DNA of 33,472 bases from Scytonema tolypothrichoides VB-61278 (GTDB lineage: Bacteria; Cyanobacteriota; Cyanobacteriia; Cyanobacteriales; Nostocaceae): NCBI RefSeq assembly GCF_000828085.3, contig NZ_JXCA02000023.1, positions 451,382 through 484,853 on the forward strand. The letters run 5' to 3'. Within the stretch, counting starts at the first letter, position 1; every line of letters begins with the position of its first letter. Shown here piece after piece: positions 1 through 33,472 of this stretch. The notes under the pieces were generated by a model. The model was not told where the DNA came from and searched no databases. It saw only the letters and a list, made by a program, of their open reading frames with translations. A program made the translations under genes and the position numbers.

Positions 1-1
1 T

Positions 2-255
2 GTTTCCATCTCCTTTCGGAGAAGAGTTAGTGGAAAGTATGTTGGTGAAAATGTTTGATGATGCAAGCCTCAGTGTTTCCATCTCCTTTCGGAGAAGAGT
101 TAGTGGAAAGCAGGAGCTGCAAACTTACGGTTTGAAACACCATAAATGTTTCCATCTCCTTTCGGAGAAGAGTTAGTGGAAAGACTTAATATAGTTTTAC
201 CAGTCCTGAAGTTTGCCGCGTTTCCATCTCCTTTCGGAGAAGAGTTAGTGGAAAG
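2..255 (-). CRISPR. CRISPR array end: four 36-bp repeats, three spacers
   Basis: Four identical 36-bp repeats lie at 2-37, 75-110, 148-183 and 220-255, separated by unique spacers of 37, 37 and 36 bp (38-74, 111-147, 184-219). The array touches the left edge, so it probably continues outside the window. Read on the minus strand, each repeat starts CTTTCC and ends ATGGAAAC, and its centre folds as TCTCC-GAAA-GGAGA, a five-pair stem closed by a GNRA tetraloop. A GAAAC-type 3' end and a GNRA loop are usual in the crRNA-sense strand of cyanobacterial repeats, so transcription is inferred to run leftwards with the leader to the right. All four repeats are identical, with no decay at the 255 end, which fits a leader-proximal side. 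No cas gene is in the window, so the subtype cannot be assigned. Confidence 0.96.
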
Positions 256-438
256 AGTTCACTTCTAGAACCCTTACTGGGAGAGGGTTTGAGACCCCCA
301 AATCGACGCATCTCTAGGAAACGATTAAACTTTATCCAGAATAAATTAATTTTGGCGTCTAAAAAGCTTACTGGGCAAGCAATCGACGCATCTCAACGAA
401 GTTATGCGGTTTTCAAGGATCGGAGGAGATGCGTCGAT
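256..438 (-). promoter_or_regulatory. Possible CRISPR leader with repeated 13-bp motif
   Basis: This stretch adjoins the inferred leader end of the array and has no convincing gene. It holds a 13-bp word, ATCGACGCATCTC, twice in direct orientation (302-314 and 382-394) and once inverted (426-438, GAGATGCGTCGAT). The second and third copies can pair into a hairpin with a 31-nt loop. Each direct copy follows a related block containing CTTACTGGG (272-280 and 368-376). The middle, about 315-360, is AT-rich. The leader role is inferred from position and repeat orientation only. The repeated word could equally be a local palindromic repeat. Confidence 0.33.
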
Positions 439-705
439 GGACTCAACACACTGTCTTAAAAATAGAGTATGTCACTTATGATTGTCAAGTTTTTTACAAA
501 GTACGTGGTTTTGTTTCAACATTTTTCAATCAACTCCACAAAGCCAGACAAGTTGCCTACTGGCACAGAAGCATTAGTGTTGAATCGGATCACGTTGACG
601 AGGGTTGTGTTGGCGTTAAGCGTTTGCGTTCGCGTAGCGTGTCCCCTTGGGACTCAGCGCGCCCTTCGGCGCTAGTAGCTCTGCCGTAGGCAATCGCCAT
701 AATAA
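439..705. other. Intergenic, no convincing gene; REP-like right half
   Basis: Short open frames exist on both strands, but none has a ribosome site, a recognisable product or a plausible amino-acid composition. From about 617 to 699 the sequence is a mosaic of short GC-rich palindromic words (CGTTCGCGTAGCG, GCGCGCCCTTCGGCGCT) typical of dispersed cyanobacterial repeats. The minus-strand frame across about 512-623 reads like protein for some 35 residues and could be gene debris, but nothing recognisable was found. Confidence 0.4.
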
Positions 706-1512
706 CTACCTCTTAAATAATCGCTTCAAAGAGTGCAAATTATAATTCAAGACTTTGCCCGTATTAAACAATTGATATCCAGCGAATAATAAAGCAGATG
801 ATGCCAGGATAGCGAAAAGATTGACTGATGCAAAAAGATTGCCTGTAAACAACATGATTGCAATTCCCAAGCCTATCAAAACCCATCCTATCTTACGATT
901 TAGATGGCGTCGGCTTAAGACGATAACTCCTGCAAGACATAACAGCACACTAGGGATACCTATAAAAAAACCAATTCGAGTGTTTGCAGTTATTATCAAA
1001 ATTCCTAAAACCATCAGCACTAAGCCGACAAGTTTACTAGGACGATCCACTTGAGGTTGTTTCTTGTTTTCAGTCATTTCAGGCTGTACAATCTGAGCCT
1101 GAAGAACTGTGGGTTGATGAGTGAGTCTGGAATGAGAAGTTGAAGCAAAATTTTGTTGAGGTTGAAAAATGAAAGTTACGTTTTCTTGTTGACCGAGTTC
1201 GATTTTATCTCCAAAATTCAGGGGATAACGTTTTTTTTGCTCTAGCTTGACACTATTAAGAAATGTGCCGTTGGAGCTTCCCAAATCAATAATATAATAA
1301 GTGTCTTCTTCTACCTGAATTTCTGCATGCAGCCGAGAAACAACATCGGCATTTGGCAAAGCTAAAACATTGATGTCCGGTGCAATTTGTTCGTTTGGCT
1401 TACCAATCCGAATCACAGGAAGATTCGGTGGTAATTCAAAGGAGGTGTTACTTTGAAGATGAAAAAGCTCTAAATTTGATCCTGTTGTGTGTGATCTGCG
1501 GAGGTTTGGCAT
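706..1512 (-). CDS. FHA domain protein with C-terminal membrane segments
   Basis: 268 residues. Residues about 16-118 form a forkhead-associated domain, which binds phosphothreonine peptides. The family landmarks are visible: RIG at 35-37, S59-R60-x-H62 and N81-G82-T. It is most like the FHA part of cyanobacterial proteins that carry an N-terminal zinc ribbon, but here that ribbon is absent and the protein begins almost directly at the FHA domain. A polar linker (about 119-158) leads to roughly four hydrophobic segments (about 160-250), so the FHA domain probably sits on the cytoplasmic face of a membrane. The ATG at 1512 is preceded immediately by an in-frame TAA, so no longer in-frame form exists. 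No strong Shine-Dalgarno is seen. The likely role is phospho-signalling, partner unknown. The FHA call is firm; the membrane topology is inferred. Confidence 0.88.
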   Translation of the reverse strand: MPNLRRSHTTGSNLELFHLQSNTSFELPPNLPVIRIGKPNEQIAPDINVLALPNADVVSRLHAEIQVEEDTYYIIDLGSSNGTFLNSVKLEQKKRYPLNFGDKIELGQQENVTFIFQPQQNFASTSHSRLTHQPTVLQAQIVQPEMTENKKQPQVDRPSKLVGLVLMVLGILIITANTRIGFFIGIPSVLLCLAGVIVLSRRHLNRKIGWVLIGLGIAIMLFTGNLFASVNLFAILASSALLFAGYQLFNTGKVLNYNLHSLKRLFKR

Positions 1513-1701
1513 GGCTTGCTTTTAAGGAGCAACGTTTTGATTTATCTAAAATATCTTTCTTGTCTGACAACAAAGATGCTTCGGTGATCATCTTAAACTT
1601 GATTGTCTTAATTTTAATACTTACAGATTCAAAAAATGTTTGCCACAGATAACCGTTTCAAACCGAATGGCACGCTCGTTAAGACACAGCCCTTGCCCTG
1701 A

Positions 1702-1885
1702 CTCGTTAAGCGCCTGGAGGCTAGGAACCCATCCTAGGAGGCTCTGCCTCCGGGGGCAAGACCAGAGGCAGAGCCGGTACAGCACTGGTGGAGAGGCATA
1801 TAATACTACGCGGCTCTGCCTCCGGGGGCAAGACCAGAGGCAGAGCCTCTCAAAATACATTCCCAGCTTAGAAGCGCTTAACGAG
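1702..1885. repeat. MITE-like palindromic element with twin 36-bp hairpins
   Basis: Two identical 36-bp units lie at 1740-1775 and 1812-1847. Each is a perfect hairpin with 11-bp arms (GGCTCTGCCTC and its complement) and a 14-nt loop. They are enclosed by imperfect terminal inverted repeats of 26 bp (1702-1727 and 1860-1885), whose first 12 bp, CTCGTTAAGCGC, match exactly. The structure looks like a small non-autonomous or REP-type element between the FHA gene and lysC. Sequence on either side (1513-1701 and 1886-1962) has no recognisable gene. A HIP1 site is at 1921-1928. Confidence 0.72.
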
Positions 1886-1962
1886 GCAATGTGATTAAAA
1901 TGAGAACCGCTATATTGCTTGCGATCGCCCAATACAAAAAATCTCCATTTCAAAACCAACCA

Positions 1963-3789
1963 TCAAGCAGGCACTTGAATACTCTGACTACCCGCAAGTC
2001 CAAATGCTGTATGAATGACTTGCAACGCTTTCACACCTTCTTCTTGGGCGACAACACAACTAATCTTGATTTCCGAAGTCGCAATCATTTGGATATTAAT
2101 TTGGTGCTGGGATAGGGCTTCAAACATTGTAGCTGCAATTCCTGGTTGTCCGACCATGCCCGCTCCTACAACACTGACTTTGGCGATCGCATTATCCAAC
2201 ACCACCTCACCCCATCCATATTCTGCTGCTGCTTGCTGAAGCATTTTTTGTGCTGCTTGTGCATCTATTCTGGCAACAGTGAAAGCTATATCTCGTGTCG
2301 GAACTCCATTCATCATATGACAGCGTTGGGACTGAATAATCATGTCTACGCTGATGTTATGTTCTGCTAACAATCCAAATAACTTCGCCGCTGTTCCTGG
2401 ACGATCTTGTACTTGACGAATAGCCAGACGCGCTTGCTTCATATCTAGGGCAACACCTCTGACGGGAGGATGGTCAGATGAGGGAGAGGGGAATTTTGAA
2501 TTGATTTGTTGCGTTGTCTGCTTGTCTTCTTCAATTTCAAAGGCGGTGCGAAGGGAAGCAACGGCGCGATCGCAATCTCCATTATCAATCACGCAACTCA
2601 CTTTCACTTCGCTTGTAGAAATCATCTGGATGTTGACACCAGCTTCTGCAAGAGTCGCGAATATCTTTGCTGCAACACCAGGGCGTCCGATCATCCCAGC
2701 ACCAACTACGCTGACTTTAGCAATATTTTGCAGTACCATGACTTCAGCCTCTTCATTTTCTGCTGCCTTGTGACTACGCAGAACAGGGGCAATGGCTTGT
2801 GCTACGGCTTCCGCCTTTTTTAATATTGGTGTCATCACGGTAAAGGCAATATCATTTGTATTACCTTCGTGAATGGATTGAATAATCAAATCCACATCCA
2901 CTTCCTGACGTGCTATTTCCCCAAATAACCGTGCTGCAACACCTGGTTTATCTGGAACACGCAACATCGACACTTTCGCTTGATGGGTATCAAATTCAAT
3001 CTCATCAACTGGACGAGCAATTTCCAAATTCACAAGTGAACGCGGGCGTGGCGTTGGTGAAACCACCCAAGTTCCAGGCTCATCTGTCCAACTAGAGCGT
3101 ACCACTAAAGGAACGCCATAATTCCGGGCAATTTCCACGGCACGGGGATGCAACACTTTTGCCCCCAAGCTTGCGAGTTCCAGCATTTCGTTGCAGGTGA
3201 TTTCATCCATCAGTTGTGCTTCTGGAACCAAACGGGGATCTGTCGTTAAAATCCCTGGTACATCGGTATAAATCTCACAAAAATCTGCGTGTAATGCTGC
3301 TGCCAAAGCCACCGCTGAGGTATCTGAACCACCACGTCCCAGTGTCGTAATTTCCAATTCTTCTGTTCTGGTAATGCCCTGGAATCCAGCTACAACAACA
3401 ATTTTGTTTTGTTTGAGATGTCGTTTGATGCGTTCTGTTTCTATATGTAAAATCCGCGCCCGAGTGTGTTCGGCTTCAGTAACAATTCCTACTTGTGCTC
3501 CTGTCAAAGAAATAGCTGGATATCCTAGTTCTTGCAAAGCCATACTCACCAAAGCAATAGATATTTGCTCACCTGTGGACAGCAACATATCCATTTCCCG
3601 GCTGTTAGGACTTTGTGAGATTTCGTATGCTAGCTTAACAAGTCCATCTGTTGTTTTCCCCATCGCGGAAAGCACGACAACAAGAGAGTTTCCTGCTTTC
3701 ACAGTTTTGCACACGCGCTGTGCAACAGCTTGAATACGCTCTACTGAACCGACAGATGTACCACCGTATTTCTGAACTATGAGCGCCAT
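1963..3789 (-). CDS. lysC: Aspartate kinase with four ACT domains
   Basis: 608 residues, close to the roughly 600 usual for cyanobacterial aspartokinases. It phosphorylates L-aspartate with ATP, the first step to lysine, threonine and methionine. The N-terminal amino-acid kinase domain begins with the diagnostic KYGGTSVGS at residues 7-15 and includes the GRGGSDTSA nucleotide-binding motif. The C-terminal part contains two successive pairs of ACT domains, each with motifs such as DKPGVAA or DRPGTAA followed by a VSVVGAGM block. This duplicated regulatory region is typical of cyanobacteria and gives feedback control by lysine and threonine. It lies 33 bp downstream of the flippase-like gene on the same strand, so the two may be cotranscribed. 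The ATG at 3789 has only a weak purine stretch (AAAGGA) about 20 nt upstream. Identification is very secure. Confidence 0.97.
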   Translation of the reverse strand: MALIVQKYGGTSVGSVERIQAVAQRVCKTVKAGNSLVVVLSAMGKTTDGLVKLAYEISQSPNSREMDMLLSTGEQISIALVSMALQELGYPAISLTGAQVGIVTEAEHTRARILHIETERIKRHLKQNKIVVVAGFQGITRTEELEITTLGRGGSDTSAVALAAALHADFCEIYTDVPGILTTDPRLVPEAQLMDEITCNEMLELASLGAKVLHPRAVEIARNYGVPLVVRSSWTDEPGTWVVSPTPRPRSLVNLEIARPVDEIEFDTHQAKVSMLRVPDKPGVAARLFGEIARQEVDVDLIIQSIHEGNTNDIAFTVMTPILKKAEAVAQAIAPVLRSHKAAENEEAEVMVLQNIAKVSVVGAGMIGRPGVAAKIFATLAEAGVNIQMISTSEVKVSCVIDNGDCDRAVASLRTAFEIEEDKQTTQQINSKFPSPSSDHPPVRGVALDMKQARLAIRQVQDRPGTAAKLFGLLAEHNISVDMIIQSQRCHMMNGVPTRDIAFTVARIDAQAAQKMLQQAAAEYGWGEVVLDNAIAKVSVVGAGMVGQPGIAATMFEALSQHQINIQMIATSEIKISCVVAQEEGVKALQVIHTAFGLAGSQSIQVPA

Positions 3790-3822
3790 AAGTTTAATGT
3801 AGTCAATTGTCCTTTAGGAATT

Positions 3823-4764
3823 CTATCTGTTAATTATATTTCTAGTATTGTGTTTAATTTCATAGAATCCCAGTAAACTTGTTGCTATGAGCAAAGCTAA
3901 TAAGTCGTAAATTGCCCTGTAAGCTAGCGTTGCACCCAAAACGACTACAGGAGAAAGTTTCGCAGACAGAAAATGCAAAATCACAATCTCAAACACTCCT
4001 AAGCCAGCAGGGACGTTACTCACAACACCTGCAAACATAGCGAGTGAGTAGGTTCTCAACACGTCCAGAAAAGATACACTATTGGCAGGAAGTAGCAAAA
4101 AAAGCACTGCTGCGGCTATTATCCAGTCAATGCTAGAAATGACGACTTGAGCAAAAGCTATTTTGAAGGAAGGAAAACGAAACTCTTTGCGACGAATGAC
4201 TAACGGGTGTTTAATAAAAATACTTCCTAATAAATAAGAAATAACCACTACTAGGAAAATAACACCAAGAGGACGTGTGTCTGTAAAAGGTAAATGTATT
4301 TGAGTAGGGATTTCCAAGGGGTTGAAGAGAAATATTACCCCAGATGCGGCAAAAACTCCTAGCCAAAAAGTGAAATTGGCAAAAGCAATGACTTGGGCGA
4401 TCGCCAGTGATGATACTCCCCAACCAGAATAATAACGATAACGGATTGCACTGCCAGTTACCAAAGCAAAACCTATGGTGTTACCGAGTACAGAGCTAAT
4501 AAACCCAGTGAAAGCAATTTTTCGCAGAGCTAGAGTACGACCAACATAGCTAAAACTTAGCATATCATAGGACGCCATCACTAGATAGCCTATATTTGAC
4601 AAGAAAATTGACAAACTTAAGTGTCTTTTAGGAATTTTTCCTAAAGAGTTCAAAACATCCTGGTAACTATGCTCACGTAATTCGTGGCTAATTGCCCACA
4701 GGGAAAGTACTAGAAGCAGTAAGCCAAACAACGAACTGAAGTTGAGTCGAAGTTTTTTAAGCAT
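3823..4764 (-). CDS. LPG_synthase_TM (flippase-like) membrane protein
   Basis: 313 residues, hydrophobic throughout with about eight predicted membrane segments. Features such as GFALVTGSAIRYR near the middle and SNVPAGLGVFE plus a nearby LLALL stretch towards the C-terminus are typical of the LPG_synthase_TM family (PF03706/UPF0104). That family corresponds to the flippase half of MprF, which moves aminoacylated phosphatidylglycerol across the membrane. No synthase domain is attached. A DUF2156 synthase-type protein lies about 3.4 kb away on the other strand (8114-9778), so the two halves of MprF could be supplied by separate genes. Its start is ATG 4764. It precedes lysC by 33 bp and is divergent from the hydrolase gene at 5068. 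The family is well supported; the transported lipid is inferred. Confidence 0.86.
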   Translation of the reverse strand: MLKKLRLNFSSLFGLLLLVLSLWAISHELREHSYQDVLNSLGKIPKRHLSLSIFLSNIGYLVMASYDMLSFSYVGRTLALRKIAFTGFISSVLGNTIGFALVTGSAIRYRYYSGWGVSSLAIAQVIAFANFTFWLGVFAASGVIFLFNPLEIPTQIHLPFTDTRPLGVIFLVVVISYLLGSIFIKHPLVIRRKEFRFPSFKIAFAQVVISSIDWIIAAAVLFLLLPANSVSFLDVLRTYSLAMFAGVVSNVPAGLGVFEIVILHFLSAKLSPVVVLGATLAYRAIYDLLALLIATSLLGFYEIKHNTRNIINR

Positions 4765-4990
4765 AGTGCAACGGCAGAATGGAATGATTCATGACTAATG
4801 ACTCCACATTCGCAAAATTTCCATGATGTTGACACACAATTGACATATGATTGCCGTAAGCTTTTGAGTGTAGAACAAAAGACAAGAAAAGAAATTAATT
4901 TCTTGTCACGAATTATTACTTATAGTTGACTAATGACCAATGACTAATATAAAACTCCTATTTGATTTTTGAAAAAAGCTTAGTATGCCT
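4765..4990. other. Divergent intergenic region with palindrome
   Basis: Spacer between two divergent genes. It contains a perfect 9-bp inverted repeat (GACAAGAAA at 4881-4889 and TTTCTTGTC at 4899-4907) that could be an operator or a hairpin. Short repeats of the type GACTAATGA(C) occur at about 4793-4802, 4929-4944 and again at the hydrolase start. No gene is seen. Confidence 0.5.
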
Positions 4991-5060
4991 ATTCCCTATT
5001 CCCTATTCCCTATTCCCTATTCCCTGTTCCCTGTTCCCTGTTCCCTGTTCCCTGTTCCCT
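4991..5060. repeat. Heptanucleotide tandem repeat, ten units TTCCCTR type
   Basis: Ten uninterrupted 7-bp units fill exactly 70 bp: five copies of ATTCCCT followed by five of GTTCCCT. This is a short tandemly repeated repetitive (STRR) sequence of the kind known from heterocystous cyanobacteria. It ends only 7 bp before the ATG at 5068. A shorter relative with GTTCCCT units is at about 10549-10569. Confidence 0.95.
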
Positions 5061-5067
5061 TTTAATA

Positions 5068-5928
5068 ATGACTAATGACTCTTTTCAAGATGCCTTAGTT
5101 GGCTCAACAATTCATCTACGACGAGGGGTAAATTTACAAGTTTGCCATAGTTCGGGGAGAACTCCAGCAATAGTTTTTCTTCACGGAGGAACGGGAAACC
5201 GCTTTAACTTTCGTTCTCAGTATGAGTTTGCTCAAAGTCAAGGTTGGGAAGTTCTGGTGTATGATTTGGGAGGACACGGACAGTCGAGTCCTTACCCTTG
5301 CTATTCAATAGGGCGACATCGTCGGGATTTAGAGCGATTGTTGTACCAATTTGGCATTTCTTCACCAGTGCTGTGTTGTCATAGCTACGGAGTTCCGATT
5401 GGTTTAGAGTTTGCGCAGTACAATTGTGTGAGTGGTTTTGTTGCGATCGCCGGCGGAACTCATAACTTAGCACCTTGGTGGGAAATTCCGCTGATGAAGT
5501 TTATGGCTTGGGGCGGCAGATATTTATATTTTTTACCTGGCGTACAAGCAATCTCAAACTTTTTCTCGACTTCTTACCGACACAGCGTCATAGAACGGTT
5601 TTTTGCCGAATGTCCAACACCAACAGATTTTCAATCCTACAAAGCCCTAGAAATCTTTTGGGGTTATGACTTTTTTGCGCGTCACCCTTTGCCGAAGAAT
5701 TTGCATATCCCTGCTTTGATTATAAGCGCAGGTTTTGACCCCATGTTTACACACGAGATGGGGAACGATTTAGCAAGACATTTCATCAACGGTACTCATT
5801 TACATGTTGCCAATGCAGGACATTTAGTTATGGCGGAGTCTCCAGAGTTAATCAACAGTGCTATCTTGAAGTATCTTATTGGGATTAATACACAGATATA
5901 TTCGTCTTCAGAGACTTCAGTTATATAG
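5068..5928 (+). CDS. Alpha/beta-fold hydrolase
   Basis: 286 residues of the alpha/beta hydrolase superfamily. The oxyanion-loop HGG is at 39-41. The nucleophile elbow is C-H-S106-Y-G, slightly unlike the usual GxSxG because cysteine and histidine precede the serine. A catalytic acid is likely in GFDPMF (about 231), and the catalytic histidine in NAGHLVMAE (about 253). There is no signal peptide, so the protein is probably cytoplasmic. The ATG at 5068 lies immediately after a 70-bp heptamer repeat and has no clear ribosome site. The next ATG or GTG downstream would cut into the fold, so the start is kept. It is first in a same-strand series with two esterases and a DUF2156 lipid synthase. Alpha/beta hydrolases that remove amino acids from aminoacyl-phosphatidylglycerol are known beside such synthases, but the substrate here is unknown. 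Confidence 0.85.
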   Translation: MTNDSFQDALVGSTIHLRRGVNLQVCHSSGRTPAIVFLHGGTGNRFNFRSQYEFAQSQGWEVLVYDLGGHGQSSPYPCYSIGRHRRDLERLLYQFGISSPVLCCHSYGVPIGLEFAQYNCVSGFVAIAGGTHNLAPWWEIPLMKFMAWGGRYLYFLPGVQAISNFFSTSYRHSVIERFFAECPTPTDFQSYKALEIFWGYDFFARHPLPKNLHIPALIISAGFDPMFTHEMGNDLARHFINGTHLHVANAGHLVMAESPELINSAILKYLIGINTQIYSSSETSVI

Positions 5929-6061
5929 TAGGTTTTGATTGAATTAACCGCAGAGGCAAGAGAGGACGCAGAGGAGGAAAACAGAGAGTTTTACGTATGT
6001 CCTATATAAATTTTATGATTTTTTACAGTTTTGATTCAATTGCTATCAATCAATATTCTTG

Positions 6062-7006
6062 ATGAACTGCTTCAAATCTAAAATTGTGCTGCTACTTTCG
6101 GTGTTCACTTTCTGTAACTGTAGTCATATAAAATTTGCACAAGCACAGATGCGTCCGCCAACTCTAACTTCTGTATTACCGCCACAACCAACTGCTAGCG
6201 ATTTAGCTACCCTGTTAACATATAAAACCGAAACTTACGAGAGCAAAGTTATGGGAGGAAGTCGTATTTACTGCGTTTCTTTACCTCCTGACTATGATCA
6301 AAACCAAAATCAACACTATCCAGTTATCTTTCTTCTCCACGGTGGACACGGAAATGCTGACGATTGGTTTGCAAAAGGAGATGCTTTGACAGTTCTCCAA
6401 CAGCTTTATGCAACAGGTAAGTTACCACCCAGTATTATTATCACACCAGATGGTAATGACAAACGTGGTTCTAGCCGCTACTGGGATCCCGATTATATTG
6501 ATGGTCCTAATGGTAAAGTTTCTACAGCCATTGGGGATGAACTGGTGAAAATTGTCCAGAACCGCTACCGTACACTCCCCAATCCTGGTTTTTGGGCAAT
6601 GGGAGGATTATCTTCTGGAGGTTGGGGTGCAATGAATGTGGGGTTGCATAATTTAAATAATTTTTCCATATTATTTAGTCATAGCGGTTACTTTCAAGAC
6701 AAGAGTGGACCGCAAAATAGCCCAATCACCTATATTAAGACCATTTCACCTCAAGCGAAAAAACGCTTACGGATATACCTGGATGCAGGTATAGAAGATA
6801 CTGAAGTCGGACTTGATGAATCCAAAAAATTTAATCAAGTGCTTAGTACAGAGAAAATTTATAATATATTTCATGCGTTTCCTGGTGGTCACACTTGGGA
6901 CTACTGGCATGAACATTTGGCAGATTCGCTAACATTTGTCGGAAGACAATTTAAAATTTCGGCTATTATACACGCTACAGATAATTTGCGTTTTAAAAAG
7001 CCATGA
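6062..7006 (+). CDS. Putative exported esterase, esterase D-type (copy 1)
   Basis: 314 residues of the PF00756 putative esterase family. An N-terminal hydrophobic segment ending AQA (about 26-28) looks like a signal peptide, so the enzyme probably acts outside the cytoplasm. Visible active-site elements are FLLHGGHG (oxyanion region), G182-L-S184-S-G186 (nucleophile), an acidic residue in LDAGIED, and the histidine in PGGHTWDYW. A TTG lies just before the ATG at 6062; ATG was preferred. The stop overlaps the start of the next gene by ATGA, so the two are translationally coupled. The two proteins are close paralogues from a tandem duplication. The substrate is unknown; the family includes carboxylesterases, siderophore esterases and mycolyltransferases. 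Confidence 0.86.
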   Translation: MNCFKSKIVLLLSVFTFCNCSHIKFAQAQMRPPTLTSVLPPQPTASDLATLLTYKTETYESKVMGGSRIYCVSLPPDYDQNQNQHYPVIFLLHGGHGNADDWFAKGDALTVLQQLYATGKLPPSIIITPDGNDKRGSSRYWDPDYIDGPNGKVSTAIGDELVKIVQNRYRTLPNPGFWAMGGLSSGGWGAMNVGLHNLNNFSILFSHSGYFQDKSGPQNSPITYIKTISPQAKKRLRIYLDAGIEDTEVGLDESKKFNQVLSTEKIYNIFHAFPGGHTWDYWHEHLADSLTFVGRQFKISAIIHATDNLRFKKP

Positions 7007-7911
7007 AATTATCTAAAGTTTTAATGAGCGTTGCAGGTACGATTGCAATTCTGACTGCTGCTGGTTACTGGTATGTCTTTATCTTAGGTGCGCCGCAGCT
7101 AGATCCGCCTCAAGAGGTGACCAATAGTGGGTTGAAGTTTCAGCTAGAAACTTTTAACAGTCAAGCAATGGGCACACAACGGCAATATGGTGTTATTTTA
7201 CCTCCATACTATAATAAAAATCCTCTCAAACGCTATCCTGTCATATTTTTACTACATGGCGGTCATGATGATGCCCGTGCTTATGTTGATAAATATGCAA
7301 TCTTAAAAGTCCTACATGAACTTTATACAGATAACAAACTACCGCCTTGCATTGTGATTACACCAGATGGAAATGATAACCGGGGTTCAAGTCCTTTATT
7401 CGACCCTGACTATTATGATGGGCCTAATGGTAAAGTAGGAACGTTGATTGGTTCAGAGTTAGTAAAAGTCGTCAACTCACGCTACCGTACATTAGAAAAT
7501 CCAAAGTTTTGGGCGTTGGGAGGTCTATCTTCTGGAGGATGGGGTGCGTTCAACATTGGGTTACGCTATCTGCAAAACTTCAATATTCTGTTTAGCCATA
7601 GCGGCTATTTTACCGATAACAGTGGTCCACAAAATAGCCCCCAACAAATTGTCCAACAATTACCACCTCAGGATAGGCAGCAACTACGCGTATATCTTGA
7701 TGCTGGAGAAAGCGACTCTAATTTACTTGCTTCTACCCGAAAATTCCATGAAACCTTAGACAAATTAGGTATAGAAAATGTGTTTTATGCCTTCCCTGGA
7801 GGACATGGTTTGTCAGGTCCAGATGTTGGCTGGAATTACTTTCACAAGCATCTCAAAGATTCGCTATCTTATGTGGGAAAACAGTTTGAAGAACAACTCA
7901 GAATTAAGTGA
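7003..7911 (+). CDS. Putative membrane-anchored esterase (copy 2)
   Basis: 302 residues, paralogous to the gene before it. Both share long matching blocks such as PVIFLLHGGH, ITPDGND.RGSS and GGLSSGGWGA. The N-terminus has one hydrophobic segment (about 8-29) without an obvious cleavage site, so it may be a membrane-anchored form, whereas copy 1 looks cleavable. The nucleophile is S176 in G174-L-S-S-G178, an acid is likely in LDAGESD (D233 or nearby), and the histidine is H268 in PGGHGLSG. Its ATG shares four bases with the upstream stop codon, a strong sign of one operon. The substrate is unknown. The position before a DUF2156 lipid synthase suggests lipid or cell-envelope ester chemistry, which is inference. 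Confidence 0.86.
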   Translation: MKLSKVLMSVAGTIAILTAAGYWYVFILGAPQLDPPQEVTNSGLKFQLETFNSQAMGTQRQYGVILPPYYNKNPLKRYPVIFLLHGGHDDARAYVDKYAILKVLHELYTDNKLPPCIVITPDGNDNRGSSPLFDPDYYDGPNGKVGTLIGSELVKVVNSRYRTLENPKFWALGGLSSGGWGAFNIGLRYLQNFNILFSHSGYFTDNSGPQNSPQQIVQQLPPQDRQQLRVYLDAGESDSNLLASTRKFHETLDKLGIENVFYAFPGGHGLSGPDVGWNYFHKHLKDSLSYVGKQFEEQLRIK

Positions 7912-8113
7912 CTAAAACCAGGGGTATAGGGGTATAGGGGAGGACGAAAAAATCCGCTTTTTTGTACATCTTACCCCTGCACCATTTAGGTTCAAGCCCC
8001 CACTAACATCGTAGATTTGGTGGTTCCAACTGCTAGTGGCGGGCGTGCCCCTATTAATTAATTCCCCCTACACCCCTACACCCTCACACCCCTACACCCC
8101 TTTTTCTTAACCA
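7912..8113. repeat. Intergenic repeats: GGGGTATA units, hairpin, ACACCCCT units
   Basis: The spacer starts with reiterated GGGGTATA (about 7920-7940). It then has a bulged hairpin (GCCCCCACTA at 7996-8005 with TAGTGGCGGGC at 8034-8044), and ends in a pyrimidine-rich tract of CTACACCCCTACACCCT repeats that runs almost to the next ATG. These are typical dispersed cyanobacterial repeats. No gene or clear promoter is seen. Confidence 0.7.
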
Positions 8114-9778
8114 ATGATTCTTGATATTAGAACTCGGATTGGGCTTTGGAGTGCAGCTTTTCTCACAGGTTTGGTCGGAGTGGTAAACTTGGTATCAGCA
8201 GTGACCCCTAACCTGCATGAGAGAAATCACTGGCTAAAGCACCTTTTACCCTTTGATATTCGTGCTAGCGGTCATATATTTGCAGCACTGACTGGATTTG
8301 TGTTGCTAACACTTGCGACGAACTTGTTGCGTCGGAAACGAATTGCTTGGTTACTCACGATTGGATTATTAATTATTTCTATCTTCAGCCACTTGATTAA
8401 AGGACTCGACTATGAAGAGAGTTTCTTGTCTGGTGTTTTGCTGATGCAATTACTCTTGATGCGTGATGTGTTTACAGCAAAGTCAGATCGTCCTTCTGTT
8501 GCACAGGGAGTACGGGTGTTAATTGCAGCTTTGCTGTTTACCTTGGCATATGGAACAATTGGGTTTTACTTGTTAGATGGCAAATTTTCCGAAAATTTTA
8601 GTTGGAGTGACGCCATAGCCCAAACTTTCGCTATGTTCTTCACAGATGATAATGCCGGATTAAAACCAAGAAGCCAATTTGGAGATTTTTTTGCTAATTC
8701 TATTTATATTATTGCAGTAAGTACGATCGCTTACGCACTGTTCATGCTATTAAGACCAGTTTTTCTACGTGAACCCACCACTGTTAGAGAACGTCAGCAA
8801 GCAAGAGATATTGTAGAAAAGTATGGATGTTCTTCGTTAGCAGCATTTACATTGTTAAGTGATAAAAGTTACTTTTTTAGTCCTTCTGGTCGTAGTGTGA
8901 TTGCTTATGTGGCTAAGGGACGGGGTGCGATCGCCCTAGGTGATCCCATTGGACCATTTGAAGATCGTAAAGAAGTGATTGTGAGTTTCCAGCTGTTTTG
9001 CCAACGCAACGACTGGTATCCAGCATTTTACCAAACTTTACCCAATGACATTGACCTCTACAAATCCCTGGGATTTCAGGTACTCAAGATTGGTGAAGAA
9101 GGAATAGTTGATCTCCAAACCTTCACCTTACAAGGAAAAGCGGGTAAAAACCTCAGAACAGCAATGAATCGCATGAATAAGCTGGGGTATGAAGTGAAAT
9201 TTTACGAACCACCGATTGCTGATGAGTTGTTGCATCAACTCAAAACTGTTAGTGACGAATGGCTGCAATTAGTGCAAGGTTCAGAAAAAAAGTTTTCTCT
9301 AGGTTGGTTTGACGAAACTTATTTGCGAGAGTGTGAGATTGTAACGGTGCAGTCTTGCGACGGTGAGATTATTGCCTTTAGCAACATTGTGTTAGAGTAC
9401 CAACTCAATGAAGTAACTAACGACATGATGCGACACCGAAAGTCGATTGAGAATGGAACAATGGACTTTTTGTTTCTTTCTATGTTCCAGCACTATAAGG
9501 AACGAAATTACGATAGCTTTAATATTGGTCTTTCTGCGCTTTCTGGAGTGGGTGAAACTCAAAACTCACTCCGCTTAGAAAAAGTATTGCACTATCTTTA
9601 TAAGCATTTGGAGCGATTTTACAATTTTCAAGGCTTGCATGCATATAAAGACAAATTTCACCCTCGTTGGGAATCACGTTATTTGGTTTTCCCCAGTTTA
9701 ACCGCTTTACCCGACGTCGTTGTCGCATTGGTTCGTGCTGATTCAGGCGATCGGCTTTTAGATTATTTTAAAGGGTGA
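8114..9778 (+). CDS. DUF2156 / MprF-type aminoacyl-lipid synthase
   Basis: 554 residues. The N-terminal 215 residues contain about six hydrophobic segments. From about residue 235 a soluble domain matches the DUF2156/LPG_synthase_C family (PF09924), with landmarks such as SYFFSPSGRSVIAYV, GRGAIALGDPIGP and the NWYPAFYQ-like block NDWYPAFYQTLP. This is the catalytic domain of MprF, built from two GNAT-like folds, which transfers an amino acid from aminoacyl-tRNA to phosphatidylglycerol. The conserved C-terminal HAYKDKFHPRWESRYLVF-type ending is present. Length is shorter than full MprF (about 840-880) because the complete flippase domain is missing. A separate flippase-like protein is encoded at 3823-4764. 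Which amino acid is used (lysine, alanine or other) cannot be read from the sequence. The start ATG lies just after a C-rich repeat. Confidence 0.88.
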   Translation: MILDIRTRIGLWSAAFLTGLVGVVNLVSAVTPNLHERNHWLKHLLPFDIRASGHIFAALTGFVLLTLATNLLRRKRIAWLLTIGLLIISIFSHLIKGLDYEESFLSGVLLMQLLLMRDVFTAKSDRPSVAQGVRVLIAALLFTLAYGTIGFYLLDGKFSENFSWSDAIAQTFAMFFTDDNAGLKPRSQFGDFFANSIYIIAVSTIAYALFMLLRPVFLREPTTVRERQQARDIVEKYGCSSLAAFTLLSDKSYFFSPSGRSVIAYVAKGRGAIALGDPIGPFEDRKEVIVSFQLFCQRNDWYPAFYQTLPNDIDLYKSLGFQVLKIGEEGIVDLQTFTLQGKAGKNLRTAMNRMNKLGYEVKFYEPPIADELLHQLKTVSDEWLQLVQGSEKKFSLGWFDETYLRECEIVTVQSCDGEIIAFSNIVLEYQLNEVTNDMMRHRKSIENGTMDFLFLSMFQHYKERNYDSFNIGLSALSGVGETQNSLRLEKVLHYLYKHLERFYNFQGLHAYKDKFHPRWESRYLVFPSLTALPDVVVALVRADSGDRLLDYFKG

Positions 9779-9840
9779 GGATATGAGAACTCAGAACTCC
9801 TCAGCTAGGAACTCAGAATTAATAAACGGTACAAGCAGCT

Positions 9841-9951
9841 GAATTTCTTAACGAACTTACTGCTTTGCTGACTCCAAAAAAGCCGCGCTTTTCATATCAA
9901 CAAGATATTGCTGTATACAGCGCGGCTGGTATTAAAATCATCCAGGATTAG
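9841..9951 (+). pseudogene. Possible gene remnant, C-terminal fragment
   Basis: A frame from 9841 to the TAG at 9949-9951 reads like real protein (EFLNELTALLTPKKPRF, then QQDIAVYSAAG), but there is no start codon and an in-frame stop lies just upstream. It is probably the tail of a decayed gene. A 9-bp perfect inverted repeat (AGCCGCGCT at 9881-9889, AGCGCGGCT at 9919-9927) overlaps it, so the similarity to coding sequence may be incidental. No family was recognised. Confidence 0.25.
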
Positions 9952-10005
9952 GAGTGGAACTATCACACCTCTGTTAAGAGTTCCCTAGTAATGAGCAGTC
10001 TACTA

Positions 10006-10500
10006 CTAAGAATCTAAATCTAGAGCTTGTATCCCTTGGCGTTCTACAAAAGTTAGCATACTTCCCAACTGTAACCAAATCAGCAAGGCAGTTATAAAAG
10101 CAACTGGTATACCAATTCCGTAGGCAATTAAGGGCGGAAAGCCAAATATTTCAAAACCGGAACAGAGAAATACACAAAGACCAATAGTAGTTCCTAGAAA
10201 TGGTATAGATAACTGTTTAATCGGTAGACGAGACCCAGAAGTTTCTGCACCCTCATCTTGCCATTTCTGGACAATGACTTTCAGCGTTCCCCATAACGCG
10301 ACATCTGAAATTAATGCTGCAAACAATCCAAAAACGAATAGAAAATAGGGTGGATGTTCAGGAATGTAGTACATGAAAACTCCTGTGGATATTGAGTACG
10401 GAAATATAGCAGTTGCCAGGTAGATTAGGACGTGAACTAATGAGAAAATACGGACACCACTCGCTCCGCTCAAATTCAAAATTATCAATTCAAAATTCAA
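10006..10500 (-). CDS. Small membrane protein of unknown function
   Basis: Up to 164 residues with about four hydrophobic segments (roughly 18-42, 52-72, 96-117 and 121-150), so an integral membrane protein. No family was recognised. The 5' end is doubtful. The first usable start is a TTG at 10500 inside an AATTCAAAATT-type repeat, so residues 1-10 are repeat-derived. The first ATG (MYYIPEHPP) would remove the first membrane segment. A repeat insertion may have replaced the original start. The upstream region to 10631 is filled by TTTGAA/TTCAAA and GTTCCCT repeats. It lies on the same strand as, and downstream of, the ABC1 kinase-like gene, about 130 bp away. Confidence 0.6.
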   Translation of the reverse strand: MNFELIILNLSGASGVRIFSLVHVLIYLATAIFPYSISTGVFMYYIPEHPPYFLFVFGLFAALISDVALWGTLKVIVQKWQDEGAETSGSRLPIKQLSIPFLGTTIGLCVFLCSGFEIFGFPPLIAYGIGIPVAFITALLIWLQLGSMLTFVERQGIQALDLDS

Positions 10501-10631
10501 AATTAAGAAATTTTTTTGAACTTTGAATTTTGAACTTTGAATTGTTTTGTTCCCTGTTCCCTGGTTCCCTGCTATATGAGTTTTTCATTATGAATATTCA
10601 TATTTTTTCATAATTTGTAACTCATCATTCA

Positions 10632-12398
10632 TCATTCTTTTAGCGCTTTCGGTAGAATAGCTGCTACTCCCTCTCTGGAAAATTCGGTCAAAACTCCAAT
10701 CGCTACGTTGAATAAGCGAGTTGGTTTTAAGTCATCTTTGACCAAATTCCACAAGCGTTGGACTTCTTCTGTATGAAGACGATCATCTTCAGTCAAAGCA
10801 AGCGCTAACTGTCGTCGGAGAAACTTGCTTTCATCAGAAAGTAGATATTGCAATCCCAATTGGGCTGTAGGTAATACGTCAAAGTTAGTATCACTGCGGG
10901 CGATCGCAATCAAATCCTCTAACCGAGACCACTGGAATCTACCATCTTTAAAAAGTACATTCAGCAAACGTCGCCGCAGTTGTGGAGATTCTCCCGTCAG
11001 CAAGCGTCTTGCAACATAGGGGTATGCCACTTCAACAATTTTGAAATTTGGGTTGAGGCTGAGGGCAATTCCTTCCTGTGTTACCAGAGAACGAATAATC
11101 AAAGCAAACTTAGCAGGAACTCGGAAAGGATATTCATACATCAACTCTGAGAACTCATCAGTGATGGTTTTGAAGTTAAAATCCCCAACGTTTTTACCAA
11201 TAGCATCTCCCAGAACTGCTTCTAGTGCTGGTACTATCGGGTGAATATCCGTGTCTGAACTCAGAAAACCTAGCTTGACAAAGTCTTGGGCTAATTCGTT
11301 GTACTCTTTATTAACCAGGTGTACTAGTGCATCTACTAGAGTTTCTTTTGTGGTTTCATTTAACTGATCCATCATGCCGAAGTCTATATAAGCCATACGA
11401 CCATCGGCCATGGCAAATAAGTTACCTGGATGTGGATCAGCATGGAAGAACCCATGTTCTAGGAGTTGTTGCAAACCAGAGGTGACGCCAATTTGGATAA
11501 TTAACTCTGGATCTAAACCTGCTTCGCGGATTTTGTTTGTTTCGGTGAGTTTGAAGCCGTTAATCCACTCTAGGGTTAAAACATGGGTGTTGGTGTAACG
11601 CCAATATATAGCTGGTACTTTGACTCGGGGATCATCGCGGAAGTTGTTTGCAAATTTCTCAGCATTGCGGGCTTCGTTGATGTAATCTATCTCCTCAAAT
11701 AACTTGGTGCCAAACTCGTCCACAATCATTGCGAGGTCATGACCGAGGTTTAAAGGTAACCAAGGGGCTAACCAACCAGCTGCCCAGCGCATCAGATAAA
11801 GGTCTAGTGTGAGAATTGGGCGTAAGTTGGGGCGCTGTACTTTCACCGCCACTTCTTCGCCGTTCATCAAACGACCACGATAAACTTGACCCAAACTAGC
11901 TGCAGCGACGGGAGATGACGATAACGAGCTAAAAATTTCGCTAATTGGACGTTCTAGTTCGGTTTCAATAATTTTGTAAGCGAGTACACTATCAAAAGGT
12001 GGTAACTGGTCTTGCAGCTTTATGAGTTCGTCTAGATAATCTTTACGTATCAAGTCTGGTCGGGTTGAGAGGGCTTGACCAACTTTAATGAACGTGGGAC
12101 CAAGGCGAGTGAGTAACTGTCGCAATTGAGTTGCTCGTTTGAACTTGTTTTGTTCGTCTTGATTTTGCCACTGGTCCCACTTAAGACTAAGAATAAAGAC
12201 GGCAAAAAACCAAATAATCTTTATTGCCCGCATCCAAGCCAGCCAAGGACGGTAGCGGTAGTAGCGGGCGATCGCCATTGGATCGTAGCGTCGATGATTT
12301 TGTTGTGTAAGGGTCTGCGAGTTCACTCCCTTATCTTCCTCATAAACTGAAAAAGGTTTTACTTTACTAAAGCCAAACAAGGATACCCTAATAGCCAT
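10632..12398 (-). CDS. ABC1/AarF/UbiB family kinase-like protein
   Basis: 588 residues. The ABC1/UbiB signature is complete: the KxGQ motif at K105-Q108 followed by ALSTRPD, the alanine-rich loop AAASLGQVYRG (about 165-175) replacing a kinase glycine loop, VAVK with lysine 186, HADPHPGNL in the catalytic loop, and YIDFG for the metal-binding aspartate. Members are atypical ATPases or kinases needed for prenylquinone metabolism; in phototrophs they act in plastoquinone and tocopherol metabolism at thylakoids or plastoglobule-like bodies. A hydrophobic segment near residues 58-72 could anchor the N-terminus. The start ATG at 12398 is kept, although an ATG 40 codons downstream (MAIARYYRYRP) resembles the beginning of other cyanobacterial copies. 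The C-terminal 120 residues are a helical extension. Cyanobacteria carry several paralogues, so no symbol is given. Confidence 0.93.
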   Translation of the reverse strand: MAIRVSLFGFSKVKPFSVYEEDKGVNSQTLTQQNHRRYDPMAIARYYRYRPWLAWMRAIKIIWFFAVFILSLKWDQWQNQDEQNKFKRATQLRQLLTRLGPTFIKVGQALSTRPDLIRKDYLDELIKLQDQLPPFDSVLAYKIIETELERPISEIFSSLSSSPVAAASLGQVYRGRLMNGEEVAVKVQRPNLRPILTLDLYLMRWAAGWLAPWLPLNLGHDLAMIVDEFGTKLFEEIDYINEARNAEKFANNFRDDPRVKVPAIYWRYTNTHVLTLEWINGFKLTETNKIREAGLDPELIIQIGVTSGLQQLLEHGFFHADPHPGNLFAMADGRMAYIDFGMMDQLNETTKETLVDALVHLVNKEYNELAQDFVKLGFLSSDTDIHPIVPALEAVLGDAIGKNVGDFNFKTITDEFSELMYEYPFRVPAKFALIIRSLVTQEGIALSLNPNFKIVEVAYPYVARRLLTGESPQLRRRLLNVLFKDGRFQWSRLEDLIAIARSDTNFDVLPTAQLGLQYLLSDESKFLRRQLALALTEDDRLHTEEVQRLWNLVKDDLKPTRLFNVAIGVLTEFSREGVAAILPKALKE

Positions 12399-12912
12399 AC
12401 AAATGCTTTGTAGGCATTTCCCTTGTCCTGATCGTTAATCTTTACTTAACGTTACTTTTTATCTTTTATTTTATATTAGTACATAAAAGTATATATACTT
12501 ATCTGACTTGAGCGAAAAACTAGTAAATTCAAGTAAAAGTTATCAATATAGGTATTATTTTTTATTAAATTACTTCAGTATATAAATTTATATAATCACC
12601 AAAGTTATGCTTATTTAAAAAGATTATTGTCTTTCTCCGGAGAACTATTATTGTTTTTGATAAGTATAATAGAAAACTTTATAATTTTTTGCGAGAGTGA
12701 TGATGCCGTCTATCCCAAACAAAGGGAAGAGTAAACAACTTCCAAATCAAAACTTTATATTCTTGTAAGTTTTTCTTTAAAAAAAGATAAGTTTGCAAAA
12801 ATGTGAACGACTTTATGTACGATATTACGGGCATAATTGGCAAGCACATTATCTGATGAACCATGCCAAGAATTAGCATTATTACGGGAAATAATTGAGG
12901 AGTGGCTTTTTC
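12399..12912. other. AT-rich intergenic region between divergent genes
   Basis: About 510 bp of very AT-rich DNA separates two divergently transcribed genes and should hold both promoters. No specific promoter can be chosen with confidence. A leftward open frame over 12679-12927 lacks a recognisable product. The alternative frame near 12660-12730 also reads partly like protein, which hints at gene debris. A GAGGA ribosome-binding motif at 12897-12901 serves the rightward gene. Confidence 0.45.
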
Positions 12913-14007
12913 ATGAGCATTACTCAACCTTTGACAAAGCGTAAGCGGATGTCTTACATAGTTGCATTTGTTGCTAGTGTCATTGTCGCTCTACTTATTA
13001 GCTGTTTTGCAACCCCTAGTCCTGGCCAAATCTCTACACGTGACAAATTTCTTTGGCCATTTGCATCCTCATCACCTTGGAATATGCCAATTGGGTCGAG
13101 TGCAAATTATATCCCCGCAAACATTGGAAAAGCGGGCTATGCTGCAGCAGATAAAGAATATTTCTTCAAACTCAAGGATACTGATCCGTGGCGTCCAGTT
13201 TATGGTCCTGGTGCTTGGGGTGAAGGACGCTGTACAGGCACGAAATCTATGGACATCTGGCTGCCAATTCCAGACAACCTTATCGTTCCAGACGCCACAA
13301 GCAAGCCATATCACACCCCCAACAACGCATCAGCTTTCTTGATGCCTGATGGAAAAACCCTCATACAGCTTGAACCTCTTGCTCGCTGTAAAACAGGAGG
13401 GGATATCTATGGTTGGCGTTATCCAAATGTTGATATTTACGGGGATGGAATCGGCGGAGCACATTTTGGTTCTGGTCTTTCGTCGATTGGTGGGTCTATT
13501 CGCAAAGGTGAACTAACCAGCAATCAACCAATTCGTCACGCTTTAAAAGTTGTCATTTGGGGAGAAAAATACCTCTACTACTCTAAATCTAATCCTGGGT
13601 ATCGCTGGCCTGCAGATAGAGCTGATGCCAATGCAGCCAACCAATACTACGGTAAAAACCCCTCTCTGGTACAGGGGACACTACTGGCAATTCCTGCATA
13701 CGTAACAGAACAAAATCTCAACTTGCAAACACCTGCTGCCAAAAAGTTATTTCATGCCTTGCAAGATTATGGTGCTTACGTTGTTGACGACGCAGGCTGG
13801 GATGCTCACTACTTTGCAGTAGAGAATGGAGTTACAGAAGAGTTTCGCAACACCTTTGGTTACGATTTTGAGGGATTTAATGGTTCATTTTATGAAGATT
13901 TTATGAAGCTATTCCAAGCGCTTTACATTGTTGATAACAATAGTTCAAATAGCGTTGGTGGTGGTGGAATTCCGCGTGTAGCTCTTGCTCCACCGATTGG
14001 GAACTGA
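12913..14007 (+). CDS. Putative lipoprotein of unassigned conserved type
   Basis: 364 residues. The N-terminus has a basic stretch, a hydrophobic core and a lipobox L28-I-S-C31, so the mature protein is probably a lipoprotein facing the periplasm or outer surface. A TTG 18 bp upstream is possible, but the ATG at 12913 has a GAGGA motif 11 nt before it and a better signal-peptide shape. The mature part is rich in aromatic and glycine residues, with strong local motifs: SSPWNMPIG near the start, GGAHFGSGLSSIGG followed by SIRKGEL, then RHALKV. These look like a conserved secreted beta-rich enzyme or carbohydrate-binding family, but I cannot name it. Two DD/HY-type clusters (VVDDAGWDAHYF) could be active-site or metal-binding residues. 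The C-terminus is glycine-rich. Function unknown. Confidence 0.85.
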   Translation: MSITQPLTKRKRMSYIVAFVASVIVALLISCFATPSPGQISTRDKFLWPFASSSPWNMPIGSSANYIPANIGKAGYAAADKEYFFKLKDTDPWRPVYGPGAWGEGRCTGTKSMDIWLPIPDNLIVPDATSKPYHTPNNASAFLMPDGKTLIQLEPLARCKTGGDIYGWRYPNVDIYGDGIGGAHFGSGLSSIGGSIRKGELTSNQPIRHALKVVIWGEKYLYYSKSNPGYRWPADRADANAANQYYGKNPSLVQGTLLAIPAYVTEQNLNLQTPAAKKLFHALQDYGAYVVDDAGWDAHYFAVENGVTEEFRNTFGYDFEGFNGSFYEDFMKLFQALYIVDNNSSNSVGGGGIPRVALAPPIGN

Positions 14008-14034
14008 TATGGAAATAAATTCAACGCATTTCTT

Positions 14035-14362
14035 GAGATCTTGCACCATTACGAGTAATATCAAGTTCGAGTGATTACTTATAATAAAAAGAGTTCACCC
14101 CGCCCTATGCCTAACGGCACGCTACGCTATCGGGCACCCCTCTCCTTTATAAGGAGAGGGGATAGGGGTGAGGTGATTGGTTTTTTATAAGTGTTCATCC
14201 GAACATGATATAATATCATGTCCGGCTAATTAGTTGTGATTCCCACGTTGACAACCCCACCCCTTAATCCCCTCCCCTTGCTAAGGGGAGGGGCGGTTTT
14301 GGCGTCAGACAAAACCGGGGTGGGGTTCTTCAGGAATGATAAGTAATCAACCGAACATGATA
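14035..14362. repeat. Cluster of nested palindromic repeats
   Basis: Gene-free stretch between two convergent genes. It holds GAGATCTTGCACC (14035-14047), a word shared with three other sites in this window. A perfect 11-bp hairpin with a TAT loop is at 14137-14161. The word CCGAACATGATAT occurs twice (about 14199-14211 and 14351-14363), and the first copy is followed by ATATCATGT. A large cruciform has 11-bp outer arms (14253-14263 and 14317-14327) and 9-bp inner arms (14269-14277 and 14285-14293). Outer inverted copies of TGATTACTTAT lie at 14072-14082 and 14339-14349. The last repeat runs into the stop codon of the WD40 gene. Some of these hairpins could act as terminators for both genes. 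Confidence 0.75.
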
Positions 14363-16579
14363 TTAACTATCCTGCCAAATCTTGATAGTCTTATCACCAC
14401 TACCACTTACTAAAGTGTGTCCATCTGGACTAAAGGCGATAGAATACACTGGACTTGAATGTCCCTCAAGAGTGCGAAGTAACTCTCCTGTTTTTGGATT
14501 CCACAGTTTGACAGTTGTGTCTTCACCTCCACTAGCAATCATTCTCCCATCACGGCTAAAAGCAACGGAATTTACATCATTTGAATGTCCCACAAGAGTG
14601 CGAAGTAACTTTCCTGTTTTTGGATTCCATAGTTTGATAGTATCATCATTACTACCGCTAGCAAGAGTTTCTCCATCTGGACTGAAGACAACAGACATAA
14701 GCCAATCTGAATGCCCTTTAAGAGTACGAAGTAACAATCCTGTTTTCAGATTCCAAATTTTGATAGTATTATCAAGACTACCACTAGCAAGAGTTTCTCC
14801 ATCTGGGTTGATAGCGACAGAATAAACGGTATTTGAATGTCCTGTGAGAGTGCGAAGTAACTGTCTTGTTTTCAGATTCCACAGTTTGATAGTATTATCA
14901 TAACTACCACTAGCAAGAGTTTCTCCATCTGGGCTGATAGCGACAGAACAAACGTAGTTTGAATGTCCTGTTAATGTGTAGAATTTCAAATTCCAAAGTT
15001 TGATAGTACTATCCCAACTACCACTGGCAAGAGTTTGTCCTGTAGGAGTAAATACAACAGATTTAACAGTATTTAAATGTCCTGTAAGAGTACGAATGAA
15101 CTCTCCCGTTTTCAGATTCCAAAGTATGATAGTATTGTCAAAACTACCACTGGCAAGAGTTTCTCCATCTGGGCTGATTGCGACAGAGTAAACGGTATAT
15201 ATATGCCCAGATAGAGTGCGTACTAATCTCCACTTCTGTGCATTCGATTTAATAGTTTCTTGCTCTTTTACTTCGTCTGCTGTTCTTTTTAGCTCTAGAT
15301 TGTAAATTTGCTGTATTTGTTTTTGAATATCTTGAAGTTCATCTACATAATGTTTTATAAAATCTTGAGGCAAGCCTTCTTGAGCTAATTCAGACGTTAA
15401 TCTGGGAAACTGAGGTTGATAATAAGGGTCAAGATTGAGATAATACAAATCAGCTAAATAAGACGCCAACAGGTTATTACTTATGACCATCGATTGCCGA
15501 ATCATGCGGATGGCTTCTATTTCACCATTTCCTTGGGATATTAGCGCTTTTTTTGCCCTCTCCCAGTTCCACACTTTACTAGAGAATTTGAAAACCTTAC
15601 TGTTTTTTATTCCCCAATAACCGACATGGAAAGTGCAAGTGTAGTCAGTAATATTTGTATAAAAAATTGCAGTGGGCAAGGGAGATAAAATTTTATGCAG
15701 TTGCTCTAAATTAATATCGTTAACCGGACGCTTGAAATAGCCGCTATAAAACCTAACCGAGTGTTGTTGATCTTGAACCGGATAATATTGAGTAAGAAAT
15801 GCTCCTACGCTTTGTACCTCAATTCCAAAGTTATTACGAATTGAAGATGGAGCATCTTGACTAACGTTTGGAGGAGAAAGCAAGATAAGTAAACTGTCTT
15901 TCTCTTCTTTTAATATATCCTCTGTTTCCTGGCGATTGATAATTCCATTCCAGTTTTCTAAATCCCAATTTGATTGAAGTTCCTTAATTTTTAACTCAAT
16001 CTGTTCAGCCTGAGATTCACGTATTGAATCGCGGATTAATTCGATTAATTCACGTTTTATTTGAGTATTTTGATTTTGAGAATATTCGTACAATTTTTGC
16101 TTAGCTTCAGAATTAGAAAGGATATCTCGCAGACGTACCCTTAAACCCTCTCCTATTCCGCGAGCAATATTTCCGCCTGCTTCTCCTATTCCGCGAATAA
16201 CATTTCCACCTGCTTGTCCTATGCTACGAGCAAATTCTCCTTCTGCTTCTCCTATTCCACGAATAACATTTCCTTCTGCTTGTCCTATACTACTAGCAAT
16301 TTCTCCTTCCCCTTCTCCTATTCCCCTAAACACGGGGCTTAGGTAATCGTACATCAGACGGGGATCTAAATTAAAAGGTGAGATATCTTGACTCCTAGAG
16401 GATTGTGCTAGTGCCGACGGCATCTGCGGGAATCGTCCAAAATCAAATAGTTGTAGAATCATTGCGCCGACGCTAGTTTCCACGAGCTTTTTTAAAAAAT
16501 AACGTCGGTTAAAAGAGACTGATTTTAATTCTGGAGTGGGTTGGCTTGTCTTTCGTTTTGCTGTTAGTTCAGATGGCAT
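14363..16579 (-). CDS. Tat-type signal, hendecad repeat, WD40 propeller protein
   Basis: 738 residues with a clear multi-part build. (1) N24-R25-R26-Y-F-L-K30 followed by a moderately hydrophobic stretch and A56-L-A58 resembles a twin-arginine export signal. (2) About residues 85-150 consist of five to six 11-residue glycine-rich repeats (RGIGEAEGEFA, RSIGQAGGNVI type). (3) A charged helical stretch is followed by a globular domain (about 215-340) with PPNVSQDAP and an IFYTNITDY block, not assigned here. (4) A charged helical linker leads to seven WD40 repeats from about 443 to the end, each of the form SPDGETLASGS..NTIKLWNLKTG, enough for one closed propeller. Repeat 3 has a shortened junction. 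A strong AAGGAG lies 12 nt before the ATG at 16579, and 9 nt before a TTG at 16582 that may be the true start. WD40 propellers act as interaction platforms; export would place it in the periplasm or thylakoid lumen. Confidence 0.88.
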   Translation of the reverse strand: MPSELTAKRKTSQPTPELKSVSFNRRYFLKKLVETSVGAMILQLFDFGRFPQMPSALAQSSRSQDISPFNLDPRLMYDYLSPVFRGIGEGEGEIASSIGQAEGNVIRGIGEAEGEFARSIGQAGGNVIRGIGEAGGNIARGIGEGLRVRLRDILSNSEAKQKLYEYSQNQNTQIKRELIELIRDSIRESQAEQIELKIKELQSNWDLENWNGIINRQETEDILKEEKDSLLILLSPPNVSQDAPSSIRNNFGIEVQSVGAFLTQYYPVQDQQHSVRFYSGYFKRPVNDINLEQLHKILSPLPTAIFYTNITDYTCTFHVGYWGIKNSKVFKFSSKVWNWERAKKALISQGNGEIEAIRMIRQSMVISNNLLASYLADLYYLNLDPYYQPQFPRLTSELAQEGLPQDFIKHYVDELQDIQKQIQQIYNLELKRTADEVKEQETIKSNAQKWRLVRTLSGHIYTVYSVAISPDGETLASGSFDNTIILWNLKTGEFIRTLTGHLNTVKSVVFTPTGQTLASGSWDSTIKLWNLKFYTLTGHSNYVCSVAISPDGETLASGSYDNTIKLWNLKTRQLLRTLTGHSNTVYSVAINPDGETLASGSLDNTIKIWNLKTGLLLRTLKGHSDWLMSVVFSPDGETLASGSNDDTIKLWNPKTGKLLRTLVGHSNDVNSVAFSRDGRMIASGGEDTTVKLWNPKTGELLRTLEGHSSPVYSIAFSPDGHTLVSGSGDKTIKIWQDS

Positions 16580-16660
16580 CAAAACTCGTTACTCCTTTCC
16601 CGTTTCGGGATTGCAACTTTGAATAGAAAAACCACTTGAAATTTTCAAACTAGCCTAATT

Positions 16661-16762
16661 CAGATCTTGCACCATACTTTTCGTCCGCCAAGAAATAAAT
16701 TCTGAGGCTAAGAGTCCAAGTCCGTTAAAACGGACTCTTGTTAGTTTTTAAGTCCGTTTTAA
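16661..16762. repeat. Palindromic repeat beginning with AGATCTTGCACC
   Basis: Upstream of the WD40 gene. It starts with CAGATCTTGCACC (16661-16673), includes the near-perfect palindrome AGTCCGTTAAAACGGACT (16719-16736), and is followed about 30 bp later by another GAGATCTTGCAC at the edge of the large inverted repeat. It is probably a dispersed element rather than a promoter. No gene is present. Confidence 0.55.
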
Positions 16763-16871
16763 CTGAGATCTTGCACTAGTATCAACAATGAGGCTTCGCC
16801 TCGATATCTCGTTCCCAGGCTGCAGCCTGGGAACGAGGGTTGGGAGGCAAAGCCTCCCGATTATTGAGAAT
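16763..16871 (+). repeat. 109-bp inverted repeat, left copy
   Basis: It matches the reverse complement of 17813-17921 at about 107 of 109 positions by hand alignment, with differences at T/C in TTGCACTAG and A/G in GAGGCAAAGCC. Each copy contains three nested palindromes: GAGGCTTCGCCTC, CGTTCCCAGGCTGCAGCC followed by its complement, and GGGAGGC..GCCTCCC. It bounds a 941-bp interval with one small gene. Confidence 0.93.
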
Positions 16872-16891
16872 GCTGCAAGATATGAGCTAAC

Positions 16892-16928
16892 GCGATCTGC
16901 GCGCAGCGCAGCAGCGAAGCTATCGCGC
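16892..16928 (+). repeat. 37-bp REP-type repeat, copy 1
   Basis: A 37-bp GC-rich sequence starting GCGATCTGCGCGCAGCGC and ending GAAGCTATCGCGC. An identical copy in the same direction is at 17440-17476, so the two flank the small secreted-protein gene. Dispersed REP-type words like this are common in cyanobacteria. Confidence 0.85.
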
Positions 16929-16982
16929 TGGGCGAAATCATGCCCCAAGTCTGGAAAAGTTGCACTCCAAAAGAGCTACCGT

Positions 16983-17348
16983 TTACTTGAAAGGCTTTAC
17001 ACTAGTGACGTAGGCAGTAACCTGCGTCGCCGGATTAAAAAGAGAGTACCAGTTACCGCCTGGTTGATCGAGGTATGTCAGGCGAAGATGCCGACCAATT
17101 GATACGTTTGGTCGTGAGTTGTACCATGCAACGTACCTTTTTCCCTTAAAAAGGAAGATACCCCGGAACGCTCCTCCTTGCGCATCGAACCCGTGATCTT
17201 CGATCATCTCGACTGTGCCGACTGTATACCCGACTTGGGCGACAACTGTGGCTGAAACGTCTTGATTAACGTTTTGAGCGATACATTGTTCAATTGGAAT
17301 AGTAAGAAAGAGAAAGACAGTTAGGGCAAAAATGATTAGGTTCTTCAT
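16983..17348 (-). CDS. Small secreted protein, hypothetical
   Basis: 121 residues from the ATG at 17348, which has GGAAG about 8 nt upstream. A longer frame from 17384 exists but would put 12 extra residues before a clean signal peptide. The signal is MKNLIIFALTVFLFLTIPIE followed by QCIAQ, with a likely cut after CIA or AQ. The mature part of about 95 residues is beta-rich in appearance, with GYTVGTVEMIEDHGFD, FLFKGKRYVAWYN and TAYVTSV. No family was recognised. It lies alone inside the 109-bp inverted repeats and between two copies of a 37-bp repeat, so it may have been carried as cargo or simply been bracketed by repeat insertions. Confidence 0.72.
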   Translation of the reverse strand: MKNLIIFALTVFLFLTIPIEQCIAQNVNQDVSATVVAQVGYTVGTVEMIEDHGFDAQGGAFRGIFLFKGKRYVAWYNSRPNVSIGRHLRLTYLDQPGGNWYSLFNPATQVTAYVTSVKPFK

Positions 17349-17439
17349 TGTAAATGCTTCCTGCACGTTAATGACAGATATCATTAGGTAATCAACACGG
17401 GAGCAATGCCTCTATTTGACTAGAGTTAAGATAAAGCAG

Positions 17440-17476
17440 GCGATCTGCGCGCAGCGCAGCAGCGAAGCTATCGCGC
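17440..17476 (+). repeat. 37-bp REP-type repeat, copy 2
   Basis: Identical to 16892-16928 in the same orientation. It is followed by further GC-rich palindromic words (GCAGACGCCCTTGGCG, GTATCGCTACGCGG) up to about 17511. Confidence 0.85.
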
Positions 17477-17812
17477 AGACTGCAGACGCCCTTGGCGTAT
17501 CGCTACGCGGTCATGGTGCAAAAAAATGAAGGAATGCCTGTAGTTAGAACAAGCATCTTAATAGCGAAAGATGAGAGAATCTTTTGCAGAGTGCAACAAT
17601 TTTAACAATACTGTTTTTTGGCGATCGCTATCTTTGGGCAAATCAAAAACGTAATATTTATCGTTATGATTCTAAATCTTGTTTTTCTGTGGGTGGTTTC
17701 TTACTTCGTTCCCAGTTACAACATTCCTGCTATTGTCTCAACACAGAGTTTTTGTTGATGCAATCCCGATTGATCCGAGATTTCCCTTATGTGAACCTTA
17801 GAAAGAATCCTT
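17477..17812. other. Intergenic, no convincing gene
   Basis: REP-type words occupy 17477-17511. The rest is AT-richer. A short rightward frame (17584-17823) has no ribosome site, no recognisable domain and runs into the right inverted repeat, so it is not called. A HIP1-like GCGATCGC is at 17621-17628. Confidence 0.45.
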
Positions 17813-17921
17813 ATTCTCAATAATCGGGAGGCTTCGCCTCCCAACCCTCGTTCCCAGGCTGCAGCCTGGGAACGAGATATCGAGGCGAAGCCTCATTGTT
17901 GATACTGGTGCAAGATCTCAG
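17813..17921 (-). repeat. 109-bp inverted repeat, right copy
   Basis: Reverse complement of 16763-16871 with about two differences. Its outer end carries GGTGCAAGATCTC (17907-17919), the complement of the GAGATCTTGCACC word found at other repeat edges in this window. The sequence from 17922 to 18056 contains no gene and should hold the promoter of the M50 protease gene. Confidence 0.93.
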
Positions 17922-18056
17922 GTAAGGCAAGTTGGGGTAGTTTATTCTCTAATTTGCGACACCCTCGTTATAAATTATTAATATCCAGTTAATATCCAAA
18001 GAACAGCTGACTTACTCAGGCTAGGTTTCAAAAGCAAAAGTTAAAAAGGTTAAAAG

Positions 18057-19556
18057 ATGTTGAGTTCTTCAGAAACACCTATTGTCGCCACTATTGTGCT
18101 AGTCGCTTTCGGAATTTTAGGTTGGGGCTTTTATCGCGCCAGATCTTATGGCAAGCTGGGAATCCTAGCCTGGTTACAGTCGGTGATATTGATGACTCCC
18201 TGGTTGCTGTTTTTTGGTTTGTTTGCAGCCGGGATTTACATCAATATAGTAGCCGTATTGTTCTTGTTGATCATATCCACCGGAGTATACATCTTTTTAG
18301 GAAGACAGTTACGAGCAGCTGGACAGGATGCAATACTTAGGCAACGGGCAACTCAAAGGCTTGAAGCTGATGCCCAGCAGCAAGCTAGCCCTACAAATAA
18401 TTCCAATCTTCCGGAAGGAAATGCACAGTTAAAACCTGAAGTCTTAGCGATTCCTGAAGAAGACTTGAACATGATTAAAGGTATTTTCGGTCTTGATACC
18501 TTTTTTAGCACAGAAACTATTGCTTACCAGGAAGGAGCTATTTTTAAAGGAAATCTGCGAGGAGATCCAGAAGAGGTTCATAACCGTCTGTCTGCGAGTT
18601 TACAAGAACGTTTAGGTGACAAATATCGTCTGTTTTTAGTTGAAAATACAGATGGTAAACCTGTCCTCATTGTGCTTCCCAGTCGCAATGACCCCCGTCC
18701 CATGACGTTACCGCAGAAAGTCTTTGCGGTTATCTTGCTGGTGGCAACAATTGCGACAAGCTTGGAAACTGCTGGATTACTCCTGAATTTTGATTTCTTT
18801 AGCAACCCAGAACGCTTTCAAGAAATTTTACCCATCGGTGCTGGTATTTTAACAGTTTTGATAGCTCACGAAATCGGTCATTGGTTACTCGCCCGTCGTC
18901 ATCAGATCCGCCTCAGCTTACCTTACTTTCTTCCCGCGATACAAATTGGTTCTTTCGGTGCTATTACCCGTTTTGAATCTTTACTACCTAACCGCAAGGT
19001 ACTATTCGATATTTCCCTAGCAGGACCAGCTGCTGGAGGAATTGTATCTTTATTAATGTTGGTGGCTGGATTGCTGCTTTCTCACAAAGGTAGTCTATTT
19101 CAATTGCCAAATGAGTTTTTCTCTGGTTCAATTCTAGTGGGAACTTTGGCGCGAGTTATTCTTGGTTCTGCATTACAGTCACCAATGGTAGATATACATC
19201 CACTTGTCGTCATTGGTTGGTTAGGGTTGGTCGTTACTGCTTTAAATTTAATGCCAGCAGGTCAATTAGATGGTGGTCGTATTGTTCAAGCGATTTACGG
19301 ACGAAAAATTGCAGGACGGGCAACAATAGCAACTTTAATTGTGCTGGCGTTAGTGTCTCTGGTGAATCCTTTAGCTATGTATTGGGCAATTGTGATTCTG
19401 TTTTTACAACGAGATTTAGAACGTCCCAGCTTGAATGAAATTAGCGAACCCGATGATGCGCGCGCTGCTTTGGGTCTTTTGGCTTTGTTCTTGATGGTTG
19501 CGACTCTGCTTCCACTCACTCCCGGTTTAGCTGGGCGTTTGGGAATTGGCGGATGA
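18057..19556 (+). CDS. Site-2 protease family (M50) membrane metalloprotease
   Basis: 499 residues. The zinc site is H-E-I-G-H at about 270-274 within a membrane segment (LIAHEIGHWLLARRHQI). The second metal motif is NLMPAGQLDGG at about 396-406, with the NPDG-type aspartate. About eight hydrophobic segments are present, two at the N-terminus and the rest around the catalytic core. Between them lies a soluble region (about 85-215) with LPEEDL-like and PRPMTLPQKVF features. This layout matches cyanobacterial and plastid EGY-type proteases, which cut proteins within the membrane. The substrate is unknown. Start ATG 18057 has only weak purine-rich sequence upstream. No partner gene is on the same strand nearby. 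Confidence 0.92.
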   Translation: MLSSSETPIVATIVLVAFGILGWGFYRARSYGKLGILAWLQSVILMTPWLLFFGLFAAGIYINIVAVLFLLIISTGVYIFLGRQLRAAGQDAILRQRATQRLEADAQQQASPTNNSNLPEGNAQLKPEVLAIPEEDLNMIKGIFGLDTFFSTETIAYQEGAIFKGNLRGDPEEVHNRLSASLQERLGDKYRLFLVENTDGKPVLIVLPSRNDPRPMTLPQKVFAVILLVATIATSLETAGLLLNFDFFSNPERFQEILPIGAGILTVLIAHEIGHWLLARRHQIRLSLPYFLPAIQIGSFGAITRFESLLPNRKVLFDISLAGPAAGGIVSLLMLVAGLLLSHKGSLFQLPNEFFSGSILVGTLARVILGSALQSPMVDIHPLVVIGWLGLVVTALNLMPAGQLDGGRIVQAIYGRKIAGRATIATLIVLALVSLVNPLAMYWAIVILFLQRDLERPSLNEISEPDDARAALGLLALFLMVATLLPLTPGLAGRLGIGG

Positions 19557-19561
19557 TGGGT

Positions 19562-19866
19562 AGGGTGGACTGTACAACCATAGGTGTCAACTTAAGACGA
19601 AACCCAAGTCAAGAACGTTACCGGGATGTCTTATCCTACTCGCTCACAATTGTCGCATAACCTCACCCCGGTTTTGTCTTGCGCCAAAACCGCCCCTCTC
19701 CGAACTCGCGGAGAGGGGACGTAAAGCTACGCTTTACGGTGAATCCAGCGCTGCAGGAGGGTTTCCCTCCGTAGGCGACTGGTGAACCCGAAGGGGGGTG
19801 AGGTCAAATCAGCGTGGAATCAAGGCTTGCACGTTAAGTTGACACGTATGCTGTACACCCCACCCT
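19562..19866. mobile_element. Putative MITE-like element, 305 bp, with terminal inverted repeats
   Basis: The ends are imperfect inverted repeats of 33-34 bp: 19562-19595 and 19834-19866, matching at about 29 positions (shared words AGGGTGG, TGTACA, GTGTCAACTTAA). Inside are further palindromes: CCTCACCCCGGTTTTG paired with the later GGGGGGTGAGG, CCCCTCTCC with GGAGAGGGG, and CGTAAAGC-TAC-GCTTTACG. There is no reading frame for a transposase, so any movement would need enzyme from elsewhere. The terminal word GGTGTCAACTTAAG recurs at 30338-30351. Confidence 0.6.
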
Positions 19867-19882
19867 CGTACGACTCTACTTG

Positions 19883-21136
19883 TTACGGTTTCCAACCAGC
19901 CAGCAGATTTGGATAAGCAACTGATGTTGGGAAAACCTTCTGGAAACCAGCTTGACGTTGTTGTGGTGTTTCACCAGTCATATTCCAAAGGGTTTCGTAG
20001 AAAAAGAAGGACACTCCAGCAAAGTTGCGTTCTCGCACTTTTTGTACTTGTGTTTGGATTTGTTGCATAGATATGGGTTTGGCTTTTAATCCAGCCATAA
20101 TACCGATACTCACTGGTATATGAGTCCGCGCTGCTTTCACTTCTGGGAACTCGAGTTCTTTAACAAAAACACTTAAGTCATCACGGTATAGTTGTATAAC
20201 TAGTTCTTCAATAAGTCCGTTCCGTTCCCAGGTTTGCCAGTCTGCTAAAAAGGTTTTATAGGAAAAGTCCTGAGGATTAGGCGATACAGAGACAAGACAA
20301 TTTTTCTTAGTCGCTTTAATTGCCTGGAAGACCCGTTTCATGTAGTCAGTGATTTTATTAGCTCTCCACCTTACCCATTCTGCGTCTTGAGGATTTGTCG
20401 AAGGAGCTTGACCACGATGTTCTTTTTTGTACAATCCAACTGTGTACGCGTCGTATCCTAATTCACTTGGCAAGCCGAAATGGTCATCAAACTGAATACC
20501 ATCGATGTCGTAGTTTTTAACGATTTCGACAACTAAATCTTGTATAAATTGTTGAACTTCAGGGTGAAAGGGATTTAGCCAAACCCGATCATGGGTACCT
20601 TCTTTCCAAATTTTACTACCGTCACGGCGACTGGTTAGCCATTGAGGACGATTTTTGGCGAGTTGTGAGTCAGCAGGTGCCATAAAGCCAAACTCGAACC
20701 AGGGAATGACTGTTAAGCCTTTTTGATGTCCAACTGTGACAATTTCTTTGAGTATATCTCGCCCTTGCAGTCCGGGGGCTGGGTCAAGCGATCGCCCAAT
20801 CACTCTTTGTGCCACTTTGCTAGGATACAATGTCCAACCCCAGTTCCAAACAGTAGGATATACAGTGTTAAAGTTTAGGTTTTTTAGGTTTTGTAATGAG
20901 TTTTGGAGGCGATCGCGCTTAAAAAGCACATCACTATCTATATTCGTTAACCACACCCCCCGTAACTCAGATGTCTGCGGACGGTAGGAACTATTTTGAG
21001 CATATGAAGGAAACGAGAACAGCACGACAGCTACCATGCTTAAAGCTACCAAAAGTGCGAAAAATGACCGTTTTTTAAGTGCCAGAGGTTCCTGCGATAG
21101 AAGCCTGTTGCACCCATTCACCAATTTTTTCATCAT
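19883..21136 (-). CDS. Exported GHL10-type glycoside hydrolase-like protein
   Basis: 417 residues. A signal peptide with core FALLVALSMVAVVLFSF ends at SYAQ (about residue 47). The rest matches the glycosyl-hydrolase-like 10 family (PF02638, YngK type), starting with ELRGVWLTNIDSDVLF and continuing through NTVYPTVWNWGWTLYPS, VIPWFEFGFM, DGIQFDDHF and VSVSPNPQD. The family has a TIM-barrel fold; proposed catalytic acids would be the E in WFEFGF and the D pair in FDDHF. Its likely site of action is the periplasm on peptidoglycan or polysaccharide, substrate unproven. Two adjacent ATGs open the frame (21136 and 21133). It has no same-strand partner within 1 kb. Confidence 0.9.
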   Translation of the reverse strand: MMKKLVNGCNRLLSQEPLALKKRSFFALLVALSMVAVVLFSFPSYAQNSSYRPQTSELRGVWLTNIDSDVLFKRDRLQNSLQNLKNLNFNTVYPTVWNWGWTLYPSKVAQRVIGRSLDPAPGLQGRDILKEIVTVGHQKGLTVIPWFEFGFMAPADSQLAKNRPQWLTSRRDGSKIWKEGTHDRVWLNPFHPEVQQFIQDLVVEIVKNYDIDGIQFDDHFGLPSELGYDAYTVGLYKKEHRGQAPSTNPQDAEWVRWRANKITDYMKRVFQAIKATKKNCLVSVSPNPQDFSYKTFLADWQTWERNGLIEELVIQLYRDDLSVFVKELEFPEVKAARTHIPVSIGIMAGLKAKPISMQQIQTQVQKVRERNFAGVSFFFYETLWNMTGETPQQRQAGFQKVFPTSVAYPNLLAGWKP

Positions 21137-21745
21137 CTACTTGTAAAAAAAATTAGATTTTGTATGAGAAAACTATCAATAATGACTGAGAGCAATCAGC
21201 AGAAGTTGCTACAGTTGCTTGTACATAGCATGCCCGCTTAGCGACACTAATAACATATATTGTTTATCTTTTTTCAAGATTCCCAATTTCTGCCAACTGG
21301 TCGATTATATGTACTAACATATACTCCCAATCGAAGAGTCTACTGAATAAGCAGGAACTATTGCGCTTGAGCCTGTGTTAATTATTACTATTTAGATTAG
21401 TGGCAGTGTGGGGAAGAAGCAATCAGTAATCTTTCTGAGTTTTTCTCCATCTAAATCACCACTACAGGTGAGTCAGTAGGATGAAGTCTTTTCACCCAAC
21501 CAAAATCTAGTATAAAAGCAAAGGAACAATAGACAATCATAACAGCGTCTATTTTCACATCTCCTCAAAACAGAGGCGCTTTAATTATCCCAAATCCTTC
21601 TTATTATGAGGGATAATAAATTTATTTGTTCTGTGTAGAGTTTCTAGTTATTAGTTTTAGTTTATTAACGCATACTAATATCTATCGACTCATATCCAAA
21701 CGTTAAAATTACTATTTTTACTATAATTTACCTTGCCATATAACA
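21137..21745. other. Long intergenic region, probable divergent promoters
   Basis: About 610 bp between two divergent genes with no recognisable coding frame. A TATAAT is at 21722-21727, 19 bp before the rightward ATG, too close to be that gene's principal promoter unless its leader is very short. A possible hairpin has 8-bp arms (ATTATCCC at 21584-21591, GGGATAAT at 21610-21617). The size suggests a long 5' leader or a small RNA, but nothing specific can be named. Confidence 0.4.
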
Positions 21746-23434
21746 ATGAAAAACATTTTTAAAAACTATACTACTACAAAACAAGGACAAATTGTCACAG
21801 CATTAGTTTTATCAGGAATTTTGTCTATTGGTAGTAGTTTATCAGCAATAAAAAGTGCTGAAGCTGCCCCTGCAAACTATTTTGCAACCAATGCCAACCA
21901 AGTTCTCAAAGAAAATATTAAAACAAACAGCTTACCGCGTCCAGTGGCTTCTGCGATACTACGAGATTTATCTAACCGAGAACCAACTCATGTGAGAAAA
22001 ATAGAAATCATTGACTACAGTCAACGGACTTGGCGTGACGGATGCATGGGTTTACCTCAGCGAGATGAACTTTGCACTCAAGCATTAGTTCCTGGTTGGC
22101 GAGTTGTCCTCTCGAATGGTAGTCAAACATGGATTTATCATACGGATAGCAATGGGCGTTTTATTCGCTTAGCAAATCCATATATTCTGGCAAACAATGT
22201 ACCACAAAACTTTCCAAGTTATATAGAGGATGCTGTTTTGCAAGCCGCATCCCAACGCTTAGGTTTACCAACCTCTCGGGTAACTATCATTCAAGCGGAA
22301 CAGCGGACTTGGAACAATGGCTGTTTGAACTTACCAAACTCGGGTGAAGCTTGTACCGAGGCTTTAGAAAACGGTTGGCGGGTTGTTGTCAAATCACCTG
22401 AGCAAACTTTGGTTTATCACACCAATACAACAGGTTCCAAAATCAGGTTTAATAAAAAGGAAAGCGAATTCAGCGAAGGCAAGTTACCCGCAACAGTTAG
22501 AGATGCCGTGTTGCGTCGAGCAAGTGATGAGTCAGGTTTACCTGAAAAGTCGCTGAGTGTTGTTGCATCTCAACCGACTCGATGGAATGAGTGCGACCTT
22601 CAGAGTAATGTCTATCCTTGTGATTCTGTCGTTTCTGGTTGGCAAATCACAGTAGCTGCTGGGCTAAATCGCTGGGTATTTCTCACTGATGAGCGTGGTT
22701 CTCGAATTCAGCTTTCAAGACAGTATAGTCAAACACTCAATGTCAACTTACCCAGAGATATTGCCGAGAGAGTTTTGGTACGAGCATCTAAGCGTTTAAA
22801 AGCACCTATTTCGCAATTAGGGATAATTGAGGTACAACCAAAACAATGGCCCGATAGTTGTTTGGGTCTAGCAGATGCGTTAACTTCATGCGCTGCTGTC
22901 ATTGTACCAGGTTGGGAAGTCATTGTGAGCGATGGACAACAACGCTTGGTTTATCGTGTTGGCGAATCAGGTGCTGTTTTTCTAGATGAAAAGGCTAGTC
23001 CAATTGGTGATGATAATAACTCGCTCAAGCCAATTTCCATCCCCATAAGTGAGTTACCACAACCTTTGGATAGCGGGGTCATTTTTCGGCAAATCTCCAG
23101 TGGTGGCTTTGCTGGCAGAACATACGAAACTGTTTTGCTTGACGACGGACGTCTCATTCGTGTTCGGATTGGTGATATTAATGACTCTGAACGTAGCGTT
23201 CGCCGCATTCCTCTAAAACAAGTGGAAAAATTTCAGCAATTGCTTGAACGCCAGGGCGATGAATTCAAGAATCTAAGTTATCCAGCACCCAACGGCGCTG
23301 CTGATTACATCACATACACTCTGACCAGCCGCTATGGTACAGTTCAATACAACGATATTTCTCAAAAAAGCTTACCTGAGGATTTACGGTTCATAGTCAA
23401 GGCTTGGAACCGGATAAGCAGTCGCGATCATTGA
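21746..23434 (+). CDS. Exported protein with four tandem ~85-residue repeats
   Basis: 562 residues. A signal peptide ends near SAEAAP (about 41). Four related modules follow (about 62-148, 151-236, 240-318 and 323-407). Each has LP..(I/V)...VL..AS, then a W..GCLGL or W..CDL element, a second cysteine, PGW.V.V, and a Y/F.T...G..I ending. The two cysteines per module (e.g. CMGL...LCTQ) suggest one disulfide each in the periplasm. The C-terminal region (about 430-562) is different and contains DDGRLIRVRIGD, resembling small cyanobacterial beta-sheet domains. No enzyme motif is visible. Function unknown; the build suggests a binding or structural protein. Confidence 0.86.
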   Translation: MKNIFKNYTTTKQGQIVTALVLSGILSIGSSLSAIKSAEAAPANYFATNANQVLKENIKTNSLPRPVASAILRDLSNREPTHVRKIEIIDYSQRTWRDGCMGLPQRDELCTQALVPGWRVVLSNGSQTWIYHTDSNGRFIRLANPYILANNVPQNFPSYIEDAVLQAASQRLGLPTSRVTIIQAEQRTWNNGCLNLPNSGEACTEALENGWRVVVKSPEQTLVYHTNTTGSKIRFNKKESEFSEGKLPATVRDAVLRRASDESGLPEKSLSVVASQPTRWNECDLQSNVYPCDSVVSGWQITVAAGLNRWVFLTDERGSRIQLSRQYSQTLNVNLPRDIAERVLVRASKRLKAPISQLGIIEVQPKQWPDSCLGLADALTSCAAVIVPGWEVIVSDGQQRLVYRVGESGAVFLDEKASPIGDDNNSLKPISIPISELPQPLDSGVIFRQISSGGFAGRTYETVLLDDGRLIRVRIGDINDSERSVRRIPLKQVEKFQQLLERQGDEFKNLSYPAPNGAADYITYTLTSRYGTVQYNDISQKSLPEDLRFIVKAWNRISSRDH

Positions 23435-23440
23435 CAATTT

Positions 23441-23458
23441 GCGCGTCTTTGGACGCGC
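23441..23458 (+). terminator. Hairpin after the four-repeat protein gene
   Basis: GCGCGTC (23441-23447), loop TTTG, then GACGCGC (23452-23458), a perfect GC-rich stem starting 7 bp after the stop codon. The following sequence (AGATTCTTGTTTC) is only moderately T-rich, so intrinsic termination is likely but not certain. Confidence 0.6.
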
Positions 23459-23502
23459 AGATTCTTGTTTCATGGGAGGTAAGCGTGACTTTACCTAGAT
23501 AC

Positions 23503-23592
23503 TTAGGACTTACGCACCATTTGCTAGAAACCCGGTTTCTGAGTTCGTCTTTGGTTGCGAAACAGACGATTTTTGCTCTTAACCGGGTTTCT
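23503..23592. repeat. Dispersed repeat with 12-bp inverted arms
   Basis: It begins with TTAGGACTTACGCA (23503-23516), a word that recurs in Nostocales genomes. It then has AGAAACCCGGTT (23526-23537) and its exact complement AACCGGGTTTCT (23581-23592). It lies between convergent genes. Confidence 0.7.
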
Positions 23593-23615
23593 TTGCGTCA
23601 TTCCTCATACTTAAA

Positions 23616-23948
23616 CTAATGCAGAACTCGCCAAGTCAAGGTATAGTCTGCACCACCTCGATTAAACTTACCAGTCATTTCTCCTTCCCCAGCCTGGCTG
23701 CTGGTAGCTGTCACGCTGCCAATGAGATCATCATTGTTAAAGATACCTGTGTCTTTGTCGTACAGTCTAATTTCAGCAGTGCGATCAAAGATGATATGAG
23801 AAATATCTCTCAAGTCTTTACCTTCTGTTTCGTTGATGGTGTTCACTCCTCCAACCTGGTTACCGTTAATGACAAAGTAAACCTCATCAGTGCCGATAGT
23901 ATCTTCGGTTTTTTCGCAGTAAAGAGAAATGAGTTCTAAACGCGCCAT
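23616..23948 (-). CDS. Small beta-rich protein of unknown function
   Basis: 110 residues with no signal peptide. It starts MARLELISLYCEKTEDTIG and contains acidic motifs such as DKDTGIFNNDDLIGS near the centre and GGADYTLTWRV at the end. The alternation and the D/N-rich loop suggest a C2-like or calcium-binding beta-sandwich of a type seen in cyanobacteria; this is pattern-based and not proven. A ribosome site AGGAT lies about 8 nt before the ATG at 23948. It is monocistronic as far as can be seen. Confidence 0.8.
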   Translation of the reverse strand: MARLELISLYCEKTEDTIGTDEVYFVINGNQVGGVNTINETEGKDLRDISHIIFDRTAEIRLYDKDTGIFNNDDLIGSVTATSSQAGEGEMTGKFNRGGADYTLTWRVLH

Positions 23949-24244
23949 ATGTTTATCCTATTATTTTTGTTCCAACGTAGCTTGATATCAACAGTATCTT
24001 GTAAAGCGATGCTTGATTGCCCAGATACGATAGAATGAGCGTGCGTATGCGGTTTTACCGTTGGATAGGCATGTTCTCTGTAACTCGGGAAACCCAATTT
24101 CCGTAAACCGATTTTCCCAGTTTAGATTTCTGTAGATAGAGAGAAAAACAAATAGCGACCGCCAAAGCGATCGCTTGCCACTAGCGTAACACAGGTTGAA
24201 CCGAATCAAGTCAAAAAAAGAACCAACACCCAGCAGATTTGTTC
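23949..24244. other. Intergenic, no gene recognised
   Basis: No convincing frame. It contains a HIP1 site (24167-24174). The part nearest 23948 should hold the promoter of the small beta-rich protein gene. Confidence 0.45.
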
Positions 24245-24364
24245 TTATTTCGCCAAGAAACGCTGGTAGTAATTTTTACCACTCTCTAAAACTGCTTTGG
24301 TTTCTTTTATTGTGGCGATACGCATGCAGGCGTCTCTTGCTTTGCGCAATCGCCCCTCAACTAA
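24245..24364 (-). pseudogene. Possible gene remnant
   Basis: About 39 codons ending at 24245 read like protein (EGRLRKARDACMRIATIKET, then ESGKNYYQRF). Upstream, the frame passes straight into the hairpin and heptamer repeats at 24365-24425, so no native start remains. It is probably the C-terminal tail of a broken gene of unknown identity. Confidence 0.25.
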
Positions 24365-24425
24365 GCTGTTGTGCATTTTTAATGCACAACAGCAAGGCAG
24401 AAGGCAGACGGCAGAAGGCAGAAGG
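24365..24425. repeat. Perfect 13-bp hairpin plus AAGGCAG-type tandem repeats
   Basis: GCTGTTGTGCATT (24365-24377), loop TTT, and AATGCACAACAGC (24381-24393) form a perfect stem. It is followed by GGCAGAA/GGCAGAC heptamers to about 24425. The combination looks like an insertion of dispersed repeats; the hairpin could also stop transcription from either side. Confidence 0.75.
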
Positions 24426-24520
24426 AAAGAGAGTTTCAATGATGGACTAAACCAAAATAATATGCAAGTTAAAAGCGCAACAGCTTATGATCAGGGTTGG
24501 CTGGCTTATATCCGGACTGG

Positions 24521-25882
24521 TTAGTGGGATTCGGCTACCAACGAATCGCACTTAACCCCTTTCTCCGTTAACTGAACAGTATTGGGAGGGAGTGGAGTGT
24601 TACGGAAGATGGGATATTGGGCATCAACCTGATGGGCTTTTTTGACAATCCTGTTAAAAAAGAAGTTAGTCAGCTTTAGTTGCCTAAAAGTCTTCTGTGG
24701 ATCAGACAGATGGGTTGTCGGTAGCTGTTGCCCCATTTCTTTAAAAACCAGACCAAGCGGCACATTGATTTCATCCTGGAGTTTGAGACAACGGACAAAC
24801 AACGGACTGCTAGCGGCGATCGCCGATCCAACACCTCCTCGACCTTGTCCCCATCCGATGTAATATAATCCCTTATAGTCGTCGGGAAACGCTCCACCAT
24901 AACATTTGACGACTGATCCTTCGATGCGTTGCAGTTGCTGAGGCAAGAAGGGATAAGCAACGTAAAAACCGGTTGCACAAACAATCAAGTCAAATTCTTC
25001 ACAACTGCCATCGCTAAACTCGACTTCCCAACCATTAAGCTGACGTACACTAGGCTTGGGAATGATACGACCATGTTTGATGTAGTAAGGCACCTCATTG
25101 TTTAAAGTGGGGTGTTTATCGAAAACTCGATGGTTCGGTTTGGATAGACCATAGTCTTCGTGCTTGCCGAAGGTTAAATGCATTATCCCGTATGTCGTCA
25201 GTCGCTGAAACCATTCTGGCATCCACCACTGGACCAAGTCAGCGGACGGAACTCCAACAAATGTCTTAGGGATGAACCATACCGATTCGCGCATACTCAA
25301 GACACACTTGGCACCTACCCTAGCCGCTTCTGCCGCAAGATCACAAGCTGAGTTCCCGCTGCCGATAACCAAAACTCGTTTGCCACGAAGCATTTCGGGT
25401 CGTTTGTAATCTTTGGAATGAATAATCTCTCCGTTAAATTCTCCCTTGAATTCGGGAAAACGTTTGCACCAGTGATGCCCGTTGCACACTAGCACCCCTT
25501 TATAAATTCGTTGTTCCCCATCAGTGAAAGTGACTTCCCAGAGATTGTTTTCAATGGGTCGCACGTAATTGACGGTACGATTGAGTTCAATATGCTGACG
25601 TAAATTAAAATGATTGACAAAAGCATTCAGATAATCCCGCATGTTTTGAGCGCTGGGGAAGTCGGGATAATCATCTGGCATGGGGAAATGAGTAAATTGG
25701 GTAGTTTTGCGAGATGAGATGATATGTGCGGTTTCGTAAACACCGTGATACCAATTTCCGCCGATGTCATCACTAGCATCGACCTGATCGTAAGGAATGC
25801 CAGCACCCTTGAGTGCCTCAGCCATACCCAATCCGACAAAACCAGCCCCGATAATCAGATGTTTGTGAGTAGTCTCAACCAT
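24521..25882 (-). CDS. Flavin-containing monooxygenase
   Basis: 453 residues of the FMO/flavoprotein monooxygenase family. It has an FAD-binding GAGFVG (12-17), a second dinucleotide site GSGNSA (174-179) for NADPH, and the FMO fingerprint F149-x-G151-x-x-x-H155-S156-x-x-Y159 between them, all well placed. It oxygenates nitrogen, sulfur or carbon centres of small molecules using NADPH and O2; the substrate cannot be told. It appears soluble, with no signal peptide. Start ATG 25882 lacks a clear ribosome site. No biosynthetic partner is adjacent. Confidence 0.92.
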   Translation of the reverse strand: MVETTHKHLIIGAGFVGLGMAEALKGAGIPYDQVDASDDIGGNWYHGVYETAHIISSRKTTQFTHFPMPDDYPDFPSAQNMRDYLNAFVNHFNLRQHIELNRTVNYVRPIENNLWEVTFTDGEQRIYKGVLVCNGHHWCKRFPEFKGEFNGEIIHSKDYKRPEMLRGKRVLVIGSGNSACDLAAEAARVGAKCVLSMRESVWFIPKTFVGVPSADLVQWWMPEWFQRLTTYGIMHLTFGKHEDYGLSKPNHRVFDKHPTLNNEVPYYIKHGRIIPKPSVRQLNGWEVEFSDGSCEEFDLIVCATGFYVAYPFLPQQLQRIEGSVVKCYGGAFPDDYKGLYYIGWGQGRGGVGSAIAASSPLFVRCLKLQDEINVPLGLVFKEMGQQLPTTHLSDPQKTFRQLKLTNFFFNRIVKKAHQVDAQYPIFRNTPLPPNTVQLTEKGVKCDSLVAESH

Positions 25883-26285
25883 AGATTTTTTAGATGAATT
25901 AATAAAACAAGGAGAATTTGCGCGTTAAATAATCCAGCAATGATAGGCAACTTGACAGCTATTTTCAGTTAATTTCACCACAGATTTTCCCAGAAGCTGT
26001 TCTATGGCCATACCTGTCAACAATCATGTTTCAACCTTAGTCTAGTGAGGAGTGCAAAATCCAAAAGTCTTACAGTTATTGAGATAGGGCGAAATGGACT
26101 AAATCCCTTTAAAGCGGGCGTCAGGTGTTACGGATAGTCAGATTTACTCAATAGATGCAAAATAGAGTTATGATAAAATACAAATACTTTATCAAGATAC
26201 AGATATTTAGATTGTAAAGGCTATAGAAAAACTTGAGTTTCTATCAGCTTCAGTAAAATTGCTGATACTTTGAGGGATTAGGCAG
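25883..26285. other. Divergent intergenic region
   Basis: About 400 bp separating the monooxygenase and NIL-domain genes, which are transcribed away from each other. No gene is seen. It contains AT-rich sequence with ATGATAAAAT (about 26169-26178), a possible -10 region for the NIL gene, and an imperfect repeat of ATACAAATACTTTATC / ATACAGATATTTAG. Confidence 0.4.
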
Positions 26286-26888
26286 ATGACATTATCTACA
26301 ACTTTGAATTCTACATTAAGTCAGATCCATATCAGGATTCCTCAGCACTACCATCGTCAACCAATTGTCTCACGATTGATTTCTCGTTACGATTTAATAA
26401 TTAATATTGCATCGGCTCTTTTAGAGACTCATGCAAAAGATGACGGTTTATTTAACCTTGAAATTCAAGGAGTTTCTCAGCGCTTAGAAGCAGGTCTTAG
26501 CTATCTTCAAGAACTAAATATAGAGATTGTAGAGTTAGATATCAAAAGCATTGCCCAAGAAAATCAGGAAAAACTCAAGATTTTATGTACAAATCACAAT
26601 TTTAGTGACCTTATTGACGACAATGAAAAAAAAGCTGACTCCAATGTTGTAAAAGGACAAACCACTCGTGCTAAATTTCAAGTTTGTATTCCTCAAAATT
26701 ATCAATCTTCTCCAGTGATTGCGGGGCTTGTTTCTTGTTATGGATTAACTGTTAACATTTCCGGAGCAGTATTAGATACCAACCCGGAAAATGACGGTTG
26801 GTTTGATTTAGAGGTTTGGGGTAGACGTCAGCAGATTGTGTTGGGCTTAAGATATTTAAAAGAATTAGGCTTACAAATTTGGTTGTAA
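26286..26888 (+). CDS. Protein with two NIL domains
   Basis: 200 residues made of two NIL-type (PF09383) ferredoxin-like modules, about 9-83 and 128-200. Each has I..P..Y...P.(V/I)..L...Y.L..NI..A.L......DG.F.LE..G and a final hydrophobic strand. NIL domains occur at the C-terminus of methionine ABC-transporter ATPases, where they bind methionine, and as stand-alone proteins in cyanobacteria. The central linker (about 90-120) is charged. A stand-alone double-NIL protein is likely a small-molecule sensor or chaperone in sulfur metabolism, which is inferred. A MetX fragment lies just downstream on the other strand. An AGG motif precedes ATG 26286 closely. Confidence 0.83.
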   Translation: MTLSTTLNSTLSQIHIRIPQHYHRQPIVSRLISRYDLIINIASALLETHAKDDGLFNLEIQGVSQRLEAGLSYLQELNIEIVELDIKSIAQENQEKLKILCTNHNFSDLIDDNEKKADSNVVKGQTTRAKFQVCIPQNYQSSPVIAGLVSCYGLTVNISGAVLDTNPENDGWFDLEVWGRRQQIVLGLRYLKELGLQIWL

Positions 26889-26978
26889 TTCTTAACATTA
26901 TTTAAACCGCGTATCATGATTTTTCACAACCTATTGGAGAGATAATCTGGATGCCGCTTCTTGAATTTTTGGGATAAA

Positions 26979-27167
26979 TTATCCTGTGGAAGTATCTTTT
27001 TCGGTGTCCACATCTAAATCTTGCCGAAAAAATATCACCAGTTCATTCAATGCTGTCATATCAATTAAAAATCCATCATGACCGTGAATTGATTTCAGCC
27101 ACTTTAGTTGAGCATGAGGTATCAAATCTGCTAGTACACGACGGCGGAAATAAAGCACCCATTCCAA
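26979..27167 (-). pseudogene. metX: Homoserine O-acetyltransferase C-terminal remnant
   Basis: 62 codons ending in a TAG, matching only the extreme C-terminus of MetX-type homoserine O-acetyltransferase. Diagnostic is SIHGHDGFLIDM, which carries the catalytic histidine of the alpha/beta hydrolase fold, followed by LNELVIFFRQDL. The rest of the roughly 350-residue enzyme is missing: upstream (27168 onwards) is a TTTGAATT-type repeat and unrelated sequence. The remnant is therefore a pseudogene cut by a deletion or repeat insertion. It lies beside a NIL-domain gene that also points to methionine metabolism. Confidence 0.68.
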
Positions 27168-27380
27168 ATCAATGAAACGCTTACGCTGTCTTGATTTGGA
27201 ATTTTGAATTTTGAATGAGCGAATTCCGCCTTGCGGTACTAGCTTCTATGTCACCCCCCAGCCCTAACCCATAAAATGGTTAAATACGAAAAACCTACCC
27301 TTGAAAGCACTTGTATTGTCTTATATGTTTCCGTATTGCGGTGTCTTCTTCAAAGAACGCCATACCTTGCTTCTCGCAAC

Positions 27381-28913
27381 TTACCTCGGTCTTCCTAGCG
27401 TAGTCATGTATAACACAACCTCATCCGCAGGAATACCAAGTAATTCATTGACTTTGTCATCAAAGAAACCGCCAATACCACTAACACCCAAACCAAGGCG
27501 AACAGCTGCTAGATTTAGCCTTTGTCCCAAATGACCAGCATCCATGTGCAGATAACGGTAAACGCGATCGCCATACCTCGCCACTGCTGATTTTAAATCT
27601 GCTGTATGAAAAACGACTGCTGCGGCATCCCGTCCTAACTCTTGTCCCAAACAGAGAAAGTGTAACTCTCTTCTGAAGTTTTTAAAACGAATTTGTCGTA
27701 ATTCTTGTGCTTTGGGCGCATAATAATAACAGCCTGCCTCAAAACCTTCTACTCCAGAAACAGCAATAAATGTTTCTATTAAATTTAGGTCAAAGTAATC
27801 AGTCGACTGATCAAAACCTTGGTCAACATAATGTTGAGGTTGGTAAGAAAAATCGAGTAAAGCTTTTAGTTCATCAAAAGTTAAATCATCACCACTGTAA
27901 GCACGGGTAGAACGCCGTTTGAGAATGGTCACTTCCAGTCCTTTTAGTTTTTCTCCCCAGTCGATAGATTGACTGACAGTAGATATTTTTTCACAGAAAG
28001 GGAAGTTATATTTATCCTCTAAACATTTTTCTTGTTTCACTTCACCTGAAGTGAGTTTATCCGTTGTCCCTGGTAGAATTTGCGTGCAGTCATGAAAATA
28101 TTTCAGGAGTTTACCATCGGGAATCTGAGGATAGTTCGTTTCTGTCGCAGAGGGTAAAGCTGTTTGTCCTGTGGGTATGTTTTGGTTGATATCCAGTAAG
28201 TCTGCTAGGGGGAGAACGGCGATCGCACCTTCCTGTTGAGAATCGATGTACAGCAATTCATTCACCGCCTGATCTACAAAGCCACCAATCAGGTAAGGGC
28301 GATACTGAGTCATAGCCCCAGCTAATTCGATATTACCTAATAGGTGTCCTGTATCCAAAAAAATTCTTCGGTAAGCCCTATCTTCATATCGCCAAGCTGA
28401 ACGATAGAAAACTGCAGTAATAATAATTGCTAACTGCGTCTTTTGCAAAGTCGGATGCCATAAACAAGCTTCTTGCAGCTTATGCCAAGCATCACTTTCC
28501 CAACAAGCGATCAAAGAGTGAGTTCGACACTGGTAATTGTACACTCCCGGCGGCAACAACGCAGTGCCACGAGAAACAACATACATCTCCGCAGGATACA
28601 AACCACCCGCACTGGGTGCAGCCCTCAAATATACCGTATTTCCCATAGAAGGCATTTTTGCTGTGAGTCCGTAGCTGCAAAACAGTAGCCGCGATAATCT
28701 TTGCCACCACTGATTATCTGCTTCATCAACAAAAGCTTCTGCTTTCTCTTGGATATAGGGCTTGAGGTCAACAGTAGAGCCAATTTTGTACTCTTTGAAC
28801 GGAACTGGTTGCTTAGACCAGTTTAAGCCCTTATTCTTCGACGCGAGAGTCTGCGGGTCGTACTTAGTTCGTTCGTGGTAGTGCTGAGCGATCGATTGAC
28901 GTAGTTCTGGCAT
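27381..28913 (-). CDS. SagB-type dehydrogenase, two nitroreductase-like domains
   Basis: 510 residues made of two related nitroreductase-fold halves, about 70-245 and 325-505. The first half has RAAPSAGGLYPAEMYVV and an IFLDTGHLLGNIELAGA motif; the second has RRSTRAYSG, DAGHLGQRLNLAA and GIGGFFDDKVNELLG. This tandem architecture is known from SagB/ThcOx-type FMN dehydrogenases, which oxidise azolines to azoles in ribosomal peptide biosynthesis, and from stand-alone cyanobacterial relatives of unknown role. No YcaO cyclase, precursor peptide or peptidase is nearby, so a peptide role is not supported here. FMN binding is expected from the family. Start ATG 28913. Confidence 0.88.
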   Translation of the reverse strand: MPELRQSIAQHYHERTKYDPQTLASKNKGLNWSKQPVPFKEYKIGSTVDLKPYIQEKAEAFVDEADNQWWQRLSRLLFCSYGLTAKMPSMGNTVYLRAAPSAGGLYPAEMYVVSRGTALLPPGVYNYQCRTHSLIACWESDAWHKLQEACLWHPTLQKTQLAIIITAVFYRSAWRYEDRAYRRIFLDTGHLLGNIELAGAMTQYRPYLIGGFVDQAVNELLYIDSQQEGAIAVLPLADLLDINQNIPTGQTALPSATETNYPQIPDGKLLKYFHDCTQILPGTTDKLTSGEVKQEKCLEDKYNFPFCEKISTVSQSIDWGEKLKGLEVTILKRRSTRAYSGDDLTFDELKALLDFSYQPQHYVDQGFDQSTDYFDLNLIETFIAVSGVEGFEAGCYYYAPKAQELRQIRFKNFRRELHFLCLGQELGRDAAAVVFHTADLKSAVARYGDRVYRYLHMDAGHLGQRLNLAAVRLGLGVSGIGGFFDDKVNELLGIPADEVVLYMTTLGRPR

Positions 28914-29179
28914 AAGAGCTTAAATATGCTTCTGCTACATATCTTTGCATTCTATCGGATCATCATTTAGTCTTAATTAGTACAAATAATGAGCAAACAG
29001 AAGGTTATCAGAGAATAAACGAATAAGCGGACAAGCTGGAGAGGTTGTTTAATTTTTGATCAAAAATGTAAGATTCCAAATTTTAATGTTCAAAAATTTT
29101 AATTTTTAATTTACAAATCTTTTATAAATAACTAAATCCAACTGCTGGTAATGCCAGAGTAGTTAGCTTATCGGTAGCA
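28914..29179. other. AT-rich intergenic region
   Basis: Between divergent genes and very AT-rich, with repeated ATTTTTAAT/AAAATTTTAA words at about 29050-29125. It probably contains promoters for the SagB-type gene (leftwards) and for the CHAT-CHASE2 locus (rightwards), but no single promoter is distinct. Confidence 0.4.
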
Positions 29180-29320
29180 ATGATCAATGGTATCATAAGT
29201 AACAAAAACGTAGAAGCAGTGAATAAGCTGCCAGAAGACTTAGGACTGTCGGCACTGTCCAAACAAGAGTTTAGGATGCAAAGTGTGAACTACCCCGTTA
29301 AATGGGTCAGAAGGCAGTAA
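29180..29320 (+). pseudogene. Short frame, possible transposon gene remnant
   Basis: 46 codons from ATG 29180 to TAA 29320. The sequence (NKLPEDLGLSALSKQEF, then SVNYPVKWVRRQ) reads like real protein and could be the tail of a transposon-type protein such as TnpB, but I cannot confirm that. There is no ribosome site. It ends 14 bp before the CHAT gene, so it could also be a small leader peptide. Confidence 0.28.
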
Positions 29321-29334
29321 CAGGAGTTTAGGCA

Positions 29335-30267
29335 ATGCCACAAAAAGTATTAATCTTAACAGCAATTCCCCACGGCTTACGCTTAGATAAAGAAATTCGG
29401 GAAATTGAAGAAGCTATTAAACGGGCAGTAAAACGGGATTTGTTTGAAATTAAAATCAGAACTGCTGTACGTCCAATAGATATTCGTAGGGCGATAGCCG
29501 AAGAACGTCCCCAAATTGTCCATTTTTGTGGACATGGGATGGAGGATGGTAGTTTGGTGTTAGAAGACGATGGCGAAAACCATAAACCCCTATCACCAAC
29601 GGGATTAGCAGCATTATTTAAGCTACACGCTAATTATATTAAGTGTGTATTACTCAATGCTTGTTATTCCGAAAAATCCGCCCAAGCTATTAGCCAACAC
29701 ATTAATTATACTATTGGCATGAATCAGCCGATTGGTGACAAAGCTGCTATTGTATTTGCTATTGGCTTTTATGATGGACTAGGGTACGAAAATCCAGATA
29801 ATCAAGATGTTATTGAAAGAGCTTTTGAGGAAGGCTTGGTTGCTATTCAAATGGAAGATGTTTCACAAGGACAAATACCAGTTTTAGTTAAAAATAACAC
29901 ATTAGACAAATCTTCATCACCAATTAATTCACAAATCAATCCTCCAGTTCAAATCAAACAAGAACTCAACGATTCCGACATAGAAACCTTGCGAGAACTT
30001 TTACAATTAAGCGGACGCGCTGGATCAGAAAGACGCAGAGCATTATGTATAGAAATTGGCATCAACCCAGGAGAACTAAGTTCTATATGGGTACTTCCCG
30101 AAAACGACTTTGCTATAGAACTTATTGATTTCTTACAAAAAAGAAAATTACAAACAACAATTTATAAACTTTGTAAAAAACTAGAATCTGACTTCAAAGG
30201 AGGAGGATATAGTTCTAAGTTAGAAGCAATTATAACTAAACTCAATTGTCATACCGATTCTCTATGA
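29335..30267 (+). CDS. CHAT protease with C-terminal EAD-like domain
   Basis: 310 residues. Residues 1-185 form a compact CHAT (caspase-HetF-associated with TPRs) protease domain. The catalytic dyad is visible as H67 in VHFCGHG and C110 in LLNACYSE, with the usual strand pattern between. A linker (about 186-208) leads to a helical domain at 210-304 (LNDSDIETLR..., ALCIEIGINPGELS, GGGYSSKLEAI) that recurs at the N-terminus of the following gene. Its pattern resembles the death-fold-like effector-associated domains (EADs) of bacterial conflict systems, which bind identical partners. AGGAG at 29322-29326, 8 nt before the ATG, is a strong ribosome site. The protein is probably cytoplasmic. It may be a caspase-like protease activated by clustering; its substrate is unknown. 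Confidence 0.9.
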   Translation: MPQKVLILTAIPHGLRLDKEIREIEEAIKRAVKRDLFEIKIRTAVRPIDIRRAIAEERPQIVHFCGHGMEDGSLVLEDDGENHKPLSPTGLAALFKLHANYIKCVLLNACYSEKSAQAISQHINYTIGMNQPIGDKAAIVFAIGFYDGLGYENPDNQDVIERAFEEGLVAIQMEDVSQGQIPVLVKNNTLDKSSSPINSQINPPVQIKQELNDSDIETLRELLQLSGRAGSERRRALCIEIGINPGELSSIWVLPENDFAIELIDFLQKRKLQTTIYKLCKKLESDFKGGGYSSKLEAIITKLNCHTDSL

Positions 30268-30337
30268 AAATGAACTTTCTAGTAAATTTCACTTCCATAC
30301 AATACATGCAACTCCGTAGGGCACGGCAATGCTTATT

Positions 30338-30480
30338 GGTGTCAACTTAAGCCAAAACTCTTCTAAAATCTCGTTTCCAGATTCTACCTGGAAATGCAGT
30401 TTCAGCGGCTCTGCCGCAAGTACGGCGGGCATCGCCTTGCAATGGTATTCCCAGCCAGAGACTGGGAACAAGGCATACAG
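30338..30480. repeat. Repeat cluster inserted between CHAT and CHASE2 genes
   Basis: It starts with GGTGTCAACTTAAG (30338-30351), matching the ends of the MITE-like element at 19562-19866. It also contains a 7-bp hairpin (TTTCCAG at 30374-30380 and CTGGAAA at 30388-30394) and GCGGC-TCT-GCCGC (30405-30417). These appear to have been inserted into the 254-bp gap between the two genes and do not interrupt either one. Confidence 0.6.
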
Positions 30481-30521
30481 CAGAAAATAAGACTTTTCAA
30501 ACACCCTCTTAAAAAAATCAT

Positions 30522-32228
30522 ATGTCTTTAGAAGACCTGAATGATTCAGATATAGAAACTCTCCGAAAATTTTTACAATTAAGCGGACGCACTGCACCCG
30601 ATAGACGAAGAGCATTATGCATAGAAATTGGAATCAACCCAGGAGAACTGAGTGCTATCTGGTTGCTTCCCCCAAACGACTTTGCAGTAGAACTGATTTA
30701 CTTATTACAAACAAGAAGATTAGAAAACTCTGTTTCTAAACTTTGTGAAGAACTCAAGTGTGCTTTTAGAGGAGGAGGATATGCACCTCAATTAGATGCG
30801 ATCGCCTATAAACTCAACCCTCATTACAACTCAGAACTAAACTCAGAACCAGATTACTCAACTTCAACAACCCAGCCTCCAACACAATATTCAAATCAAT
30901 TCACTCAACCGCCGCCAAAAACTGAGGTAACTAAAGCTACATTACCAGGGCGAAGAAAGGGAATTCACCTTTCCTTACTCACACGTTCTAACCTCAAAAC
31001 AGTGTTCACAGCGAGTCTTACAATCACCGTTGCATTGGTAGGACTGCGCTTTTTTGGTGTATTTGAATGGTTGGAATTGAAAACTTTTGACCACCTCATC
31101 TTACTCCGACCTGATGAAGGTATCGATAAACGCCTACTGATAGTCAAAATTACAGATGATGATATCTTAGCACAAGATACAAGAAAAGAGAAAGGACAAG
31201 GCTCATTGCGAGATCCATCTCTTAACCGTTTGTTGCAAATACTAGAGCAGCATAAACCGAGACTTATTGGAATAGACTTGTACCGTCCCTTTTTTGCTGA
31301 CTCCAGTGTACCAGGTTTATTAGAGCGACTAGGAAAAAATAACATTATTGCCGTCTGCAAAGTACCCATAATCGACGAGCAAGGAAATCCACAAAAAGAA
31401 GTAGATCCACCAAAAGAAGTGTCTGCAGATAATATTAGTTTTAGTGATTTTGTCTCAGACACAGATGATACCGTGCGTCGTCATCTTATGGTTCAAGATT
31501 GGGTACCAGGAGCTAAGTGTCGCACAGAAGAATCTTTTAGCTTCATGTTGGCACGTCGTTATTTAGAACAGGAGTTGAAAGAAAATACTAACTATCAAAA
31601 CCCTCTCACATCTGGAAATAACCTGCAACTGGGTGGCGTTGTCTTCCCTCAACTGCAACCATTCACTGGAGGTTATCAAGACGTAGACGCTTCTGGCTTC
31701 CAAGTCTTGTTAAATTATCGCGCCACGAGTTCTGGCAAAGTTGCCAAAGAGTTAACACTGGAAGACATATTAAATAATAACTTTCAAGATGAAGATGTGC
31801 GCGACAAGATTATCTTAATTGGCAGTTACGCCGAGCAACAAGGACCTCCTGACCGTTGGTCTACACCTTATGGTACGCTCACCGGTGTCATGGTACACGC
31901 GCACATGATTAGTCAAGTTCTCAGTACTGCACTTGACAAACGACCACTATTGTCTGTTTGGTCACAAGGTGGAGAAATTCTCTGGATTTGGAGTTGGTCT
32001 TTGATAGGTGGTGTTTTGGCTTGCTATTGGCGTTCATTCAAGCCCTTAGCAATAGCCGTAGGTTGTGGATTTTTAGTATTATACATTACCTGTTGGGTAA
32101 GTTTCGCAGTTGCCAGTGTTTGGATACCACTCATCCCACCTGCACTAGGTATGGTTGGTACGAGTTCTGTAGTTATATATATTATTTCTTTTTTTCCGCG
32201 ATCGCCCAAACAAAACTCGTATCAATAA
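30522..32228 (+). CDS. EAD-like domain fused to CHASE2 membrane sensor
   Basis: 568 residues. Residues 6-99 are the EAD-like helical domain, about 63 of 94 identical and gap-free with 211-304 of the preceding CHAT protein. A proline/threonine-rich linker (105-140) follows, then one membrane segment (about 158-180), a CHASE2 sensor domain (about 183-455, with KTFDHLILLRPDEG, LIGIDLYRPFF and GSYAEQQGPPDRW), and three closely packed membrane segments (about 475-560). Only about 15 residues remain after them. Thus the N-terminal domain is cytoplasmic, the sensor periplasmic, and there is no kinase, cyclase or other usual CHASE2 output. The only visible output is the shared domain. It probably captures the CHAT protease on stimulation. 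The start ATG 30522 follows a repeat cluster and has no clear ribosome site. Confidence 0.9.
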   Translation: MSLEDLNDSDIETLRKFLQLSGRTAPDRRRALCIEIGINPGELSAIWLLPPNDFAVELIYLLQTRRLENSVSKLCEELKCAFRGGGYAPQLDAIAYKLNPHYNSELNSEPDYSTSTTQPPTQYSNQFTQPPPKTEVTKATLPGRRKGIHLSLLTRSNLKTVFTASLTITVALVGLRFFGVFEWLELKTFDHLILLRPDEGIDKRLLIVKITDDDILAQDTRKEKGQGSLRDPSLNRLLQILEQHKPRLIGIDLYRPFFADSSVPGLLERLGKNNIIAVCKVPIIDEQGNPQKEVDPPKEVSADNISFSDFVSDTDDTVRRHLMVQDWVPGAKCRTEESFSFMLARRYLEQELKENTNYQNPLTSGNNLQLGGVVFPQLQPFTGGYQDVDASGFQVLLNYRATSSGKVAKELTLEDILNNNFQDEDVRDKIILIGSYAEQQGPPDRWSTPYGTLTGVMVHAHMISQVLSTALDKRPLLSVWSQGGEILWIWSWSLIGGVLACYWRSFKPLAIAVGCGFLVLYITCWVSFAVASVWIPLIPPALGMVGTSSVVIYIISFFPRSPKQNSYQ

Positions 32229-32260
32229 TAAATATAAACAATAAATATAAACAATAATCA

Positions 32261-33070
32261 ATGAACCAATATATATCAACAACTCAAAAAGTAACTCTCG
32301 CTTGTATTCTGGGCTTAGTGTTAACTCATTCACTAAACCTACCGTCTGCCCAAGCACAACAATCACAACGCAGCCCGAATTTAACTGAAAAAATAAAACG
32401 TTTTTTCTTTGGCACTCGCCCAGGAGGAGTCGTTAAGGGTGTTCAGCGAGGAGGAGCTGTACGAGGGAACTGTCCTAATTTAGATCAACAAACTATAGCT
32501 TTGATACCCTCAACCGAAAAAGGAATTGCTTTTGTTGAACAAACAATCAGTGAACGTCCTAGCTTTTGGTTTTATGTTCCTAACTTACCTGCTTCTCGCG
32601 TAGATGCAGAATTCGTTCTTCTCGATAGCCAAGACAACGAAGTTTATTCGGCAATTTTACCGCTTAAGCAGCTATCAGGAATTATTAACCTTCAACTGCC
32701 AAAAACAGTACCCGCTTTGAAAGAAGGTAAAGAATACCATTGGGTTTTTTATGCTATCTGCAATCCTCAGAATCGTGCTGCTGATGTAATCGTCAACGGG
32801 TGGTTAAAGCGCATTCTTGTGAATTCAGCCTTAAGCACTCAGTTGAAAACATCATCACCAAAAGAGCGTGTCTCCGTCTATACTGACGCCAAATTGTGGT
32901 ATGAAACACTGACTGCACTGGCTGAACTTCAGCGTAGCAATCCACAGGATACTGAAGTAAAGACTGATTGGGCTAACGTGTTGCAATTAGCGGGTTTACC
33001 TAAAGGTGCGCCACAGACTTGGACAACTTATTCCCTTCCTAACCGCACTGAAAACAGCAGCAGAAATTAG
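32261..33070 (+). CDS. DUF928 secreted protein
   Basis: 269 residues. The signal peptide is 1-33, ending SAQAQQ. The mature part matches cyanobacterial DUF928 (PF06051): GNCPNLDQQTIALIP, FWFYVPNLPASRVDAEF, LPKTVPALKEGKEYHWVF and a closing GW.KR motif. Function is unknown, but in filamentous cyanobacteria DUF928 genes are often neighbours of CHASE2 and CHAT-TPR genes, as here. It lies 32 bp after the CHASE2 gene; the spacer has a tandem ATAAATATAAACA repeat. It is probably part of one operon with its neighbours. The protein could be an extracytoplasmic partner of the sensor, which is inference. Confidence 0.9.
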   Translation: MNQYISTTQKVTLACILGLVLTHSLNLPSAQAQQSQRSPNLTEKIKRFFFGTRPGGVVKGVQRGGAVRGNCPNLDQQTIALIPSTEKGIAFVEQTISERPSFWFYVPNLPASRVDAEFVLLDSQDNEVYSAILPLKQLSGIINLQLPKTVPALKEGKEYHWVFYAICNPQNRAADVIVNGWLKRILVNSALSTQLKTSSPKERVSVYTDAKLWYETLTALAELQRSNPQDTEVKTDWANVLQLAGLPKGAPQTWTTYSLPNRTENSSRN

Positions 33071-33087
33071 TTGAAAGACAGAAAAAC

Positions 33088-33472
33088 ATGCAGTTGAAAA
33101 GCATTAGCCTTGCAACATTGATAGCACTGCTCGCCAGTAGCACAGCACCATTCATCTCTACAGGAGTGCTACCTGTGTCAATGCGGGTATTAGCTCAAAG
33201 CACAAACTCCCTCAAAGAAGAAGCAGATAAATTGATAGAGCAAGGTAACCAACTGTCTAAGACTAGCCAGTTTCAAGCAGCGTTGCGTTCTTACCAGCAA
33301 GCATTGAAGATTTATCAAACCATCAAAGATAAACAAGGTGAGGGGAATTCTCTGGGCAATCTGGGACTTGCTTACGACTCACTCGGTGACTACAAACAGG
33401 CGATACAGTACCAGCAGCAGAGTTTGTCAATCGCCAGAGCTATCGGTGATAAACAAGGTGAGGGGCAGTCTC
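33088..33472 (+). CDS. Secreted TPR protein, 5' end only
   Basis: Partial: 128 codons, continuing past the right edge. An N-terminal signal-like segment (LATLIALLASSTAPF, cleavage probably at LAQS, about 36-38) is followed by tetratricopeptide repeats of the (Q)A..YQQALKIYQTIKDKQGEG type, with LGNLGLAYDSLGDYKQAIQY for the next one. Such proteins in cyanobacteria usually end in a C-terminal CHAT domain, which cannot be seen here. It starts 17 bp after the DUF928 stop, so it is probably cotranscribed. If it does end in CHAT, the locus would contain both a cytoplasmic and an exported CHAT protein. Confidence 0.88.
   Translation, partial: MQLKSISLATLIALLASSTAPFISTGVLPVSMRVLAQSTNSLKEEADKLIEQGNQLSKTSQFQAALRSYQQALKIYQTIKDKQGEGNSLGNLGLAYDSLGDYKQAIQYQQQSLSIARAIGDKQGEGQS

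Follow-up and report, generated by a model that had tools for sequence, protein, structure and literature searches.

A predicted split receptor-protease whose CHAT and CHASE2 halves share an EAD8-like domain

Two neighbouring genes in the window, the whole 33,472-nt stretch of DNA from a filamentous cyanobacterium analysed here, probably encode the separate halves of a receptor-protease. One encodes a CHAT protein and the other a CHASE2 protein, and each carries a copy of a domain named EADL here; contact between the copies would bring CHAT to the CHASE2 receptor, which would activate or aim it. That EAD contact of this kind recruits a caspase-like protease to a receptor is the best reading of the pair and is well supported by comparison, because the domain is EAD-like, the gene pair and the catalytic dyad are conserved, and the CHASE2 family is otherwise fused mostly to CHAT and, once, to TIR. 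An earlier note on this DNA had suggested a relay from receptor to protease; its recruitment step survives, on the EAD8-like domain, the paired genes and the fused relatives, but there is no separate adaptor protein.

The gene pair

Table 1. Features of the gene pair and its downstream neighbours (positions in the 33,472-nt window; all features on the + strand)
Feature	Position	Strand	Evidence
CHAT-EADL protein, 310 aa, C-terminal EAD8-like domain	29335..30267	+	ORF; Pfam CHAT E 1.3e-7; AlphaFold2 mean pLDDT 78.5
CHAT domain, residues 1-187 (boundary approximate)	29335..29895	+	Pfam 17-147; conservation to about residue 184 in 24 rows
H67, predicted catalytic His (HFCGHG)	29533..29535	+	Invariant in 24/24 rows of CHAT alignment; aligned with HFIGHG of PDB 8tl0
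C110, predicted catalytic Cys (LNACYS)	29662..29664	+	Invariant in 24/24 rows of CHAT alignment; aligned with LNACCT of PDB 8tl0
CHAT-EADL linker, residues 192-209, low-confidence, probably flexible	29908..29961	+	AlphaFold2 pLDDT <50
EADL copy 1 (effector side), residues 208-306, six predicted helices	29956..30252	+	Alignment and model
EADL-CHASE2 protein, 568 aa, predicted membrane receptor	30522..32228	+	ORF; Pfam CHASE2 E 1.8e-54
EADL copy 2 (receptor side), residues 3-101	30528..30824	+	Alignment
First predicted membrane helix of CHASE2 protein, residues 161-181, positive N-terminal flank	31002..31064	+	Hydropathy
CHASE2 domain, residues 169-498, predicted periplasmic sensor	31026..32015	+	Pfam
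C-terminal membrane helices of CHASE2 protein, residues 509-527 and 540-558, short tail	32046..32195	+	Hydropathy
DUF928 protein, signal-peptide-like N-terminus	32261..33070	+	Pfam E 1.3e-56
TPR protein start (gene cut by window edge), probably TPR-CHAT	33088..33471	+	TPR match; TPR-CHAT at equivalent place in L165

The CHAT-EADL and EADL-CHASE2 genes are separated by 254 bp in the window; the corresponding gap is 440 bp in one near relative and 539 bp in another. Co-transcription of the pair is therefore not assured. Neither protein matched an NCBIfam model; in PADLOC, the CHASE2 protein matched nothing, and the CHAT protein only the generic models chat and SAVED_CHAT. The TPR-CHAT reading of the last gene in Table 1 also draws on a CHAT match at G000:C6:486198-487046.

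The protein encoded by the first gene is a predicted caspase-like protease, having the CHAT fold with an intact His-Cys dyad. The H67-C110 dyad to which the earlier note had drawn attention is indeed present, conserved, and matched to the motifs of a CHAT protein in PDB (Table 1); in the AlphaFold2 model, which is alpha/beta, the two residues follow strands 61-65 and 104-108, respectively. All 19 EADL-bearing CHAT proteins that were aligned have the dyad as well, a few of them being also among the 24 rows.

In the second protein, the CHASE2 domain is flanked by predicted membrane helices. Pfam found no enzyme domain, which agrees with the view that this protein lacks an enzymatic output of its own. 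As had also been claimed, EADL and some 60 linker residues should make up its only sizeable cytoplasmic part, because hydropathy places a positive flank on the N-terminal side of the first membrane helix.

The domain shared by the two proteins

The gapless alignment first reported matches residues 211-304 of CHAT with residues 6-99 of the CHASE2 protein; it was reproduced exactly, with 63 identities over 94 positions, and BLASTP of both copies gave 65/101 identities (E 4e-43). That E value and the occurrence of the same pair in independent genomes rule out chance similarity or an assembly artefact. The nucleotide sequences of the two copies agree at 77% of positions; 21 of the differences fall on first, 12 on second, and 31 on third codon positions, and dN/dS is about 0.30, a pattern that points to an old duplicate under selection rather than an artefact of assembly. 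Among the orthologue pairs compared, dN/dS was 0.09-0.19 in EADL and 0.07-0.11 in CHAT.

By profile-profile comparison, EADL is a divergent relative of effector-associated domain 8 (EAD8, PF19961; probability 96, P 2e-9 to 6e-9), in keeping with its first description as EAD-like. The P value was 5.9e-9 over 88 columns with 33 sequences, 1.9e-9 over 86 columns with 48 sequences, and 1.4e-5 with the 12 closest sequences alone. The score of 48.8 exceeded those of all 200 column shuffles, the best of which reached 21.8, and reversed-profile controls failed as well. The cut-off of the Pfam EAD8 model (27 bits) was not reached, six of 33 EADL members giving weak matches (best E 0.023), and the window proteins had no Pfam EAD match at an E of 1 or below. 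Membership in EAD1 was ruled out at 2.6-3.6% in profile-profile comparison.

EADL is predicted to form six helices (structure model, pLDDT 89); no sequence in PDB matched its profile convincingly (best E 0.1). The domain is C-terminal in the effectors and N-terminal in the partners in 17 of 17 pairs. A small, non-enzymatic, terminal helical domain is what would be expected of an EAD-coupled system.

Recurrence of the pair and exchange of its parts

We counted 25 EADL loci in 20 genomes. In 23 of these, a gene for an EADL-bearing effector is followed by an adjacent, same-strand gene for an EADL-bearing partner, and six, the window included, pair CHAT with CHASE2; the conserved coupling in other genomes that the earlier note proposed to look for is thus observed. 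The genus search, in which every candidate was scored, placed 18 of 19 EADL copies in adjacent same-strand pairs. The effectors are CHAT proteins, apart from one TIR and one trypsin-like protein, and the partners, most of which have a membrane helix, are CHASE2, GUN4, NACHT, or unnamed proteins; a hydrophobic helix directly follows EADL in 17 of 22 partners. For the parts beyond the membrane helix at L052-L054, we found no named fold and no PDB match below an E of 0.2.

That effectors and partners interchange around EADL is established by sequence. The TIR protein at L170 and a CHAT protein have EADLs that share 86% identity, and the L216 locus contains Trypco1, trypsin-like, and NACHT parts. 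At L218, a CHAT-EADL gene has no EADL partner and lies beside a TIR-EAD1 gene.

Identity between EADL copies within a locus averages 47.1%, versus 39.4% after permutation (0 of 20,000 permutations as high), an excess that can be explained by shared ancestry; the neighbour is the best-matching partner for only two of 17 effector copies. Partner EADLs are the more acidic (mean net charge, -2.8 versus -0.4 in effectors; lower in 13 of 17 pairs), and the contact may therefore be heterotypic, or be made with something else. One could regard the copies as a chance duplication inside a gene cluster without functional contact, since tandem neighbours can have duplicated parts in common and similarity within loci is not the highest of the set, but this is very improbable given that the pairing recurs with unrelated effectors and partners, that both copies are under purifying selection, and that the effector/partner label switches three times in the tree, two switches being forced by well-supported branches (long branches urge caution).

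Fused relatives of the split pair

The EADL pair seems to have replaced a covalent link between receptor and enzyme, because the same CHASE2 family occurs mostly in single-chain CHAT-CHASE2 proteins, with DUF928 alongside. Among 20 fetched relatives of the window CHASE2, 19 are single-chain CHAT-CHASE2 proteins and one is TIR-CHASE2; DUF928 adjoins CHASE2 in 18 of the 20 and in all six EADL-CHASE2 loci. The window's own genome holds at least four CHAT-CHASE2 fusions, three of them with DUF928. The invariant His (FAGHS) and Cys (FNSCDG) are present in 22 of 22 fused proteins in the alignment. CHAT-GUN4, similarly, is known both fused (L013 and L043) and split as CHAT-EADL plus EADL-GUN4.

The cyanobacterial single-chain proteins resemble the window pair in CHASE2 family, CHAT protease, and DUF928 neighbour, but they unite sensor and protease covalently in one polypeptide, in which no EADL was found. 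The CHAT of these proteins belongs to another branch, with no BLAST match to the window CHAT at an E of 1e-4 (L179-L182). The CHAT branch of the window protein often bears EAD1 in place of EADL. At L017, an EAD1-CHAT gene precedes a CHASE2 gene without any EAD, so CHAT and CHASE2 genes can adjoin without a shared domain.

A model for recruitment and its alternatives

In the model that we favour, the CHASE2 protein would be anchored in the inner membrane, its sensor facing the periplasm and its N-terminal EAD8-like domain the cytoplasm, a topology that is predicted. The cytoplasmic CHAT protein would present its matching C-terminal domain behind a flexible linker, and binding between the two EADLs would bring the protease to the receptor. 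A periplasmic signal would change or cluster the receptor, and CHAT would be activated or aimed by proximity to it; DUF928 and TPR-CHAT, which are encoded alongside and each have a signal-like N-terminus, are possibly involved in the signal. EADL binding, signal direction, activation by clustering, substrate, and outcome are the parts of this model that we infer; the outcome is only likely, by analogy, to be defence or regulated death.

Identical anatomy and pairing would be seen if the CHASE2 protein were a brake, its EADL keeping CHAT inactive at the membrane until a signal frees it, and sequence cannot tell inducers from brakes. We consider this unlikely: related fusions keep effector and sensor in one chain, so that release from the receptor is unnecessary there. 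It is likewise unlikely that both EADLs dock on a third, EAD8-bearing core (STAND, MoxR-vWA, or other) and not on each other, with CHAT and CHASE2 as clients of a hub. Recruitment of several clients to a core component by EADs has been described (Kaur 2020, PMC7159879; Kaur 2021, PMC8195603), and the genome has two further EAD8 matches, one with a stop codon. However, the two EADL copies found in the window's genome are both in this pair, genomes of the genus show nine two-gene sets without a third EADL match alongside, and the fused CHAT-CHASE2 family needs no hub.

Beyond recruitment in this one pair, we suggest tentatively, and short of even confidence, that periplasmic sensors of exchangeable kinds, CHASE2 as well as unnamed and possibly lectin-like ones, plug through a homotypic EAD8-like domain into equally exchangeable CHAT, TIR, or trypsin effectors, and that single-chain receptor-effectors evolve into adaptor-coupled, two-piece ones, giving receptor-to-caspase signalling in multicellular cyanobacteria. 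If true, bacteria would have a counterpart of the death receptor pathway, and one derived from covalent ancestors.

Relation to known systems

The animal pathway runs from death receptor through FADD to caspase-8. The EADL pair would be like it in logic, with a membrane receptor, a homotypic helical domain, and a caspase-like protease, but the animal pathway has a separate adaptor (FADD), whereas EADL contact would go directly from receptor to protease. Should the recruitment reading hold, the periplasm would be the entry route for the signal; most described EAD systems, to our knowledge, sense in the cytoplasm. The pair would then offer a small, testable case of a caspase-like protease placed under the control of a membrane receptor by death-domain-like contact. 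It would also provide a natural experiment, with one receptor family either enzyme-fused or domain-coupled, that tests homotypic recruitment by EADs directly.

The logic of the EADL pair is the EAD principle already published for EAD-coupled conflict systems (Kaur et al. 2020, 2021). Such systems share with ours a small helical terminal domain that two neighbouring genes each encode, in one attached to an effector and in the other to a different component, as well as swappable effectors (here CHAT, TIR, and trypsin-like) and a multicellular host. What the EADL effector pairs with, in contrast, is in most cases no NTPase core but a membrane protein whose sensor (CHASE2) is probably periplasmic, and relative to the EAD8 branch, EADL falls outside the Pfam model and most of its loci are simple two-gene sets.

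EACC2-caspase proteins with a C-terminal CHASE2 (Kaur 2021), which are part of a predicted conflict system, similarly link a caspase-superfamily protease with a receptor of the CHASE2 kind, but in one chain and paired with TRADD-N; the passage on them mentions no EAD8-like pair. In the bacterial CARD system LypA-LypB, binding was demonstrated by two-hybrid assay, according to PMC13236601, which cites Wein 2025 for CARD-gasdermin. There, too, a domain-bearing protein (with CARD) contacts a partner, but that partner is an NLR-like ATPase rather than a membrane receptor.

Occurrence of EADL

In the order, EADL was detected in at least 13 of 388 genomes, and in a sample of the phylum in at least four of 386; these searches scored no more than 12 candidates per genome. 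The domain is rare, and its rarity was counted against the recruitment reading. No phage-borne EADL was found in the phage records searched; among the plasmid records searched, one, from Tolypothrix sp. PCC 7910, carries EADL, with CHAT and GUN4 genes.

Shared domain and conserved gene pairing

The CHAT and CHASE2 proteins encoded side by side in the window share a small helical EAD8-like domain (EADL), C-terminal in the former and N-terminal in the latter. The ungapped stretch of 63 identities in 94 residues described in the earlier note was recovered, and both residues of the predicted catalytic dyad of the CHAT protein, H67 and C110, were present in the translated sequence. The two genes are 254 bp apart (30268-30521); two Brasilonema relatives have gaps of 440 and 539 bp, versus 36 to 43 bp in two other CHASE2 loci, and an insertion seems to have occurred between the two genes.

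Genes of the window that encode the shared domain (G000, the S. tolypothrichoides genome)
Feature	Position	Strand	Location
CHAT gene	29335-30267	+	G000 contig C6
CHASE2 gene	30522-32228	+	G000 contig C6

The earlier note suggested searching the proteome for the domain and other genomes for coupling of the two genes. The strain's own genome held only the window's two copies (47 of 47 candidates scored). EADL was found in 6 of 7 genomes of the genus, with every candidate scored, and in 13 of 388 genomes of the order and 4 of 386 of a phylum sample, the last four all from the same family; the order and phylum searches scored no more than 12 candidates in each genome and may therefore have overlooked unpaired copies. 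Merged with scans of species genomes, and with duplicate records of one contig removed, the searches yielded 25 loci in 20 genomes. In 23 of the 25, the gene of an effector (a CHAT, TIR, or trypsin-like protein) with a C-terminal EADL stands immediately upstream of a same-strand gene whose product carries EADL at its N terminus. Gaps in 17 measured pairs ranged from -20 to +539, the remaining six pairs having been found separately, and in the genus search 18 of 19 copies were paired. Of the two unpaired loci, L177 is a truncated remnant; at L218 (1775-3998), a CHAT-EADL gene without an EADL neighbor is followed by one for TIR-EAD1, an arrangement suggestive of two neighboring types of adaptor. 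One CHAT-EADL and EADL-GUN4 pair (L167) lies on a 38.9-kb plasmid, apparently of Tolypothrix sp. PCC 7910 (NZ_CP050444.1), that is predicted to be mobilizable, so such pairs may move.

Effectors and partners

The effector was CHAT in 23 of the 25 loci (21 by Pfam; a broken gene and the remnant by BLAST), TIR in one (L053/L170), and trypsin-like in one (L216), where a disrupted gene was read piecewise. Among the 23 partners were six CHASE2, four GUN4, one NACHT, and one decayed protein; eight more carried a membrane helix and then a part in which no Pfam match exceeded the cut-off, and three were large, lacking a membrane helix after EADL, the two of these that were scanned having no Pfam match. 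One of the eight, at L219 (2978-3652), showed a near-cut-off match to the CVNH (cyanovirin-like) lectin family (24.1 versus 24.5 bits), and unnamed parts after the helix occur in further partners. At L174, L175, and L176, a larger CHAT-EADL accompanies an EADL partner of about 635 residues, in which no membrane helix follows EADL, and a third, roughly 1,500-residue protein; at L174, neither of these last two had a Pfam match.

A hydrophobic helix followed EADL in 17 of 22 partners measured, and its EADL-side flank was net positive in 16 of the 17, so EADL should face the cytoplasm. In L172, L173, and L213 the order is EADL, membrane helix, GUN4, a topology that, oddly for GUN4, would put the tetrapyrrole-binding domain on the non-cytoplasmic side.

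Relationship of EADL to EAD8

Neither whole window protein matched an effector-associated domain (EAD) in Pfam at E≤1, and 6 of 33 family members touched the EAD8 model weakly (best E, 0.023), among scattered other weak matches. For profile comparison, Pfam-family matches were taken from related genomes and partial, stop-containing, or shortened-locus sequences omitted (EAD8: 27 places, 24 chosen, 23 used; EAD1: 19, 16, and 13). EADL aligned with EAD8 over 88 columns (probability, 95.9; P = 5.9e-9), bearing out the description of the domain as EAD-like. A reversed-alignment control gave 0.2% and EAD1 gave 2.6%; the real alignment scored 48.8, versus at most 21.8 in 200 column shuffles. Enlarging the EADL set to 48 sequences gave P = 1.9e-9, and the 12 closest sequences alone gave a weaker match (80.1%; P = 1.4e-5). 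As judged from these profiles, EAD8 is the nearest branch to EADL among those tested, families other than EAD8 and EAD1 having been compared through Pfam only. The structure prediction that the earlier note called for, made with AlphaFold2, gave six helices (pLDDT, 89; pTM, 0.82).

The full-length CHAT-EADL model (pLDDT, 78.5; pTM, 0.60) retains these six helices after a low-confidence linker (residues 192-209), and in its CHAT part predicts a caspase-like alternating alpha/beta order with both dyad residues after strands; among solved structures, the CHAT protein of 8tl0 is nearest in sequence. The dyad was invariant in the 24 rows of the CHAT alignment, and all 19 EADL-bearing CHAT proteins in a second alignment keep the corresponding His and Cys, a few sequences being common to both.

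Split and fused forms

When 388 genomes were searched with the whole CHASE2 protein (at most three candidates scored in each), 203 of them had relatives at E≤1e-60. Among the matches listed, only G000 and one other genome (G361) aligned from CHASE2 residue 1; the rest aligned from residue 106 or later, mostly within open frames of about 780 to 820 residues. Twenty of these relatives, mostly the best ones, were fetched. The N-terminal part was CHAT in 19, and with three own-genome fusions added, 22 of 22 sequences have CHAT, its His and Cys invariant; in the remaining relative (L197), CHASE2 is preceded by three TIR domains. DUF928 adjoins CHASE2 in 18 of the 20, and one of the other two (L200) ends at a contig edge. 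Of the 57 CHAT matches in the whole G000 genome, at least four belong to single-chain CHAT-CHASE2 proteins, three of which have DUF928 beside them.

In the CHASE2 tree, which was midpoint rooted and has some long branches, the six EADL forms make up one clade (100/100) with TIR-CHASE2 as sister (84/93); rooted on cyclase- and kinase-linked rows, the tree nests this clade in the effector-fused family. The simplest reading of these sequences is that the N-terminal effector was swapped for EADL, and that a CHAT of another branch would now act in trans through a matching EADL. GUN4 is a second such case, with single-chain CHAT-GUN4 (L013, L043) versus CHAT-EADL plus EADL-GUN4 (four loci). Also grouping inside the effector-fused family is a CHASE2 gene without a fused effector or EAD at L017 (5668-7901), which directly follows an EAD1-CHAT gene, so that CHAT and CHASE2 are neighbors there without a common domain. 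The CHAT branch that carries EADL thus occurs with EAD1 too, at L017 and at several loci where EAD1-CHAT adjoins an EAD1 protein that includes caspase, TPR, or NACHT parts.

In the EADL tree, which carries a long-branch warning, the effector or partner label switches three times, at least two of the switches being forced by well-supported branches. Mean EADL identity within loci, 47.1%, exceeded the 39.4% obtained when pairs were permuted (none of 20,000 permutations reached it), an excess that may stem from relatedness of the loci; the own neighbor was the best-matching partner for only 2 of 17 effector copies. Among orthologue pairs compared, dN/dS was 0.09 to 0.19 for EADL and 0.07 to 0.11 for CHAT.

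Proposed mechanism

Most likely, the receptor EADL would recruit CHAT to the membrane or cluster it there. Candidate partners for the periplasmic sensor, on the basis of neighborhood and signal-like N termini only, are two further products of this gene cluster, the DUF928 and TPR-CHAT proteins. That the outcome is cell death or phage defense is a guess by analogy.

We found no description of an EAD pair linking CHAT and CHASE2 in the accessible parts of the open-access literature. The EAD principle was set out by Kaur 2020 (PMC7159879) and Kaur 2021 (PMC8195603), with EAD8 among the effector-recruiting EADs; in their accessible text, CHASE2 has no mention in the former and one in the latter, as the C-terminal part of EACC2-caspase proteins. 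The available portions of other reports describe a trypsin-like protease joined to STAND proteins by EAD8 (PMC10907252), contact between the CARD protein LypA and the ATPase LypB (PMC13236601), proposed cyanobacterial membrane orthocaspases with CHASE2 (PMC7475262), a gene cluster containing CHASE2 and DUF928 (PMC5587647), and HetF as a CHAT protein of heterocyst formation (PMC8406250).
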